The translations under genes were made by a program, and so were the position numbers. The notes under the pieces were generated by a model, which was not told the origin of the DNA, ran no database searches, and saw only the letters and a program-made list of their open reading frames with translations. This document shows, piece by piece, positions 1 through 64,000 of a stretch of 64,000 nucleotides of DNA; position 1 is the first letter of the stretch; every line of letters begins with the position of its first letter. The DNA comes from Acidobacteriota bacterium. Its GTDB lineage: Bacteria; Acidobacteriota; Vicinamibacteria; Marinacidobacterales; Marinacidobacteraceae. Location of the stretch: assembly GCA_009840635.1 (NCBI GenBank), contig VXNL01000094.1, forward strand, positions 1 to 64,000, in the 5' to 3' direction.

Positions 1-177
1 CGCCGGCGGCGGGGCGGGCCTCGCCGGTTCCGGTTCCGGGGCGGGCGGGGCCTCCTCGACCGGCGCCGCTTCTTCAACAGGCGCGGGGACCTCCTCGCCG
101 CCGCCGCAGCCTGCGAGCGTCCCGACGGCCACCAGAAGCAGCAGAGCGGCTCCCGGCGGCATCGACCGCCGGGACAC
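1..177 (-). CDS. Lipoprotein, C-terminus beyond window edge
   Basis: Reading right to left from a GTG at 177 gives a positively charged n-region (S-R-R-S), a hydrophobic run rich in Leu/Ala/Val and the lipobox L-A-G-C, followed by three Gly and a Glu/Pro/Ala-rich linker that runs off the window. This is a typical lipoprotein signal and tether, so the product is predicted to be an outer- or inner-membrane-anchored periplasmic protein. An ATG at 162 is in frame but would lose the charged n-region, which is why I prefer the GTG. It begins 5 bp after the stop of the flavin reductase gene and is probably the last visible gene of the same redox operon. The functional domain lies outside the window, so no activity can be assigned. 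Confidence 0.6.
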   Translation of the reverse strand, partial: MSRRSMPPGAALLLLVAVGTLAGCGGGEEVPAPVEEAAPVEEAPPAPEPEPARPAPPPA

Positions 178-181
178 CGCG

Positions 182-700
182 CTAACCCGACGAATCACTC
201 GGGGCCCCGCCCAGTTCACGATACCCCCGGTCGTAGTAGAGGAGGGGTGCGGCCTCGCTCCGCTCTACCCTGCCCTCGGTCACCCTCCCGATGAAAAGCG
301 TGTGATCGCCCTCGGCGTAGGCGCCGACGGTGGCGCACTCGAGCCAGCCGATACAGCCGGCCAACTGCGGCGGATCGCCCGATCCGTGCGCCCTCCGCGC
401 GTCGGAGAACGGAGCCGCGAACTGGGCTTCCGAATCCAACCCCGGCTTCGCGAAGTGCCCGGAGACCCCGGCTTGGTCGGAGGCGAGCAGGTGGACCCGG
501 AAAGCGCCCGCGGCGATCGCGCCGTGGGCCCGCGCCGAGTTCATGATCGAGACGAGCACCAGCGGCGGGTCGAGGCTCACCGGGATGAAGGAACTGACGG
601 TGATTCCCCTCGGTCCCTCCGGGCCGCTGGCGGTCACCACGGTCACCAGTTGCGGGGCGCGGCGCATCAGGCCGCGGATCGCGGAGCCCGGGTCGCTCAT
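182..700 (-). CDS. Flavin reductase-like FMN-binding protein
   Basis: A 172-residue protein of the flavin reductase-like domain family, a split-barrel FMN-binding fold. The N-terminal half has the family pattern: T-V-V-T-A followed by G-I-T-V-S-S-F near residues 19-40, then P-P-L-V-L-V-S-I and a S-A-R-A-H segment. Members reduce FMN with NAD(P)H, often to feed an oxygenase or a reductive partner. The ATG at 700 overlaps the stop of the upstream OsmC-type gene (ATGA), so the two are probably translationally coupled. In this context it may supply reduced flavin or electrons to the neighbouring peroxidases; that is inference. The substrate and partner cannot be read from the sequence. Confidence 0.8.
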   Translation of the reverse strand: MSDPGSAIRGLMRRAPQLVTVVTASGPEGPRGITVSSFIPVSLDPPLVLVSIMNSARAHGAIAAGAFRVHLLASDQAGVSGHFAKPGLDSEAQFAAPFSDARRAHGSGDPPQLAGCIGWLECATVGAYAEGDHTLFIGRVTEGRVERSEAAPLLYYDRGYRELGGAPSDSSG

Positions 701-1182
701 CCAGCCGGGGCCAGGTCGCGCGTTTCCTCGAAATCAGCCGTATACGTGATCTCCACGCTGCCCTTGAGAGTGTTGGCGAGCGGGCAGCCACGTTCGTGGA
801 AGCGGAGGGCGCGTTCCGCCTCCTCGCGCTTCCCGGCCGGCAACGCCACCCGGTACCGAATCCGGATGGCGCGCAGCGCCATGACCCCGTCCTCGTCCAC
901 GATGTCGCCCTCGACGTCCGCCGAGAGCCGATCCGGTTGGCTCGGAATGCCGCGTACTTCGAGCGCCCGCCCGAACGTCCCGACCATTCAACCGCCGGTG
1001 GCGGCCACCACGTAGTCGAGGGTCGCCGGCAGCTCTTCCGCCGGGGTTACGCCGTAAAACGCGGCAATCCCACTGTGGACGCCGAAACGGACGGGCTCCT
1101 CGAAGTCCTCCAGGAACGCCTGCCGGACCGGGCCGGCCTGCTTGACGACCCGGGCGTGGCAGGTGTGGACCACTCGGCTCAT
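697..1182 (-). CDS. OsmC-family peroxidase, candidate selenoprotein (in-frame TGA read as Sec)
   Basis: Read through one TGA (988-990), this is a 161-residue OsmC/Ohr-like protein. Residues 1-64 give the N-terminal beta part ending T-L-D-Y-V-V-A-A-T-G-G; residue 65 is the TGA; residues 66-161 continue V-G-T-F-G-R-A-L-E-V-R-G-I and carry the second family cysteine in H-E-R-G-C-P-L (Cys133). OsmC proteins use two cysteines, and the first normally occupies the position of this TGA at the start of the long central helix. Neither half is a complete domain alone. A hairpin with a G-rich loop lies 13-30 nt after the TGA (separate entry). The ATG at 1182 overlaps the stop of the DsbD-alpha-like gene. 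OsmC proteins reduce organic hydroperoxides. Conventional callers would produce two ORFs, 988-1182 and 697-987. A pseudogene is the alternative, but frame, domain and helper Cys are all intact. Confidence 0.82.
958..975 (-). promoter_or_regulatory. Candidate bacterial SECIS hairpin of the OsmC-type gene
   Basis: On the minus strand, TTCGGG (975-970) pairs with CTCGAA (963-958), including one G-U pair, around the loop CGGGCG; the loop ends can also pair, leaving GGGC. The loop starts 19 nt (or 20 nt) after the TGA at 990-988. Bacterial SECIS elements are described as a stem with a small apical loop having G in its first two positions, about 16-37 nt after the UGA. Position and loop fit that description. 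The G+C-rich background makes hairpins common, so the in-frame TGA at the catalytic position is the stronger evidence. Confidence 0.6.
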
Positions 1183-1715
1183 CGCGATTGTCCGAAGATC
1201 TCGGAATGCAGCTCCTTCACTGGAGCCCCCGCCCTCGCGGTCGGCAGCGACAACTCCAGAGTAGTGCTCGTGGGCGCGCTGCAGGCGTTGTCCGTGCAGA
1301 GCTGGTAGCGGACCAGCACTTCGGCGTCCGCGGACCGGCCCCGCTCGAGAACGGAGGTGACCGGAATCCGGATGGCGACCGTCCCTTCGTAGAGGTCGTA
1401 TTCCCCGAGTCCCGAGAGATCGCGCCGAATTGGGGGCGGATAGGCAGGCTCGCCGCTCTTGAAGGCTCCCCCCTCGACGAGTTCCACCACGGTGGCGGTC
1501 GGGAAGGCCTCTTCGGGGCCGTAGAGGTGGTAACCCTCGTCGAGTTCCGCGACCACTGCCACTTCGAGTTGATCACCGTGCCGGACCGGAGACTGCGAAG
1601 CCACCAGTTCGAACTTCGCCGCGTTCTCCCAGTCGGGAATCATCGGCGCCTGACCGGCGGCGAGACCGCCGGACAGGGCCAACAGCAGGGCGGACAGCAT
1701 GAGACGGCGGTTCAT
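1179..1715 (-). CDS. Secreted DsbD alpha-domain-like protein
   Basis: A 178-residue protein with a clear signal peptide (M-N-R-R then a Leu/Ala-rich core, cleavage near residue 21). The mature part resembles the N-terminal periplasmic domain of DsbD: a Y-H-L-Y-G-P-type segment near residue 63 and, near the end, the motif Y-Q-L-C-T-D-N-A-C (Cys140 and Cys145), matching the redox-active cysteine pair of DsbD-alpha. The transmembrane and thioredoxin domains of full DsbD are absent. In DsbD this domain hands reducing equivalents to periplasmic thiol proteins. Lying between two peroxidase-type genes, it may shuttle electrons to them (inference). The start at 1715 is set by the signal peptide and an AAAGGAG Shine-Dalgarno 9 nt upstream; the longer upstream reading is a shadow of the peroxiredoxin gene. 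Confidence 0.75.
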   Translation of the reverse strand: MNRRLMLSALLLALSGGLAAGQAPMIPDWENAAKFELVASQSPVRHGDQLEVAVVAELDEGYHLYGPEEAFPTATVVELVEGGAFKSGEPAYPPPIRRDLSGLGEYDLYEGTVAIRIPVTSVLERGRSADAEVLVRYQLCTDNACSAPTSTTLELSLPTARAGAPVKELHSEIFGQSR

Positions 1716-1747
1716 GGCGCGAAACTCCTTTTGGTGATGGGCGGCCA

Positions 1748-2317
1748 TCAGGACCCCCCGAGACGGGAGATCTCGGTGAGAATCTCGTTGGGCGGCGTGC
1801 GGTCGCGGTAGTTCACCCAGACATTGACGAAGCGGACGACACCGTCCGTGTCCACGATGATGGTCGCGGGATGGGGAATGCCCTCCCGGTCCGTCCCGTC
1901 GTGGTCCGGGTTCGGGATGCCGTATTCGCGGATGACCGGGCCTCCGTCCACCAGGATCGGGAAGGACCAGTCGTTCTTCGAAAGCCACATCAGGGTGTCC
2001 CCTGTCCCGTACTTGGAAATGCCGAGCACGGTCGTATTCGCCGCCTCGAACTCAGTCAGGGATCCTTGCAACTCGCCGAGTTGCGCAATGCAGAATGGTC
2101 ACCAACCCCCGCTGCGGAAGAACTCCAGGACGACCGGTCCGCGCTCCAGCAACTCCGAAAGACGGTACGAAGCGCCGTGGGCGTCCTTCAGCTCAAAATC
2201 GGGCGCCGGGTCACCGACGTTCACGGTGGGCGTATCGGTGTCCTGCGCGGATCCGGTGGCGCCGAGACCTGTGGCCAGACCGGCTATCAGGAGCGTGGAA
2301 GCTGAGAATCGAGACAT
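1748..2317 (-). CDS. Secreted peroxiredoxin-like protein, candidate selenoprotein (UPFC active site)
   Basis: Read through one TGA (2099-2101), this is a 189-residue AhpC/TSA-family protein. Residues 1-25 form a signal peptide. The thioredoxin-fold domain starts G-D-P-A-P-D-F-E-L and runs to V-V-L-E-F-F-R-S-G-G-W; then Sec73-Pro-Phe-Cys76, then I-A-Q-L-G-E-L. Relatives have C-P-F-C (R-G-W-C-P-F-C) here, so the TGA replaces exactly the first catalytic Cys. The C-terminal part continues with L-G-I-S-K and P-A-T-I-I-V-D-T-D-G, as in the family. A perfect 7-bp hairpin follows the TGA. The ATG at 2317 is preceded by TAAAAT at 7 nt, suggesting leaderless initiation; an ATG at 2326 is the alternative. 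This is the first gene of the redox operon. ORF callers would stop at the TGA and lose the C-terminal 116 residues. Confidence 0.87.
2068..2084 (-). promoter_or_regulatory. Candidate bacterial SECIS hairpin of the peroxiredoxin gene
   Basis: On the minus strand, GCAACTC (2084-2078) and GAGTTGC (2074-2068) form a perfect 7-bp stem with loop GGC. The loop begins 22 nt after the TGA at 2101-2099. This fits the bacterial SECIS description (G in the first loop positions, apical loop about 16-37 nt downstream of UGA). It lies inside the coding sequence, as bacterial SECIS elements do. Confidence 0.7.
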
Positions 2318-2324
2318 GTGCGGC

Positions 2325-2330
2325 ATTTTA
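2325..2330 (-). promoter_or_regulatory. -10-like element (TAAAAT) of the selenoprotein redox operon
   Basis: TAAAAT on the minus strand ends 7 nt before the ATG at 2317, so transcription would begin at or next to the start codon. No convincing -35 hexamer is visible at the usual spacing. The same arrangement is seen before accA, lexA and other genes in this window. Confidence 0.45.
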
Positions 2331-2450
2331 GTCTGGCGTCCCGGAAATCGCCCGGCATTCGCGACCGTCGGAGGTCTCGGCGGATCGCCGGTGTCGCGAA
2401 CCCCGCCGGTGTCCGGCCCGACGGCGTTCCCGACGAGTTTGTTGGGTTCC

Positions 2451-3326
2451 CTAACCCGTTGATTCGCTGTCGCTTGCGTCGGATGTCGGCGCGCCGACAT
2501 CGGCGCTCTGCTCTTCGAGCTGCCTTAGGAGGGTCCTGAGCGCTTCCAGAACTTCCGCCTCTTCCACCTCGCTGCGCCGGAACGTCAATTGGAGACGGAA
2601 CGGCCCGCCTCGGGGGGCATAGCGGAAGACGAAGGGGCGCGCCCGCTCGCCCCTGCCCTTCGGGCGTTTGGGTGCGGGGTCCCCGAGTCCTTGGGCGAGC
2701 CGCTGGACGCAGGCCAGCATGGCTTCCGCATTCGGCTCGCGGGCCACCCGCAGCAACTGGCGGCGCGAGATGATCCCGGAGGCATGGCAGAGGTCCCGGA
2801 TCTCGTCCGGTATGTTCAGGAGGGCGAGGGTCTCGGTGATGGAGGTGCGTCCCTTGCCGACCCGCCGGGCAAGCGAGTCGTGGGTGTGTCCATGCTCCCT
2901 GATGAGCCCCTCGTAGGCGGCGGCCTCTTCAAACGCCGTGAGGTCGTCCCGCAACAGGTTCTCCACCAGGGCCAACTCGAGCGCGTCCCCTGGCTCGGCC
3001 TCTCGCTCGACACACGGCACTTCGCGCAGTCCGGCGAGTACCGCGGCGCGGTAGCGCCGCTCGCCCGCAATGATCTGGAAGTCCTTGGGACCCAGGCGAC
3101 GGACCAGGATCGGTTGCAGGATGCCCTGGTCGCGGATCGAGGTCGCGAGCGGTTCCAGGGCCCCGATGCGCTGGCGTGGCTGATCGGGATTCGGATGGAT
3201 CTGAGCCGTCGGGATCATCCGGTGCCGGACCTGCGGCTCGTCGGGAGAGAGCCCCTCCACATAGTGGCCGTCACGCGGCTTCAGAGCGACCTTTTCAGGA
3301 AGACCGGTTCGCTTGGACACGGGCAA
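2451..3326 (-). CDS. parB: Chromosome partitioning protein ParB
   Basis: A 291-residue ParB/Spo0J-family protein. The CTPase/N-terminal domain spans about residues 36-130, with I-P-T-A-Q-I-H-P-N-P-x-Q-P-R near the start and I-I-A-G-E-R-R-Y-R-A-A near residues 85-95. The helix-turn-helix segment is near 148-175 (S-L-A-R-R-V-G-K-G-R-T-S-I-T-E). The C-terminus is longer and more Glu/Arg-rich than in minimal ParB. It binds parS sites and loads around the origin region with ParA. Its 5' end overlaps parA by 32 bp. I saw no consensus parS site in the window. The gene order parA-parB is standard, but they follow miaB and a DUF151 gene rather than the more usual mnmG/rsmG. Confidence 0.93.
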   Translation of the reverse strand: MPVSKRTGLPEKVALKPRDGHYVEGLSPDEPQVRHRMIPTAQIHPNPDQPRQRIGALEPLATSIRDQGILQPILVRRLGPKDFQIIAGERRYRAAVLAGLREVPCVEREAEPGDALELALVENLLRDDLTAFEEAAAYEGLIREHGHTHDSLARRVGKGRTSITETLALLNIPDEIRDLCHASGIISRRQLLRVAREPNAEAMLACVQRLAQGLGDPAPKRPKGRGERARPFVFRYAPRGGPFRLQLTFRRSEVEEAEVLEALRTLLRQLEEQSADVGAPTSDASDSESTG

Positions 3327-4071
3327 GCACCTCCCGGGACAGGCGTCCGTAGTCCTCGGCTCCCCGGGAGTTGGGGGCGAACGCGAAGATGGACTCCTTG
3401 TAGGCGGGACTCTCTTCGAGTCGAACGTTCCGGCTGATCAGCGTCCGAAAGACGGCTTTTCCAAAATGCCCGCGGATCTTGCGAATCGCATCCCGCGCGA
3501 TCCGGGTGCGCTGATCTGCCATCGTGATCACCACTCCGAGGAGCGAAAGATCGGGATTGGGGCGGCGGCGGACCTGCTCGAGGGTGTCCAGCAGGTCGTC
3601 GGCGCCCTCCAGAGCGTAGTAGGTCGGCGGCAGCGGCAGCAGCAGGTAGTCGCTCGCCACCATCGCGTTCACCGTGATGAGCCCCAGGGTGGGAGGGGTG
3701 TCGATGACCACGTAGTCGAAGTCGTCCCGGACGTACTGGAGACGATCGCGGAGCCGGTAGTGGGCGTCGATGTCACCCAGCAACTGGCGCTCCAGCTTCG
3801 CGAGCGAGATACGCGCTTCGGCGACCGAAAGGCCTTCCACCGAGGTGGGACTGATGATCTTCGCGAAGCGGACCTCGCCGGTGAGCGCCTCCAGCATCGA
3901 GGGACGGGACGGATCCGGTTCGATGACGCTCACCGAAGCGTTCGCCTGGGGATCGACGTCCACCAGCAGCGTCCGGTGTCCGGCGCCGGCGAACGCCGCC
4001 GCCAGGTTGACCGCCGTGGTGGTCTTGGCTACCCCACCCTTCTGGTTCGCAACGGTGATGGTGGTGCGCAT
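3295..4071 (-). CDS. parA: Chromosome partitioning ATPase ParA
   Basis: A 258-residue ParA/Soj/MinD-type ATPase. The deviant Walker A motif K-G-G-V-A-K-T-T-T is at residues 11-19, the D-V-D-P-Q-A-N motif follows near residue 40, and V-I-D-T-P-P-T is the Walker B-like segment. It drives origin segregation together with ParB. I chose the ATG at 4071 because family members start a few residues before the Walker A motif. A GTG at 4095 would add eight residues and overlap the upstream DUF151 gene. It probably belongs to the recN-miaB-DUF151-parA-parB transcription unit. Confidence 0.93.
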   Translation of the reverse strand: MRTTITVANQKGGVAKTTTAVNLAAAFAGAGHRTLLVDVDPQANASVSVIEPDPSRPSMLEALTGEVRFAKIISPTSVEGLSVAEARISLAKLERQLLGDIDAHYRLRDRLQYVRDDFDYVVIDTPPTLGLITVNAMVASDYLLLPLPPTYYALEGADDLLDTLEQVRRRPNPDLSLLGVVITMADQRTRIARDAIRKIRGHFGKAVFRTLISRNVRLEESPAYKESIFAFAPNSRGAEDYGRLSREVLARVQANRSS

Positions 4072-4081
4072 CGATGGCTGA

Positions 4082-4582
4082 TCAGTGCGCGTCACCGAGG
4101 TCGTCCTCGTCCAGAGCTTCCAGCCAGTCGCCGAGCGCCTCGCTGTCCTCCGGTGGTTCGACGTCCTCCGCCATGAGTTCCTCCGCCCGCCGGGCGCCGC
4201 GCTCGATGACGCGGGAATGGACGAAGATGGGCGCCCTCGTCCTCAGCGCGAGGGCGATGGCGTCGCTTGGCCGGGCGTCCACCGCCAACCGCTGGCGCTT
4301 GCGCTGGAGATGGACGTGCGCGTAGAAGGTGTTGTCCTGCACATCGTGGATCACCACCTTGGTGACCCGGGCATCCAGCTCGCGGAGCAGTTCCCGGATC
4401 AGGTCGTGCGTGAACGGCCGGGGCGGCTCGTAGTTCTCGATCTGCAGGCCGATCGCGCGGACCTCCATGGGTCCCACCCAGATGGGGACTTCGCGGTCCC
4501 CGGACTCCTCCTTGAGCATCACGACCGCGGCGCTGGTCCGCGGCACCATCAGGATCGCCTTGATGCTTACCTCGATCTCCAC
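4082..4582 (-). CDS. DUF151 / bifunctional nuclease family protein
   Basis: A 166-residue protein of the BFN/DUF151 family. Recognisable pieces are the opening V-x-I-K-A-I-L-M, the segment V-P-I-W-V-G-P-M-E near residue 34, A-I-G-L-Q, H-D-L-I-R-E-L-L near residue 58, and A-V-D-A-R-P-S-D-A-I-A-L-A-L-R near residue 105, the family hallmark. Some members have reported nuclease activity in plants, and bacterial roles are poorly defined. The start is a GTG at 4582 with GAGGG upstream; the longer open frame to 4714 reads into miaB. The C-terminus is acidic, and the gene ends 11 bp before the parA ATG. Confidence 0.88.
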   Translation of the reverse strand: MEIEVSIKAILMVPRTSAAVVMLKEESGDREVPIWVGPMEVRAIGLQIENYEPPRPFTHDLIRELLRELDARVTKVVIHDVQDNTFYAHVHLQRKRQRLAVDARPSDAIALALRTRAPIFVHSRVIERGARRAEELMAEDVEPPEDSEALGDWLEALDEDDLGDAH

Positions 4583-4604
4583 GGTCAGTCCCTCGCTGCT
4601 TCGC

Positions 4605-6125
4605 TCATACGGAGGGGCTCGCCTCGCGGCCCCGGATGGCCGCCTGGACGACCGGCAGGGGGATTGCGGCACCCCAGTCACTCGGGTTGGCCGGGGGCCC
4701 CGCTGGTGAACCACTGAGCCGGCGCGGCGTCAGTGAACTCACCGGCTCACCCAGCAGGCTGTTCGGACCGAACCCCGTGATCCTCACCTCGCCGAAGCTG
4801 CCGGTGGCCTCCACCGGGCCGTCGAAGTTGACGATGCGGTTGTCGGGCCCCCGCCCCGCGAGCTGACCGCCCTTGCGGCTGGGCCCCTCGATGAGCACCT
4901 CCACCTCACGGCCGACGAGGTCCCGGTGGAGAGCGAGTTGGATCTCCCGCTGCCGGGCCTGGAGTGCGACGAGCCGGTGCGTCTTCTCCGGATCCGGAAC
5001 GTCGTCCGGCAACCGCTTCGAGGCGAGCGTGTGCGGACGCTCGGAGTACTTGAACGAATAGACCGATGAAAACCGCACCTCGTCGAGAAGAGTCAGGGTG
5101 TCCTCGAACTCGCGCCGCGTTTCGCCGCAGAAGCCGACGATCAGGTCCGTGGACAGGGCGAGTTCGGGAGCCTTGTCCCGCGCCCGTCCCACGAGCTCCA
5201 GGAATTCTCCCCGGCTGTATCCGCGGCGCATGCGTTCCAGCACGGTCGTCGAACCGGACTGTGCCGGGAGATGCATGTGCGGCATCAGGGGTCCCCCGGC
5301 CGCGAAACGCTCCATGAGCGCGTCACTGAAGTCCTTGGGATGAGGGCTCGTGAAACGGATCCGGCGGATGCCCGGCACGGCTCCCACCGCGTCGGTCAGC
5401 TCGGCGAAGTCCCTTCCATCTTCCGGGTCCCGGTAGGAATTCACGTTCTGGCCGAGAAGCTGGACCTCCTGGAAACCCGACGCCGCGAGCGACTCCGCTT
5501 CCCGCACGATGGAGGACACGTTCCGGCACCGCTCGCGTCCGCGGGTGAAGGGCACCACGCAGAACGAGCAGAAGTTGTCGCACCCTTCCATGATCGTGAT
5601 GTACGCCTTGACCCCGGGAATCCGGTCGATCTGCTCCGGAGGGATGTCGAGGTTGTCCGGATGACGCCCGATCTCGACGACCCGGGTCTCGCCTTCGAGG
5701 AGTCGGCGCACGATGTCGGGAAGGCACACCAGGCTCTGGGTGCCCAGGACGAAATCCACCGCCGGCGCCCGGCCGAAGATGGCCTCCCCTTCCTGCTGCG
5801 CCACGCATCCCGCCACTCCGATCAGCCGTGGGCGCTCACCGCCCCGGCCGACGAGCTGTTCCACTCGGGCGAAGACCTTTTCCTGCGCTTTCTCGCGAAC
5901 GGAACAGGTGTTCAGCACCACGACTTCCGCCGGCTCCGTCTCCGCCGGCCGGCAACCGAGCGAAGAAAGCGCCGCCGCCATCTTCTCCGAATCGTGGACG
6001 TTCATCTGGCAACCCCAAGTTTCGATCCGAAACCGGAGGGACCGCCCGGGAATTGGGGCGCCGGCGGGATACCCGGTGACCGGACCGCTCTGCGGCAGCG
6101 GCGGACCGGATGCGAAGACCGTCAT
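4605..6125 (-). CDS. miaB: tRNA-2-methylthio-N6-dimethylallyladenosine synthase MiaB
   Basis: A 506-residue radical SAM methylthiotransferase. The N-terminal cluster-binding cysteines are in T-W-G-C-Q-M-N, L-N-T-C-S-V-R and V-A-G-C-V-A-Q. The radical SAM motif is G-C-D-N-F-C-S-F-C near residue 180, and a TRAM domain lies near 400-460. It adds the methylthio group to i6A37 of tRNAs reading UNN codons. An extra tail of about 45 Pro/Ser/Ala-rich residues follows TRAM. The ATG at 6125 directly abuts the recN stop (TGAATG); unlike the two selenoprotein genes, both flanking proteins are complete, so this TGA is an ordinary stop. Confidence 0.95.
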   Translation of the reverse strand: MTVFASGPPLPQSGPVTGYPAGAPIPGRSLRFRIETWGCQMNVHDSEKMAAALSSLGCRPAETEPAEVVVLNTCSVREKAQEKVFARVEQLVGRGGERPRLIGVAGCVAQQEGEAIFGRAPAVDFVLGTQSLVCLPDIVRRLLEGETRVVEIGRHPDNLDIPPEQIDRIPGVKAYITIMEGCDNFCSFCVVPFTRGRERCRNVSSIVREAESLAASGFQEVQLLGQNVNSYRDPEDGRDFAELTDAVGAVPGIRRIRFTSPHPKDFSDALMERFAAGGPLMPHMHLPAQSGSTTVLERMRRGYSRGEFLELVGRARDKAPELALSTDLIVGFCGETRREFEDTLTLLDEVRFSSVYSFKYSERPHTLASKRLPDDVPDPEKTHRLVALQARQREIQLALHRDLVGREVEVLIEGPSRKGGQLAGRGPDNRIVNFDGPVEATGSFGEVRITGFGPNSLLGEPVSSLTPRRLSGSPAGPPANPSDWGAAIPLPVVQAAIRGREASPSV

Positions 6126-7913
6126 TCAGCGCCCCGCCGGCTCCGCCGCGAACCCTGCGGTTTCGCCGCCGGGGGCGTCGGCATCCGCCCCGGCGAGCAA
6201 TTGGGACGCGTGCCTTCGAGCGCTGTCGGTGACCTCAGGGCCGGCGAGCATACGGGCGATTTCCTCGATCCGGGCGTCCTCAACGAGGGTCGAGACCCGA
6301 ACCGCATCGCCGGATTCTAGTTTCTCGACCACGAGATGGGCTCGCCCGAGCGCGGCGACCTGGGGCAGATGCGTGACGGAAACGACCTGGCGCGAAGCGG
6401 CGAGGCGCCGCAGACGCCGCCCCACCGCATCCGCAATGCGGCCCGACGTTCCCGTGTCCGCCTCGTCGAAGACCAGGGTCGCCGCGCCCTCCTTCCCCGC
6501 CCCGGCCGCCTTCAGCGCCAGAAAGAACCGCGATGACTCTCCTCCCGAGGCAACTTCTCCGATCGGCGCCGGCGCCATCTCGGCGCTGGCGGTGAACAGG
6601 AACTCCACGCGGTCGAGGCCGTGTTCCGTAAAGTGTCCGGTGCCCGCCGGCTCTCCGGGTCCGGAGACTTCCGGGAGCGGTTCCATCGCGATGGAGAAGC
6701 GGGCGCGGGGTATACCGAGGCCGACGAGTTCCCCCTGCACTCCTCTGGCAAGCGCGTCCGCGGCTGTCTGGCGGACGGCGCGGAGCGATTCCGCCCGTTC
6801 CCGGTAGCGGGCGGCCGCGGCGGCGGCCACGGCGACCGCGCGGCGGCGTTCCTCGGCCTGATCCGTCAGTTCGGCGAGCGCGTCGCGAATCTCCGTCGCC
6901 CGGGCGAGCAAGGCGTCCGGGCCGCCCATTCCTCCCGCGTAGCGGCGCTCGAGACCGCGCAACACCACGAGACGATCCTCGATTTCCGCGAGCCGCTCCG
7001 GCGCCGCCCGGACGCTGTCGCGCCGGTCCCGCACCGCTGCCGCCAGGTCCTCGACCTCGACGAGCAGGTCCGGACGTCCATCGAGCAGGCCGGCGGTCCG
7101 CGGGTCGATGACGCCCGCCTCCTCGAGGGCGCGGAGCGCGACCGCCAACTGCGCGCCGGCCGCGGAGTCCGACCCGTAGAGCGCCTGATACGCGTTTTCG
7201 AGGCGGCCGGCGAGTTGTTCCGCGTGCCCGAGCGCCCGGCGCTCTTCGAGGAGGCCTCCGACCTCGCCCGGTTGCGGCGCCGCCCGTTCGATCTCTTCGA
7301 GCGCCCGCTCCATCTCGGCGCGCTGCACCGCCGCGGCGGCCAGCCGTTCCTGAAGGGCATCGCGTTCCGCTTCCCGGGCGCGGAGGGTGCGGAACGCGGC
7401 CGCTACGTCCCGCCGCAGGGGTGCATGACCACCCGCCTCGTCGACCGTTTCCCGGGCCGCCCCCGGCTGAAGAAGGGCCAGGTACTCCCCCTGGCTATAG
7501 ATCTCGGCAAGGACCGCCCCCAGTGCGCGGAGCACGGCCACGGGTACCGCGGTCCCGTTCACGGTGATCCGATTGGAGATCGAGCGCCGTCCCGGCGCGA
7601 GCCGCAGCTCCCGCCGGATCATCAGATCGCCGTCTTCCACCGGGAATCCGGCTTCCTGGGCGAGCGCCCGGAATCGCTCCCGGTCCGATGGTTCCGCTTC
7701 GGGCGGCGTGAAACCCGCCTCGACGACCGCGCGGTCCGCGGCGGGGCCCACGAGCTGCGTGCGCCCGCGCCCGCCGAGAATCAACCCGAGCGCCTCCAGC
7801 AGAACGCTCTTTCCCACGCCGGTCTCGCCGGTAACCACATTCAGCCCCGCTTCGAACTCGAGATAGACGTCCGTGAGGAGGGCGACGTTTTGCGCCCGGA
7901 GCCAGTGAAGCAT
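6126..7913 (-). CDS. recN: DNA repair protein RecN
   Basis: A 595-residue SMC-like ATPase. Walker A G-E-T-G-V-G-K-S is at residues 29-36, a central Ala/Arg/Glu-rich coiled coil spans about 160-400, and the C-terminal signature A-S-G-G-E-S-S-R and Walker B V-F-D-E-A-D-T-G are near 450-490. RecN holds broken DNA ends and promotes RecA-dependent double-strand break repair. It is the first gene of a leftward unit with miaB. No LexA-type palindrome like that before lexA was seen in its 160-bp upstream region, which it shares with divergent tolQ. Confidence 0.94.
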   Translation of the reverse strand: MLHWLRAQNVALLTDVYLEFEAGLNVVTGETGVGKSVLLEALGLILGGRGRTQLVGPAADRAVVEAGFTPPEAEPSDRERFRALAQEAGFPVEDGDLMIRRELRLAPGRRSISNRITVNGTAVPVAVLRALGAVLAEIYSQGEYLALLQPGAARETVDEAGGHAPLRRDVAAAFRTLRAREAERDALQERLAAAAVQRAEMERALEEIERAAPQPGEVGGLLEERRALGHAEQLAGRLENAYQALYGSDSAAGAQLAVALRALEEAGVIDPRTAGLLDGRPDLLVEVEDLAAAVRDRRDSVRAAPERLAEIEDRLVVLRGLERRYAGGMGGPDALLARATEIRDALAELTDQAEERRRAVAVAAAAAARYRERAESLRAVRQTAADALARGVQGELVGLGIPRARFSIAMEPLPEVSGPGEPAGTGHFTEHGLDRVEFLFTASAEMAPAPIGEVASGGESSRFFLALKAAGAGKEGAATLVFDEADTGTSGRIADAVGRRLRRLAASRQVVSVTHLPQVAALGRAHLVVEKLESGDAVRVSTLVEDARIEEIARMLAGPEVTDSARRHASQLLAGADADAPGGETAGFAAEPAGR

Positions 7914-8074
7914 CGCGCCCGGCAGTGGGAACCCGGAGGCCGAATTCTGCGCTAGCTGTCGAGACCGGGGGGTTCGCTCCCCGGGCCGGTCCCGGGACGC
8001 TTCCTGCGGCCGATCACCGCCGGAAACGGCAAGAACCCCAATGGGTAGTGGTTGGGCATGGGTTAGGCTACTAT

Positions 8075-8956
8075 ATGTTGGGTATTCGGGTCCCCCGCCG
8101 CTCTTACGTGTTCGCCCGGTTCACGGCTTTGCTTCACGCTCTCTTCCGGGCCGGAGTCTCGCTGCTGTTTCCCCACGCCGCGCTGGCGGGACAGGTGCCG
8201 CCCGAACCCCAGGCTGCGGAGACGGTCGACGAGGCCGTGACCACCGTCGAACTCGATTCCTCCCCGGGATTCCTCGACGAGGGTGGTTTCCTCGCGCTCG
8301 TGGTAGAGGCCGGACCGGTCGCCTGGTTCGTCCTCGCCATCCTGCTCTTTTTCAGCCTCGTGTCCTGGGCCATCATCCTGCACAAGTCACGGCGGCTCGG
8401 CCAGGTCGAGCGGAGTTCGGCCGCGTTCCTGAACCAGTTCCGGTCCGCCAAGCGATTCGCCGACGTCGTTGCCTGGGCCCGGAAACACCCTGACAGCCCC
8501 CTGGCGAGGCTGTTCCACGCCGGCTACCAGGAAGTCCGGTATCAGTCCCGGCAGGACCCGGAAGACGAAGAACCGGCAAGGCTGCGGGTCTCGAACATGG
8601 AAGCCGTGGCGCGATCGCTGCTCCGGGCTTCGTCCACCGAGACGGCGGCGCTGGAGCACCGGATGATGTTTCTGGCGACGACCGGCGGCGCCACCCCGTT
8701 CATCGGACTCTTCGGGACCGTCTGGGGCATCATGAACTCCTTCCGGGACATCGCACTCACCCAGTCGGCGAACATCAGCGTGGTCGCCCCCGGCGTGTCG
8801 GAAGCCCTGATCGCGACCGCCGCGGGACTCGGGGCGGCGATCCCGGCCGTCATCGCCTACAACGCGTTCCTGGCCCAGATCCGCCGAATCACCACCACGA
8901 TGGACGATTTCTCTATGGAGTACGTGGCCATGCTGGAACGGCACCTGGCCCGCTGA
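8075..8956 (+). CDS. tolQ: TolQ / MotA-ExbB-type proton channel subunit
   Basis: A 293-residue inner-membrane protein of the TolQ/ExbB family. After an N-terminal hydrophobic segment and a short periplasmic stretch there is a membrane span near residues 90-110 (V-A-W-F-V-L-A-I-L-L-F-F). The conserved C-terminal double span contains T-T-G-G-A-T-P-F-I-G-L-F-G-T-V-W-G-I-M and G-V-S-E-A-L-I-A-T-A-A-G-L-G-A-A-I-P-A-V. It uses the proton motive force with TolR to energise the trans-envelope Tol system during constriction. The N-terminus is longer than in E. coli TolQ. A GTG at 8108 would also make a good start. TAGGCT at 8064-8069 sits 5 nt before the ATG. Confidence 0.88.
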   Translation: MLGIRVPRRSYVFARFTALLHALFRAGVSLLFPHAALAGQVPPEPQAAETVDEAVTTVELDSSPGFLDEGGFLALVVEAGPVAWFVLAILLFFSLVSWAIILHKSRRLGQVERSSAAFLNQFRSAKRFADVVAWARKHPDSPLARLFHAGYQEVRYQSRQDPEDEEPARLRVSNMEAVARSLLRASSTETAALEHRMMFLATTGGATPFIGLFGTVWGIMNSFRDIALTQSANISVVAPGVSEALIATAAGLGAAIPAVIAYNAFLAQIRRITTTMDDFSMEYVAMLERHLAR

Positions 8957-8960
8957 CGGC

Positions 8961-9452
8961 ATGGGGATGGGAACCGCCGGCGGCGCCGCTGGAGGTTCGG
9001 GAGCGGGTTCCGGTTCCGCCCTCGTCCAGCTCAGCGCCCGCCGGAGGGCGGCAGCGGGAAGCGCGCTCTCCGAGATCAACGTCACCCCCTTCGTGGACGT
9101 GGTACTGGTCTTGCTGATCATCTTCATGGTGACCGCTCCACTCCTCGTCCGCTCCCTCGAGGTGAACCTGCCGACCGCCCGGATGCGGTCCGCCGAGGCC
9201 ACCGAACGCGTCATCGTCACCGTGGACGCCGAGGGTCGGACCTTCGTCGGCGAGCGGGCGGTGAACCCGTTGCTGCTGGAGGAACGGCTCCGCGAAATCG
9301 TCGATCTGGAAGGGGCTCGCGAAGGCTATCTGCAGGGGGATGTCTCGCTAGAATACGGACAGGTCATCGAGGTAATAGACACGATGAAACGGGCGGGTTT
9401 CGACCGTGTGGGTCTCGTGTACGCCTACCCCGGCGAACAACGGCAAAGGTAG
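8961..9452 (+). CDS. tolR: TolR / ExbD-type biopolymer transport protein
   Basis: A 163-residue ExbD/TolR-family protein with a Gly/Ala-rich cytoplasmic N-tail. The signature I-N-V-T-P-F-V-D-V-V-L-V-L-L-I-I-F-M-V is near residues 38-56 and carries the membrane Asp needed for proton coupling. A periplasmic domain ends in F-D-R-V-G-L-V. It works as part of the TolQ-TolR stator. It begins 4 bp after tolQ. Confidence 0.9.
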   Translation: MGMGTAGGAAGGSGAGSGSALVQLSARRRAAAGSALSEINVTPFVDVVLVLLIIFMVTAPLLVRSLEVNLPTARMRSAEATERVIVTVDAEGRTFVGERAVNPLLLEERLREIVDLEGAREGYLQGDVSLEYGQVIEVIDTMKRAGFDRVGLVYAYPGEQRQR

Positions 9453-9458
9453 CTGTTC

Positions 9459-10412
9459 GTGCCGGATCCACCCCGGACGCCGCCCACTCGGCGAGAACCG
9501 GCGGCATCCCCGCGACCGGGCCGCGCGGACGAGGCGTTCCGGCGCAACCTGATCTGGTCGGCGACCGCTCACGTGGTGCTGCTCGGGGGCGCCGCCGTGG
9601 GTCTGGAGCTGGATTCGGGCCGCGCCCTGGCGCCCCCGTCCGCGGCCTTCATCGAGCTCGGGATGTCGGGCCCGAGCCCGACCCCCAGCCTGGGAAGCGC
9701 TGCGGCGCCGCCCCCTGCCCCGGAGCCGATCGCGGAACCGGAGCCGGAGCCGCCCGCGCCCGAGCCTCCGGCGCCCGAACCCGAACCCGTTCCGGAACCT
9801 CCGGCCTCCCGTCCGGACGTCGCGCGCCCCACGGTGGAGAACCGCGACCGCATGCCGATCCCCGACGCCCGGGCCCGCCGCCGGGCGGCGCGCCCCCAGC
9901 GCCCGGAATCCGGGCTCCGGGGCCGCGACGCCGCGTGGGCGGATTCCGCGCGGCTCGAAACCCGCCGTCCGGTCGATACCAGCTCCCGGCCCACGCGGAG
10001 ACCCGCCGACACGGGCTCGGCCAACCGGCAGGCTTCCGGCAACACCGGGATCGGTCTCGGAGGGGCTCCGGGCGGCACGCGCTTCGACCAGGACTTCGAG
10101 TACGCCTTCTACCAGCGCCAGATGATCGCCCGGATCCAGGCGAACTGGCAGCAGATCCCGGTTCGCGGCCGGGCCACCGTGGTCATCCGGTTCACGATCT
10201 TCCGCGACGGGGCCATCAGCGACGCGGAGGTGGAGACCTCGAGCGGCCAGTCCCTTCTCGACCGGGCGGCGCTCCGCGCGGTCGTGTTGGCCGAACCCCT
10301 GCCGCGGCTTCCCGACAGCTATCCGAGAGACCGGGTGGGCGTACATCTCCTGTTCACCTACGAGCAGGACGCGACCGGAAGTCCGGACGGACCGGCGCCC
10401 GAGGTTCCATGA
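9459..10412 (+). CDS. TolA/TonB-like energy-transducing protein
   Basis: A 317-residue protein with one membrane span near residues 30-52, a long Pro/Glu/Ala-rich then Arg-rich linker (about 80-195), and a C-terminal TonB-type domain (about 215-305) containing R-G-R-A-T-V-V-I-R-F-T-I-F-R-D-G and S-L-L-D-R-A-A-L-R-A-V. The position between tolR and tolB makes it the functional TolA, although the C-terminus reads as a TonB-type domain. It starts with GTG 6 bp after tolR and overlaps tolB by ATGA. Confidence 0.85.
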   Translation: MPDPPRTPPTRREPAASPRPGRADEAFRRNLIWSATAHVVLLGGAAVGLELDSGRALAPPSAAFIELGMSGPSPTPSLGSAAAPPPAPEPIAEPEPEPPAPEPPAPEPEPVPEPPASRPDVARPTVENRDRMPIPDARARRRAARPQRPESGLRGRDAAWADSARLETRRPVDTSSRPTRRPADTGSANRQASGNTGIGLGGAPGGTRFDQDFEYAFYQRQMIARIQANWQQIPVRGRATVVIRFTIFRDGAISDAEVETSSGQSLLDRAALRAVVLAEPLPRLPDSYPRDRVGVHLLFTYEQDATGSPDGPAPEVP

Positions 10413-11932
10413 AGCCTCCGCGCCTGCCCCGTCTCGCATTCGCCGCGCTGGGCGCCGCACTGGCCACCGGCGTTGCCGCCGGCTTCGTCCCCGTGGCGGG
10501 GACTCACGCACCGTTCGCCGGCCCCGGAAGCGGCGCCGAGGAGGTTGGAGTCGCGAATCCAGGCACCCTGGCGGCCGAAACCGCCGGTCAGGACACCGGC
10601 GACTGGTACCTCGACATCACCCGCCCGGGAGCTCCGGTGAGGATGGCTATCCCGGACTTCCGGTTGACGGCGCCCGAAGCCTCCGAGAGCGGGCCCCCGA
10701 CCGGGGAAACGGAAGCCGCCTCGGCGGGACCGCTTTCCGACGCTGGATTCACGCTGGACGAGGAAGCGGCCGAATCGGCATCGGTGGCCAGCGCGGTCCT
10801 CTGGAGCGACATCGAGTACGCAGGGGTGTACCGGATGCTTCCGAAACGCTTCTACCGGATCGCGGAAGCCGGATCGCCGGAGGGGGTTCTCGACTACTAC
10901 CAGTGGGAATCGATCGGCGCTGACATCCTGGTCCGCGGGACTCTCCGGATCGACGGCGAGTTTCTGGTGGCCGAAGTGCGGATGCACGCCGTCCGGGCGC
11001 AGGAAAACGTCTTCGGCCGCCGCTACACGGCGGCCCGCGGCGCCGCCCGGACGCTCGCCCACCGGATTGCGGACGACATCCTGCAACACGCAGGGAACTA
11101 CCAGGGCGTCGCCCGCACCCGGATCGCCTTCTCCACCAGCCGCTCGGGACCGCGCAGCAAGGAGATCTACCTGATGGACTACGACGGTTACGGGCAACGC
11201 CCGGTAACCGCCAACGGCTCCCTGAACATCACCCCGAGCTGGTCACCGGATGGGCGGGCGCTCAGCTACATCTCCTACCGCGAGGGCGCTCCCGCCCTCT
11301 ACCTCGCCTTTCTCTACCAGGGCCGTGGCGAGAAGCTCGTGGGCGATTTCCAGTCCTTCACCCCGGCCTGGTCGCCGGACGGACGGTGGATCGCCTTCAC
11401 TTCGAATCGGGACGGCCAGTCGGAGATCTATCTGGCCGCGGTGGACGGCACCGAACTGCGACGGCTTACCGACAACCGCGCCATCGACGTCGCCCCCGCC
11501 TGGTCCCCGAACGGACGGACGATCGCCTTTACCTCGGATCGGACCGGAGCTCCGCAGATCTACACCATGGACCGGGACGGACTGAATCTGCGGCGCGTTT
11601 CCTTTGAGGGCTCGTGGAACGATTCCCCCGCCTGGTCCCCGTCGCGCCAGCACAGCGAGATCGCCTACGCCTCCCGGATCGAACGCCGCCCCTTCGACAT
11701 CGTCGTCCACGATTTCGAGACCCGGCAGACCCGCCAGCTCACGACCGGCCGCGGCAGCAACGAGAGTCCCTCGTGGGCTCCCAACGGACTGCACATCGCG
11801 TTCGCCTCGAACCGGGCCGGCGACGACCAGGTGTTCACGATGCATCGGGACGGCTCCAATCTGAAGCAGCTCACCCGCGAAGGGAGCAACACCACCCCGC
11901 GCTGGGGCAATCCCCCCGCCAATCCGCGCTGA
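10409..11932 (+). CDS. tolB: Tol-Pal system protein TolB
   Basis: A 507-residue periplasmic protein: a signal-like hydrophobic N-terminus, a TolB amino-terminal domain (about 60-230), and a C-terminal six-bladed propeller of PD40/WD40-like repeats. Repeats of the pattern P-x-W-S-P-D-G-R-x-I-A-F-T-S-x-R occur from about residue 275 to the end. TolB shuttles between TolA and Pal. The low-complexity stretch at about 30-60 is longer than in E. coli TolB. The ATG at 10409 overlaps the preceding stop. Confidence 0.93.
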   Translation: MKPPRLPRLAFAALGAALATGVAAGFVPVAGTHAPFAGPGSGAEEVGVANPGTLAAETAGQDTGDWYLDITRPGAPVRMAIPDFRLTAPEASESGPPTGETEAASAGPLSDAGFTLDEEAAESASVASAVLWSDIEYAGVYRMLPKRFYRIAEAGSPEGVLDYYQWESIGADILVRGTLRIDGEFLVAEVRMHAVRAQENVFGRRYTAARGAARTLAHRIADDILQHAGNYQGVARTRIAFSTSRSGPRSKEIYLMDYDGYGQRPVTANGSLNITPSWSPDGRALSYISYREGAPALYLAFLYQGRGEKLVGDFQSFTPAWSPDGRWIAFTSNRDGQSEIYLAAVDGTELRRLTDNRAIDVAPAWSPNGRTIAFTSDRTGAPQIYTMDRDGLNLRRVSFEGSWNDSPAWSPSRQHSEIAYASRIERRPFDIVVHDFETRQTRQLTTGRGSNESPSWAPNGLHIAFASNRAGDDQVFTMHRDGSNLKQLTREGSNTTPRWGNPPANPR

Positions 11933-11942
11933 AATCGCCCCC

Positions 11943-12584
11943 ATGAGACCAGATTCGAGACTCCTTCCGACCCGCCGGGCGCTCCCGGCGGCCTCCCTGC
12001 TCGCGCTGCTCGCGGGCTTCGCGTGTTCTTCGGTCGACCGCACTCCGGCAACCGGGAGTGACCCGGCGCCCGGCCCGATGGCTCCCCCCGAAGCATCGGA
12101 GGCCGAGGGCGTACCCGAATCCGATCCGTCGCCCTCGAGTTCCGGCGGGTTGACCGAGGACGAAATCCTGGCCATCCCGCCGGAGGTCGGAAGCGAGACC
12201 GACCTGCTGGACATCGGGGCGAAGAGCCTTGAGGAGTTGAACACCGAAGGGCACCTCAAGGACGTGCAGTTCGAGTACGACAGCGCCGATCTCAGCCCGC
12301 CGATGCGCGCCACCCTCGAGGAGAACGCCGCGTGGCTGTCCCGCTATCCCTCGGTCAGGATCCTCGTCGAAGGCCACTGCGACGAGCGCGGCACCGTGGA
12401 GTACAACCTGGCGCTCGGGGAAGAACGCGCCCGGGCCGTCCGTGACTACCTGCGGGACCTCGGCGTCGATTCCGGGCGGATGCGGATCATCAGTTACGGC
12501 AAGGAATTCCCTCTCGATCCGGGCCACAACGAAGCCGCCTGGCGGCGAAACCGCCGCGCCCATCTGGAGATCGTCGCCAAGTGA
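11943..12584 (+). CDS. pal: Peptidoglycan-associated lipoprotein Pal
   Basis: A 213-residue lipoprotein. The hydrophobic signal ends G-F-A-C, a lipobox with Phe at -2. A Pro/Ser/Glu-rich linker follows, then an OmpA-like peptidoglycan-binding domain with V-Q-F-E-Y-D-S-A near residue 108, V-E-G-H-C-D-E-R-G-T-V-E-Y-N near 140 and R-R-A-H-L-E-I at the end. It tethers the outer membrane to peptidoglycan and is released by TolB during constriction. It overlaps cpoB (GTGA). Confidence 0.94.
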   Translation: MRPDSRLLPTRRALPAASLLALLAGFACSSVDRTPATGSDPAPGPMAPPEASEAEGVPESDPSPSSSGGLTEDEILAIPPEVGSETDLLDIGAKSLEELNTEGHLKDVQFEYDSADLSPPMRATLEENAAWLSRYPSVRILVEGHCDERGTVEYNLALGEERARAVRDYLRDLGVDSGRMRIISYGKEFPLDPGHNEAAWRRNRRAHLEIVAK

Positions 12585-13501
12585 AGTCCTTCCGAGCCGC
12601 GTCCCCCGCCGCGGCCCCCATCGCCGCGCTCCTCCTCGTTTCCCTCTTCGCGACCCCGCTCCTCGGCGAGACCCGGACTGCCGCTCAACGAGACCAGAAC
12701 CGCATCGTGTCCGAGATCCGGCAGATCCAGGTGCAGCTCGCGACGCTGGTCGAGGCGCAAACCGCCCTTTCCCAGGCGGTGGAAGCCCTCCTCACCGAAC
12801 GGGAGGAACAACTCACGGCCGATCGCCAGAGCCGCGCCGAAACGATGAACACGCTCGAACGCATGGAACGGAGCGTCTCGACGCTGAGCGAGGCCTTCCG
12901 GGACACGAACGAGCGCCTTTCGGCCCTCATGGTGGAAGTGGAGTCGGTGCGGGAGGCGCAGCGGCGCGCCGCGCTCCTGGGGGGCGGTTCCGGGGAGGGC
13001 GAGGACACGGCGCCACCGGACGGTGAGGAGGCCCAGGCGCCGGAAGCCGCGGCCGGGGACGAATCGTCGCAGGAAGAAGGCTCCGGCGAGGAGGAGGCAA
13101 CGGTTCTGGACGAACCGAGCGTTTCCGAGATCTACCTGCAGGCCGACGCGGACTACCTCCAGGGGCGCTATGACCTCGCCCTGGCAGGCTTCGAGCGGGT
13201 CGCCGAGTCGGGAGGCGAACTCGCGGACAACGCCCGCTACTTCATGGGCGAATGCCGGCTGGCCCAGGACCGGCTGGACGACGCTCTCGAACAGTTCGAC
13301 ATCGTGATCCGGGATTTCCCGGACAGCAGCAAGATTGGCGAGGCCTGGTACAAGAAGGGCCTCATCTTCGGGCGGATGGGCCATGAGTCCGACGCGCGGG
13401 AGATCTTTGAAGACATCTTGGATGTTTTTGCCGGCACCACGGCGGCGCGTCTGGCGCAAAGAGAGCTGGACGCCATGCCCCCGAGGGATCCCGGTAGGTG
13501 A
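12581..13501 (+). CDS. cpoB: Cell division coordinator CpoB/YbgF-like
   Basis: A 306-residue secreted protein encoded last in the tol-pal cluster. It has a signal peptide (about 1-30), a coiled coil (about 35-125), an acidic Gly/Glu linker, and a C-terminal set of TPR-like repeats (about 180-300) with the YbgF pattern Y-L-Q-A-D-A-D-Y-L-Q-G-R-Y-D-L-A-L-A-G-F and F-P-D-S-S-K-I-G-E-A-W-Y-K. CpoB links Tol action with peptidoglycan synthesis. The GTG start at 12581 is fixed by the overlap with the pal stop. Confidence 0.9.
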   Translation: MKSFRAASPAAAPIAALLLVSLFATPLLGETRTAAQRDQNRIVSEIRQIQVQLATLVEAQTALSQAVEALLTEREEQLTADRQSRAETMNTLERMERSVSTLSEAFRDTNERLSALMVEVESVREAQRRAALLGGGSGEGEDTAPPDGEEAQAPEAAAGDESSQEEGSGEEEATVLDEPSVSEIYLQADADYLQGRYDLALAGFERVAESGGELADNARYFMGECRLAQDRLDDALEQFDIVIRDFPDSSKIGEAWYKKGLIFGRMGHESDAREIFEDILDVFAGTTAARLAQRELDAMPPRDPGR

Positions 13502-13539
13502 AAGCCGGCCGCGTCAGGCGGCCGGAAGGAGTGGATGAG

Positions 13540-14343
13540 ATGCGAGATGTGAACAAGATCGTGCTGCGCGGGGTGGTTTCCGAAGCCTCGCGGACGCACA
13601 CCTTCGATGACGGACGGAAACTGGTCAGTCTGAACGTCAGGACGGCGACACTGGAGCCGGACGACCGGGGCGGCGAGCGGGAGCGCCAGGCCTGGCACCG
13701 GGTCGCGGTCGGCGGGAACCGGAACGTGGAAACGGCCGAGCGACTCGCGCCGGGCGACTCTGTGTACGTCGAGGGACAGCTCCGCACCCGCAAGTACCGG
13801 AACAAGGAGGGTGACGACGTGTATGCCACGGAGGTCCGGGCCGACATCGTGCGCGCGCCCGAGACCGCGGAGCCGAACGTGAACCGCTCCATCGTGCTGG
13901 GTAACCTCGGCCAGACTCCGGAGCTGCGGAGTTTCCCGAATTTCGAGGTCATGAATCTCACGGTGGCGACCAGCGAAAGCTGGACCCGGCGCGACGGGGA
14001 GAACAGCGAGGAGACGGAATGGCACCGGGTCTCACTCTTCGGCGATGCCGCCCGGCGGCTCGAGGGGCAACTCGAAAAGGGCCAGCGGGTGCTCGTGACC
14101 GGATTCGTCCAGACGCGCAAGTACACGGACCGGGAGGGCCGGGAACGCCGCGCCACGGAGACTCAGGCGCACTCGGTCCTGGGCAGCGGCAGCTCGGGAC
14201 GCGGTGGCTACGGGTCCACGGGCCGGGCTTCCGCCCAGAGGTCCGGAACGGACTCCGGGGCACGCGCGGAGCGGAAAGCACCGGACGCCTGGGAACCCAG
14301 CGGAGTGAACACGAGCGACGACGTCGACGAAGTTCCCTTCTAG
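13540..14343 (+). CDS. ssb: Single-stranded DNA-binding protein with two OB folds
   Basis: A 267-residue SSB, well above the usual 150-180. Two SSB-type OB domains are visible: residues about 4-110 (N-K-I-V-L-R-G-V-V-S-E ... A-W-H-R-V-A-V-G-G ... V-Y-V-E-G-Q-L-R-T-R-K-Y) and about 115-215 (N-R-S-I-V-L-G-N-L-G-Q-T-P-E ... E-W-H-R-V-S-L-F-G ... V-L-V-T-G-F-V-Q-T-R-K-Y). A Gly/Ser-rich tail ends with the acidic tip D-D-V-D-E-V-P-F, the usual protein-interaction tip with V in place of I. By analogy with Deinococcus-Thermus SSB, it should act as a dimer with four OB folds. The start follows GGAAGGAG at good spacing; an earlier in-frame GTG at 13498 is less likely. Confidence 0.93.
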   Translation: MRDVNKIVLRGVVSEASRTHTFDDGRKLVSLNVRTATLEPDDRGGERERQAWHRVAVGGNRNVETAERLAPGDSVYVEGQLRTRKYRNKEGDDVYATEVRADIVRAPETAEPNVNRSIVLGNLGQTPELRSFPNFEVMNLTVATSESWTRRDGENSEETEWHRVSLFGDAARRLEGQLEKGQRVLVTGFVQTRKYTDREGRERRATETQAHSVLGSGSSGRGGYGSTGRASAQRSGTDSGARAERKAPDAWEPSGVNTSDDVDEVPF

Positions 14344-14354
14344 GAGAAGCGGAC

Positions 14355-14383
14355 TCGGAGCGCCGGCCTCCGGCCGGCATCGC
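14355..14383 (+). repeat. REP-like palindrome, copy 1
   Basis: A 29-bp sequence identical to 43951-43979. Its core GCCGGCCTCCGGCCGGC can fold with GCCGGC arms. It lies just after the ssb stop, where it could act as a transcript-end structure. Related copies are at 21592, 44179 (inverted) and 59942. Confidence 0.75.
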
Positions 14384-14451
14384 CGACCGTAGGGAGGCGA
14401 GACGCTCCCCGCCGCCCGCCAATCCCTCGTTGTTTCTTTGCTCTGGCATAC

Positions 14452-14465
14452 CAGACAAATGTCTG
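14452..14465 (+). promoter_or_regulatory. Candidate LexA operator (CAGACAAATGTCTG)
   Basis: A 14-bp inverted repeat with half-sites CAGACA and TGTCTG around AA. It sits directly upstream of the presumed lexA -10 element and 13 bp before the lexA ATG. The position suggests autoregulation of the lexA-imuA-imuB-dnaE2 unit. It differs from both the E. coli and the Gram-positive SOS boxes, so this lineage may have its own LexA motif. Confidence 0.65.
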
Positions 14466-14466
14466 T

Positions 14467-14472
14467 TATGCT
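14467..14472 (+). promoter_or_regulatory. -10-like element of lexA (TATGCT)
   Basis: TATGCT ends 6 nt before the ATG at 14479, so the lexA transcript would be leaderless. It abuts the palindromic operator, so bound repressor would block the promoter. Confidence 0.45.
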
Positions 14473-14478
14473 GTGCGC

Positions 14479-15126
14479 ATGCCCAAGACCCCTCCGGGAC
14501 AGACCCGGAATCGAGTTTTCCGCTTCGTGCGCGACTGTCTCCTCCGAGGGGACTCCCCTTCCCTTCGCGAAGTGCAGCGGCACTTCGGTTTCCGGGCCGT
14601 CGAGACCGTTCGGGCCCACCTCGCCGCCCTTGTCGAAGAGGGACGCCTGGTCAAGGAGCCGGGCCGGGCCCGCGGCTATCGCCTGCCCAAACGCCAAACC
14701 AAACGATTGTCTTCACCGGTGCCGGACTGGCCCACGAGCCGCCTTCAGCCGGTCCCCCTCCTGGGTGAAGTTGCCGCCGGCGGTTTCGAGGAGGCCATCG
14801 AGAACCCGGAGGGGAATCTCCCGGTAGAAATCCCCGATTCCCGGGATCTCTCGGACTACTTCGCCCTCCGGGTTCGAGGGGAAAGCATGTCCGGCGCCGG
14901 CATCCTGCCCGGAGACACCGTCATCGTCGAACGGCGAGGAACGCCCGTTTCCGGTCAGATCGTGGTGGCGCTCCTTGAAGAAGAAGCCACGGTGAAGCGG
15001 CTTCACCTGGGACAGGGCGGGATGGAGCTGCGGCCGGAAAACCCCGACTTCGACACGCTCCGTCCACCTCCCGGATCCTGCCGGATCCTCGGGAGAGTCG
15101 TGGAATTGCGACGCCAGATTCGCTGA
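14479..15126 (+). CDS. lexA: LexA repressor
   Basis: A 215-residue LexA. The N-terminal winged-helix DNA-binding domain (about 1-70) includes S-L-R-E-V-Q-R-H-F-G-F and E-E-G-R-L-V-K-E-P-G-R-A-R-G-Y. The autocleavage site is Ala100-Gly101 (E-V-A-A-G-G). The catalytic dyad is Ser136 in G-E-S-M-S and Lys173 in A-T-V-K-R-L. RecA filaments trigger self-cleavage and SOS induction. The ATG at 14479 fits the leaderless promoter; a GTG at 14473 is also open. It heads the imuA-imuB-dnaE2 cassette. Confidence 0.95.
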   Translation: MPKTPPGQTRNRVFRFVRDCLLRGDSPSLREVQRHFGFRAVETVRAHLAALVEEGRLVKEPGRARGYRLPKRQTKRLSSPVPDWPTSRLQPVPLLGEVAAGGFEEAIENPEGNLPVEIPDSRDLSDYFALRVRGESMSGAGILPGDTVIVERRGTPVSGQIVVALLEEEATVKRLHLGQGGMELRPENPDFDTLRPPPGSCRILGRVVELRRQIR

Positions 15127-15189
15127 ATCCCCTCATGAAATCTGCCTGGTGAGCCCTGCCGATCCGATGTCCGCCGAGAGAAAACCGTG

Positions 15190-16143
15190 ATGCAACAAAC
15201 CCTTGCCCCCGTTCGATTCCCCGTTCCGTCCGCTGTCCGATCTGGTCTCCCTTCCGATGTCCTTTCCGGGCAACCCGGACTCCGCCGGATCCACCCCGCT
15301 CGGGTCCAGGAACCGCCTCCCGGCCAGGAACTCGCGAAATGGGGGCTGGCCCGGCTTGCCGGCAGCCTCGTGGAAATCTCCGGGTCGGCTGATTCCGGCG
15401 TCCTGTCTTCGGCGCTGGCGCTGGTCGCCGAGGCCCAGCATCATCAGCTCCGGCACGAAAAACTCCGCTACCGTCGGCATTCCGCTCCGAATCTCAAGCC
15501 GGCTCCGGAGAAGCATCCGGACTCCGCTCCAAATCCCGCCCTGATCGCCTGGATAGCGACGACCCGCAGTCTCTTCTTCCCCCCGGACGCGGTGGAATCG
15601 GGGATTGCGCTGGACCGGCTGGTCCTGCTGCGGCTGGAAACACCCGGAGCACAGATTCGCGCCGCCACCCGGGTTGTCCACTCGGGAGCTTTCGGACTGG
15701 TGGTCGTGGACCTTGCCGATTCACTCCCGCCGGAGAGTTCCGGTACTCAATCGGTTCGCCAATCGGTTCGCCAATCAGTTCGCCAATCAGTTCGAAAGAC
15801 GAGGCCGAACTCCGCCGCGGCATCCGGGAGGACTCCGATGCCCCCTCCGGGCACTCCTCGAGGGCTCCCTCATCTCTCGCGGCTCGCCGGACTCGCGCAC
15901 AAATACCGAACCGCTGTCGTCCTGCTGACCGACAAGTCACCGGCCGCCCCATCACTCGACCCTCGGGTGGGCAAGCGTTTCGATGCGAGCCGCCGGGGAG
16001 ACGGCATCGTCATCACCGTTCTCAAGGACAAGGGGAACGGAATCTCCTCCTCTCCGGGACTGCCGCCGCTCCGGGGCCGGGACCGCCTTCTCCCCGGAGT
16101 CCGGTTCGAGAGGAAATGCCGTGAGCCGGCTGGCATGTGTTGA
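15190..16143 (+). CDS. imuA: ImuA-like mutasome protein
   Basis: A 317-residue divergent ImuA/SulA-like, RecA-related protein, identified mainly by its place between lexA and imuB/dnaE2. Supporting residues include an S-L-V-E-I-S-G-S-A-D-S-G-V-L-S-S-A-L segment at the Walker A position without a true P-loop, and hydrophobic strands L-V-L-L-R-L-E, F-G-L-V-V-V-D-L-A-D and T-A-V-V-L-L-T-D. ImuA helps the ImuB-ImuC (DnaE2) translesion system. A four-copy Q-S-V-R repeat interrupts the domain near residue 190. A GTG at 15187 is an alternative start. The 3' end overlaps imuB by 23 bp. Confidence 0.7.
   Translation: MQQTLAPVRFPVPSAVRSGLPSDVLSGQPGLRRIHPARVQEPPPGQELAKWGLARLAGSLVEISGSADSGVLSSALALVAEAQHHQLRHEKLRYRRHSAPNLKPAPEKHPDSAPNPALIAWIATTRSLFFPPDAVESGIALDRLVLLRLETPGAQIRAATRVVHSGAFGLVVVDLADSLPPESSGTQSVRQSVRQSVRQSVRKTRPNSAAASGRTPMPPPGTPRGLPHLSRLAGLAHKYRTAVVLLTDKSPAAPSLDPRVGKRFDASRRGDGIVITVLKDKGNGISSSPGLPPLRGRDRLLPGVRFERKCREPAGMC
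15748..15794 (+). repeat. 12-bp tandem repeat (four copies) within imuA
   Basis: Unit CAATCGGTTCGC occurs twice, followed by CAATCAGTTCGC and a final CAATCAGTTCG. It is in frame and encodes Q-S-V-R four times, so gain or loss of a unit keeps the reading frame. Confidence 0.9.
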
Positions 16144-17770
16144 CGTTCCGGCGCTACCGCTCCAAATCCTGCTGCGGCGACATCCCGAATGGCGGCAGGA
16201 ACCGGTGGCGGTGGTCACCGAGGACAAGGTGCGGGCACGGATCTCCTGGGCGAACCGCCGGGCGGTCACTCTCGGGGTGCGCCCGGGAATGCGGCAGGCC
16301 GCCGCGGTCGCCTGCTGCCCCGCGCTCCGGATCGACCATGTCCGCGCTTCGGAAGTAGAGCGGGAAGTCCGCCGGCTGGCCGAGCGGCTCCACCGCTGGA
16401 GTCCCCAGGTCGAATCGGCTTCATCCCTCGCCCCGCAACTGTCCGGGTGCGGCGCTGCCGGAACCTTCTGGCTTCGGGCATCCGGCCTGACCGGGTTGTT
16501 CGGTCCGCTTTCGGACTGGATCGAGGCACTTTCGAAGGATCTCCAAAGCGACGGGTTTCGCGTCTCGATCGCGGTGGGCTTTACCCGGTTCAACTCCTTT
16601 GCGGCGGCGCGGGCCACTTTCGGACTCCAGATCTTCGAAAGCCCCGCCGAGGAAAGAACCGCTGCCCTCAGGGCCTCGCTCGTTCGCTTCGGATTGCCGG
16701 AGAAGACCCTCGCCGGTCTGGAAAAGCTCGGCATCTCATCGCTTCGGGATCTGCTGCGCCTGGCCGGGGAAGGACGGTCCGGAAGAGGACTGGCGAACCG
16801 CTTCGGCAAGGAGGTTCTGGAACTCCACCGCCTTGGCTCCGGAGCCAGTCCCGCGCCGGTTTTTGAAACCTTCCGCCAGGAGACGCCGGCAGAACACCGG
16901 ATCTCCTTCGAACCACCCGAAACCGACATCGAGCGGCTCATCTTCCACGCGAAGCGCCTGCTCGATCAGATCCTCGCCGACCTCGGGAAACAGGGCCTCG
17001 CGGTCGTCGAACTCGCCTACGAAGTGGAATGCGAAGACGCTCCGCCAATTTCCGGGTCGCTCCGTCCCTCCCTTCCCGCCGAGGACAGCGTGAAGCTCCT
17101 CTCCCTGCTGCGCCTGCGGTTCGGGAGCATCTTCTCGGAGAACCGGACCACCGCCGGGCAGCGAGTGCCTCCGAGGCCCTCCCGAAGTCCGGAAGAGGAA
17201 CCGGGGAGAAGGATCCTCGGCCTCGTTCTCCGGGCTCTCGGTGGCGTCTACGTCGCGGAACAGCCCGGCCTGTACCAGCGTCCCGGAGAGGCTCTTTCCA
17301 CCGGTCCGAAAAGGGCTTCGGAAGCGCTGGCCCGGATTCAGGCCGAATTCGGTGAAGACTCCCTGGTCCGGCTGGAAACCCGGGATGCGCACCTCCCGCG
17401 GGGACGCTACCGGTGCCGGCCGATCTCTCCGGAAGAGGCCACCCTCCGGAATCTTTCGGGCAAGAACCCACCGCAGGATTTTTTCGAGACCCGGACCCCC
17501 CGCCTGATCCGCCGTATCTACGATCAGCCGCTCATCCTTCCCCATCGGGGTCCGGGTGAACCCGATGGCTGGCTGCTCCGGGGGGTCGACCACGGTCCCG
17601 TTCAGAGTTTCACCGGTCCCTTTCGCATCTCCGGAGGCTGGTGGCGTCTGCTTTCGGGGCGGCCGGTCTCCCGTGACTACTTCTTTGTCCGCCTGAAACG
17701 TGGCGATGTCTGCTGGGTTTTCTTCGACCGGGAACGGCGCTCGTGGTTCCTCGAAGGCCGTGTTGAATAG
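16121..17770 (+). CDS. imuB: ImuB, DinB/UmuC-related mutasome protein
   Basis: A 549-residue Y-family-like protein. The N-terminus R-L-A-C-V-D-V-P-A-L-P-L-Q, A-V-V-T-E-D-K-V-R-A and the A-N-R-R-A-V-T-L-G-V-R-P-G-M segment match ImuB. A region near 175-235 resembles the helix-hairpin-helix and little-finger part. ImuB members lack the full catalytic acidic set and act as a clamp-binding hub linking ImuA and DnaE2. The GTG start at 16121 has AGAGGA upstream and lies inside the imuA 3' end; the longer open frame to 15983 is a shadow of imuA. Confidence 0.85.
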   Translation: MSRLACVDVPALPLQILLRRHPEWRQEPVAVVTEDKVRARISWANRRAVTLGVRPGMRQAAAVACCPALRIDHVRASEVEREVRRLAERLHRWSPQVESASSLAPQLSGCGAAGTFWLRASGLTGLFGPLSDWIEALSKDLQSDGFRVSIAVGFTRFNSFAAARATFGLQIFESPAEERTAALRASLVRFGLPEKTLAGLEKLGISSLRDLLRLAGEGRSGRGLANRFGKEVLELHRLGSGASPAPVFETFRQETPAEHRISFEPPETDIERLIFHAKRLLDQILADLGKQGLAVVELAYEVECEDAPPISGSLRPSLPAEDSVKLLSLLRLRFGSIFSENRTTAGQRVPPRPSRSPEEEPGRRILGLVLRALGGVYVAEQPGLYQRPGEALSTGPKRASEALARIQAEFGEDSLVRLETRDAHLPRGRYRCRPISPEEATLRNLSGKNPPQDFFETRTPRLIRRIYDQPLILPHRGPGEPDGWLLRGVDHGPVQSFTGPFRISGGWWRLLSGRPVSRDYFFVRLKRGDVCWVFFDRERRSWFLEGRVE

Positions 17771-17802
17771 CTGATGGCCAACAGCCATCAGGCTCTTGGA
17801 CC

Positions 17803-20985
<3,183 letters not shown>

Positions 20986-21019
20986 GCGGCGCGTCGATTC
21001 TGGGCAACTCTCCGACCCG

Positions 21020-21025
21020 TAGAAT
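21020..21025 (+). promoter_or_regulatory. -10-like element (TAGAAT) upstream of a leader ORF and the DUF6526 gene
   Basis: TAGAAT ends 7 nt before an ATG at 21033, the same geometry as at accA and lexA. It could drive a leaderless transcript reading through the DUF6526 gene. Confidence 0.4.
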
Positions 21026-21032
21026 TTCCGAA

Positions 21033-21137
21033 ATGCCCCGGGGACCCGCCAAAACGGCCCTTCAGCCCAGACCGCGGCACGTTCCATCAGCTCCGGGGTC
21101 TGCCCGCCTGCCCGCCGTCGCCGGACCGGAGTCGTGA
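21033..21137 (+). CDS. Possible 34-codon leader ORF coupled to the DUF6526 gene
   Basis: An ATG at 21033 opens a Pro/Arg/Ala-rich 34-codon frame whose TGA (21135-21137) overlaps the ATG of the next gene (TGATG). Its start is 7 nt after a TAGAAT box, suggesting leaderless translation and termination-reinitiation coupling. The peptide resembles nothing known to me and may be non-functional in itself. Confidence 0.3.
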   Translation: MPRGPAKTALQPRPRHVPSAPGSARLPAVAGPES

Positions 21138-21571
21138 TGGCCCGGTTCCAGAATTACGCGACCCACGCCAAGCGCCCTCCACTGTTGTTCCTTGCGGGGT
21201 GTTTTCTCTCGACGGCCGCTACGGTAGGCATCGGATACCTGCTTGTCGTGGATTTCAGCGCAGGGACCCTGGCCCTGTTCGTGGTCGCCGCCTGTACCGC
21301 AATAGCGCTTCTCTTCGCGCGGCGCTTCTCAACGCGCGTTCAGGACCGGGTGATCCGCCTCGAGGAGCGCCTCCGCCTGGAGCGGATTCTGCCGGACGAA
21401 CTGAAGGGCGAAATCGGACAACTGACCACGGACCAGCTCATCGGTTTGCGCTTCGCTTCCGACGGGGAACTGACCAGATTGGTCCGCCGGGTCCTCGCGG
21501 GCGAACTGACGGACCGGAGCTCCATAAAGCAGGCCGTCGAAGACTGGCGCGCCGACCACCAGCGCGTCTGA
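21137..21571 (+). CDS. DUF6526 family membrane protein
   Basis: A 144-residue protein opening with the family pattern R-F-Q-N-Y-A-T-H-A-K-R. It has two membrane spans (about 15-37 and 43-62), then a highly conserved soluble segment V-Q-D-R-V-I-R-L-E-E-R-L-R-L, L-T-T-D-Q-L-I-G-L-R-F-A-S-D-G-E-L and a closing W-R-A-D-H-Q-R-V. I recognise this as DUF6526; its function is unknown. The start is ATG at 21137 or the GTG three bases earlier. Confidence 0.75.
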   Translation: MARFQNYATHAKRPPLLFLAGCFLSTAATVGIGYLLVVDFSAGTLALFVVAACTAIALLFARRFSTRVQDRVIRLEERLRLERILPDELKGEIGQLTTDQLIGLRFASDGELTRLVRRVLAGELTDRSSIKQAVEDWRADHQRV

Positions 21572-21591
21572 CAGAGGATCGAAACGACGCC

Positions 21592-21609
21592 GGAACGCCG
21601 GCCTTCGGC
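21592..21609 (+). repeat. REP-like palindrome, partial copy
   Basis: GGAACGCCGGCCTTCGGC resembles one arm and the loop of the 29-bp repeat at 14355. It lies between the convergent ends of the DUF6526 gene and ptsI, where it may serve as a transcript-end hairpin. Confidence 0.45.
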
Positions 21610-23381
21610 TACCCCGAATCTGCGGCGGGACTCCTCTCCCGCACGGCCCGCAGGACCCGGGCGCGTACCCGCCGCGACGTCGTCAGCCGGACGCTCTGCT
21701 GGGCGATCTCCTCGGCCCTGCGGGTGTCCTGAACCGCGATCAGGCGTTTCATCTCGGGTATGGCGTTCGGGCTCATCGAGAACGTCCGCACCCCAAAGCC
21801 CAGGAGTAGCGGAATCATGAGCGGCTCCGCCGCGACCTCGCCGCAGACCGCCAGGGGCAGGCCGGTGCGGCGGCAGACGCGCGCCACGAACCGGAGCGTG
21901 CGCAGGAGCGCGGGATGGAGCGGATCGCTGAAGTGCGCGACGCGTTCGTTCGCCCGGTCCACCCCGAACAGGTACTGCATCAGATCGTTGGTTCCGATGC
22001 TGAGGAACTCCGCCTCCTGCCCGAGCAGATCGGCGGTCGCCGCCGCCGAGGGCACCTCCAGCATCGCTCCGACCGGCACTTCCCGAAACGGCACGTCCCG
22101 GTAGCGGAGCGCCCGGACCGCCGCTCGGACATGCGTCCGCGCCGCCCGGAACTCCTCGAGCCCGCCCACCATCGGGAACATCAGCTGGACCCTCCCGTGC
22201 ACCGCGGCACGGAGCACCGCGCGAATCTGGGTCTCGAAGATCCCTGACGCCATCACCAGCAGCCGGGCGCCGCGCAGCCCGAGCGCGGGATTCAGCTCCG
22301 GCGCGCGGCCGATGTCTGTCGCGGTGAGATCGAACGCCCGGATCACCAGCGGGTGCGGTTCCAGGGCCTGGGCCAGGTCCCGGTAGATCCGGAACTGCTC
22401 CTCCTCGGAGGGGATCTCCTGGACGGCAATCCGTTCGGTACGGAAGAGACCCACGCCCTCGGCGCCATTACGGCGGACGAGATCGATCTCGCCCGGTTCG
22501 TCCATGTTGGCCATCAGGACGACCCGCTCACCGTTCGCGGTGCGGGCCTGTGACGCCGTTGCGGCCAGCAGGCGGCGGCGGCGTTCGCGTTCGCGCTCAC
22601 GCTTCCGGCGATACTCGGCCACCGTCTTCCGCGCCGGATTCACCACCACGATTCCCTCGGAACCGTCCACGACGACCGGCAGGTCGGTGTGAATGTGGTC
22701 GAGCAGAGCGGGAATCCCGGTCACGCAGGGCACGTCGTGCGTCCGGGCCAGGATGGCGGTGTGGTACGTCGGCCCGCCCGCCTCCATGATCACTCCCTGG
22801 ATCTTGGTCCAGTCAAGTTCGGCGGTGTCCGACGGGCGCAGGTCGTCCGCGGCCACCACATGCCGGCGTTCCCACCGCTCGAGGGAGGGTCGAGCGGCGC
22901 CACCCAGATTCTGGAGCAGTCGGCCACCGACGTCCGCGATGTCGCCTTTCCGCTGCCGCAGGTACTCGTCCGCGAGCCCGTCGAAAACAGCCTCGAGTTC
23001 CCTGAGAACCGTCCGCACCGCCCACTCCGCGTTCACGCGCTCGGATCGGATCACTTCCTGCACGCGATCGACCAGAAGCGGATCGGCGAGCATGAGCCGC
23101 TGCGCCTCGAACAGATACGCCCGGTCCTGGCCCAGCGCGCGCCGGGTGGACTCCCGGATCTCGCGGAGTTGCTCCGCCGCCCGGTCCCGGGCTTCGGTGA
23201 AGCGGCGGATCTCACGCCCGATCTCCCGCCTCCTGACTTCCACCCGGAACACCGGGACGGCGCGCCGTTCGAAAACGATCGTGGGCGCCACGCAGATGCC
23301 CGGCGCCGCCGGTTCCCCGCGCAGGACGGTCTCTTCGGGACGGGACCGCCCGGAATCACTACGGGGCGTAGGCACCATCAT
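21609..23381 (-). CDS. ptsI: PTS enzyme I
   Basis: A 590-residue phosphoenolpyruvate-protein phosphotransferase. The swivelling domain carries the phospho-histidine His207 in G-G-P-T-Y-H-T-A-I-L-A-R (usually T-S-H). The PEP-binding barrel has F-R-T-E-R near residue 315 and the catalytic cysteine in A-V-C-G-E-V-A near 500. It transfers phosphate from PEP to HPr. With ptsH and an EIIA(Man)-type gene but no EIIB/EIIC nearby, it probably forms a regulatory phosphorelay rather than a sugar importer. Its ATG overlaps the ptsH stop. Confidence 0.94.
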   Translation of the reverse strand: MMVPTPRSDSGRSRPEETVLRGEPAAPGICVAPTIVFERRAVPVFRVEVRRREIGREIRRFTEARDRAAEQLREIRESTRRALGQDRAYLFEAQRLMLADPLLVDRVQEVIRSERVNAEWAVRTVLRELEAVFDGLADEYLRQRKGDIADVGGRLLQNLGGAARPSLERWERRHVVAADDLRPSDTAELDWTKIQGVIMEAGGPTYHTAILARTHDVPCVTGIPALLDHIHTDLPVVVDGSEGIVVVNPARKTVAEYRRKRERERERRRRLLAATASQARTANGERVVLMANMDEPGEIDLVRRNGAEGVGLFRTERIAVQEIPSEEEQFRIYRDLAQALEPHPLVIRAFDLTATDIGRAPELNPALGLRGARLLVMASGIFETQIRAVLRAAVHGRVQLMFPMVGGLEEFRAARTHVRAAVRALRYRDVPFREVPVGAMLEVPSAAATADLLGQEAEFLSIGTNDLMQYLFGVDRANERVAHFSDPLHPALLRTLRFVARVCRRTGLPLAVCGEVAAEPLMIPLLLGFGVRTFSMSPNAIPEMKRLIAVQDTRRAEEIAQQSVRLTTSRRVRARVLRAVRERSPAADSG

Positions 23382-23686
23382 GGCGGCTCACCCGCGTGGG
23401 CGCCGTCGGTCCCCGACTCCGGCGGATCTCCGATTCCCTCCTGGACCAGCCTGGTGAGGGCTTCGAGCGCCGGCGCCGCCTCCCGCCCCGAGGTGTGGAT
23501 CCGAAGCCGGCTGCCCTTGGCAGCGGCGAGAAACAGGAGTCCCAGAATGCTCTTGCCGTCGATCGTGGTCTCGCCGCGAGTCACGGTCACCACTGCTTCG
23601 TAACGCGCCGCCGTCTTCACGAAGCGCGCCGCCGCCCGGGCATGCATCCCCAGCTGGTTCGTGACGAGGACGACCCTTTCCGGCAC
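23378..23686 (-). CDS. ptsH: HPr phosphocarrier
   Basis: A 102-residue HPr. The active His15 is in Q-L-G-M-H-A-R-A-A, and the regulatory serine Ser46 is in I-D-G-K-S-I-L-G-L-L. An extra acidic tail follows. The GTG at 23686 has a strong GGGAGG Shine-Dalgarno; the longer frame to 23803 runs into the EIIA gene. Ser46 would allow HPr kinase control, but no hprK is in this window. Confidence 0.93.
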   Translation of the reverse strand: MPERVVLVTNQLGMHARAAARFVKTAARYEAVVTVTRGETTIDGKSILGLLFLAAAKGSRLRIHTSGREAAPALEALTRLVQEGIGDPPESGTDGAHAGEPP

Positions 23687-23720
23687 GCTCCCTCCCTGCC
23701 GACGTGTGTCCGGAGGCTGC

Positions 23721-24212
23721 TTAGCCCTGGTCCGGCCCGGCCGGGTCCTCCGCAACGGTTCCGGCCGCCTCCTCGGACTCGTCGCCCGCCGGCACGGCGC
23801 CAACCCCGCCTCCCAGCAGCTCGGATGCGAGATAGATGTTCTCCTTGCCCTGAAAAAGCGCCGCCCGGGCCGCGTCGGCCGGACCGACCTGCTCTTCCTC
23901 GCGGATCGAGACCAGCCGGATGAGCATGGGGAGGTTCACGCCGGTCACGACTTCCACCTGGCCCTCGTTGAGAAGGCTGAGCGCCAGATTGGACGGCGTG
24001 CCCCCGAACATGTCCGTCAGGATGACGGCCCCCTCGTTTCCGGAGACCCGTTCCACCGCCGTCACGATGGCTCGCTGGGCATCGTCCGGTGCGTCGTGCC
24101 AGCCAATGGAAACGCTGGTGGCGTTGGGAATGTCCTCCCCCGTAATCATTTCCGCGGCAGCAACGAGCTCTCTGGCCAGTTGCCCGTGGGTCACCACCAC
24201 GATTCCGATCAT
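23721..24212 (-). CDS. PTS EIIA component, mannose/fructose family
   Basis: A 163-residue EIIA(Man)-type domain. The phospho-acceptor His9 is in V-V-V-T-H-G-Q-L-A. The family segments I-L-T-D-M-F-G-G-T-P-S-N-L-A near residue 65 and G-V-N-L-P-M-L near 95 follow. An acidic Gly/Ala tail extends the C-terminus. Standing alone between rpoN and ptsH, it is probably a regulatory EIIA that reports PEP status, as in other bacteria with rpoN-linked PTS genes. Confidence 0.92.
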   Translation of the reverse strand: MIGIVVVTHGQLARELVAAAEMITGEDIPNATSVSIGWHDAPDDAQRAIVTAVERVSGNEGAVILTDMFGGTPSNLALSLLNEGQVEVVTGVNLPMLIRLVSIREEEQVGPADAARAALFQGKENIYLASELLGGGVGAVPAGDESEEAAGTVAEDPAGPDQG

Positions 24213-24245
24213 CGCCGGGCAGTATCCGGAAGCCGGCGCTGCCGG

Positions 24246-25739
24246 TCAACCTCCGGCGGATCGCGAATCGGATGTCCGTCCGGGAGCGCGGTTGCGGTAG
24301 CGGGCGCGCCGCTCGTTCGAGGACGGGATTCTGAGGGACTTGCGGTACTTGGCCACCGTGCGCCGCGCAATCATGATCCCCGCGCGATCGAGAAGCTGCA
24401 CGATCTGGTCGTCAGCCAACGGATGTTCGGGATCCTCGCGTTCGACGATTCGCCGGACCCGGGCCCGCACCGCTTCCGATGACACCTGACGCCCGTCGCG
24501 CAGTGACAGGGCGCTGTGGAAGAAGCGCCGGAAGGGAATGACTCCCCGGGGAGTCTCAAGGAACTTGTTGCTCACGACTCGCGAAACCGTGGATTCCGCT
24601 CGCCCGATGTCCTGCGCGACGTCGTTCAGGACGAGCGGCCGGATGTGCGCGATGCCCCGATTCAAGAACTCGGCCTGCTTGCGCACGATGTCTTCGGCGA
24701 CCAGACGAACGGTCTCCTGACGCTGCTGCACCGACCGCTGAAACCCCTTGGCGCGCACCCACGCCTCGCGCGCAAACGCCTGCTCCTGCGGGGTGTGCCG
24801 GTCGGGGCTCTTCAGCACCGCCCGGTAAGCCGGACTGGTGCGTAGCTTCGGAATCCCGTCGCTCATTTCGACCCGCCACTCCCCGTTGAACAGGTACGCG
24901 CGGGCGTCCGGCACCACGATCTGCTCCGGACCCGGCGCAAACTGGCTACCGGGGCGAAAATCCAGTTCCCCGATCCGACGGACCCAACGCATCACGACCG
25001 TGACCTCGGCGCCCATGGCGCGCGCAAGCTCCCGAAAACGTTCCCGGATGACGAGGTCCAGATGTTCGCGCACGATCCTGCCGAGCGGCCCGCCGGACTG
25101 GCCGGCCGCCTCGAGCTGCGCGAGCAGGCATTCCGCCAGATCCAGGGCGGCAACGCCGGTCGGATCAAAACGCAGGATCCGCCTTCGCATCGCCTCGACC
25201 TGATCCTCCGGCACCCCCACTGCGGCGGCGATCTCGGCGACGGAGGCATCGAGATATCCGCGCTCGTCGAGGTTGCCGATGATCGCCAGGCCGATCGTGC
25301 GCTCGAGTTCCGTGGCGACGGACGGACCGAGTTGCTCGATCAGGTGCTGCGCGAGAGTGCGTCCGGCAGCCAGCGTCCGTTCGAGAGCGGGCGGTTCCTC
25401 GCCGAGAGCAAGGCCTCCCGTGTTGTCCTGGTTCTCCTGAAAGAAGTCCTCCGCCTCGATCTCCGCCATCGGGTCGGGGTCGTCGTCCGCTGCGCCGTCC
25501 TCCGCATCGCTCTCGCCTTCCGTTTCCGCGTCCTCGGACTGGGAGTCCTCTTCCTCCTCTTCGACCACCTCTTCGAGCGCGGGGTTCTGGAGCAGTTCCT
25601 GCTGCACCCGAACCCGGAGTTCCGTGAGCGGCAGAACGAGCATCTCGATGGTCTGCCTCACCTGCGGCGTCAACGTGAGGCGCTGCTGCTGGCGTACCCC
25701 GACCCGCAGCTCGGTTCGGGTTCCGGACTTGGCGCTCAC
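24246..25739 (-). CDS. rpoN: RNA polymerase sigma-54 factor
   Basis: A 497-residue RpoN. Region I is Gln/Leu-rich (R-Q-Q-Q-R-L-T-L-T-P-Q-V). Region II is acidic (about 55-105). The core-binding and DNA-binding regions follow, ending in the RpoN box A-R-R-T-V-A-K-Y-R near residue 468. It needs AAA+ enhancer-binding activators. The GTG start overlaps the lptB stop. Co-location with lptB is common in Proteobacteria and shows conserved operon structure. Confidence 0.95.
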   Translation of the reverse strand: MSAKSGTRTELRVGVRQQQRLTLTPQVRQTIEMLVLPLTELRVRVQQELLQNPALEEVVEEEEEDSQSEDAETEGESDAEDGAADDDPDPMAEIEAEDFFQENQDNTGGLALGEEPPALERTLAAGRTLAQHLIEQLGPSVATELERTIGLAIIGNLDERGYLDASVAEIAAAVGVPEDQVEAMRRRILRFDPTGVAALDLAECLLAQLEAAGQSGGPLGRIVREHLDLVIRERFRELARAMGAEVTVVMRWVRRIGELDFRPGSQFAPGPEQIVVPDARAYLFNGEWRVEMSDGIPKLRTSPAYRAVLKSPDRHTPQEQAFAREAWVRAKGFQRSVQQRQETVRLVAEDIVRKQAEFLNRGIAHIRPLVLNDVAQDIGRAESTVSRVVSNKFLETPRGVIPFRRFFHSALSLRDGRQVSSEAVRARVRRIVEREDPEHPLADDQIVQLLDRAGIMIARRTVAKYRKSLRIPSSNERRARYRNRAPGRTSDSRSAGG

Positions 25740-26575
25740 TGCCAGTCGAAGTCCTCGCCGAGGTAGGCCCGCCGCACCTCCGGGCTGCGCACCAGCTCCG
25801 CGGGCGTGCCCTCGAACAGGATCCGGCCCTCCTCGATGATGTAGGCCCGGTCGGTGACCCGGAGGGTCTCGCGCACGCTGTGATCGGTGACGAGCACGCC
25901 GAGTCCCCGGTCGCGCAAGCCGCCGACGATCCGCTGCAACTCGGAAACGGCGATCGGGTCGATGGCGGCGAAGGGTTCATCCAGCAGCAGGAACCGGGGA
26001 TCCGGCGCGAGGGCGCGGGCGATCTCTGCCCGCCGGCGCTCTCCCCCGGACAGGGAGTGCCCCAGGTTGCGCCGGCGCTCGGTAAGGCCGAACTCTTCGA
26101 GCAGCGCCCCGGCCCGCTCACGCCGCGCCCGGCGCCCCATCCGGGGCACCGCTTCGAGGATTGCCAGCACGTTCTCTTCGACGGTGAGACCCCGGAAGAT
26201 GGACGGTTCCTGCGGGAGGTAGCCGATCCCCGAGCGCGCCCGGCGGTGCATGGCAAGTCCGGTGAGATTCCGCTCGTCCAACGCAACGGTGCCGCGATCC
26301 GGCTGGATCAGCCCGACGATCATGCGAAAGGTCGTGGTCTTCCCGGCTCCGTTGGGTCCGAGGAGTCCCACCACTTCGCCGCTCTCCAACCGAACCGTCA
26401 CTTCATCCACAACCCGGCGCATGCCGTAGGTCTTGACGAGGTCGTGACAGGCAAGGACGTGCGCCGCGCCCGTTTTCCGGTCCGTCGCTGGTGGCTCGGC
26501 CGTAGCTGCCGCAACCTGCGACGACCCTTCACGGGCATCCGGTGGGGCGGACAGCCCGGATCCAGACACGCTCAC
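25736..26575 (-). CDS. lptB: LPS export ABC ATPase LptB
   Basis: A 279-residue ABC ATPase. Walker A G-P-N-G-A-G-K-T-T is near residue 70, the signature L-S-G-G-E-R-R-R near 173 and Walker B L-L-L-D-E-P-F near 195. It powers LPS extraction with LptFG. The N-terminal 35 residues before the domain are low-complexity, so the true start may be internal. It is placed between an LptC/LptA-type gene and rpoN. Confidence 0.93.
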   Translation of the reverse strand: MSVSGSGLSAPPDAREGSSQVAAATAEPPATDRKTGAAHVLACHDLVKTYGMRRVVDEVTVRLESGEVVGLLGPNGAGKTTTFRMIVGLIQPDRGTVALDERNLTGLAMHRRARSGIGYLPQEPSIFRGLTVEENVLAILEAVPRMGRRARRERAGALLEEFGLTERRRNLGHSLSGGERRRAEIARALAPDPRFLLLDEPFAAIDPIAVSELQRIVGGLRDRGLGVLVTDHSVRETLRVTDRAYIIEEGRILFEGTPAELVRSPEVRRAYLGEDFDWQ

Positions 26576-26582
26576 GGCCTGT

Positions 26583-28715
26583 TCACCGCTGGGAAGGCCC
26601 CTCCCTCCTGGCGATGGGAGCGCGCGTCAGGGCCCGCCTCACCCGGGTCGGGTGAATCTCCGTGCGATCATCTCCCAGGCCGAGTTCGAGGAGACCGCCC
26701 TCCGAGGTCCTTCCCTCCACGCTCACGACGGCGGGCGAACCCCACGCCAACAGGAGGTCGGCGCCGGGCTCGTAGCGGATGCGGGACCCGCGCACCAGAT
26801 TGCTGCCCCGCTCGAACCGGGCTCCCTGGACCCCGTGGAGCGCTCCGAGAGATCCCTCTGCCGTCAGGTCAGCTTCGATGCGCCCGGCGACGAGCCGGCT
26901 GACCTCGGCCGAAGGTCCCACGCGTTCCACCTGGGGAGTTCCTCCGTAGGACAGTTGCCCGGCCGTCGCTTCGTAGCGGAACCGCTCGGCCTGGGCGGTG
27001 AAGACGAACGGCGACTCCCCGGACGGCTCGCCGGCCGCGGAAGTGGGGTCCGCCGCCACCGCCGTCGGGACCGTGGCCGGCCCGGTTGCCGCCCCCGGGA
27101 GGTGGGGATCGCGATCCTCCTGGTCCACGACCCGGGCACCCGGCGGAGGGATGTCGAGTTCGAGCGACGTGACGACCGCACCCGTGGCCTCCAGGGTCCT
27201 GGCTTCCGCGTCCACGCTGACCTTGTCCGACACCAGCCGGTTCCTGCCGAACAGCAGGCGCACCCCTCCCGTGAAAACGCCCTCGCCGCTCCCGGTCTCC
27301 ATCACCGCGGAATCTCCGGTGAGCACCACTCCTTCGAACTCGCCCGGCAGCCAATCCAGACGGGCCGGAAGGAACCGGGCGGTTACTGCATCCTCAGCCT
27401 CCACCCGACTCGGCTCCGCGATCACCAGCCGCAGATCGCCGCTCTCAAGTTCCAGAAGCGATGAATCCACGACCCGAGGATTGCCTTCGAACACGAGCGT
27501 GTCCTCACCGTCCCAAAAGGCGCTCTCCGCGGTCGCCGACGCCCGACCGTGCCGCGCCCTGACCCGCCCGCGGAACGCGGCCCCCGCGATCTCCCCGTCC
27601 GGATCGAAGTCGACCTCGAGGTCCGACGAATCGACCGAAATGAGATACCTCGCTCCCGGGCCGCCGGGAAGACGCGACCTCACGTCCCCCGTCATGCTCA
27701 GCCGCTCGGGTGTCCCGTCGGCATCGAGTTCGAACGCTGCCTCCTCTCCGCGCAGCTCGGTTCCCGGCGCCCGGTGCAGCGAAGGGTTCTCCTGCACCTC
27801 CACGCGACGCGGGATCCGTCCATCCTCCAGACTGATTTCGAGCCGGTCTCCACGCAGCCCGAGTCGCTCCGGCGCCTCCGCCGGGGAGTCGCCGGGCGGA
27901 TCCGACGGATCCAGAAAGGTGAGTTCCGTTCCGAACCCGGCTTCGATGGAACGCATCCGGCCTCGCTCCCGATCGCGACGGGCAACGACCGATTCCCTCG
28001 ACGACAGAGTGAGCGCGCTCGAGGCGATTTCCACGTCTCCGAACAGCGACGTGTCGGCCGTGTCTCCATCGAAACGCACCCGCTCCGCAATGACGCTGAA
28101 ACCGTCCTCCGTTGCCGGCGCCGCCACCACACCCTGCAGGGACACGTCGCCGGCGGCGACCTCGAACTGCATCGAGGCGGCGATCCCGACGAAGTCGTCG
28201 CTGCGGAATTGGACCGGGTCGCGTGACCAGAGGCGGTCCGGCGCGGTCCGGAAGTGAAGGTGAGGTCCTGAGAGTTCGAGACCCTCGACGCTGAGGAGGG
28301 CATTGCCGATGAACTCGACCGCCTCGGTCTGAGGGTCGAGCAGCAGTTCGTCAGCCGCCACCACCGCATCGCCGTCGGCAAGGACCTCGATCAGGCGAAC
28401 TTCGACCTCGAGAAAACGCTGCTGTCCATCGCTCCGGCCGAGGGCCTGCTCCGCCCGGCCCTCGAGAACCAGGCGGCCCTGTTCATCGAAGCGCGTGAAC
28501 TCGACCTCGGTCGAGACCACCTCCTCCGGCTCGACGGGCACCTCATCGGCGGACCCGAACCACTCCCCCGCCCGTCGCTCGAATCCTTCCTGAAGCCGCA
28601 GGACCAGGAAGACCGCGAAGCCCGCGAACAGCCCGAACGTGATCGCCGGGCCGATCCACCTCGACAGGACCCGGGCGCCTCGATGGTGCGTGCGGGAACG
28701 GGCGGGAGGGAACAC
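26583..28715 (-). CDS. Large LptC/LptA-like (OstA-type) LPS transport protein
   Basis: A 710-residue protein with one N-terminal membrane anchor (about 20-42), as in LptC, followed by a long series of beta-strand repeats typical of LptC/LptA/OstA jellyroll domains. These recur as L-x-L-x-G-D-x-x-x and phrases such as F-T-G-G-V-R-L-L-F-G-R-N-R-L-V-S-D-K and L-E-A-T-G-A-V-V near 490-525. It lies immediately upstream of lptB, where lptC and lptA normally sit as separate genes. I infer a fused or expanded bridge protein joining the inner membrane to the periplasmic LPS conduit. GTG at 28715 is the chosen start. Domain boundaries need structural prediction. Confidence 0.75.
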   Translation of the reverse strand: MFPPARSRTHHRGARVLSRWIGPAITFGLFAGFAVFLVLRLQEGFERRAGEWFGSADEVPVEPEEVVSTEVEFTRFDEQGRLVLEGRAEQALGRSDGQQRFLEVEVRLIEVLADGDAVVAADELLLDPQTEAVEFIGNALLSVEGLELSGPHLHFRTAPDRLWSRDPVQFRSDDFVGIAASMQFEVAAGDVSLQGVVAAPATEDGFSVIAERVRFDGDTADTSLFGDVEIASSALTLSSRESVVARRDRERGRMRSIEAGFGTELTFLDPSDPPGDSPAEAPERLGLRGDRLEISLEDGRIPRRVEVQENPSLHRAPGTELRGEEAAFELDADGTPERLSMTGDVRSRLPGGPGARYLISVDSSDLEVDFDPDGEIAGAAFRGRVRARHGRASATAESAFWDGEDTLVFEGNPRVVDSSLLELESGDLRLVIAEPSRVEAEDAVTARFLPARLDWLPGEFEGVVLTGDSAVMETGSGEGVFTGGVRLLFGRNRLVSDKVSVDAEARTLEATGAVVTSLELDIPPPGARVVDQEDRDPHLPGAATGPATVPTAVAADPTSAAGEPSGESPFVFTAQAERFRYEATAGQLSYGGTPQVERVGPSAEVSRLVAGRIEADLTAEGSLGALHGVQGARFERGSNLVRGSRIRYEPGADLLLAWGSPAVVSVEGRTSEGGLLELGLGDDRTEIHPTRVRRALTRAPIARREGPSQR

Positions 28716-28720
28716 GTGGA

Positions 28721-29776
28721 TCAGCCCGTGCTCGCCGGCCGGAAGCCTGCGGCGTCCCGCTCCGCAGCCTTCTTGTCCAAAGGAGCGGACGGATCCCGAG
28801 CCGCCCGGGACGGGGCTTCCTCGAGCCCGAAGTTCCCCATGCCCCGGAACTTGCGATACCGCGCCTCACGGCGGTCCGCCGGAGAACGTTCCGCGACCTC
28901 GCGGAGGGCGAGGCGCAGCCGCTCCCCGAGAAGTACCGCCGCGGCGTCGTGATCCGCGTGGGCCCCTCCCGGCGGTTCCGGAACGATCTCGTCGATCAGG
29001 CCGTTCTTGAGATGCTCCGGGGCGGTGACCCGCATCCGCGCTGCCGCCTCCTCGGTCGCCGCATAGGCGCGTTCGGGGTCCTTCCACAGGATCGCGGCGC
29101 ACCCTTCGGGAGAGATCACCGAGTAGATGGCGTTCTCCATCATCAGAATCCGATCACCCACCGCGATGCCGAGCGCACCGCCGCTGCCTCCCTCGCCGAT
29201 GATGGCAACCACCACGGGGACGTCGAGCCGGGCCATCTCCCGAAGATTGCGGGCGATGGCCTCGGCCTGGCCGCGCTCCTCGGCTTCGATACCGGGGAAC
29301 GCTCCCGGAGTGTCAACGAGCGCGATGACCGGTCTGCCGAACTTCTCCGCCATTTTCATGAGGCGGAGGGCCTTGCGGTAGCCCTCCGGCCGGGGCATGC
29401 CGTAGTTCCGGTGAATGCGCTCGGCGGTGTCCCGGCCCTTCTGCTGTCCGATCACCATGACCGGCTTTCCCGCGAGCCACGCCGGCCCGCCGATGACGGC
29501 CGGATCGTCCGCGTAGCGGCGGTCCCCGTGGATCTCGGTGAAGCCGGTGAAGATGCGGTCCACGTGGTCCAGCGAATAGGGACGCTCGGGGTGGCGCGCC
29601 ACCAGAACCCGCTGCCATGGGGTCAGGCCGGCATAGATGCGCTGGCGGCGGCGCAGGAGCTCGCGTTCCAGCCCGGCGATCTCCGCCCGGTGGCTGTCGG
29701 GGTATCCGGTAAGCGCTTCGATCCGCTGGACAATCGTCTGGATGTCAGCCTCGAAGTCGAGGAACTCGCGCTGCAC
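28721..29776 (-). CDS. accA: Acetyl-CoA carboxylase carboxyltransferase subunit alpha
   Basis: A 351-residue AccA. Landmarks are H-G-D-R-x-Y-A-D-D near residue 83, [27 protein letters not shown] near 148 and [10 protein letters not shown] near 193. It forms the carboxyltransferase with AccD and makes malonyl-CoA. The C-terminus has about 40 extra charged residues. The start is GTG at 29776, 7 nt after a TACACT box, suggesting a leaderless operon promoter for accA-lptCA-lptB-rpoN-EIIA-ptsH-ptsI. Confidence 0.95.
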
Positions 29777-29783
29777 GATGTGA

Positions 29784-29789
29784 AGTGTA
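29784..29789 (-). promoter_or_regulatory. -10-like element of accA (TACACT)
   Basis: TACACT on the minus strand ends 7 nt before the accA GTG. The gap between accA and dnaE (85 bp) is one of the few in this region large enough for a promoter. Confidence 0.5.
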
Positions 29790-29861
29790 GCGAGACGCCA
29801 TCAGGCAAATCCCGTACCAGAAGACCGGGAATCGGGACGTAAGGGTCCGAAGCTGCGCCGA

Positions 29862-32800
29862 TTACTGCGCGAACGAGGGAGGCAACTCTCCGTCGAGGCG
29901 CACGGTGTCCGGTCCCAGGAGTTCCCAGGCGGCCCGGGCAAAGGCACGGCTCGGATGGACCTCCGTCGCGGTCTCGAGCAGGACCTCGATTCCGCGATTC
30001 CGTACCCGAAGCAGCAACGGCCGCGTACCGGGATGCCGGACGAACAGTTCCTGCAACCGGTGTCCCAGTCGCTCCGGTTCGGTCACCAGCAGCTCGACGC
30101 GGTGGGCGAGCTGGTAGGGCGCTTCGTCGGCGAGCCGGATCTCGGAAGCGGCCAGTTCGCCCCGCTGGCCTCGGCGACCGCCCCCACCCGGGCTCCCCGC
30201 TGCGTCTCCCCGGAGGTTTCCCTGAACCACCACCACCGGCTCGCCGTCGAGAGAGGGACACGTCTCCCACAGGTCGGGAAAGACCACCACCCCGATCGCT
30301 CCGGTCTCGTCCTCGAGGGTGAACTGGCCCATCGGCCGGCCGCCCCTCGTCGTCCGCTTCCGCAATTCGCGCGCGAGGCCGACGACGGTCGCCGCCGCCT
30401 TCGGCTTCGCGCCCAGCGCCGCCTTCACCGGGCCCGTGATGATCGGCTCCAGCGCCGCCCGGTACTCCGTTGCGGGATGTCCTTCCCAGTAGAAGCCGAG
30501 CGCCTCGCGTTCGCGCCGCAGCCGCTCCGCATCGCTCCACGAGGGCGCCTCCGGAAAAACGTCCACGGGAGGTTCGGACCCGCCCCCGAAGAGCGACTGG
30601 ACGCCGGCCTCCTTCCGGCCGCGGACCCGCTGCGCGGCTTCGAGAGCCCCCGGGATCGCCGGGAGGATCCGTGAGCGGGGCACGTCGAGAAAGTCCAGCG
30701 CTCCGGCACAGCAGAGCGCCTCCACGACGCCGCGGTTGAGCGACTTCGGCTCCACCGCCTCAAGGAAATGGCGAAGCGACTCGAACCGGCCGCTCTCGCG
30801 CCGCGCCCGTTCGATTTCCCGCGCCGCCCGGCTGCCGACCTGCTTGACCGCCTCGAGCCCGTAGCGGACGCCCCTCCCCTCCACCACGGCCTCCGCCCCG
30901 CTGCGCTGGACGTCCGGGGGCAGCACCGGGATCCCGGCGGACTCGGCGCCATGCCGAATCCGCGCGATCCGCTCGTCCTTGTCGCCCGCACGATGTTGTG
31001 CGGTCAGCAGCGACGCGAGGAAGTGCAGCGGGAAGTGCGTCTTGAGCCAACCGGCGACGTAGGCGACGAGCGCATAGCCGACCGCGTGGGAGCGGTTGAA
31101 TCCGTACCCCGCGAACTTCGCGATCTGCTGGAACGTCTCCTGCGCAACCTGACGGGAAAGGCCTCCCGCCACGGCGCCCTCGACAAAGCCCCCCTCCTCC
31201 CTGGCCATCCTCTCGGGATCCTTCTTCCCCATGGCCTTCCGCAGCACGTCCGCCCGGTTCAGCGAGAAACCGGCGAGCTGCTGCGCCACGAGCATGACCT
31301 GCTCCTGATAGACGATCAACCCGCGCGTCTCCGGGACGAGCTCACGCACCCGCGGATCCAGCTTCTCGGAAAGCCGGCCCTTCTTCTTCGCCGCCACGAA
31401 GTCGTCCGCCATCCCGCTCTCGAGCGGGCCGGGCCGGTAGAGCGCGTTCATCGCCGCCAGATCGTCCAGGTTCTCGGGTTCGTACCGGGCCAGCAGATCG
31501 CGCATCCCGGGACTCTCGAACTGGAAGATCCCGTCGGTATCCGCCCGTGCGAACAGCCGGAAGGTCTCGGGGTCCGGCGGCACCTTTTCGAAGTGCCCGG
31601 CCCGGATGAGGGCGAGCGCCTCCACCTCCCCGGCGGTGCGGGAGATGTTCGGGTCTTCCTGCACCCGGCGGGCGCAGTCCTCGATCTGGGTGAGGTTCCG
31701 GAGCCCGAGGAAATCCATCTTGAAGAGCCCGGCGGCCTCGCAGTCGTTCATGTCCCACTGGGTGCGGCGCCGAACGGTCACCGCCTGGCCGGACCCCTTC
31801 GAGGCCCTGCCGGAACCCGACCGCCTTGTCTCCACGTCGCGGTAGAGCGGCAGGATCTCCTCGAGCGGCCCCGGGGCGATGACCACCCCGGCCGCGTGGG
31901 TTCCGATGCTGCGCGGCAGGCCCTCGAGCCTTTCCGCGAGTCCGAAGAGGCGGTCGAGCTCGGGGTTCCGGCGCGCCTCCCGAAGCTCCGGGACGCTCTG
32001 AAGCGCCCGCGCGAGGCTCATGCCCTCGGGGATCAGCTTGGCGAGGCGGTCCACCTGTGGCGGCGGCAACTCCAGCATCCGGCCCACGTCGCGGACCACC
32101 AGCTTGGCCTGCATGGTCCCGAGCGTCATGATCTGCGCTACCCGGTCGCTGCCGTAGGTCTCGGTGACGTAGTCGAGCACCTCTTCGCGCCGCACCTCGC
32201 AGAAATCCACGTCGATGTCGGGTGGGCTGATCCGTTCCGCATTGAGGAACCGCTCGAACAGCAGGCCGTGGGCGAGCGGGTCGATGTCGGTGATTCCCAG
32301 GGCGTAGGCGACGAGACTGCCGGCCGCGGAACCCCGCCCCGGACCCACCGGGATGTGGCAGTCCTGGGCGAAACGCACGAAGTCCTGGACGATGAGGAAA
32401 TACGCGGAGTAGCCCGTGCGCCGGATCACATCCAGTTCCACACCGATCCGGTCCTCGTAGTCGGCACGCGGCGGCCGGGAACCGTGCACCTCGGCCGATT
32501 CGAGCCGCCGTTCCAGACCCTGGCGGGCGCTCTCTTCGAAATGGCCGTCCAGCGTCTCTCCCGCGGGCACCTCGAAATCCGGTAGCAGGCTGCGGTCATC
32601 GATCAAGTCGAAACCCTCGACCTGCTCCGCGATCTCGAGGGTGTTGCGGTAGGCGTCGGGGCGGTCGTCGAAAACGGCCCGCATCTCTTCGGAAGTCTTG
32701 AAGAAGAACTGGTCGGAGTGGAACTTCAGCCGACGTGGATCCCGGACCGGCCGGTTCGTGCTGATGCACAGGCGCAGGTCGTGGGCATCCGCGTCCTCGG

Positions 32801-33488
32801 CCGAGGCATAGTGCGAGTCGTTCGTTCCCACGAGCGGAATCCCGGTCTTCCGGGCGACCTCGACCACGCCGGTGCCGATCCGCTGCTCCAGGTCGGAAAG
32901 CCGGGCTCCTTCCGGAGTGGCCCCGCCCGGCGGGGTGTGATCCATGATCTCGAGGAAGTAGTTGTCCTTGCCGAAGACCTCCCGGTAGCGGCCGGCCCAT
33001 TCGACCGGGTCGCCGCCGGTGACCACTTCGCGGGGCACGATCCCCTTGGGACACGCCGAAAGGGCGATGAGCCCTTCGTGATGCTCCGCCAGGAGTTCGA
33101 AGTCCATCCGCGGCTTGAAGTAGAACCCCTCGGTGTAGGCGATCGAGCTGAGCCGCATGAGGTTCCGGAAACCGGTGCGGTTCTTCGCCAGCAGGACCAG
33201 GTGCTGGTTCTCCGAATCGGGGTTCTGGTCACGCCGGCTTCCCGGCGCCACGTAGGCCTCGCACCCCAGGATGGGCTTCACGCCAACCTTCCGGGCGGCC
33301 TCGTGGAACTTGAGGGCGCCGATGAGGTTTCCGTGATCCGTGATCGCCACCGCCGGCATCCCCTCGTGCGCGGCCCGCTGCACGACGTCGGAAAGCCGGC
33401 TCATGCCGTCGAGCAGCGAGTATTCGGTATGGGTGTGGAGGTGTACGAAGGGGCGGTTTCCCACGGCCCCGGAACCGGCGCCGCTCAA
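29862..33488 (-). CDS. dnaE: DNA polymerase III alpha subunit
   Basis: A 1208-residue replicative C-family polymerase. The PHP domain is intact (H-L-H-T-H-T-E-Y-S-L-L-D-G near residue 17, A-I-T-D-H-G-N near 50). The palm has G-P-G-R-G-S-A-A-G-S-L near 385 and P-P-D-I-D-V-D-F near 422. The thumb and fingers include L-A-G-F-S-L-N-R-A-D-V-L-R-K-A-M-G-K-K. A C-terminal OB fold and tau-binding region end the protein. It is distinct from dnaE2 in the same window, and the intact PHP metal ligands contrast with the degenerate ones there. It starts 7 bp after guaA. Confidence 0.96.
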   Translation of the reverse strand: MSGAGSGAVGNRPFVHLHTHTEYSLLDGMSRLSDVVQRAAHEGMPAVAITDHGNLIGALKFHEAARKVGVKPILGCEAYVAPGSRRDQNPDSENQHLVLLAKNRTGFRNLMRLSSIAYTEGFYFKPRMDFELLAEHHEGLIALSACPKGIVPREVVTGGDPVEWAGRYREVFGKDNYFLEIMDHTPPGGATPEGARLSDLEQRIGTGVVEVARKTGIPLVGTNDSHYASAEDADAHDLRLCISTNRPVRDPRRLKFHSDQFFFKTSEEMRAVFDDRPDAYRNTLEIAEQVEGFDLIDDRSLLPDFEVPAGETLDGHFEESARQGLERRLESAEVHGSRPPRADYEDRIGVELDVIRRTGYSAYFLIVQDFVRFAQDCHIPVGPGRGSAAGSLVAYALGITDIDPLAHGLLFERFLNAERISPPDIDVDFCEVRREEVLDYVTETYGSDRVAQIMTLGTMQAKLVVRDVGRMLELPPPQVDRLAKLIPEGMSLARALQSVPELREARRNPELDRLFGLAERLEGLPRSIGTHAAGVVIAPGPLEEILPLYRDVETRRSGSGRASKGSGQAVTVRRRTQWDMNDCEAAGLFKMDFLGLRNLTQIEDCARRVQEDPNISRTAGEVEALALIRAGHFEKVPPDPETFRLFARADTDGIFQFESPGMRDLLARYEPENLDDLAAMNALYRPGPLESGMADDFVAAKKKGRLSEKLDPRVRELVPETRGLIVYQEQVMLVAQQLAGFSLNRADVLRKAMGKKDPERMAREEGGFVEGAVAGGLSRQVAQETFQQIAKFAGYGFNRSHAVGYALVAYVAGWLKTHFPLHFLASLLTAQHRAGDKDERIARIRHGAESAGIPVLPPDVQRSGAEAVVEGRGVRYGLEAVKQVGSRAAREIERARRESGRFESLRHFLEAVEPKSLNRGVVEALCCAGALDFLDVPRSRILPAIPGALEAAQRVRGRKEAGVQSLFGGGSEPPVDVFPEAPSWSDAERLRREREALGFYWEGHPATEYRAALEPIITGPVKAALGAKPKAAATVVGLARELRKRTTRGGRPMGQFTLEDETGAIGVVVFPDLWETCPSLDGEPVVVVQGNLRGDAAGSPGGGGRRGQRGELAASEIRLADEAPYQLAHRVELLVTEPERLGHRLQELFVRHPGTRPLLLRVRNRGIEVLLETATEVHPSRAFARAAWELLGPDTVRLDGELPPSFAQ

Positions 33489-33495
33489 GGGAGCC

Positions 33496-35037
33496 TCACT
33501 CCCACTCGATCGTGCCGGGGGGCTTGGAGGTGATGTCGAGGACCACCCGGTTCACCCCCCGCACCTCGCCGGTAATGCGGTTCGAGACCCGGACCAGCAG
33601 TTCGTGGGGCAAGGGCGCCCAGTCCGCGGTCATCCCGTCGCGGCTCTCCACCGCCCGGATGACGGCGACCCGCTCGTACGTCCGGGCGTCTCCCATGACG
33701 CCTACGGTGCGCAGCGGCAGGAGTACCACGAACGCCTGCCAGATGTCGTCGTAGCAACCCGCGGACCGGATTTCCTCCTCGAGGATCGCGTCCGCCTCGC
33801 GCAGCACCTCGAGGCCGGATTCCTCGACGGCGCCCAGCATCCGCACGGCCAACCCGGGACCCGGGAAGGGATGCCGGTTCACGAGTCCTTCCGGCGCTCC
33901 CAACTGCCGTCCCAGCACCCGGACCTCGTCCTTGAAGAGTTCGCGGAGCGGTTCGATGAGTTTCAGCCGCATGCGCTTCGGCAGGCCGCCCACGTTGTGG
34001 TGACTCTTGATCACGGCCGAGGGTCCCTTCACCGAGACGCTCTCGATGACGTCGGGATAGAGCGTCCCCTGCGCCAGGAAGCGCACGTCCGGGATGTCCC
34101 GCGACGCCTCCTCGAAGACCCGGATGAACTCGCGCCCGATGATCTTCCGCTTCCGTTCGGGGCTGCGCACCCCTTTCAACCGGGCGAGGAACCGCTCCGC
34201 CGCGTCCACGACCTGGAGCGGGATCCCCAGACCTTCCTCGAACGAGGATCGGACCCGCGCGGCCTCGTCCTTCCGAAGCACCCCGTTGTCCACGAAGATG
34301 CAGTGAAGCCGGTCTCCGATCGCCCGATGAACCAGCATCGCGGTGACCGTCGAGTCCACCCCGCCCGAGGCTCCGCAGACCACCTGTCCCTCGCCGACCT
34401 GGGCCCGGATGGCGTTGATCGTCCGTTCCGCGTGCGAGCGCGGCGTCCAGCCGCCCCGGGCTCCGCACACCTCGAAAGCGAAGTTCCTCAGGATCTCGGC
34501 GCCGTGCTCGGTGTGCACGACCTCCGGATGGAACTGGACCCCGTAGAGCCGGCGGCCCGGGTTCTCGAAGGCGGCGATCCGCGCCTGCCCCGTCCCCGCG
34601 GTGCGGCGGAACCCCTCGGGCAGGGCGTGGACGAGATCTCCGTGGCTTGCCCAGGCCCGAAACCGCTCCGGCACCCCCCGAAAGAGCCGGCCGTTCCCGT
34701 TGTGTTCGAGTTCCGCGGGACCATACGAGCGGCGCGGCGCCGGACGCACGTCGCCCCCGCTCTCGCGCGCCAGGAGCTGCATCCCGTAACAGACCCCCAG
34801 CACGGGGACCGGGGGCGCGAGGACGCCGTCGGGGGCCGCCGGGGCGCCATCCCCATAGACGCTCTCGGGCCCCCCGGAGAGAACTACCCCGATGGGATTG
34901 CGCTCCCAGATCTCCCCGTTCGGCGTCGTGCACGGGAGGATCTCGCAGTAGACCCCCAGTTCCCGGAGCCGCCGGGCGATCAGCTGCGTGTACTGCGAGC
35001 CGAAATCAAGGACGAGGAGCGACTCCGCGGGGCCCAT
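33496..35037 (-). CDS. guaA: GMP synthase (glutamine-hydrolysing)
   Basis: A 513-residue GuaA. The class I amidotransferase domain (about 1-200) has nucleophile Cys83 in V-L-G-V-C-Y-G-M-Q. The ATP pyrophosphatase domain has the PP-loop G-A-S-G-G-V-D-S-T-V near 220. The C-terminal dimerisation domain ends G-T-I-E-W-E. It converts XMP to GMP. The ATG at 35037 matches family length and is overlapped (TGATG) by a short upstream ORF; an in-frame ATG at 35079 would add 14 residues. Confidence 0.95.
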   Translation of the reverse strand: MGPAESLLVLDFGSQYTQLIARRLRELGVYCEILPCTTPNGEIWERNPIGVVLSGGPESVYGDGAPAAPDGVLAPPVPVLGVCYGMQLLARESGGDVRPAPRRSYGPAELEHNGNGRLFRGVPERFRAWASHGDLVHALPEGFRRTAGTGQARIAAFENPGRRLYGVQFHPEVVHTEHGAEILRNFAFEVCGARGGWTPRSHAERTINAIRAQVGEGQVVCGASGGVDSTVTAMLVHRAIGDRLHCIFVDNGVLRKDEAARVRSSFEEGLGIPLQVVDAAERFLARLKGVRSPERKRKIIGREFIRVFEEASRDIPDVRFLAQGTLYPDVIESVSVKGPSAVIKSHHNVGGLPKRMRLKLIEPLRELFKDEVRVLGRQLGAPEGLVNRHPFPGPGLAVRMLGAVEESGLEVLREADAILEEEIRSAGCYDDIWQAFVVLLPLRTVGVMGDARTYERVAVIRAVESRDGMTADWAPLPHELLVRVSNRITGEVRGVNRVVLDITSKPPGTIEWE

Positions 35038-35108
35038 CAGGGACGGCCCCCGCCATCCGGGCGGGAGAGTCTTGCCCATTCTCCGGGTCGCGGAACGGGG
35101 CTCACCAT
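35037..35108 (-). CDS. Possible 23-codon leader ORF coupled to guaA
   Basis: An ATG at 35108 begins 8 nt after a TACAAT box and opens a 23-codon frame rich in Pro, Arg and Gly. Its TGA shares a base with the guaA ATG (TGATG). The layout matches that before the DUF6526 gene. It may set guaA translation by reinitiation; peptide function is unknown. Confidence 0.35.
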   Translation of the reverse strand: MVSPVPRPGEWARLSRPDGGGRP

Positions 35109-35116
35109 CCGCTCGA

Positions 35117-35122
35117 ATTGTA
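35117..35122 (-). promoter_or_regulatory. -10-like element (TACAAT) of guaA-dnaE
   Basis: TACAAT on the minus strand lies 8 nt before the leader ORF ATG and about 80 nt before the guaA ATG. This is a good match to the bacterial -10 consensus in an otherwise GC-rich stretch. Confidence 0.5.
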
Positions 35123-35187
35123 AGCGCGCGGATTCCTTTGTGGAGGGGGTTTCCAGCATCGGGCCGGCCCCTCCCGCACCGCTTCCA

Positions 35188-36675
35188 TCAGGGGGTCTCG
35201 CCGCCGATCCGGGGGCCGAAAACAGCCAGCCGTCCATCCCGGAGACCCAGGAAGAGCCGCCGGTCGCGCCAGCCGTCCTCCCGGGCGCCGTCGCCCAGGC
35301 GGCGCACCACGCCGAGGACCTCGGCATCGAGGTCGCGGGTGCGGCCGATCCGCGCGCCGGTCTCCGCGTTCACCTCGACGAGCAGTCCGTCCCGGGTGAC
35401 GACGAGGATCGCGCCGGCGATTCGCAGCGGGGCCGCCGCCGGCCTCCCGGGGAGCGCCGCACGCCACCGCTGGCCCCCCCGTTTGGCGTCGAAGCAATAA
35501 AGGCTGTTCGCCTTGGTGGCCGCATAGAGGCGTCCGCGGCTCAGGAGCGGCGGATGGTGGAACCCCTCCGCGAGCTCCCAGCGCCAGCGCTCCCGGCCGG
35601 ATTCCAGATCGACGGCGGTGAGATCGCCGCCCTCGTCTCCGAAGAATGCCAGGCGTTCCGCCGGAAACGGCAGCACGGGGCCGGTCACGGGACCGGCTCC
35701 CGCGGCCTGCCAGCGGACCGTCCCGGAAGTCGTTCCCTGCGACGCTGCCACCGCGGCCACGCCGCCGCTGCCGAGCGAAACCAGAAGGAGCGGTGGGACG
35801 CCCGCGGCGGAGTCCGCGGGAGCCGGCGCCACCACCACGTTCGCCGCTTGTCCCTCCGGAAGCGCCCCTTCCAGCACCAGGCTCCCTCCCGGAACCCGGT
35901 ATCCCCGGAGCGTCCCGGAGGAAACCCAGTAGAGCACCCCCGCTTCGAACGCGGCCGGCGCCGGACGACGCACCGCCGGGGCGGGAATCCCGGGGTCGGG
36001 TGCGAAGCCGGTCGAGAACCCCCCCGTCCGCACTCCATCGGCGATTCGCCGCAACGCCACGTCCCCGTTCTCGTCGAGCAGCACCACGGTGCCCGCATCC
36101 TCCGCCACGAAAGCCGCGCCGGCCCCCGACACGCCCCAGCGCGTCCGCTCCCCGTCCGGCTCGTAGGCAACGACGTCACCGCCGGCCGTCTGGAGGAGGA
36201 ATCCCTCGGCGCCCAGGACCATCCCGATGACGGACCCTCCGGGCACCGGAGCAGGGGTCGCCACCAGGCGGCCGGGGAGGATTCCCACCGGCGCGGTCAC
36301 GACCTCCGGCGGCCGGCGCGCCGGCTCCGCTTCCTCGTCCCCGGGCTCCCCGCTTTCGGCCTCGCCCGGTTCACCGTCCCCCGCTTCGCCGGCGGTCTCC
36401 CCGGTTGGAGGAACCTCCCCGGCCGGCGCTTGCGGCGCCTCCGCCTCATCCAATTCGCCGGGCGGTTCCGCGGGGGGCTGTTCCGGCGGTTCCGCGGGGG
36501 GCTGTTCCGGCGGCTGCTCGGGAGGCTGCCCGAGGTCCGTCGAGACCGAAGGGACCCCGGGAGGACGTTCGTGAGCCAGCGCGGCGCCGGCGCTCAGAAG
36601 CGAAAGGGCCGCGAAACACGCCGGGCCGCGGAAGAGGGGCCAAGTGAACCCGGTCTTCCCGCTTGAGGGCCGCAC
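35188..36675 (-). CDS. Secreted PQQ-type beta-propeller, BamB-like
   Basis: A 495-residue protein with a signal peptide (about 1-35) and a Pro/Glu/Gln-rich linker with P-P-E-Q-P-P-A-E repeats (about 50-120). The propeller that follows has PQQ-type repeats such as G-D-L-T-A-V-D-L-E-S-G-R-E-R-W-R-W-E-L and L-Y-C-F-D-A-K-R-G-G-Q-R-W-R. The general form resembles BamB, but no Bam partner is adjacent and the propeller is divergent. The GTG start at 36675 follows TAGGGT by 8 nt. Confidence 0.7.
   Translation of the reverse strand: MRPSSGKTGFTWPLFRGPACFAALSLLSAGAALAHERPPGVPSVSTDLGQPPEQPPEQPPAEPPEQPPAEPPGELDEAEAPQAPAGEVPPTGETAGEAGDGEPGEAESGEPGDEEAEPARRPPEVVTAPVGILPGRLVATPAPVPGGSVIGMVLGAEGFLLQTAGGDVVAYEPDGERTRWGVSGAGAAFVAEDAGTVVLLDENGDVALRRIADGVRTGGFSTGFAPDPGIPAPAVRRPAPAAFEAGVLYWVSSGTLRGYRVPGGSLVLEGALPEGQAANVVVAPAPADSAAGVPPLLLVSLGSGGVAAVAASQGTTSGTVRWQAAGAGPVTGPVLPFPAERLAFFGDEGGDLTAVDLESGRERWRWELAEGFHHPPLLSRGRLYAATKANSLYCFDAKRGGQRWRAALPGRPAAAPLRIAGAILVVTRDGLLVEVNAETGARIGRTRDLDAEVLGVVRRLGDGAREDGWRDRRLFLGLRDGRLAVFGPRIGGETP
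36461..36508 (-). repeat. 24-bp tandem repeat (two copies) in the propeller gene linker
   Basis: Two identical 24-bp units (36461-36484 and 36485-36508) containing GGCGGTTCCGCGGGG encode the P-P-E-Q-P-P-A-E periodicity. A third, diverged partial unit follows. Copy-number change would keep frame and alter linker length. Confidence 0.85.
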
Positions 36676-36683
36676 GAAGCTTT

Positions 36684-36689
36684 ACCCTA
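36684..36689 (-). promoter_or_regulatory. -10-like element (TAGGGT) of the propeller gene
   Basis: TAGGGT on the minus strand ends 8 nt before the GTG at 36675. It matches TAnnnT and the short spacing seen elsewhere in the window. Confidence 0.35.
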
Positions 36690-36690
36690 G

Positions 36691-36721
36691 CAGCCTGTGG
36701 TGAAACTGCCGTGAGCGCCGA
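36691..36721 (+). repeat. 31-bp dispersed element, copy A
   Basis: CAGCCTGTGGTGAAAC followed three bases later by CGTGAGCGCCGA. It matches 44212-44242 at 27 of 31 positions. It lies between the divergent propeller and sensor kinase genes. Confidence 0.6.
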
Positions 36722-36763
36722 AAGCGGCGATCCACGGGGTGCCGACAGCCGGCTATCCGAGGC

Positions 36764-39700
36764 ATGAAGAGCGATCGTCTGCCGCCGCTCCTGATGGTCG
36801 GGGGCGCCTTCGCCCTCTTTGCCGCCGGACTTGCCGACGCGGCGAACCGGTTCGCCGCCCTGCCGGGCGCCATCCACACCGCGCTGACGGCGGCCGGCGC
36901 GCTGCTGCTCCTCCTGGCTCTCGTACGGCGTGACCTGCTCACTCCCGGCAGCCGGCGGATCGTGGCGATCCTGGCCGGTGCGGCCCTGGTGGCGTTTTCC
37001 TGCCGTCTTCCGCTGTACGGGACGATCACGGCAGGGCCCGAGTCAGCCTCCCGGGCGGCGGACCGGGTGGACGCCTTTCTCGCCGACCTTACCCGGGAGG
37101 TGGGGGATGCCGCCTACCTGGTGGCGCGGACGGCGCCGGTGGCCGCCGCGCTGGAGGGCTCGGATGCCGGCGGCACCGAGTCCCGCGCGTTCCGCGCCCT
37201 TTCGGAGTGGCCGCTTCCGGGGACCGCGATCGGTGAGGGTGGCGCAACCCTCTACGACCGGCAGTTACGTCCGGTGGCGTGGTCGGGAGGCAACCCGGAC
37301 CTCGAAGAGGCCCTCTCCGCAGTGTTCCCCGACGGGATCCGGGAAGAGCGTTGCCCCGACCCGGCGTTTCCGCTCTTCGTGTACAGCGAGGGGGGCCGGC
37401 GCGACTACCTGGCCGCCGCCGAATGCACCCGGAATCTGCTCGGCCTGGTCACCGTGGAGGTGCCCATCCGGGAGGCCTCCCCCCCCTCCTCGGGCGCCGC
37501 GCCGCTCGCGGCGCTCGAGTTCGCGGCCGGCAGGGGGCTCGAGACACAGTTTCTGGACGGCGCCGCCGATCTGGAGGCCCTGGCTCAGCTCTTCGAGCGC
37601 CGCGGCGATCGTTTCGTCGACGGCGCCCGCGATGGGCAGCGCTACTACTTCGCCCTTCGGGCATACGACGGTCAGTTGCTCGGCGCCGCCAGCACCGCCG
37701 TGGCCCCGGCGGCGGCGCGCCGCGCGGAGCGCGAAGCCGAAGCCGCTCTCTACGCGACCCTGGCGCTCCTGCTCGGGGTCCTGGTCGCTCTCCCCTATCT
37801 CCGGCGTTCGGGTGACCTCGGAACGCTGGCGGCGATCTGGACGCTGCGATTCGCGCTCTCGGCGCTGTTCGGAACCCTCCCGTCCGGCCCCGGCGCCGCG
37901 CTTCCGGCTTTCCTCTCGGATCCGCCGCTCCTGCCGATCCTGGGCGACTCGCCGCTCATGGCGGTCGTGACCGCGGCGGCCGTACTGGTTTCGGCGCGGA
38001 TCGTCGCCATCCGGCTCCGCCCCGGCTCCGGCAGCAGGACCCCGGGAGGGATCCGTTCCCTGCTGCGCGGTCTCGGCGCCGGCGGGGCGGCGGTAACGGC
38101 CGCCGCGCTGGTCCGCAGCGCCGGGTTTTCAGGCGGCGCGCTGCTGACCCCGACCTGGGCGCTCCACACCCGCTGGCCGGAGATCCTCGGCTGGGCTGCC
38201 CTGCTTCTCGCTCTCGCCGGACTCCTGCTCCTCCTCCAGAGCCTTCTCCGGCCGGAAGTTCCGGTGCTGGTGGCCGCCGCCACGATCGTAGCCGTTTCGG
38301 TGGCATTCCTGCCCGGCGGTTCGCTCCTTCTCGCCGGACTTCCCCTGCTCGCCGGGGCTGCAGTGGCGTTCTGGCGCCGCGGACGGCTTTCCCTGCGGCA
38401 TCTCCGGCAACCGTTGCTCGCCCACGAACCCGGTTTCTCGTTCCTCGTGGCCTTCCTGCTCTTCGCGCTCCCGGGGGTCCTCCTCTACCCGGCGATGGCG
38501 TCGCACGAGGATAACGTCCGCCTGCGTTACGCGCTCGACGCGGCGCCGGTCCAGACCCTGAGACATCGCTTCGCCGTCTGCCATGCGCTCGAGGAGGCGA
38601 CGCGCACGCTCGACGCCGAAGCCGGTTCGCTGGCTCGACTTCGTCCGGACAGCGCGTACCGGCTGTGGCTCGCGACCGGGCTCCCCCGTTTGACGGTTGC
38701 GAGCGCACTGGAAGTTCGGGGACCGGCCGGTGAGCGCTCCCGATTCGGAGTGGGACTGCCCCGCCGTCCCGATCCTCCGTCTTCCGCGTCCCCTTCCCCT
38801 CGCTGGAGGCCTATCCCCGAATGCGAAACGGCCTCCGGCATCGAGGCGGTCCTCGAGACCGAACGCGGGTTCCCTTCGGGCGCAAGCGTGACGCTGCGGG
38901 TCGCCGACCGCACCTCGGAGATTCCGTTCCTGCCGCGGGCAGCGGGGATCGCGGATCACTTTCTGCTTCGCGGCGATGCGGCCCCCGCCGTGTTTCACGG
39001 AAGAGACCTCCGGCTCAGCCGCCCCTCCACCCTGCCCCCGGAACGCGACGAAGGGCGGGTCGAGCTCGATGTGGCGGTGGGCGGCGAGGCCTTCGTGATC
39101 TCCTGGCGGCGGACGGGACTCGCTGACCACGCCGGCGCACTCCTCGGCTGGGGCTTTCTGGCTGCCCTGATGGCCCTTCTGGTGGCGGTCGCCGCGCGCG
39201 CCCGCCTCCTGTTCCCGCATCGGGAAGGCCGCCTCCGGAGGCGGAGTTTCCAGATGCAATTGACGGAAGCGCTGGCCGCGGCCGTCCTCATCGCGATGCT
39301 GGGCGTCGCGGTCTTCGCGCAGCAGGGCCTTGGAGTGCTGCTCGAGTCCGCCAGCGATCAGGAGGCCGTCTCGCGATCGTTTTCGGTACAGCGCGTAGCG
39401 CAGGAACTAGCCGCCCTCGATCCACTGATTCCGCCGGGGGAACTTGCCCTGCGCCTCGCCCAGGCCGCGGACCAGCTCGATACGGACGCGGCGCTCTACA
39501 ACGGTGGAGAACTGGTCGCGGTCAGCCGTCCCGAACTGGCGCAGACGGGACTCCTCCCGCCGCGTCCCCCCCCGGCAGCGGTCCTGCCCTCCGCATCTCC
39601 CGGTCCTTTCCTGAGCATCGAGGACGCCGGCTCGCTCCGCTACCGGATCGTCTGGATCCACCTGGACACGCCCGCCCGGCTGCACGGTCCGCTGCTTCTC

Positions 39701-40708
39701 GCCGTTCCGCTGCCCGCGGACGAGGCCGCCCGGCTCGAAAGCGTGCGCGCCATCCAGCGAACCCTCATCCTGGGGAGCGGGTCGCTGGCGCTGATCTTCG
39801 CCATCGTGCTGCCCGCGCTCGTCGCGCGGCGCCTGGCCGCCCCGGTCCGGGGACTGGCGCGCGCAACCGGCCGGATCGCCGATGGAGATCTTCAGGCCCG
39901 GGTTCCCGTCCATGGCACGCTGACCGAGTTGCGGCTGCTCGCGGCCAGCGTGGAACGGCTGGTGCGGCGGATTCCCGACGTCCGCCGGCAGATGCGCGAA
40001 GAAGCGGCGGCCGACCTCGCGAGACGCGTCGCCCACGACGTCAAGAACGCCCTCGCCCCGATCGGACTGGCGGCGGACTACATCCGCCGGGTGCTCCGGG
40101 AACCACGCGGCCGCGATCCGAAAGCGGCGGTGGACGAGGGCGTCTCGGAAATCCTCACTCAGGTGGAGCGCCTCCGGCGCATTTCTTCGGAGTTCTCCGC
40201 CCTCGGCGCGCCGCTTCGGCTCGAGGAGACGGACTTGACGCGGTTGGTTGAGGAGACCGTCGGCCCCTATCGCCGGCCCCACGCGCGGCCGCGGGTCGTC
40301 TTCCGGGGCTCACCGACCCCGGCGGCGCGGGTCGATCCCGAGATCGTGGCGCGGATCGTCGAGAACCTCCTCCAGAACGCGCTCGAGGCCACTCACGACT
40401 TCCCGGAACTCCCGCCGGAGGAGGCGGAGGTTTCGGTGCGGGTGCTCCCGGTCCGCCGTGACCGATGGGTCCGCATCGAAGTCGAGGACAACGGCCCGGG
40501 CGTCCCGAAAGGCCTCCGCGAACGGATCTTTGACGCCGCTTTCTCCACCAGGACCCGTGGATCGGGGCTCGGGCTCGCGAACGCCCGCCGCTTCACCGAG
40601 GCGCACGGCGGGAGAGTCAGTGCCGGCCCCCGCGCTGACGGCCAGCCCGGACTGCTGCTCGTCGTGGAGCTTCCGGTGGTCGGCCCGCGCGAGAAGGAAG
40701 CGCCATGA
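36764..40708 (+). CDS. Very large NtrY-like membrane sensor histidine kinase
   Basis: A 1314-residue kinase. Two membrane helices lie near the N-terminus, flanking extracytoplasmic regions, with a cluster of further spans at about 320-590 and additional helices near 790 and 1005. A HAMP-like linker (about 1020-1070) precedes the HisKA H-box A-H-D-V-K-N-A-L-A-P-I near residue 1090. The ATPase has an N-box near 1200, then E-D-N-G-P-G-V and G-S-G-L-G-L-A-N-A-R-R near 1240-1265. The H-box and layout are those of NtrY-type kinases, but the membrane part is about twice the usual size. No response regulator is adjacent, so the partner (NtrX-like) is probably elsewhere. Confidence 0.88.
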   Translation: MKSDRLPPLLMVGGAFALFAAGLADAANRFAALPGAIHTALTAAGALLLLLALVRRDLLTPGSRRIVAILAGAALVAFSCRLPLYGTITAGPESASRAADRVDAFLADLTREVGDAAYLVARTAPVAAALEGSDAGGTESRAFRALSEWPLPGTAIGEGGATLYDRQLRPVAWSGGNPDLEEALSAVFPDGIREERCPDPAFPLFVYSEGGRRDYLAAAECTRNLLGLVTVEVPIREASPPSSGAAPLAALEFAAGRGLETQFLDGAADLEALAQLFERRGDRFVDGARDGQRYYFALRAYDGQLLGAASTAVAPAAARRAEREAEAALYATLALLLGVLVALPYLRRSGDLGTLAAIWTLRFALSALFGTLPSGPGAALPAFLSDPPLLPILGDSPLMAVVTAAAVLVSARIVAIRLRPGSGSRTPGGIRSLLRGLGAGGAAVTAAALVRSAGFSGGALLTPTWALHTRWPEILGWAALLLALAGLLLLLQSLLRPEVPVLVAAATIVAVSVAFLPGGSLLLAGLPLLAGAAVAFWRRGRLSLRHLRQPLLAHEPGFSFLVAFLLFALPGVLLYPAMASHEDNVRLRYALDAAPVQTLRHRFAVCHALEEATRTLDAEAGSLARLRPDSAYRLWLATGLPRLTVASALEVRGPAGERSRFGVGLPRRPDPPSSASPSPRWRPIPECETASGIEAVLETERGFPSGASVTLRVADRTSEIPFLPRAAGIADHFLLRGDAAPAVFHGRDLRLSRPSTLPPERDEGRVELDVAVGGEAFVISWRRTGLADHAGALLGWGFLAALMALLVAVAARARLLFPHREGRLRRRSFQMQLTEALAAAVLIAMLGVAVFAQQGLGVLLESASDQEAVSRSFSVQRVAQELAALDPLIPPGELALRLAQAADQLDTDAALYNGGELVAVSRPELAQTGLLPPRPPPAAVLPSASPGPFLSIEDAGSLRYRIVWIHLDTPARLHGPLLLAVPLPADEAARLESVRAIQRTLILGSGSLALIFAIVLPALVARRLAAPVRGLARATGRIADGDLQARVPVHGTLTELRLLAASVERLVRRIPDVRRQMREEAAADLARRVAHDVKNALAPIGLAADYIRRVLREPRGRDPKAAVDEGVSEILTQVERLRRISSEFSALGAPLRLEETDLTRLVEETVGPYRRPHARPRVVFRGSPTPAARVDPEIVARIVENLLQNALEATHDFPELPPEEAEVSVRVLPVRRDRWVRIEVEDNGPGVPKGLRERIFDAAFSTRTRGSGLGLANARRFTEAHGGRVSAGPRADGQPGLLLVVELPVVGPREKEAP

Positions 40709-41187
40709 GTGCGGGCGCCGGGTCACGGAGTGCGCTCCGGCTGTTCTCCGGAGCGATCCTGGCAGGCGCGATGTGCGCTCCCGGCCCGCCTCCCCCGGAC
40801 GATCTCGAGGAGATTCTCGGGCGGTTCCGACGTACGTTCGAAGAAGCCGACGCCCGCCACCTGGAGGGTCTGTATCCGTCGGGCTGGGCCCTCGTGGCGC
40901 TCAGCGGGGAAACCCGCCGCAGCGCCTCCGGAGATGAGCTGCGGCGCGGGCTGGAGCGCTTCTTCCGGAACCGCACCCCGATCGGCTACGAGGAGCGGCC
41001 GCCCTCCATCCGCCGCTCGGCGGACGGCGGTTACGTACTGTTCGTTCCGGAATGGACCAGCATGGCCACCGGCACCGACCGCTACGTCGTGGAGGCCTTT
41101 CGGATCGGGCTTGAACGGGTCGCCGGCCCGGTGGCCAATGCGCCCCCCCGCTGGCAGATTCGCGAGTTCACCGCCTGGATCCGGTGA
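40705..41187 (+). CDS. Small secreted protein, possibly NTF2-like
   Basis: A 160-residue protein with a short hydrophobic N-terminus (about 10-24), which may be a signal peptide, then a single domain: D-L-E-E-I-L-G-R-F-R-R-T-F-E-E-A-D, a strand with L-Y-P-S-G-W, and later Y-V-L-F-V-P-E-W-T-S-M and Y-V-V-E-A-F-R-I-G-L-E. The length and order suggest an NTF2/SnoaL-like fold, but no family is recognised with certainty. The ATG overlaps the kinase stop, so it is co-translated and could act in the same signalling pathway. Confidence 0.65.
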   Translation: MSAGAGSRSALRLFSGAILAGAMCAPGPPPPDDLEEILGRFRRTFEEADARHLEGLYPSGWALVALSGETRRSASGDELRRGLERFFRNRTPIGYEERPPSIRRSADGGYVLFVPEWTSMATGTDRYVVEAFRIGLERVAGPVANAPPRWQIREFTAWIR

Positions 41188-41229
41188 GCGGGACCGACTC
41201 CCGCAGGGGTCCGGGATCGTCGCGGCGGG

Positions 41230-42051
41230 CTACGGAGTGTCCGCCGGGGGGGCCCCGCGCCCCCGGGAGCCGGCGCGCCCCAGCGCCACCCGCTCCGCCT
41301 TCGCTGAACCGCGCGACGGCGAGCGGACGAGCCGCCCGCCCAATCCGCGAATTCCGCGGATCAACGGCGAGGCCGCGTATCCGAAGGCGAGAACCAGGAA
41401 CATCGCCACCGGTTCCGCGATGGTGGCCACGATGAACACCGCCAGCACCACCAGCATGCGGTGGGACTGGGGTTTTCGTCCGGTCTGGTTCTTGAAGCTC
41501 GGGTAGCGCACCGGACTGTTCATCAGCAGGGCCAGCCCGAGCGTTCCGAAGAGGCAGGCCGCCGCCGCCAGCGAGTTCTCGGGCGGCGCCGGATGCCAGA
41601 AGGTCACCGCGCCGACCACCGCCGCCGCGGCGGGCGAGGACATCCCCGTGTAGTAGCGGGGATCGGTGCTCAGCCGCCCCACGTTGAACCGGGCGAGACG
41701 TACGGCGGCGCAGATCGTGAACAGCGCAGCGACCAGCCATCCGGTCTGCGGCCAGCGATGCAGCACCCATGCGTACGCCAGCACCGCCGGCGCCACCCCG
41801 AACGAAACCACGTCCGCGAGCGAATCCAGCTCACGGCCGAACTCGCTGGCGGCGCCGGCGAACCGGGCCACCCGGCCGTCCACCACGTCCGCCAGGATCG
41901 CAAAGCCGATGATGAGTCCGGCGCTGCCGAACTCCCCGCGGAAGCTCTGCACGATGGAGAAGAAACCCAGGAAGATGTTGCCGACGGTGAACACGGCCGG
42001 AAGCAGGAACACCCCCCGCCGCGTCCGGAGCTGCTGGCGCTTCACTCCCAC
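41230..42051 (-). CDS. pssA: CDP-diacylglycerol-serine O-phosphatidyltransferase
   Basis: A 273-residue integral membrane CDP-alcohol phosphotransferase. The signature D-G-x2-A-R-x8-G-x3-D-x3-D is complete: D-V-V-D-G-R-V-A-R-F-A near residue 55 and G-R-E-L-D-S-L-A-D after it. Several membrane spans follow, and a basic tail ends the protein. It makes phosphatidylserine, which the adjacent Psd converts to phosphatidylethanolamine. It overlaps psd by 10 bp. Confidence 0.93.
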   Translation of the reverse strand: MGVKRQQLRTRRGVFLLPAVFTVGNIFLGFFSIVQSFRGEFGSAGLIIGFAILADVVDGRVARFAGAASEFGRELDSLADVVSFGVAPAVLAYAWVLHRWPQTGWLVAALFTICAAVRLARFNVGRLSTDPRYYTGMSSPAAAAVVGAVTFWHPAPPENSLAAAACLFGTLGLALLMNSPVRYPSFKNQTGRKPQSHRMLVVLAVFIVATIAEPVAMFLVLAFGYAASPLIRGIRGLGGRLVRSPSRGSAKAERVALGRAGSRGRGAPPADTP

Positions 42052-42674
42052 CTCCCGATGACGGTCAGCCCGCCGCGCACCCGGTCGCCGGGACGGACGG
42101 AGAGGGTGACGCCCGCCGGCAGCAGGAGATCGGTCCTCGACCCGAAACGGATGAGGCCGAACCGCTCGCCCAGGGCGAGCCGGTCTCCGGCGCGGACCCG
42201 GCAGACGATGCGCCGGGCGACGACCCCGGCGATCTGACGAATCCGGATCGTGCCCCGCTCGGTCGTCATCTCCAACTCGTTGCGCTCGTTCCGCTCGGCG
42301 GCGTCTTTGCGGAAAGCCGCCCTGAACGCCCCCTGACGATAGCGCACGGCCCGGATCTCGCCCGCGGCCGGCGACCGGTTGATGTGGACGTCGAAGATCG
42401 AGAGGAAGATGCTCACCCGCTGCGTCCCGGGCTCCCCTTCATCCGCCGGTCCTGCCTCGGTGACCCGGCCGTCCGCGGGAGCCAGGAGCACCGCCGCATC
42501 GCCCGGCGCCCGCCTCTCCGGATCCCGGAAGAAGAACGCGCAGAACCCGGCGCCGGCGAGCAGCCCCCAGCCGATCCCGGCAAAAACCGCGCCCGCAGTG
42601 GCCAGCGTGAGGATCGCGAGGACCAGCGGGACCGCCACGAACGCCCTGCCCTCCGGCGCGATCGGCAGTCTCAT
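42042..42674 (-). CDS. psd: Phosphatidylserine decarboxylase, short form
   Basis: A 210-residue proenzyme of the short Psd class. Landmarks are F-F-R-D-P-E-R near residue 47, A-D-G-R-V near 67, S-I-F-L-S-I-F-D-V-H-I-N-R near 90-103 and the self-cleavage site I-R-F-G-S-R-T-D near 175, where the serine becomes the pyruvoyl group. Two membrane helices lie near the N-terminus. It sits directly upstream of pssA. Confidence 0.93.
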   Translation of the reverse strand: MRLPIAPEGRAFVAVPLVLAILTLATAGAVFAGIGWGLLAGAGFCAFFFRDPERRAPGDAAVLLAPADGRVTEAGPADEGEPGTQRVSIFLSIFDVHINRSPAAGEIRAVRYRQGAFRAAFRKDAAERNERNELEMTTERGTIRIRQIAGVVARRIVCRVRAGDRLALGERFGLIRFGSRTDLLLPAGVTLSVRPGDRVRGGLTVIGRWE

Positions 42675-42727
42675 GTGCCCGTGCGGCAGTTAGCCGCCCA
42701 AAGCGTCAGCTCAGTCGTCTGGGACCG

Positions 42728-42973
42728 TCAAGACGAGGCGGCGAGCGCGGCGATCCGGTCCTTGAGGGCCAGTTTCCGCTTCTTCATGACCGCGGCTTCG
42801 TGCTGCTGGAGGGGTGAGAGATGGCCGTACTTGGCGAGTTCCTCGAGCTTCTCGTCGAGTTCCCGGTGTCGCCGGACCAGTTCCTCGAGATCGGGCGCCG
42901 CCGCGGCTGGGGCTGCCGGTTCGGGGGCGGCCGATGCGCGGGTATCCGTCTCGATCTGATCTTCGTGTTTCAT
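42728..42973 (-). CDS. YdcH-like DUF465 protein
   Basis: An 81-residue protein. An Ala/Pro-rich N-terminus is followed by the short DUF465 helical hairpin: L-V-R-R-H-R-E-L-D-E-K-L-E-E-L, then L-S-P-L-Q-Q-H-E-A-A-V-M-K-K-R-K-L-A-L-K-D-R-I. Function is unknown. ATG 42973 has GGAGG at 5 nt; a GTG at 42985 is also open. Confidence 0.85.
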   Translation of the reverse strand: MKHEDQIETDTRASAAPEPAAPAAAAPDLEELVRRHRELDEKLEELAKYGHLSPLQQHEAAVMKKRKLALKDRIAALAASS

Positions 42974-42992
42974 GAAGGCCTCCACAAAGCCC

Positions 42993-43011
42993 TCCGGACC
43001 GCGGGTCCGGA
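42993..43011 (-). promoter_or_regulatory. Strong hairpin upstream of the DUF465 gene
   Basis: TCCGGACC and GGTCCGGA form a perfect 8-bp stem around three bases, about 20 bp before the DUF465 ATG and just upstream of its ribosome site. No U-run follows, so a simple intrinsic terminator is unlikely; translational or processing control is possible. The remaining stretch between this gene and tsaB (to 43195) holds no gene that I can support. Confidence 0.45.
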
Positions 43012-43195
43012 TCCGCTTCGGACAAACATCACCGAGCCACCGGGGGAGAAAGCGACGCGAGCACCGACAACGCCGGTGATCCCGGCGCGGGCAACGCGCG
43101 CGGCAACAACCTCCGGCGGGAAAACCGCCCGGGGTGCATTCCCGACGAAACGCAACGATGAGGGCCGCGTGACTTCTTCCACAGGCGTCTTGTTT

Positions 43196-43909
43196 CTATA
43201 GCGTAACGGAACGGCCGTGAATATCCGGTTCCCGGAGATAGAGCGGCTCCAGGGTGGTTTCCCCACGGCGCGCCGCCCGAAGCCCGAGACCGAGCGCGGC
43301 CGGCGCGAGCGGACGCCGCTCTTCCACGATCTCGACTTCCGGGCGCCCCCGGACGATCGCGTCGCGATAGCGCAGCACCGCGGGCCCGCAGATGCGCGCG
43401 GCACCGTGCTCGGCCGCCCGCCCTACGGCTTCGTGCGGGAGCAGACGGCAGGGCCCCCGGACGAGGGCGTCCGGACCGGCCCCGTCGTAGAGGGCGGCGA
43501 AGAGTTCACCCCGCAGCGCGTCCACGATCACCAGGCGGCGGAGTCCGGGACCGCTCGCGGCGGCGTCCGCCAGGGCGGCCGCATCGAGGCTCGAGACGCC
43601 CGCGGCCGGGATTCCGGCGGCCAACGCGAACCCCTGGGCGGTGGCGAGGCCGATCCGGAGACCGGTGAACGAACCAGGCCCCCGGGTCGCGACCACCAGC
43701 GCGAGGTCGCGGGTTCCGAGTCCCGCCGGCGCCATGACGCGACGGATCGCCGGAAGGAGACTCCGCGAGTGTCGGTTCGAGGGTTCGAACGTCTCCACGG
43801 CGTCCACGGTCACGGCGTCACTCGGGCCGGCAAGTCCCAGGGCGACGCTGCCGAGGGTGCCCGTCGTGTCGAGGGCCAGCACCGGCCCGGAGATCGGTGC
43901 GGCCGGCAC
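43196..43909 (-). CDS. tsaB: tRNA threonylcarbamoyladenosine biosynthesis protein TsaB
   Basis: A 237-residue protein of the ASKHA fold. The opening P-V-L-A-L-D-T-T-G-T-L-G-S-V-A-L, then N-R-H-S-R-S-L-L-P-A-I near residue 57, and A-T-R-G-P-G-S-F-T-G-L-R-I-G-L-A-T-A-Q-G near 83 are diagnostic. It scaffolds TsaD and TsaE in t6A37 formation. The GTG at 43909 is the chosen start; a TTG at 43933 lies 10 nt after TAGGAT and is a real alternative. Longer open frames run into the repeat region and are rejected. Confidence 0.9.
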   Translation of the reverse strand: MPAAPISGPVLALDTTGTLGSVALGLAGPSDAVTVDAVETFEPSNRHSRSLLPAIRRVMAPAGLGTRDLALVVATRGPGSFTGLRIGLATAQGFALAAGIPAAGVSSLDAAALADAAASGPGLRRLVIVDALRGELFAALYDGAGPDALVRGPCRLLPHEAVGRAAEHGAARICGPAVLRYRDAIVRGRPEVEIVEERRPLAPAALGLGLRAARRGETTLEPLYLREPDIHGRSVTL

Positions 43910-43950
43910 GGACTCGGGTTCCAGCTCTCGCAATGCGCGGGAAATCCTAT

Positions 43951-43979
43951 TCGGAGCGCCGGCCTCCGGCCGGCATCGC
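43951..43979 (+). repeat. REP-like palindrome, copy 2
   Basis: Identical over 29 bp to 14355-14383, with core GCCGGCCTCCGGCCGGC. It lies within 20 bp of the possible TsaB start. Confidence 0.8.
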
Positions 43980-44162
43980 ACGGGAGCGCGAAAAAGTGCT
44001 CGTGGCGCGCCGTTTCGGCCAATCTGTGCTCCGCACCCCCTTCTCGCGCCGAATCGGTGGATCGGCGGCACCAGTCCGGCGAGCGAGCGCCACGCTGCTC
44101 GCGTTTGGGCCCGCGCCAGGTGCGAGGGCGAACTCGTGCGTTTCGCCTCCCTGCGGCCAGTC

Positions 44163-44257
44163 CTCCCGGTGGGGGCCGGCGATCCCGGCCGGAGGCCGGC
44201 GTTGTGCTCAACAGCCGGTGGTGAAACCCACGTGAGCGCCGAGGCCCCCACCGGGAG
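44163..44257. repeat. 15-bp perfect inverted repeat enclosing a REP copy
   Basis: CTCCCGGTGGGGGCC (44163-44177) and its exact reverse complement (44243-44257) enclose 65 bp that contain an inverted REP copy (44179-44207) and the 31-bp element. Transcribed, this would fold into a long branched hairpin. Confidence 0.8.
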
Positions 44258-44410
44258 AACTGGGGGCGAGGCGCCCGGCTGACAAGGCGCGTGAGCGAGG
44301 AACACCGGGTGTATTCCGACCGAAACGCAACGCAGCGCGCCTCGCAGAGGCGCAATTCAGCCGGGATGCATCGCCCGTCGAACGCCGCGTGGGTTCTGCC
44401 ACCGGCTGTT
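44210..44410. repeat. 201-bp segment bounded by 12-bp inverted repeats
   Basis: AACAGCCGGTGG at 44210-44221 and its reverse complement at 44399-44410 frame a segment with no gene. Size and ends resemble a small non-autonomous element (MITE-like), but I see no target-site duplication. Confidence 0.45.
44212..44242 (+). repeat. 31-bp dispersed element, copy B
   Basis: CAGCCGGTGGTGAAAC followed three bases later by CGTGAGCGCCGA; 27 of 31 positions match 36691-36721. Confidence 0.6.
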
Positions 44411-44439
44411 CACCCTTTCCGGTGCGGCCGACTCCGAGG

Positions 44440-44445
44440 CACAAT
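44440..44445 (+). promoter_or_regulatory. -10-like element of mutS (CACAAT)
   Basis: CACAAT ends 6 nt before the mutS GTG; a leaderless start is possible. It is a weaker match than the TAnnnT boxes. Confidence 0.3.
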
Positions 44446-44451
44446 CGCGCC

Positions 44452-47190
44452 GTGACCACGGCCCCGCGGCTCTTCCCGGAGGTTCAACCGCCGCCGGCCG
44501 GGACCGCTCCCCGTACGCGGCCCCCGAAGCCGAAAGGACGCGGCGTCTCGCCCGCGATGCGGCAGTACCTCGACCTCAAGCGGGAAGCCGGAGACGCCAT
44601 GCTGTTCTTCCGCATGGGTGACTTCTACGAGGTGTTCTTCGAGGACGCCCGGCAGGCGGGCGAACTCCTCGGGATTGCGGTCACGTCCCGGCAGAACGAC
44701 GCCGAGGGGAAGGCGATCCCGATGGCGGGGGTTCCTTACCACGCCGCCGAGGGCTACATCGCCCGTCTCGTCCGCGCCGGGGTCCGGGTCGCGGTCTGCG
44801 AACAGGTGGAGCCGCCCGGCCTCTCCAAGGGACCGGTCCGGCGGGAGATCGTGCGGGTCGCCACTCCGTCGACGTATCTCGACCCGGCCTACCTGGCGGG
44901 GTCGGAAGCCGCCTACCTGATGGTGGTGGCCGAGTCCGGAACCCGGAGCAACCCCCGGCTGGGGGCGGCGTGGGTCGATCTTTCCACCGGGGAATTCAGC
45001 GCCGCGGAGTTCTCCGGCGACAGCCGGCAGCGCGAGTGCGCCGAGGCAATGGCCGGCTTCCGCCCCCGCGAACTGCTGATGGCGGAGAGCGCCCCGCCCC
45101 GGGACCTCTTGCCGGTGCTGGGAGATCTCCCGCTGCTCACGGTGCGCCCCGACCTGTGGTTCGAGTTCGAGCACGCCCGCGACACCCTGCGCCGCCACTT
45201 CGGGACACTCTCGCTCGAATCGTTCGGCATCGAGGAGACCCCGGCCGCCGTCGCGGCGGCGGGGGCCGCGATCAGCTACCTGGCCGAGACCCAGCGGGGC
45301 CAGCTTCACCACATCGGCAGCCTCAAGCGTCTGGACACTTCCGGGCGGATGCAGATCGACCACCTGACCCAGCGGAACCTGGAACTCTTCCGGTCGCTGT
45401 CCGCCGAGTCGGGCGCGCCGCGCGGCGCCACCCTCGTCGAGACCCTCGACCGGACGGCCACCGCGATGGGCGCCCGCCTGCTGCGGCGGCGCCTCGCCCA
45501 CCCGCTGCTCGATCCGGAGCGGATCCGGGACCGCCATCTCGCGGTGGAAGCGTTCACCCGTGACCGGAAGCTGCGGCAGGACGTCGCCGGAGCCCTCGCC
45601 GGCGCCCCCGACCTCGAGCGGCTCGCCTCCCGCGTGGCGCTCCGGATCGCCGGCCCCCGCGAATACCTCCGGGTCGCCGACGGACTCCGGACCGGTTCCG
45701 CGGTGCGGACCGCGCTCCAGGCCGCCGGCCCGCCCACGCTGCGGGACATCGGGGGCCGGATCCGGGAACTGCCCGAGGTGCTCGAACGGATCCAGGAGAC
45801 GGTCTCGCCGGAGGCCCCGGTGCTGGCGCGGGACGGCGGCGTGATCCGGGAGGGGTTCTCTCCGGAGCTCGACGAACTGCGGCGACTCCGCTTCCACGGC
45901 CGCGAGTGCATCCGCAACATGGAGACCAGCGAAAAGCAGCGCACCAGGATCACCACCCTCCGAATCAAGCACAACCAGGTCTTCGGCTACACGATCGAGG
46001 TCCCCAAGGCGCAGGCCGGCCGGGTTCCGTCCGACTACGTGCGCCGGCAGACCCTGGTGGGCGCGGAACGCTACGTCACGGAGGAGTTGAAGGAGTTCGA
46101 GGCGCGGGTGGCGCAGGCCGACGAGAAGATCGCCGAACTCGAGTCCTCGCTCTTCCGTGCCCTCGAGGACGACGTCGGGGACGCCGCCCGCGAGATCCTG
46201 GACATGGCGGGCGCGCTCGCGGAGGCGGACGTCGCCGCGGGTCTCGCGCAGACCGCAGTCACCCATCGCTACGTGAAGCCCGAGATGCACGACGGATTCG
46301 GAATCGAGGTGCGCGGTGGGAGACACCCGGTGGTCGAAGCCCTGTCCGACGAAGAGTTCGTCCCCAATGACCTCGACCTCGGCGATGACCGGTTCCTGAT
46401 GATCCTGACCGGGCCCAACATGGGCGGGAAGTCCACCTTCCTGCGTCAGACGGCGCTCCACGCGGTGATGGCGCAGATGGGCTCCTTCGTTCCGGCGGAA
46501 TCCGCCCGCCTTCCCGTGGTGGACCGGGTGTTCGCGCGCGTCGGGGCGTCCGACGACCTCTCGCGCGGCCGGTCCACGTTCCTCACCGAAATGGAGGAAA
46601 CGGCCTACATCCTCCACCACGCCACGACCCGCAGCCTCGTGCTGCTCGACGAGGTCGGCCGTGGCACCGCGACCTACGACGGCCTCTCGCTGGCCTGGGC
46701 CATCGTCGAGCACATCGCCCGCGACCCCGGACTGCGGATGAAGACGCTCTTTGCCACCCACTACCACGAGCTCACCGCGCTGGCGAGCGCCGAGGACGGC
46801 GTCGTCAACTTCCACGTCGAGGCGCGGGAGCATCAGAACGAGATCGTTTTCCTGCACCGGGTGGCGCCCGGGGGAACGAACCGCAGCTACGGCATCCAGG
46901 TGGCGCGCCTCGCCGGGGTCCCGCGCTCGGTGGTGCAGCGGGCCCACGAGGTTCTCGAGGGTCTCACCGGGGGGCTCGACGGACGAGGGGCGCGGCTGCC
47001 GGCGCCCGAACCCGGTGGGCCCTACTCCCTGCTCGAACCGGCCGACAGTCAGGTGGCCGAAGCGCTTCGAGGCTGTGATCCGGACAGTCTCACCCCTCGC
47101 GAGGCGCTCGATCTCCTTTACCGTCTGCGGCGGCAACTCGATCCGGCGGGACCTTCAGCCGGCCGCGAATCGGAGCCCGGGGAGCTCTGA
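44452..47190 (+). CDS. mutS: DNA mismatch repair protein MutS
   Basis: A 912-residue MutS. The mismatch-binding F-x-E motif is in F-F-R-M-G-D-F-Y-E-V-F-F near residue 50-60. The clamp and lever domains follow. The ABC ATPase has Walker A G-P-N-M-G-G-K-S-T near 655 and Walker B L-V-L-L-D-E-V-G-R-G-T near 730, then F-A-T-H-Y-H-E-L. It recognises mismatches and recruits MutL. The GTG at 44452 fits family starts; the open frame upstream reads repeat DNA. Confidence 0.96.
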   Translation: MTTAPRLFPEVQPPPAGTAPRTRPPKPKGRGVSPAMRQYLDLKREAGDAMLFFRMGDFYEVFFEDARQAGELLGIAVTSRQNDAEGKAIPMAGVPYHAAEGYIARLVRAGVRVAVCEQVEPPGLSKGPVRREIVRVATPSTYLDPAYLAGSEAAYLMVVAESGTRSNPRLGAAWVDLSTGEFSAAEFSGDSRQRECAEAMAGFRPRELLMAESAPPRDLLPVLGDLPLLTVRPDLWFEFEHARDTLRRHFGTLSLESFGIEETPAAVAAAGAAISYLAETQRGQLHHIGSLKRLDTSGRMQIDHLTQRNLELFRSLSAESGAPRGATLVETLDRTATAMGARLLRRRLAHPLLDPERIRDRHLAVEAFTRDRKLRQDVAGALAGAPDLERLASRVALRIAGPREYLRVADGLRTGSAVRTALQAAGPPTLRDIGGRIRELPEVLERIQETVSPEAPVLARDGGVIREGFSPELDELRRLRFHGRECIRNMETSEKQRTRITTLRIKHNQVFGYTIEVPKAQAGRVPSDYVRRQTLVGAERYVTEELKEFEARVAQADEKIAELESSLFRALEDDVGDAAREILDMAGALAEADVAAGLAQTAVTHRYVKPEMHDGFGIEVRGGRHPVVEALSDEEFVPNDLDLGDDRFLMILTGPNMGGKSTFLRQTALHAVMAQMGSFVPAESARLPVVDRVFARVGASDDLSRGRSTFLTEMEETAYILHHATTRSLVLLDEVGRGTATYDGLSLAWAIVEHIARDPGLRMKTLFATHYHELTALASAEDGVVNFHVEAREHQNEIVFLHRVAPGGTNRSYGIQVARLAGVPRSVVQRAHEVLEGLTGGLDGRGARLPAPEPGGPYSLLEPADSQVAEALRGCDPDSLTPREALDLLYRLRRQLDPAGPSAGRESEPGEL

Positions 47191-47222
47191 GCGCTGCGTC
47201 TCAAGAGGACGGCCCACGCCCA

Positions 47223-47228
47223 TACACT
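47223..47228 (+). promoter_or_regulatory. -10-like element (TACACT) of the TAXI-TRAP genes
   Basis: TACACT lies 13 nt before the TTG start of the binding-protein gene, in the 51-bp gap after mutS. Confidence 0.35.
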
Positions 47229-47241
47229 CCCGGGCACTGTT

Positions 47242-48225
47242 TTGCTGACGCGTTCGCGCCGCCCGCTGACTCCCTTCGCCCTTGCCGCGGCAGTGGCTCT
47301 GCTCTCCGCGTGCGCAGAGGACCGGCCGCGCCCCCTGGCCCTCGCGACTGGGACCACGGCGGGCGTCTACTACCCGCTCGGGGGCGCGATGGCGAGCCGC
47401 TGGACGCGTGACCTCTCCGGAATCGTGGTCAAGGCGGAGGTCAGTGCCGGTTCGGTGACGAACCTGATTCAGGTCGCCAAGGGCGAGAGCGACATCGGCT
47501 TCGGCCAGGCGGACGCGGTCGCCGACGCGTTCCGGGGCACGGGTCGCTTCCCGGAGCCGCTCCCGCTGGCGGTCCTCGGCCGGATCTATCCGAACATCGT
47601 CCACCTCTTGAGCGTCGAAGGCCGCGACGTGCGTGCGGTGCCCGACCTGCGGGGGAAACGGGTGTCGCTCGGGCCCCCGGGGTCCGGGAACGAAGTGACC
47701 GCCCGCAACGTGCTGCGCGCGGTGGGGATCGCCGAAGACGAATTCCGGGTACGCCAGATGAACTACAACCAGAGCATTAACGGACTCAAGGACGGAACCG
47801 TGGACGCGGTGTTTCTGGCCGCGGGCCTGGGAGTCTCTTCGGTGATTGAACTGGGGCTCACCCGCGACCTGGTGCTGGTGCCGTTCACCCCCGCGGAGAT
47901 CGCCGCCGTCGAGGCGGCCAACAGCGCCTACCGGGGAATCGAGGTCCCGCCCGGGGTCTACCGCGGGGTCGACGTTCCGACCCTGGCTCCGTCGCTGTGG
48001 AACATCCTCTTCGTCCATCGCGATCTGCCGGCCGACCTCGCGAAACGGCTCACCGAATCGGTGCTGGCGGGCCGCGACGAGTTCCGGTCGGTCACCCGGA
48101 ACGCGGACTTCATCGAGATCGAGAGTCTCGGGGACATCGGGAGTCTCCCGCTCCATCCGGGGGCGCGAGCCTTCTATGAGGAAGCGCGGGCGCGGGATGG
48201 CGGAGCGCCGGGGAGTCTCCCCTGA
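47242..48225 (+). CDS. TAXI-family TRAP transporter solute receptor (lipoprotein)
   Basis: A 327-residue periplasmic receptor of the TAXI type. A signal ends L-L-S-A-C (lipobox). The fold opens L-A-L-A-T-G-T-T-A-G-V-Y-Y-P-L-G-G near residue 33; S-A-G-S-V-T-N-L, G-E-S-D-I-G-F-G-Q-A-D, L-R-G-K-R-V-S-L-G-P-P-G-S-G and D-G-T-V-D-A-V-F are family marks. It captures an organic anion for the TRAP permease next to it. Some TAXI systems carry glutamate or C4-dicarboxylates; specificity is not readable here. The TTG start is set by the signal peptide. Confidence 0.9.
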   Translation: MLTRSRRPLTPFALAAAVALLSACAEDRPRPLALATGTTAGVYYPLGGAMASRWTRDLSGIVVKAEVSAGSVTNLIQVAKGESDIGFGQADAVADAFRGTGRFPEPLPLAVLGRIYPNIVHLLSVEGRDVRAVPDLRGKRVSLGPPGSGNEVTARNVLRAVGIAEDEFRVRQMNYNQSINGLKDGTVDAVFLAAGLGVSSVIELGLTRDLVLVPFTPAEIAAVEAANSAYRGIEVPPGVYRGVDVPTLAPSLWNILFVHRDLPADLAKRLTESVLAGRDEFRSVTRNADFIEIESLGDIGSLPLHPGARAFYEEARARDGGAPGSLP

Positions 48226-48293
48226 AGAGCCCTCCCGGTCCCGCCGGGGCCGCCCGGCTTCCGGAAGAGCCCCGGCCCGCCCTGTCCCTCCCG

Positions 48294-50102
48294 GTGCTGT
48301 TGACCGGAGCCGCCCTCTCTCTCTTCCAGCTCTGGCAGGCCGTCTTCGGCACCCTCGGGGCCACCTGGATGCGGCCCATCCATCTGACCTGGATTCTCGC
48401 CCTCGGTTTTCTGGCCAGCGCGGCCGGCAGTTCCCGGCGGGCGCGCGCCGCCGACCTCCTGCTGGCCGGGCTTTCGGTGGCTGCCGGGATCATGGTCATC
48501 CGTTTCGACCGGCAGGGGATCGACCACATCCTCTACGGACTGGACGCGGCCGACCTGGCCGCCGGCGTCGCGCTGATCGCGCTGTTGCTCGAGGCCACCC
48601 GCCGGCGGGTGGGGGTGGTGATGACCTCGGTGGTCGTCGTCTTCCTCGCCTACAACGCCTTCGGCGCCTCGCTCCCAGGCATCCTCGCCCACCGCGGCTT
48701 CGAACTCGAGCGGATCGTCCGTTTCGAGGTCTTCACCGGGGCGGGGCTCTTCGGCCTTCCGATCGGGGTGGCGAGCAGCACGGTGTTCGTCTTCGTCCTG
48801 TTCGGAGCCTTGCTCGAGTGCACGGGCGGCGGCCGCTTCTTCATCAACCTGGCCTTCGCCGCCGCCGGGCGGGCGCGAGGCGGGCCAGCGAAGGCAGCGG
48901 TGGTGGCCTCGGCGGCGCTCGGCTCGGTTTCCGGCTCCGCCATCGCCAACACCGTGACCACCGGAGCGCTGACCATCCCGATGATGAAGCGCCTCGGCTT
49001 CTCGCGAGAGGAGGCCGGCGGCATCGAGGCCGCCGCCTCCACCGGAGGTCAGTTGATGCCGCCGATCATGGGAGCGGGCGCGTTCCTGATGGCGGAACTC
49101 ACGAACACTCCGTATCCGCGGATCGTCCTCGTATCGCTCCTCCCGGCGGTCCTGTTCTTCGCGGGGACCCTCTTCTTCGTCCACGGACTCGCAGTCCGGC
49201 GGGGCATCGAGGCCATGCCCTCGCGGCCGCGAATCCTCGCCACGCTCGCCGAGGGGGCCCACTTCCTGGCCGCCGTCGCCGTCGTCGTGGCGCTCCTCCT
49301 CATGAACTACTCCCCACCCCTGGTGGGCGCCGCGGGATGCCTCGCCGTCGTCGTGACCGGCGCCCTCCGCCGCCGCACCCGGGTGGGGCCCCGGCAGCTG
49401 CTCGACGGGCTGGCGCGGGGCGCCGTGACCGCGGCCCCGGTGTCCCTCGCCTGCGCGGCGGCGGGGATCGTCGTCGGGGTGATCGGACAGACCGGAGTCG
49501 GACTGCAGTTCGCCGAACTCCTGCTCAGCGCCTCACAGGGGGCCCTCCTCCCCGCCCTCGGGTTGTCCGCGCTGGTCGCGCTGGTGCTCGGGATGGGCCT
49601 TCCGGTGACCGCCGCCTACATCGTGGTCGCGGTGGTCGCGGCGCCCGCGCTCACCGGGCTCGGGGTGCCGCTGCTCACGGCCCACCTCATTCTCTTCTGG
49701 CTCTCGCAGACATCCAACGTGACCCCTCCCATCGCGCTCGCGGCCTTCGCCGGAGCGGGCGTGGCGGGCGGCCGGCCCATGCCGACCGCCTTCCAGGCGG
49801 TGCGGCTGGCCGCCGGACTCTTCATGGTGCCGCTACTCATGGCCTACACCCCGCTGCTTCCGGGTGCCGGGGAGCCCCTGGGCCCGGCGCAAGGCGTGGC
49901 CTTCGTCGGCGGCCTCGTCGCCATGGCGGCGGTAGCGCTCGCGCTCTACGGGCACGGCGTTCGCGCCGTCTCCTGGCCCGTCCGGCTGCTGCTGGCCGCG
50001 GGCGCGCTCCTCCTGCTCTTCCCGGATCCCCTGCTCCGCGTGGCCGGCGCCGGGCTGGCTGCGCTCGGTTTCCTCCCGCAGTTCCGGGGCCGCAGGTCGT
50101 GA
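48294..50102 (+). CDS. TRAP transporter fused permease (4TM-12TM)
   Basis: A 602-residue membrane protein fusing the small and large TRAP subunits, as is usual with TAXI receptors. Many spans are visible, with the conserved large-subunit stretches G-S-V-S-G-S-A-I-A-N-T-V-T-T-G-A near residue 215, T-G-G-Q-L-M-P-P-I-M-G-A-G near 250 and L-G-M-G-L-P-V-T-A-A-Y near 440. It imports the ligand using an ion gradient. GTG 48294 is the only good start; the gap of 68 bp from the receptor gene suggests one transcript. Confidence 0.92.
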   Translation: MLLTGAALSLFQLWQAVFGTLGATWMRPIHLTWILALGFLASAAGSSRRARAADLLLAGLSVAAGIMVIRFDRQGIDHILYGLDAADLAAGVALIALLLEATRRRVGVVMTSVVVVFLAYNAFGASLPGILAHRGFELERIVRFEVFTGAGLFGLPIGVASSTVFVFVLFGALLECTGGGRFFINLAFAAAGRARGGPAKAAVVASAALGSVSGSAIANTVTTGALTIPMMKRLGFSREEAGGIEAAASTGGQLMPPIMGAGAFLMAELTNTPYPRIVLVSLLPAVLFFAGTLFFVHGLAVRRGIEAMPSRPRILATLAEGAHFLAAVAVVVALLLMNYSPPLVGAAGCLAVVVTGALRRRTRVGPRQLLDGLARGAVTAAPVSLACAAAGIVVGVIGQTGVGLQFAELLLSASQGALLPALGLSALVALVLGMGLPVTAAYIVVAVVAAPALTGLGVPLLTAHLILFWLSQTSNVTPPIALAAFAGAGVAGGRPMPTAFQAVRLAAGLFMVPLLMAYTPLLPGAGEPLGPAQGVAFVGGLVAMAAVALALYGHGVRAVSWPVRLLLAAGALLLLFPDPLLRVAGAGLAALGFLPQFRGRRS

Positions 50103-50112
50103 GTGAGGACTC

Positions 50113-50646
50113 CTAGAGCAGGCGCACGCGCCACAGATACTGGAGCGAGGTGATCACCGTGAGGGTCACCATCGCCGCCAGCAACACCGGGGTGACGACA
50201 CTGTCCAGCCCGAGCAGGTTCGCCGTCAGGAACCAGAAAAGCCCCACCACGTTGATCACGGTCGCGGCCTTGCCGAGCCGGCTGGGGGTGAAGTTGCGGC
50301 GTTCGACCGCCAGGTTGTAGGCCCCGGCCACGAACAGGATCGTGGCGTCCCGGGACAGCACCAGGATCGCGACCCAGGCCGGGATGCGCACCGAGACCGC
50401 CTCGATGGGCGCGGCCAGGGTCACCACCGCCGACACGATCAGCACCTTGTCGGCGAGAGGATCGAGGAGCGCGCCGAGGTCGCTGTTCTCTCCGAGGCGG
50501 CGGGCGAGCGCCCCGTCCATCATGTCGGTGATGCCGGCCAGCACGAGCGCCCCCAGGGCGAGCCCGAAGCGCCCGTAGAGGATGCAGATGACGACCACCG
50601 GGGCCAGGAGCAGCCGGAGAACGGTGAGCTGATTGGCGATCGTCAT
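50113..50646 (-). CDS. pgsA: CDP-diacylglycerol-glycerol-3-phosphate 3-phosphatidyltransferase-like
   Basis: A 177-residue CDP-alcohol phosphotransferase, opening I-A-N-Q-L-T-V-L-R as in PgsA, with the complete signature D-M-M-D-G-A-L-A-R-R then G-A-L-L-D-P-L-A-D-K near residues 41-67 and further membrane spans. It makes phosphatidylglycerophosphate. The exact substrate could differ within the family. It lies convergent to the TRAP permease. Confidence 0.85.
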   Translation of the reverse strand: MTIANQLTVLRLLLAPVVVICILYGRFGLALGALVLAGITDMMDGALARRLGENSDLGALLDPLADKVLIVSAVVTLAAPIEAVSVRIPAWVAILVLSRDATILFVAGAYNLAVERRNFTPSRLGKAATVINVVGLFWFLTANLLGLDSVVTPVLLAAMVTLTVITSLQYLWRVRLL

Positions 50647-50678
50647 CGGAGGAGGGGGCGCTCAGGAGCGCAGCCGGA

Positions 50679-52109
50679 TCAGGGGAATATCCCGAGTTCC
50701 TCGTAGGAGCGGCGGATCTTTTCGAGCGCCACCACGTAGGCCGCGGTCCGCAGGGTGCCGCATTCCGGGAACCGCTCGCGCGCGCCCCGGATCTCGTCGT
50801 AGGCGCCCGACATCTTCTCTTCGAGTCCGCTCACCACGAGTTCCTTCTCATCGGACTGGGTGACCAGGTTCTGCCGCATCTCCATGCTCAGCCGCTTGCC
50901 CGAGAGCGTCTCCGCCGCATTCAGCAACGCGTTCGTGTTGGCGATTTCGAGCCGCTTTTCGAGCAGCCCGAAGCGCATGTGGGAGAGATTCCGCGCCCAC
51001 TCGAAATAGGAGACCACCACCCCGCCGGCGTTCAGGTACACGTCGGGAATCACCGGGATGCCACGTTCCCGGAGGATGCGGTCGCCTTCCGGAGTCGTGG
51101 GTCCGTTCGCCGCTTCGGCGACGAGCTTCGCACCCACCAGCGGGGCGGTCTCGCCGTGGATCACGTTCTCCACCGCTGCGGGGATCAGGACGTCGCATTC
51201 CACGCTCAGGATCGCTTCGGGAGGCAGTTCTTCCTCGGCGTCGGGGAATCCCCTGATCGTGCCGTGTTCCCGCCGCCACTCCAGGAGGTCCGCCACCGAG
51301 ATACCCGCCCCGGAGCGCGCCACGATGGTGACGTCCCACTCGCCGATGGCGATCACCCTCGCGCCGCGCCGGACGAGGATGTCGGCCGTGTGGAAACCGA
51401 CGTTCCCGAACCCCTGGATCGCGACGCGCTTGCCCGGCAGGCCGCGGCTGAGCCCGGCGCCGGGAAAGTCCTCGACGAATTCGAGGCCGCGGGCGAGGCC
51501 GAGCACGACCCCGCGCCCGGTGGCGTCCTCGCGCCCGCGAATGCCGCCCTGGGTGACGGGCTTGCCGGTCACGCTGGCGAAGTTGTCGATCCCGCCCGGG
51601 TGCATCGCGTCGTAGGTGTCCGCGATCCAGGCCATCTCGCGCGCTCCCGTCCCGAGGTCGGGCGCCGGGACGTTGACTCCGGGGCCGATGAAGTTCTTGC
51701 GGATCAGCTCCGCCGTGTAGCGGCGGGTGATGCGTTCCACCTGCTCCGCGCTGTAGCGCCGCGGATCGAAGGCGATGCCGCCCTTGGAACCGCCGAAGGG
51801 CACGTTCACGATCGCGCACTTGTAGGTCATCAGCGCCGAAAGGGCGCTGATCTCCTGCTGGTTCACCAGCGGGCTGTAGCGGATCCCCCCCTTCAGGGGA
51901 TGCCGGTGATGGCTGTGCTCCGCCCGCCAGCCGGAGAAGACTTCCACCCGCTCCCCGAACTTGACCGGGAACCGCGTGTAGTAGATCGAATCCGTGACGC
52001 AGATCTGCTGGAGGAGTCCCTCCGGAAGCTGGAGCGCGCGCGCCGCCTCGTGGACGAGAACGTGAACGCTCCGCTCGAGGTTCAGGTCGGACGCGCCGTT
52101 TGCCCTCAT
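50679..52109 (-). CDS. Glu/Leu/Phe/Val-type dehydrogenase (glutamate dehydrogenase-like)
   Basis: A 476-residue amino acid dehydrogenase. Substrate domain: K-G-G-I-R-Y near residue 75, M-T-Y-K-C-A and the catalytic lysine in P-F-G-G-S-K-G-G-I. NAD(P) domain: Q-G-F-G-N-V-G near 223. Conserved A-A-N-G-P-T-T and N-A-G-G-V-V-V-S-Y-F-E-W follow. It interconverts glutamate and 2-oxoglutarate, most likely. The ATG at 52109 overlaps the hydrolase stop; the longer frame to 52820 is a shadow of the hydrolase gene. Combined with a TAXI transporter nearby, glutamate use is possible, but that is speculation. Confidence 0.92.
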   Translation of the reverse strand: MRANGASDLNLERSVHVLVHEAARALQLPEGLLQQICVTDSIYYTRFPVKFGERVEVFSGWRAEHSHHRHPLKGGIRYSPLVNQQEISALSALMTYKCAIVNVPFGGSKGGIAFDPRRYSAEQVERITRRYTAELIRKNFIGPGVNVPAPDLGTGAREMAWIADTYDAMHPGGIDNFASVTGKPVTQGGIRGREDATGRGVVLGLARGLEFVEDFPGAGLSRGLPGKRVAIQGFGNVGFHTADILVRRGARVIAIGEWDVTIVARSGAGISVADLLEWRREHGTIRGFPDAEEELPPEAILSVECDVLIPAAVENVIHGETAPLVGAKLVAEAANGPTTPEGDRILRERGIPVIPDVYLNAGGVVVSYFEWARNLSHMRFGLLEKRLEIANTNALLNAAETLSGKRLSMEMRQNLVTQSDEKELVVSGLEEKMSGAYDEIRGARERFPECGTLRTAAYVVALEKIRRSYEELGIFP

Positions 52110-53077
52110 GCACCGGGATCGTAGAGCAGTTTCGCCGGCGTTCCGGCCGCCTCCGGGGGAAGGTCCAGGAATTCCGCGAGCGCCGCCTCGCACACGCCGG
52201 GCTCCCGGAGGCACGGCCGTCCGTGGGTCGCGCCCTCTACGACGACCAGCCGGCTGCCCGGATGACCGTTCGCCCGGAAGACGGCGGTCTGCGCCTCGAG
52301 CGGCGCTCTCCGGTCCTCGTCGCCGGCAATCACCAGCACCGGGACCCCCGCCTCCCCGAGCTGCGCGGAGAACCGCTCCACATCCATCTCCCGCGGGTCG
52401 AAACCGGCGGTGAGCTCGAGCCCGAGCAGGGTCAGGTCCCCGGCCGGAAAAGGGGGCAGACGCACCAGGAGGGCCGCATAGCGATCGACCACCTCGGGGA
52501 CGTTCTTGAAGGTGCTGTCGAGCACGACTCCTCGGACGTCGGCCACCATCGCGGCGCCCGCGCGCCCCGCCGCCGCTCCGCCCATCGAGACTCCGAGGAG
52601 ATAGAGGCGGTTCTCCGGAAACTCCTGCCGGAGGAAACGGGCCCCCGCCATCACGTCGAGCCCTTCCAGAAAACCGAGGCTGGTGCGGGTTCCGCCGCTG
52701 TCGCCGTGACGTCTGAGGTCCAGGGTCAGGGCATGGCACCCGCGCGCCGCCAGGTACGCTGCGCGGCCCAGCACCTCGCGGCGCGACCGGAAGAGGCCGT
52801 GGGCGAGCACCACGGAACATCCGGTGGGACGGCTGGCCCTGAGGAGCCAGGACGCGATCCGCACTCCGTCGTCGCTCCGGAGCAGGACCGTCCGGTAGGA
52901 GAGTCCGTAGTCCCCGGGCGTCGCCCGGTCCTCGAGGTCCTGGGGACGCGTCCCCGAAAAACTGGCGAGCATCACCCCCACCGCCGTGGGGAGGGACAGG
53001 GCGGCCAGCAGGAGCGCAACCGCCAGCCCGCCCAGGATCCGCCGCGCCCTCCGGCGGCGATTCCCGGCGGGGGTCAT
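52106..53077 (-). CDS. Membrane-anchored alpha/beta hydrolase
   Basis: A 323-residue protein with a basic start and a membrane anchor (about 14-40), then an alpha/beta hydrolase fold. The nucleophile elbow is G-V-S-M-G-G near residue 155, the acid in V-I-A-G-D-E-D and the histidine in E-G-A-T-H-G. It resembles the YqkD/BEM46-type of serine hydrolases, whose substrates are mostly unknown. It overlaps both neighbours (ATGA on each side), so it is tightly coupled with the MFS gene and the dehydrogenase. Confidence 0.82.
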   Translation of the reverse strand: MTPAGNRRRRARRILGGLAVALLLAALSLPTAVGVMLASFSGTRPQDLEDRATPGDYGLSYRTVLLRSDDGVRIASWLLRASRPTGCSVVLAHGLFRSRREVLGRAAYLAARGCHALTLDLRRHGDSGGTRTSLGFLEGLDVMAGARFLRQEFPENRLYLLGVSMGGAAAGRAGAAMVADVRGVVLDSTFKNVPEVVDRYAALLVRLPPFPAGDLTLLGLELTAGFDPREMDVERFSAQLGEAGVPVLVIAGDEDRRAPLEAQTAVFRANGHPGSRLVVVEGATHGRPCLREPGVCEAALAEFLDLPPEAAGTPAKLLYDPGA

Positions 53078-54276
53078 CCGTTCGCGGACGCCGTCCCCGC
53101 CGCGGACCCCGGCTCCGGGACCCGCGTGATCAGCACCAGCGCGAGGAGGCCGAGACCGGCCATCAGCCAGCAGACCGGTTCGAACCCGTAGGGATACAGC
53201 AGCCCTCCGGCGGCGACCGCCGCCGCGATACCGAGCTGCGAGAACACGTTCGAAAACCCCAGGAAACCGGCGCGGCGGTTCCTCGGCACAAGCTCGCTGC
53301 GGAGAGCGGTAAACGCCGCAATCCGGGCCACGGCGAGACACCCGAAGAGGAGCAGGGCCACGACCAGCGGGGTACTCGAGAGCCACGGCAGGACTGGAGT
53401 CATGGCCGCCACGACCCCGGAAGTCAGCACGGTGAAACGGCGTTTGCCCAGGCGGTCGGCAAGCGGACCGGCGATGAGTTGCGCGGCCATGATCGCCGCG
53501 CCGAGTCCCCCGTAGAGCACCCCCACCTGTTCCAGCGAAAACCCGCGCACCTCCTGCAGCCATCCCGAGGCATAGGCGGAAACCCCGACCAGGCTCCCCG
53601 ACATGCAGAACGCGGCGAACGCCGCCGTCCGGTGGACCGGACTCCTCAGGAACTCGAGGTGGCCGGCCAACTGGCGGCCGAACGGTCCCCGGGTGTTCTC
53701 CCGCGACCCCCCTTCCGGGAGCGCGCCGAGCATCGCCAGCGTCAGGGCTGCGAGGAGCGCGAGCGCTGCATAGACGAGCGGGTGTCCGAAACGCGCGGCG
53801 GCGAAGGCCGCGCCGACCTGTCCCAGGATGGCGGCCCCCATCGCTCCCCCCATGAGGAAGGCCATCACCTTCCCACGCCGCTGGTACGGCACCAGGTCGG
53901 CGACCCACGCCACGGCAAGCGCCGCGATCGTGCCGCCGGCGAACCCGGCGGCGATCCGCGCCACCACGAAAGCGGCGTAACTCGGCGTCAGCGCGATCAC
54001 GGCGGCAGCCGTCAACATCAGAGCGACGCCGAGGAGCAGGTAGGGGCGACGCCCCCGCGCGTCGGACAGGGGGCCCATGACCAGGGCCGCCGCCGCGGCC
54101 GCGAAGGAGTACGCCGAGATGGCGAGGCCGACGTCGGCAACCCCGACACCGAGGCCGGCGGCGAGCGCCGCGATCAGCGGGGTGACCACCTGCTGGTCGA
54201 GCAGCCCGAGCGCGATCACCGCGCCCAGCACCGCGCCCGGCCAGACGAACGAGGCGGTTTCCGGGCGGGTCGTCAA
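53074..54276 (-). CDS. MFS transporter (DHA1-like)
   Basis: A 400-residue, probably 12-span major facilitator. Motif A is G-P-L-S-D-A-R-G-R-R-P-Y near residue 65, and the second-half copy is G-P-L-A-D-R-L-G-K-R-R near 265. The size and motifs fit drug:H+ antiporters or related exporters; the substrate is unknown. The start is uncertain: TTG 54276 has AGG upstream and gives a short N-tail, while an ATG at 54342 adds 22 residues of low-complexity reading. Confidence 0.8.
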   Translation of the reverse strand: MTTRPETASFVWPGAVLGAVIALGLLDQQVVTPLIAALAAGLGVGVADVGLAISAYSFAAAAAALVMGPLSDARGRRPYLLLGVALMLTAAAVIALTPSYAAFVVARIAAGFAGGTIAALAVAWVADLVPYQRRGKVMAFLMGGAMGAAILGQVGAAFAAARFGHPLVYAALALLAALTLAMLGALPEGGSRENTRGPFGRQLAGHLEFLRSPVHRTAAFAAFCMSGSLVGVSAYASGWLQEVRGFSLEQVGVLYGGLGAAIMAAQLIAGPLADRLGKRRFTVLTSGVVAAMTPVLPWLSSTPLVVALLLFGCLAVARIAAFTALRSELVPRNRRAGFLGFSNVFSQLGIAAAVAAGGLLYPYGFEPVCWLMAGLGLLALVLITRVPEPGSAAGTASANG

Positions 54277-54384
54277 GGAGCGAAGCCTACTTTCCGCACG
54301 TTGGCCGCACGCCGAGAATCCCCGGCGCGACTCGCCCCGCATCCCCCGTTTCGGGCTCGAACTGCCGGGCCCGGCGACTCTCCC

Positions 54385-54414
54385 CTGACGTTTCCCCTTC
54401 CAAGCCTCTATATT
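54385..54414 (+). promoter_or_regulatory. Promoter of the DUF349 gene (CTGACG - 18 - TATATT)
   Basis: CTGACG (54385-54390) and TATATT (54409-54414) form a sigma-70-like pair with 18-bp spacing, 22 bp before the ATG at 54437. This is one of the clearer promoters in the window. Confidence 0.5.
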
Positions 54415-54436
54415 CTCGCGCCTCCCGGAACCTCAG

Positions 54437-57361
54437 ATGTCCGTTCTCGAACGCTTCGCATCGCCGATCAAGAGCCGCGACGTCGCGGTACGCCTCAAGG
54501 CGGTCCAGAAACACCCTCCCGAGGACACCGGCACCCTCGCGGATCTCGCGCGCTCCGATCCCGATGCCCGCGTCCGCAAGGAGGCGGTACGCCGTCTCGA
54601 AGCACCCCGGGTTCTGCTTGAGCTGACCGAAAGCGCCGGCGACGAGGCCGCCCGCCGCCTGGCGCGGTCCCGGGGCGAGGCGCTCCTGGTCAAGATCGCC
54701 GCCGACGACCGGGACGAGGACGAGTCGCGGCGGGCGCTCGGGCTGCTTGCCCCGCTGCGCGGCGTCGCCGAAGTGGCGTGCCGGGCCCACTTCGAGGCGA
54801 TTCGCGCCGAGGCGCTCGCGCGGCTGACCGCGGTTCCCGCGGGAGAGGCGGACCGCGATGCGGCCCTCGCCACCGTGGCCGGAAGATCCGCGGAACCCGT
54901 CCTCCGGAGCCAGGCCCTCGACGCAATCGCCAGCCCGGACGGCCTCCTGCAGGTCGCCGTTTCGGCGGAGGACCGCGAGAGCGCCCAGGCCGCGGTCCGC
55001 CGCCTCGAGGATCCGGAACTGCTGCTCAGCGCGGCAACCGGCAGCAACTCGAAGAGCGTTCGCCGGCTGGCCCGGCGCCGGGCCGAGGAACGGCTGCCCC
55101 CGGATCATCCGGAGCGGGTGCAGTTGCGGGAGAAAACGCTCAGCAGCCTGCTCGAGCGCCTTGCCGAAGCCGATCCGGCCAGCCCGGCGCAGAGCGCAAG
55201 CCTGCTCGCGGAGGCCGACGCCGTGATCGCCTCCGGACCGGTGGCGGACGAACTCACCGCGCGGCTCGATGAGCTGCGGGGAGGCATCGAGGGCGGCGGA
55301 CGCCGCGGCGAGAGTGCGGTTCGCCTCGCCTTTCCCGGGGAAGAGGCCCCGTCCGACGACGGGGAGCGCGCGCCTGCCGAGCCGAGCGCGCCCCTGCCGG
55401 AGCCGCCGCCGGCGGTCGGGGAGATCCTCACCCGGCTGGAAGATGCCGAAGCGGTCCTGAGTCTGGCCGACGTGGAAGCTGCCGAGCGGGAGTGCCGGAA
55501 GCTGCTCGCGGGGACGGCGGGCGCCGAGACCGGCGGCGCCCGCCTACGCGCCGCTGCCGAAGCCGCGAAGGAACGGGCGCTCGAGCGGAAGAAGGCCCGC
55601 ATCCGGGAGTTCCAGGTCGCCGAACTGGCGGATCATGCGGTTGCCCTGGCCAAGTCCCTCGGCGAGCGCCCCACCGGTCCCGAGATTGCCCAGGCCCGCC
55701 GGGAGCTCACGCGCCTCGGGCGCCGCTTCGACCGCCTGGAGCCACCCGACAGTCCCGACGCCGAGCGATTCCGAAACGCCGCCCGGAACGCCGAAACCGT
55801 GCTGGATACCGCCGAGTCGGCGCGCAAGGACCGGGTCCGCACGGCTGAGGAACGAATCGCCGCCCTGGAGGAGCGCCTCGCCTCGCTCGAATCGTCGGAT
55901 CCGTTTCCGCTCGAAGCGGGGGAGGCCGCCCTTCGCGAACTCGGAGCGCTGAGAAACGACGCCTCGGTCTGGCGCCGGGTGGGGCCGGAACGGCAGACCC
56001 GTTTCCAGCGCCTCCAGGCCGCGCTCATGCCGCGGCTGCGGGAGGCCCGGGAAGTCCGCGAATGGCGTCACTGGTCCAATCTGGAAGAACAGGCGGAGCT
56101 CATTCGCCGGGCGCGGGCGCTCGCCGAGATCGAGGACCTCGAGCGCGTGGACCGCGAACTCGCCGCGCTCGAACGCGCCTGGCACAAGGCTCGCCACACC
56201 GGACGCGACCGGGGTCAGGAACTCTGGGAAGAGTGGGGCACGGTGCGGGAAGCCATCCTCGAACGGATCGGCCCCCTGCGGGAGGCCGCCGAGCGCGAAC
56301 TCGGCGAAAAGCTGGACGGGCTCCGCGCGCTCGTCGAAAAGGCGGAGGAGATCGCCGAGAGCGCCGACGGCCGGCGGGCCGCCGAGATCCGCGCGCTGAT
56401 GCCCGCGTGGCGCGAGCGCGCCAAGGGTATGGGCAAGCGCTCGGAGCGGCTCTGGAAGCGGTTCCGTGCCGCAAACGACCGGTATTTCACCGAACTCAAG
56501 GCGCTCAGGAAGAAGCGCTACGAGGAGTTCGCCGCCAACATCCCGATCCGCGAGGATCTGATCGGGCGGGCGAAGGCGCTGTTCGACCAGACCGACGCCG
56601 AGACCGTGCGGAACGCGGTTCGCGACCTGATGCGCGAGTGGAAGGAGTCGCCGCCCGTCCCCCGCAAGGAGGGCGACCGCCTCTGGGAGGACTTCCGGGG
56701 CGCCTGTGACGCGGCCCGGGACCGCTTTCGGGAAGCGGTGGGGAACGCGAAATCCGACACCGGCGCTTCCGAAACTGCCCCGCGAAGCGAAACCGACGCC
56801 GGCCTCCGCGCCCGCATCGCGGAACTCGCTGCCCAACCAGCCGAGGAGCAGCGCGACGCGGCCCTCTCGCTCTGGGAGGAGTACCGCCGGATCCGCCGCT
56901 CGGCCGACCGCCTCGCCCGCGAAACCGAAGGCGCCGTCTTCGGTTGCCTCCGGGAGGCGTTCGAGAAGGACCCCGACTCCTTCGTGGCAACGCGCCTCGA
57001 CCAGGAGCAACTCGTTTCGCGGCTCGCGGAACTCCTGGCGGAGATGGAGGCGCTCGCAGCGCCCCGCGCCGCGGTTTCGTCGGAAGGTGGGGTCATCGAC
57101 TTCGCGGAGCACCTGCAGCGCACCCTTCTCGCGGGAAAAGCCGCCGACCGGGGCGCCGCCCTCCGGGAAGACGCGCAGGCCGCGACCCGGATCCTGGAGC
57201 GCGCGCGGGCGGCGGGCCCGGCGCTGTCCGGCCCAGCAGCTGAGACGCTGAAGCGGATCGACGGGCTCGCCCGGGAGGTCATCGCGCGCGCGCCGGCACC
57301 GGACGAGGGACGAAACCGCGCCCGCCCGCGATTCCGCGAACGGCGCCCGCCCCGGCGTTAG
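54437..57361 (+). CDS. Very large DUF349 protein with a HEAT-like N-terminus
   Basis: A 974-residue, highly charged helical protein. The first 250 residues have HEAT-like repeats (A-R-S-D-P-D-A-R-V-R-K-E-A-V-R-R-L-E and variants). A long, probably coiled-coil middle follows. From about 570 come DUF349-type units with the W-x-x-A-R-H-T-G-R-D-R-G-Q-E-L-W and R-L-W-K-R-F-R-A-A-N-D-R-Y-F patterns, up to about 790, then another helical segment. DUF349 proteins are widespread and poorly understood; some are tied to cell size or envelope functions. Nothing here shows catalytic motifs. It is larger than members I know. Confidence 0.75.
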   Translation: MSVLERFASPIKSRDVAVRLKAVQKHPPEDTGTLADLARSDPDARVRKEAVRRLEAPRVLLELTESAGDEAARRLARSRGEALLVKIAADDRDEDESRRALGLLAPLRGVAEVACRAHFEAIRAEALARLTAVPAGEADRDAALATVAGRSAEPVLRSQALDAIASPDGLLQVAVSAEDRESAQAAVRRLEDPELLLSAATGSNSKSVRRLARRRAEERLPPDHPERVQLREKTLSSLLERLAEADPASPAQSASLLAEADAVIASGPVADELTARLDELRGGIEGGGRRGESAVRLAFPGEEAPSDDGERAPAEPSAPLPEPPPAVGEILTRLEDAEAVLSLADVEAAERECRKLLAGTAGAETGGARLRAAAEAAKERALERKKARIREFQVAELADHAVALAKSLGERPTGPEIAQARRELTRLGRRFDRLEPPDSPDAERFRNAARNAETVLDTAESARKDRVRTAEERIAALEERLASLESSDPFPLEAGEAALRELGALRNDASVWRRVGPERQTRFQRLQAALMPRLREAREVREWRHWSNLEEQAELIRRARALAEIEDLERVDRELAALERAWHKARHTGRDRGQELWEEWGTVREAILERIGPLREAAERELGEKLDGLRALVEKAEEIAESADGRRAAEIRALMPAWRERAKGMGKRSERLWKRFRAANDRYFTELKALRKKRYEEFAANIPIREDLIGRAKALFDQTDAETVRNAVRDLMREWKESPPVPRKEGDRLWEDFRGACDAARDRFREAVGNAKSDTGASETAPRSETDAGLRARIAELAAQPAEEQRDAALSLWEEYRRIRRSADRLARETEGAVFGCLREAFEKDPDSFVATRLDQEQLVSRLAELLAEMEALAAPRAAVSSEGGVIDFAEHLQRTLLAGKAADRGAALREDAQAATRILERARAAGPALSGPAAETLKRIDGLAREVIARAPAPDEGRNRARPRFRERRPPRR

Positions 57362-57515
57362 CTCGGTTTTCCGGCGCGCGGCACGCAGGTGGCGGAGCGC
57401 GCGGCGCTGACCGTGGGCAAGGCGCGTACGGCTTGGACCCCCGCCCGGTTCTCGCGGTAGCGGCCTCCAGACCGGCGGTCCCAGCCGGCGCGCCGTCAGG
57501 CTCAGCAGCGGCGCC

Positions 57516-59756
57516 CTATCCGATTCTGAGGCGCAGCGCGTTGCCGACCACGGTCAACGAGGAGAGCGCCATGGCTGCGGCGGCCGCTTCGGGTGGCAGC
57601 AGCAGGCCGGTCGCCGGATAGAGGGCGCCGGCGGCGAGCGGGAGTGCGGCCACGTTGTAGATGAAGGCCCAGAACAAATTCTGGCGGATGATCCGGAGCG
57701 AACGGCGCGCGAGGCGCACCGCGACGCTCACCAGGCGCAGGTCCGGGCGCATCAGAGTCACTCCCGCGGCTTCCCGCGCGATCTCGGTACCCTGGGCAAG
57801 CGCGATTCCCACGTCGGCGCGGGCGAGCCCCGGAGCGTCGTTGATCCCGTCGCCGACCATCGCTACCGGGCCGTAGTGTTCGCGCAAACGGTCCACGGCG
57901 GCGAGCTTCTGGTCCGGGAGGAGTCCTCCCTCGACGTTCCGGACACCGATCTCCGAAGCGGTTGCCGCGACGGCCGCAGCTTCGTCGCCCGAGACCAGGG
58001 AAACCACAAGCCCATCGTCGTCGAGTCTCCGGACGAGGTCCGCCGCTTCCGGGCGGGGCCGGTCCCGGAACCCGATGCTCCCGGCGAACTCCCTCCGGCT
58101 GTGCGACTCCGAAATCACCCGCAGCCAGCCGGAAGCGCCGCTCCCCTGAGGATCGTCCGGGACCGTCAGGCCCCGCTCCCGGAGCAGACGCTCGCTGCCC
58201 ACCCATGCGCTGGTCCCTCCGGCGAACGTGGCCGTGACCCCGCGTCCCGGAAGCGCCTCAAAGCGTTCCGGCGTCCGGAGTTCCACCCCTTCTCCACGGG
58301 CATGCGCGACGAGCGCCACGCCGAGCGGATGTTCGGAACCCTGTTCCGCCGAGGCCGCGAACCGGAGCAGTTCCTCTCGGGTCCAGCCTGGCGCGGGTTC
58401 CGCCGCCACGACCACGGGAGTCCCGGTCGTCACGGTTCCGGTCTTGTCCAGCGCCACCGCGCGCACCGCCGCCAGGGCCTCCAGCGCCCCGCCGGAGCGG
58501 AACAGGATTCCCTGCCGGGCGCTGCGCCCGGTCGCCACCAGCACCGCGATCGGCGCCGCCAGCCCGATGGCGCAGGGACAGGCCACCACCAGTACCGCCA
58601 CCCCGCGGGCCAGCGCGAAGTCGAGCGCGCCGTCCGCGAGCAGCCAGGCGGCGGCGGTCAGGACGGCCGCCGCCATCACGGCGGGGACGAAGACCCCCGC
58701 CACCCGGTCCGCGGTGCGCTGGATGGGGATCTTCTCCGTCTGGGCCTTCCGGACCGCCGCCGCGATCCGGGACACCGTGCTGTCGGCGGCGGGACGGGTC
58801 ACTTCGATCTCGGCGGCCCCGGTGAGGTTCATCGCCCCCGCCACGACCGGATCCGAAACGGTCCGTTCGACGGGCACGCTCTCCCCGGTCAGAAGCGACT
58901 CGTCCATCGCGGCCCCCCCGTGGACGACGCGGCCGTCGAGCGGCACCCGCTCTCCGGGGCGCACGCGAACGTGCTCGCCCCGGCGCACTTCCGCCACCGG
59001 CACGAGGCGCTCAACGCCGTCCCGCACCACGCGCGCGCGGTCGGGGGCGAAGGCCCACAGCTCGGTCAGGGCATCGGCGGCGCGGCCACGGGCGCGGTCC
59101 TCGAGCCAGCGGCCGAGGCGGACGATGGCCACGATGATCGCGGCGGTATCGAAGAACAGCATCCCCGCGCCGCCCGCCGCCAGCGCCACCACGGAGGAGG
59201 CGTACGCGGTCCCGGCGCCCAGCCCGATCAGGCTGTCCATGCCGAACGTCCAGTTGCGGAGCGAGGTCCCGAGAGCCTTGACGAAGGTCCAGCCGAAGAT
59301 CAGGCAAACGGGAGTCGCCAGGGCGAACTGCGCGTAGCGCCCCGGGATGGAGGCCCCGAAGCCGCTCATCGCAACCGCCATCGCCGCGCCGGCGAGCGCC
59401 AGGGCCCCGGCAACGGGAAGGAACCCGTCCCGCCAACGGGAGCCGGCCGCAGCCTCCCCAGGCTCCGCGGCGGCGGCCGCCGAGGCCGTCTCCACCCGAT
59501 ACGGACCGGCGGATTCCACCGCGCCCGCAATCTCCGCCGCCAGGCCGGAGTTCACGGGCCGCGAGTCCGCGAGGCTCACCGAAAGGTCGCCAGTGAGCAG
59601 GCTCACCTCCGCTCGCTCGACCCCCGGAAGGTCCCCGACCGCCTTTTCGATGCTCGCGACGCAGCCAGCGCAGTGCATCCCGACCACCCGTGCCTCGAAC
59701 CGGCCGTCCCCCACGGTCTCCCGTTCCCGCGTACGCGGCTCTGCAGCAGCATCCAT
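57516..59756 (-). CDS. copA: Copper-type P1B heavy metal ATPase
   Basis: A 746-residue P-type ATPase. One metal-binding domain with G-M-H-C-A-G-C (Cys29, Cys32) leads into the membrane part. The ion site is C-P-C in A-C-P-C-A-I-G near residue 390. The actuator has T-G-E-S, phosphorylation is at D-K-T-G-T near 440, the nucleotide domain has S-E-H-P-L-G, and the hinge is G-D-G-I-N-D-A-P. This is the CopA type for Cu(I) export. The ATG at 59756 is 12 nt after TATACT; the frame upstream reads a REP repeat. No copper regulator is adjacent. Confidence 0.93.
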   Translation of the reverse strand: MDAAAEPRTRERETVGDGRFEARVVGMHCAGCVASIEKAVGDLPGVERAEVSLLTGDLSVSLADSRPVNSGLAAEIAGAVESAGPYRVETASAAAAAEPGEAAAGSRWRDGFLPVAGALALAGAAMAVAMSGFGASIPGRYAQFALATPVCLIFGWTFVKALGTSLRNWTFGMDSLIGLGAGTAYASSVVALAAGGAGMLFFDTAAIIVAIVRLGRWLEDRARGRAADALTELWAFAPDRARVVRDGVERLVPVAEVRRGEHVRVRPGERVPLDGRVVHGGAAMDESLLTGESVPVERTVSDPVVAGAMNLTGAAEIEVTRPAADSTVSRIAAAVRKAQTEKIPIQRTADRVAGVFVPAVMAAAVLTAAAWLLADGALDFALARGVAVLVVACPCAIGLAAPIAVLVATGRSARQGILFRSGGALEALAAVRAVALDKTGTVTTGTPVVVAAEPAPGWTREELLRFAASAEQGSEHPLGVALVAHARGEGVELRTPERFEALPGRGVTATFAGGTSAWVGSERLLRERGLTVPDDPQGSGASGWLRVISESHSRREFAGSIGFRDRPRPEAADLVRRLDDDGLVVSLVSGDEAAAVAATASEIGVRNVEGGLLPDQKLAAVDRLREHYGPVAMVGDGINDAPGLARADVGIALAQGTEIAREAAGVTLMRPDLRLVSVAVRLARRSLRIIRQNLFWAFIYNVAALPLAAGALYPATGLLLPPEAAAAAMALSSLTVVGNALRLRIG

Positions 59757-59768
59757 GGCGTCGCCCGG

Positions 59769-59774
59769 AGTATA
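59769..59774 (-). promoter_or_regulatory. -10-like element of copA (TATACT)
   Basis: TATACT on the minus strand, 12 nt before the copA ATG. No CueR-type dyad is obvious upstream. Confidence 0.45.
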
Positions 59775-59941
59775 GGAACGGGCGGCGGTGCCGGGAGCTC
59801 CGGTCGATACCGGCCGAAGCTCCCGTCGATATACAGGGTCAGCGGAGACCCGAGCGGCCACACGGGGCGGAGCCTTCTCAGCCATACGCGTGGTGAGGGT
59901 GCACGGACATCCCGTAGTGCGCGGCGCAAAGCGGCGCGCGT

Positions 59942-59964
59942 GCCGGCTGAAGCCGGCGTTCCAA
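59942..59964 (-). repeat. REP-like palindrome, variant copy
   Basis: On the minus strand this reads TTGGAACGCCGGCTTC and continues with a second GCCGGC arm; it is a variant of the 29-bp repeat, with GCCGGC arms around a 4-base loop. It lies in the 227-bp gap between the DUF3500 gene and copA. Confidence 0.6.
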
Positions 59965-59983
59965 GCCGGCGCGTCGGCCTGGT

Positions 59984-61012
59984 CTAGTGCGAGTGGGCGT
60001 CCTCGTAGTGCTCGGCGAGCAGGTCCCTGCCGAAATCTCCGGTCAGGTCGCGCCACACGGAGTGGATGTGGTTCGCGCCGTTTTGGGTGTTGTCGTACTC
60101 GATGAGGAAGGTCGGGCCGTGAATCCGGTAGTAGTGCGGCTCGCCGGGCGCGGCGCTCCCGGCCCACGCGAAGTGGATGTCCTCGAGACCAGCCGCCGTG
60201 ATCCGCTCGAACTCCTGTCGGGCCAGATCGAGCCGCATCCGGCCCAGGTAGACCTGGATCAGTTCGACAACCTTGTCGCACTGCTCGTCCGTCATGTTTC
60301 CGACCGCGATCCCAAGCGGTTCGCCGGGGTCGGCCACCCGATCCGTGCCGGTCAGGATGTCGGGCGGCGCGTCCGCGTCAAAGATGACCTTCTCGCGCGC
60401 CTCGCCGGCGAAGAGTGCGAGCAGCTCCCGTGCGACTGTCTGTTCCGCCGCGAGCACCTCGAGACCCGTGTGCCGGCCTTCGTCCACGATCGCCGGATTG
60501 CTGCCCATGAACGCGGGGGCCGCGACGATCTCGCCGCCCCTGAGGGTGACGTTGAGCGACAGGTGATGCCCCTCGACGCGCCAACCCCAGGGATCCGAGT
60601 CCGACGGCTCGTCGAAGACCGTGAAGTGGTAGCGGTCGGAATCGCGAATGTCGCGGCCTTCGCGCTCGTAGAGGATCTGCTCGAGGTACATGATGCCGAG
60701 CGCCTTGCTGATCCCGTCGTGGCTCAGCACGGTGCCGAGCAGGCGGTCGGCAAGCCGGCGCTGGGGAGGGGTGAAGTCCCCGTACGGCACGCCCTCCCGG
60801 TCCCGCGGTATGAAGTGCCAGTTGAGCCGTTCCTCGTCATCGAACGGGAAGGTCGCCCGGGCCCGCTGACCTTCGTCGAGCGACATCAGGAAGTGCCGCG
60901 CCCGATCGATCATCTCCTCGGCGACATCGGGGGCGGCAGCGCTCCAGCCAATCGACGCCGCGAGCGCCACACCCGCCAACAACAGGGCCCCGGCCTTGAT
61001 CCTTTTCCTCAT
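59984..61012 (-). CDS. Secreted DUF3500 protein
   Basis: A 342-residue protein with a signal peptide (about 1-26). The DUF3500 pattern is clear: F-D-D-E-E-R-L-N-W-H-F-I-P near residue 58, G-W-R-V-E-G-H-H-L-S-L-N near 145, A-F-M-G-S-N-P-A and H-Y-Y-R-I-H-G-P-T-F-L-I-E-Y-D-N-T-Q near 300. It ends H-Y-E-D-A-H-S-H. The function is unknown; conserved His residues suggest metal binding, but that is a guess. GGAGGGG precedes the ATG. Confidence 0.88.
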   Translation of the reverse strand: MRKRIKAGALLLAGVALAASIGWSAAAPDVAEEMIDRARHFLMSLDEGQRARATFPFDDEERLNWHFIPRDREGVPYGDFTPPQRRLADRLLGTVLSHDGISKALGIMYLEQILYEREGRDIRDSDRYHFTVFDEPSDSDPWGWRVEGHHLSLNVTLRGGEIVAAPAFMGSNPAIVDEGRHTGLEVLAAEQTVARELLALFAGEAREKVIFDADAPPDILTGTDRVADPGEPLGIAVGNMTDEQCDKVVELIQVYLGRMRLDLARQEFERITAAGLEDIHFAWAGSAAPGEPHYYRIHGPTFLIEYDNTQNGANHIHSVWRDLTGDFGRDLLAEHYEDAHSH

Positions 61013-61033
61013 TCTCGGTCCCCTCCGGGGCCG

Positions 61034-61039
61034 ATTCTA
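61034..61039 (-). promoter_or_regulatory. -10-like element of the DUF3500 gene (TAGAAT)
   Basis: TAGAAT on the minus strand, 21 nt before the ATG, leaving a short leader that contains a GGAGGGG ribosome site. It is back to back with the def promoter. Confidence 0.45.
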
Positions 61040-61068
61040 CTTTCGGGAATCAGGCCGCGCTCCACGGC

Positions 61069-61074
61069 TACAAT
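61069..61074 (+). promoter_or_regulatory. -10-like element of def (TACAAT)
   Basis: TACAAT lies 11 nt before the TTG start of def, giving a leader of only a few bases. Confidence 0.45.
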
Positions 61075-61085
61075 CGCGGGCCGTT

Positions 61086-61598
61086 TTGCCTGTCCGTCCG
61101 ATCCTGCGTTACGGGGCTTCCACCCTCATGACCCCGTCCGAACCCATCGAGGACTTCAGCCGGAACTGGCAGGAACTGGTGGACGACATGGTGGCGACGA
61201 TGTACGCCGCCCCCGGAGTCGGCCTCGCGGCGCCCCAGATCGGAGTGGCGGTCCGCCTGATGGTCATCGACATCACGGTCGGCGAAACGGACGGCGAGCT
61301 GATCGTGATGGCGAATCCGGAGATCCTCGAATCCGAGGGGCGCCAGTCCGAAGAGGAAGGATGCCTCTCGGTGCCGGGGTATTCGGGAGTGACCCGCCGG
61401 GCCCAGTGGGTCCGCGTCCGCGGCCAGCGTCTAGACGGTTCACACTACGAGATGGAGGGAGAAGGACTGCTGGCGCGAGCGTTCGCCCACGAGGTGGATC
61501 ACCTCAATGGCCGCCTCTTTCTGGATCGGCTCGGAGTCCTCAAGCGGGATCTCATCGTTCGCAAGCTGCGCCGCCGCATGCGGCGGGGCGACTGGTAG
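61086..61598 (+). CDS. def: Peptide deformylase
   Basis: A 170-residue Def with all three motifs: G-V-G-L-A-A-P-Q-I-G near residue 46, E-G-C-L-S-V-P-G near 93 and H-E-V-D-H-L-N-G near 136; the Cys and two His hold the metal. It removes N-formyl from nascent proteins. The TTG start gives the typical opening P-V-R-P-I-L-R-Y-G; a later ATG would cut off the first strand. It is paired with fmt. Confidence 0.93.
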   Translation: MPVRPILRYGASTLMTPSEPIEDFSRNWQELVDDMVATMYAAPGVGLAAPQIGVAVRLMVIDITVGETDGELIVMANPEILESEGRQSEEEGCLSVPGYSGVTRRAQWVRVRGQRLDGSHYEMEGEGLLARAFAHEVDHLNGRLFLDRLGVLKRDLIVRKLRRRMRRGDW

Positions 61599-61612
61599 CG
61601 GCCGGCGAGCCT

Positions 61613-62620
61613 GTGGAAGGCCTCCGCGTGGTCTTCCTGGGGACCTCCGCCTTTGCTGTGCCGGTGCTCTCCGCGCTGCACGCCCGGCACCAGGTACTCG
61701 CGGCGGTGACCCAGCCCGACCGGCCCGCGGGCCGGAGCCACCGCCCGCGCCGCAGCCGGATCCACCATCTGGCGCTGGAACTCGGCATCCCGGTCCGGCA
61801 ACCGGAACGGATCCGGCGCCGGAGCGCCTGGGAGGCGATCGCGGACCTCGCGCCCGATGTCCTCGCCGTCGCCGACTACGGCCAGATCCTTCCCGCCCGC
61901 CTGCTCGCCGCTCCCCGGCTGGGGGCCGTAAACGTCCACGCCTCGCTGCTGCCCGAACTCCGCGGCGCCGCCCCGGCGATCTGGGCGGTCGCCCGGGGCT
62001 ACCGGCGAACCGGCGTCACGACGATGCTCATGGACGCCGGACTCGACACCGGACCGATCCTTCTCCAACGGGAAACCGGAATCGCCGACGCCGAAACCGC
62101 GGGCGAACTCCTGGGCCGGCTCGCTCCCCTGGGAGCCGAACTCCTGATCGAGACCCTGTCGGGGCTCGCCGCCGGACGGATCGCGCCGCGGCGCCAGGAC
62201 GACGACGCGGCGACGCTCGCGCCCCGCGTCCGCAAGAGCGATGCCGCCCTCGACTGGGAACTGGAGGCTCCCGCGCTGGTCAACCGGGTGCGCGCCTTCT
62301 CCCCCGCCCCGGTGGCCTTCACGGCGGTACGGGAAGGGACTGCGGGGGCGGGCGCCCCACTCCGGATCCACCGCGCCGAGGCCGCAGACGGTCCACGGGA
62401 GCCGGACCAGCCCCCGGGATCCTTCCGAGTCTCCGGCAACCGGCGCGCGCGCCGCCTCGTCGTGGTCTGCGGCGGCGGCACCGCGCTGCTGCCCCTCGAG
62501 GTCCAGGCCGCGGGACGCCGCCGGCTCCCCATCACCGAGTTCCTGCAAGGGAGCGCCGTCCCCCCCGCCGGCCGTTTCGCGAGCGCCGCCGAGGCGGCCG
62601 GGCTGACGGAGAACGGATAG
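61613..62620 (+). CDS. fmt: Methionyl-tRNA formyltransferase
   Basis: A 335-residue Fmt. It opens V-V-F-L-G-T-S-A-F-A-V-P-V-L. The catalytic region has N-V-H-A-S-L-L-P-E-L-R-G-A-A-P near residue 107, then D-T-G-P-I-L near 142. The C-terminal tRNA-binding domain includes N-R-V-R-A-F-S-P-A-P. The GTG at 61613 gives a standard length. It formylates initiator tRNA, pairing with def immediately upstream. Confidence 0.94.
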   Translation: MEGLRVVFLGTSAFAVPVLSALHARHQVLAAVTQPDRPAGRSHRPRRSRIHHLALELGIPVRQPERIRRRSAWEAIADLAPDVLAVADYGQILPARLLAAPRLGAVNVHASLLPELRGAAPAIWAVARGYRRTGVTTMLMDAGLDTGPILLQRETGIADAETAGELLGRLAPLGAELLIETLSGLAAGRIAPRRQDDDAATLAPRVRKSDAALDWELEAPALVNRVRAFSPAPVAFTAVREGTAGAGAPLRIHRAEAADGPREPDQPPGSFRVSGNRRARRLVVVCGGGTALLPLEVQAAGRRRLPITEFLQGSAVPPAGRFASAAEAAGLTENG

Positions 62621-62622
62621 CG

Positions 62623-63516
62623 ATGCGCACCCGGCTCCGACGCGCGGCGTTCTTCCTCGCCGCAGCCCTGGGGATTCTGGCCGCCATCTACGGCGTGCTG
62701 GTCCTGGTGGCGAGCACGCGGCCTCCCCGGCCGGTGCATGACTTCTTCACCGCGCCGGTCCGGAACGTCGCTCACCGGGGAGGCGGCATGCTGGCGCCCG
62801 AGGCCACCCTGGCGGCGTTCGCGGCGGCGGCCCGGGCGGGAGCGGACGTCCTCGAAATGGACGTCCGGCTGAGCGCCGACGGCGCGCTCGTGGTGATCCA
62901 CGACACCACCGTGGACCGCACCACGGACGGGAGCGGTGCGGTCGCGGAACTGCGCCTCGAGGAGCTGCGCTCACTGAACGCCGGTCACCGTTTTCGGGCG
63001 CCGGACGGGGACTTTCCCTATCGCGCGGAGCGCCTCGCCGTACCGACCTTCGAGGAAGTCCAGGCCGCCCATCCGGACCTTCCTTTCGTCGTGGAGATGA
63101 AGACCCTGGAGACTGCGGAACCGCTCTGCCAGGCGATCCGGGAAGCCGGGCGGGAGGACCGGACCCTGGTGGCGGCTTTCGGCGGCGAATCGCTGGAGCG
63201 CTTCCGAGGCGCCTGCCCCGCCGTCGCCACCGGAGGCTCGTTCGGAGAGGTCGTGGCCTTCCTCGCCTTGTCCCTCGGGCGTCTCGCGGGGCTCTACGAC
63301 CCCCCGTTCGATGCGCTTCTCGTAAGCGAGATGAGCGGTCCCCTCCCGGTCGTGACCCCCGAGCTCCTGCGCTCCGCGCGCCAGGCCGGCCTTCCGGTGT
63401 TCGTCTGGACGGTGAACCAGGCCGAAGACATGCAGCGCCTGCTGGCGCTGGGAGTGGACGGCATCCTCACCGACGATCCGGCGACGCTCTCGGCCGTCGG
63501 CGCGACATCCCGCTGA
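62623..63516 (+). CDS. Glycerophosphodiester phosphodiesterase, membrane-anchored
   Basis: A 297-residue protein with a membrane anchor or uncleaved signal (about 8-30), then a GDPD barrel. It opens V-A-H-R-G-G-G near residue 50, with L-E-M-D-V-R-L-S-A-D-G and V-I-H-D-T-T-V-D-R-T-T-D-G, and V-V-E-M-K and V-F-V-W-T-V-N later. It hydrolyses glycerophosphodiesters to glycerol-3-phosphate; with the anchor it probably acts outside the cytoplasm. It is 2 bp from the fmt stop, so co-transcribed. Confidence 0.9.
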   Translation: MRTRLRRAAFFLAAALGILAAIYGVLVLVASTRPPRPVHDFFTAPVRNVAHRGGGMLAPEATLAAFAAAARAGADVLEMDVRLSADGALVVIHDTTVDRTTDGSGAVAELRLEELRSLNAGHRFRAPDGDFPYRAERLAVPTFEEVQAAHPDLPFVVEMKTLETAEPLCQAIREAGREDRTLVAAFGGESLERFRGACPAVATGGSFGEVVAFLALSLGRLAGLYDPPFDALLVSEMSGPLPVVTPELLRSARQAGLPVFVWTVNQAEDMQRLLALGVDGILTDDPATLSAVGATSR

Positions 63517-63517
63517 A

Positions 63518-64000
63518 ATGTCCGGAGCGCCCCGGAAGAAGACGGCACGGCGCGCCCGAGAACGACCCGCCCAACCCCCGCGCCCCGCTTCTCCCGCCCG
63601 GCGCGCCGCGTTCGCGGTCCTTCTGCGGCTCGAACCCACCCGGGACCGGCCGCGTCCGCCCCGCCCCGATGCCCTGATCGCCCGCCTGGAGGATGCCGAC
63701 GGGCAACCCCCAGGCGACCGCGACCGGGCGCTCGCGAGAGAGCTCGTCTTCGGGGTGCTGCGCTGGAGGCGCTCCCTCGACTACGCCCTCGACACCTACT
63801 CGCGCCGGCCAGTCGGCAAACTCGATCTCCCGGTGCGCACCGCGCTTCGGCTCGGCCTCTACCAGCTTCGCTACCTGGACCGGGTCCCGGCCAGCGCCGC
63901 GGTCCACGAGTCCGTGTCCCTCGCCGCCGCTGCCGCGCGGCCCGGAGCGGCCGGGCTCGTCAACGCCGTCCTCCGCGCCTACCTCAGGGCGGACCATGCG
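63518..64000 (+). CDS. rsmB: 16S rRNA m5C967 methyltransferase RsmB, N-terminal part
   Basis: The 161 visible codons give a basic Pro/Arg-rich start and then the NusB-like domain of RsmB: R-E-L-V-F-G-V-L-R-W-R-R near residue 83, R-T-A-L-R-L-G-L-Y-Q-L near 108, V-P-A-S-A-A-V-H-E-S-V near 122 and L-V-N-A-V-L-R near 148. The SAM-dependent methyltransferase part lies past the window. The def-fmt-rsmB order is a common translation cluster, here with a GDPD gene inserted. Confidence 0.85.
   Translation, partial: MSGAPRKKTARRARERPAQPPRPASPARRAAFAVLLRLEPTRDRPRPPRPDALIARLEDADGQPPGDRDRALARELVFGVLRWRRSLDYALDTYSRRPVGKLDLPVRTALRLGLYQLRYLDRVPASAAVHESVSLAAAAARPGAAGLVNAVLRAYLRADHA

Follow-up and report, generated by a model that had tools for sequence, protein, structure and literature searches.

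A putatively secreted peroxiredoxin-like UPFC selenoprotein and its probable DsbD_N-like partner in Acidobacteriota

Introduction

Peroxiredoxin-like (Prx-like) selenoproteins with a UxxC motif in a PF00578 domain were described from the Sargasso Sea in 2005 (PMC1088965), and appear in the GOS paper as 'Prx-like 1' (PMC2398784). The preliminary description of the locus analysed here had treated peroxiredoxin-like selenoproteins as an already known class, in agreement with these two papers. The GOS paper also mentions Prx-like 3, a fusion with an unknown domain whose three Cys include a CxxC (PMC2398784). A second known family is formed by the OsmC-like selenoproteins, with the motif UxxT (PMC1088965, PMC13188914). 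A 2026 review (PMC13188914) lists a 'Prx-like thiol:disulfide oxidoreductase', OsmC-like selenoproteins and small selenoprotein operons.

The window, by which we mean the whole stretch of 64,000 nucleotides that was analysed, contains a Prx-like gene with the motif UPFC. Its product has the combination that characterises the Prx-like UxxC selenoproteins, namely a PF00578 domain with UxxC in place of TxxU, and resembles them further in having a bacterial SECIS-like hairpin and Cys homologues. Unlike them, it has the particular motif UPFC and a signal-peptide-like start, and it is split from a DsbD_N-like domain to which it is fused in related bacteria, in an operon with an OsmC protein that itself contains selenocysteine (Sec). 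It shares its fold with typical peroxiredoxins (AhpE, Bcp/PrxQ, AhpC and the TxxU Sec peroxiredoxins) but has neither their PxxxT/SxxC motif nor their catalytic Arg. Its best NCBIfam match is NF040769 (SelL-related redox protein/SelL), which is likewise AhpC/TSA-like; at 38.6 bits it scores well short of the curated threshold of 120 bits, and membership of SelL was rejected on that ground.

The OsmC protein of the window is similar to the described OsmC-like selenoproteins in its fold, in having Sec at the first conserved Cys, and in retaining the second Cys. It differs from them in its motif, UMVG, and in sharing an operon with the UPFC gene, and at 23 of 95 bits it lies below the NCBIfam OsmC_like_Se cut-off. 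The third protein of interest, which has a DsbD_N-like domain with a Cys pair and is encoded beside a thioredoxin-superfamily oxidoreductase, recalls the N-terminal alpha domain of DsbD and the periplasmic clients of that domain. Unlike in DsbD, the domain here is a lone, putatively secreted one (or is fused to the oxidoreductase), its Cys pair is C-x4-C, and a separate CcdA-like gene encodes the membrane part.

Our literature search, which covered freely accessible main texts, found no description of a UPFC/UPYC protein paired with DsbD_N, nor of a two-selenoprotein operon. The DsbD_N pairing and the two-selenoprotein operon therefore appear to be new, while the UxxC Prx-like and OsmC-like families were already known. 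Prx-like 3 of the GOS paper may be an earlier sighting of the UPYC/DsbD_N fusion.

Organization of the locus

The genes of the operon lie on the minus strand in the order PrxU, DsbD_N, OsmC(U), flavin reductase and PEGA lipoprotein, an arrangement that bears out the operon first proposed. The features, with the evidence for each, are as follows.

1748..2317, minus strand: Prx-like UPFC selenoprotein gene, 189 aa (translation with TGA=U, PF00578, AF2 model and Foldseek)
2099..2101, minus strand: in-frame TGA assigned to Sec73 of WUPFC (TGA in close relatives, Cys homologues, selA/B/C/D)
2068..2084, minus strand: SECIS-like hairpin GCAACTC-GGC-GAGTTGC (pairing in Sec versus Cys genes, compensated pairs)
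1179..1715, minus strand: gene for a lone, putatively secreted protein of 178 aa with a DsbD N-terminal-like domain and the motif YQLCTDNAC (PF11412, Cys-pair conservation, fusions)
697..1182, minus strand: OsmC-like selenoprotein gene, with an ATGA overlap with the DsbD_N gene (PF02566, conserved order)
988..990, minus strand: in-frame TGA assigned to Sec65 of OsmC, GGUMVGT (TGA in close and distant relatives)
958..975, minus strand: SECIS-like hairpin of osmC, TTCGGGC-GGGC-GCTCGAA (fold, conservation in genus and family)
182..700, minus strand: flavin reductase gene, with an ATGA overlap with osmC (PF01613, E 3e-39; conserved neighbour)
1..219, minus strand: PEGA-domain lipoprotein gene, 5' part, cut by the contig end (complete in relatives)

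Scans for promoters and terminators at the locus found nothing.

The UPFC gene and its product

On the minus strand, the reading frame of the UPFC gene opens with the ATG at 2317, closes with the TGA stop codon 1750-1748 (coding 2317-1751) and contains a single internal TGA, which places UPFC at residues 73-76 in the local sequence FFRSGGWUPFC. As initially described, this one TGA splits a peroxiredoxin-like frame of normal length: the PF00578 AhpC-TSA match (residues 34-163, E 6e-28, 97.7 bits against a cut-off of 26) spans both halves of the joined 189-aa protein. The extent then given, 2068-2317, takes in the gene only up to the hairpin; the whole gene occupies 1748-2317. Read by eye, the N-terminus is signal-peptide-like, MSRFSASTLLIAGLATGLGATGSA-QD, ending near TGSA-QD. 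This agrees with the secreted form proposed in the preliminary description, and we infer from it that the UPFC protein is secreted.

The structure was modelled using AF2. The single-sequence model was poor (pLDDT 36.6), and the model used here was built from an alignment. It has a pLDDT of 87.7 and shows a peroxiredoxin fold, for which Foldseek gave AhpE and Bcp as the best matches, with TM-scores by target length of up to 0.90.

Probable selenocysteine at the in-frame TGA

Sequence comparison indicates that the in-frame TGA of the UPFC gene is almost certainly read as Sec, as first suggested, with support from the Sec machinery, the conserved TGA, the Cys homologues and the conserved SECIS-like hairpin. 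selA, selB, selC and selD are all present in the host genome, with scores of 69.7 bits for tRNA-Sec(UCA), 494 for SelA, 297-316 for SelB and 245-248 bits for SelD. We note that SelD (G000:C62:55243-56181) carries a fused N-terminal pyridine-nucleotide-disulfide oxidoreductase domain. Such a fusion has been reported for marine SelD.

The comparison set comprised 149 relatives. TGA stands at this position throughout the genus (8/8 genomes, that of the window among them), in both other genomes of the family (2/2), and in G010 of the same order, making 11/11. Stops and frameshifts scattered elsewhere in the gene were sought in relatives and none was found: TGA occurs at exactly one site. In the wider class the motif is UPYC, or in other homologues CPYC, with Cys codons TGC/TGT. 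The expectation that Cys homologues align at residue 73 is borne out by the CPYC-type homologues, which have their Cys there and keep the second Cys. The aligned site in direct homologues is thus U or C; the Cys of L077-L105 is partly a matter of construction, since these loci were partly recruited by CPFC/EFFRSG patterns, which does not apply to the class homologues. A tree requires a minimum of four switches between Sec and the other states.

A SelA match is present in 44 of the 46 Sec-form genomes versus 2 of the 10 genomes that have only the Cys form (Fisher p 1.3e-6 from a hand-tabulated count, and only a guide because the genomes are related). The two Sec-form genomes with no SelA match, G088 and G113, are both incomplete or fragmented. 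Counting G062 as well, there are three apparent TGA forms with no SelA match (G062, G088, G113), which are either incomplete assemblies or real exceptions. Within the genus, dN/dS after the TGA is approximately 0.1-0.25, showing that the post-TGA half is under purifying selection.

The fragmented state of the host draft genome (3.58 Mb in 110 contigs, 92% complete) could be taken to suggest that the TGA arose through faulty sequencing or assembly, or that the gene is a pseudogene. However, the same TGA occurs in 11 genomes, which are independently named MAGs, and in the wider homologues; together with the dN/dS values and the covariation of the hairpin described below, this makes such an explanation extremely improbable. 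It could also be argued that translation does end at the UGA, or continues there with insertion of a different amino acid, and that the hairpin acts only by modulating termination. TGA is indeed an ordinary stop for the neighbouring genes, as noted from the outset, in the ATGA overlaps at the osmC and flavin reductase genes, but the full Sec machinery is present and co-occurs with the TGA form, and the replacement at this site in direct homologues is Cys and no other residue. We regard this explanation too as very improbable.

The SECIS-like hairpin

Downstream of the Sec73 codon lies the hairpin of seven base pairs with a GGC loop noted in the preliminary description, and the geometry given there is correct: 14 nt separate the TGA from the stem, which starts at the 15th nt, the loop begins at the 22nd, and the hairpin occupies +15 to +31. 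Of the seven pairs in the stem, the six outer ones form in every distinct Sec sequence (35/35) but in only 2/38 Cys homologues. If only genes coding for the same QLxEL are compared, these six pairs form in 34/34 Sec genes and 2/10 Cys genes. Two of the stem pairs vary on both sides, giving a covariation score above all 500 shuffles: in one, GC is replaced by AU via two synonymous changes (CAG...CTG to CAA...TTG), and in the other GC becomes CG, in L119. The proportion of paired cells drops from 96% to 12-49% when the stem partner is slid. Across the Sec genes the apical loop is GGC, GGT or GTN, so that the structure is a stem-loop with a G in the loop.

Taken by itself the hairpin is weak evidence, since about 5% of sequences that encode this peptide with randomly chosen synonymous codons contain a hairpin of 7 bp or more; it is the conservation across Sec genes that raises the hairpin above chance. 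The fold of the single sequence has z = 0.22, and its MFE structure differs from the hairpin. The case for the hairpin thus rests on comparison, as the single-sequence folding energy gives no support. From this comparison, the 7-bp hairpin fits a bacterial SECIS. An Rfam search around the gene returned only chance-level matches (snaR-A, 24 of 98 bits), which for that reason have no bearing on the SECIS.

One further locus, L134 (G059, C2), encodes a CPYC form in a genome with no SelA match and has kept a complete SECIS-like stem. Its appearance suggests that Sec gave way to Cys not long ago and that the hairpin is a relic of the Sec form.

The active site

In an alignment to AhpE of M. tuberculosis, Sec73 occupies the column of the conserved Thr/Ser of TxxC, and C76 that of the peroxidatic Cys. 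The same columns result with true peroxiredoxins from the same bacterial class, which were retrieved in the same search (AFSGTC, DDTPGC). The peroxiredoxin motif PxxxT/SxxC is therefore not found in the UPFC protein, Sec73 standing at its Thr position, and the catalytic Arg is not found either: the column of Arg116 of AhpE is occupied by Pro150 (HPATIIVD). Both R68 and R173 of the UPFC protein are conserved, and could be substitutes for the absent Arg.

The easy reading, adopted in the preliminary description, that Sec is at the peroxidatic position is therefore to be corrected, as Sec took the position of Thr. With Sec73 at Thr, C76 at the peroxidatic Cys, and Arg replaced by Pro150, the protein is best read as having a UxxC thioredoxin-like oxidoreductase site on a peroxiredoxin fold, and because Sec occupies the Thr position it probably follows a thioredoxin-like chemistry.

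Were the protein instead a true peroxidase acting through a thiol or selenol, peroxide would oxidise Cys76 (or Sec73), a Se-S bond would form, and the DsbD_N-like protein would reduce it. Peroxidase activity has to be considered because the fold is closest to the AhpE/Bcp peroxiredoxins, which are the top structural matches (TM-score up to 0.90), with C76 aligned to the peroxidatic Cys of AhpE; the operon mates OsmC and flavin reductase would also suit peroxide defence. Against this, the protein has lost both the conserved Thr, replaced by Sec73, and the catalytic Arg, replaced by Pro150, and we consider a true peroxidase rather unlikely.

The probable DsbD_N-like partner

The lone domain encoded next to the UPFC gene matches PF11412 with E 9e-13 (48.7 bits, gathering threshold 25). 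In other Acidobacteriota, of the wider class and the phylum, the UPYC/CPYC domain and a C-terminal DsbD_N-like domain form one polypeptide of roughly 350 residues. Taken by itself, the fused domain matches DsbD_N only weakly (Pfam E 2.5e-6 to 7e-4), and a profile comparison relates the stand-alone and fused domains with 95.7% probability. Slight variants aside, the C-x4-C pair (YQxCxDxxC) is kept in both split and fused forms, in an alignment of which one row (L062) is misframed.

Since the two domains form a single polypeptide in many Acidobacteriota, it is probably the DsbD_N-like protein that reduces the UPFC selenoprotein; no other clue to function is as strong as this occurrence in split and fused forms. 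A CcdA-like DsbD_TM membrane protein is encoded on another contig of the host genome.

The OsmC selenoprotein and gene order

The OsmC protein matches PF02566 (E 1e-12, 48.4 bits), and alignment to 1ukk places U65 on the first Cys of that structure, as expected of an OsmC selenoprotein. Its TGA is present in 11/11 close relatives, and the corresponding site is TGA in the distant homologues that were read; osmC homologues with an in-frame TGA occur in approximately 40 genomes of the class. The osmC hairpin is conserved in the genus and family, and less so beyond the family.

The order of the first four genes is kept in the genus, the family and G010, in the last with one extra small gene. This insert, between the DsbD_N and OsmC genes (L063 3329-3769), encodes 146 aa with no Pfam match. 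The four-gene order was not seen in the more distant loci looked at, which have short flanks. The PEGA lipoprotein, cut short in the window, is complete in relatives (PF08308, E 2.5e-25 in L054), and in some relatives an AhpD-like CMD protein (CEGC) is encoded downstream of the operon.

Proposed function

The explanation that we consider likely overall is a secreted UxxC selenoprotein of an uncultured acidobacterium, with a DsbD_N-like reductant and SECIS-aided UGA decoding. SelB and tRNA-Sec would decode the UGA at 2101-2099 as Sec, aided by the hairpin 14 nt downstream. The motif suggests that the attack most likely comes from Sec73 as selenolate, with Cys76 providing the thiol that resolves it. 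The UPFC protein would reduce an oxidised cell-envelope substrate (a protein disulfide, sulfenate or peroxide), and at the end of its cycle a Se-S bond would link residues 73 and 76. This bond would then be reduced by the neighbouring DsbD_N-like protein through its C-x4-C pair, with electrons that the CcdA-like membrane protein may supply. OsmC(Sec65) and the flavin reductase look like a cytoplasmic arm of the same oxidant defence.

More tentatively, and with slightly less than even confidence, we propose that the UPFC and DsbD_N-like proteins form a dedicated extracytoplasmic selenoenzyme-reductase couple, in which the lone or fused DsbD_N-type domain would be a specific Se-S reductant, and which with OsmC(Sec) would make up a two-compartment selenium-based oxidant defence across much of Acidobacteriota.

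For twenty years the Prx-like UxxC family has been known chiefly from its sequences; gene fission and fusion, together with operon conservation, now give it a probable redox partner and location in the cell. The results also indicate that ordinary gene callers would split selenoproteins which are encoded in many Acidobacteriota, mostly uncultured lineages among them. A search of IMG/VR found no relatives, and a search of plasmid records gave only distant homologues (<60% identity), most of those listed being annotated as peroxiredoxin-like family proteins. A different protein of the Prx-like family (FFRGHWUPYC), also with an in-frame TGA, is encoded in a genome of the same order (L066, G013:C157, 5817-6485).
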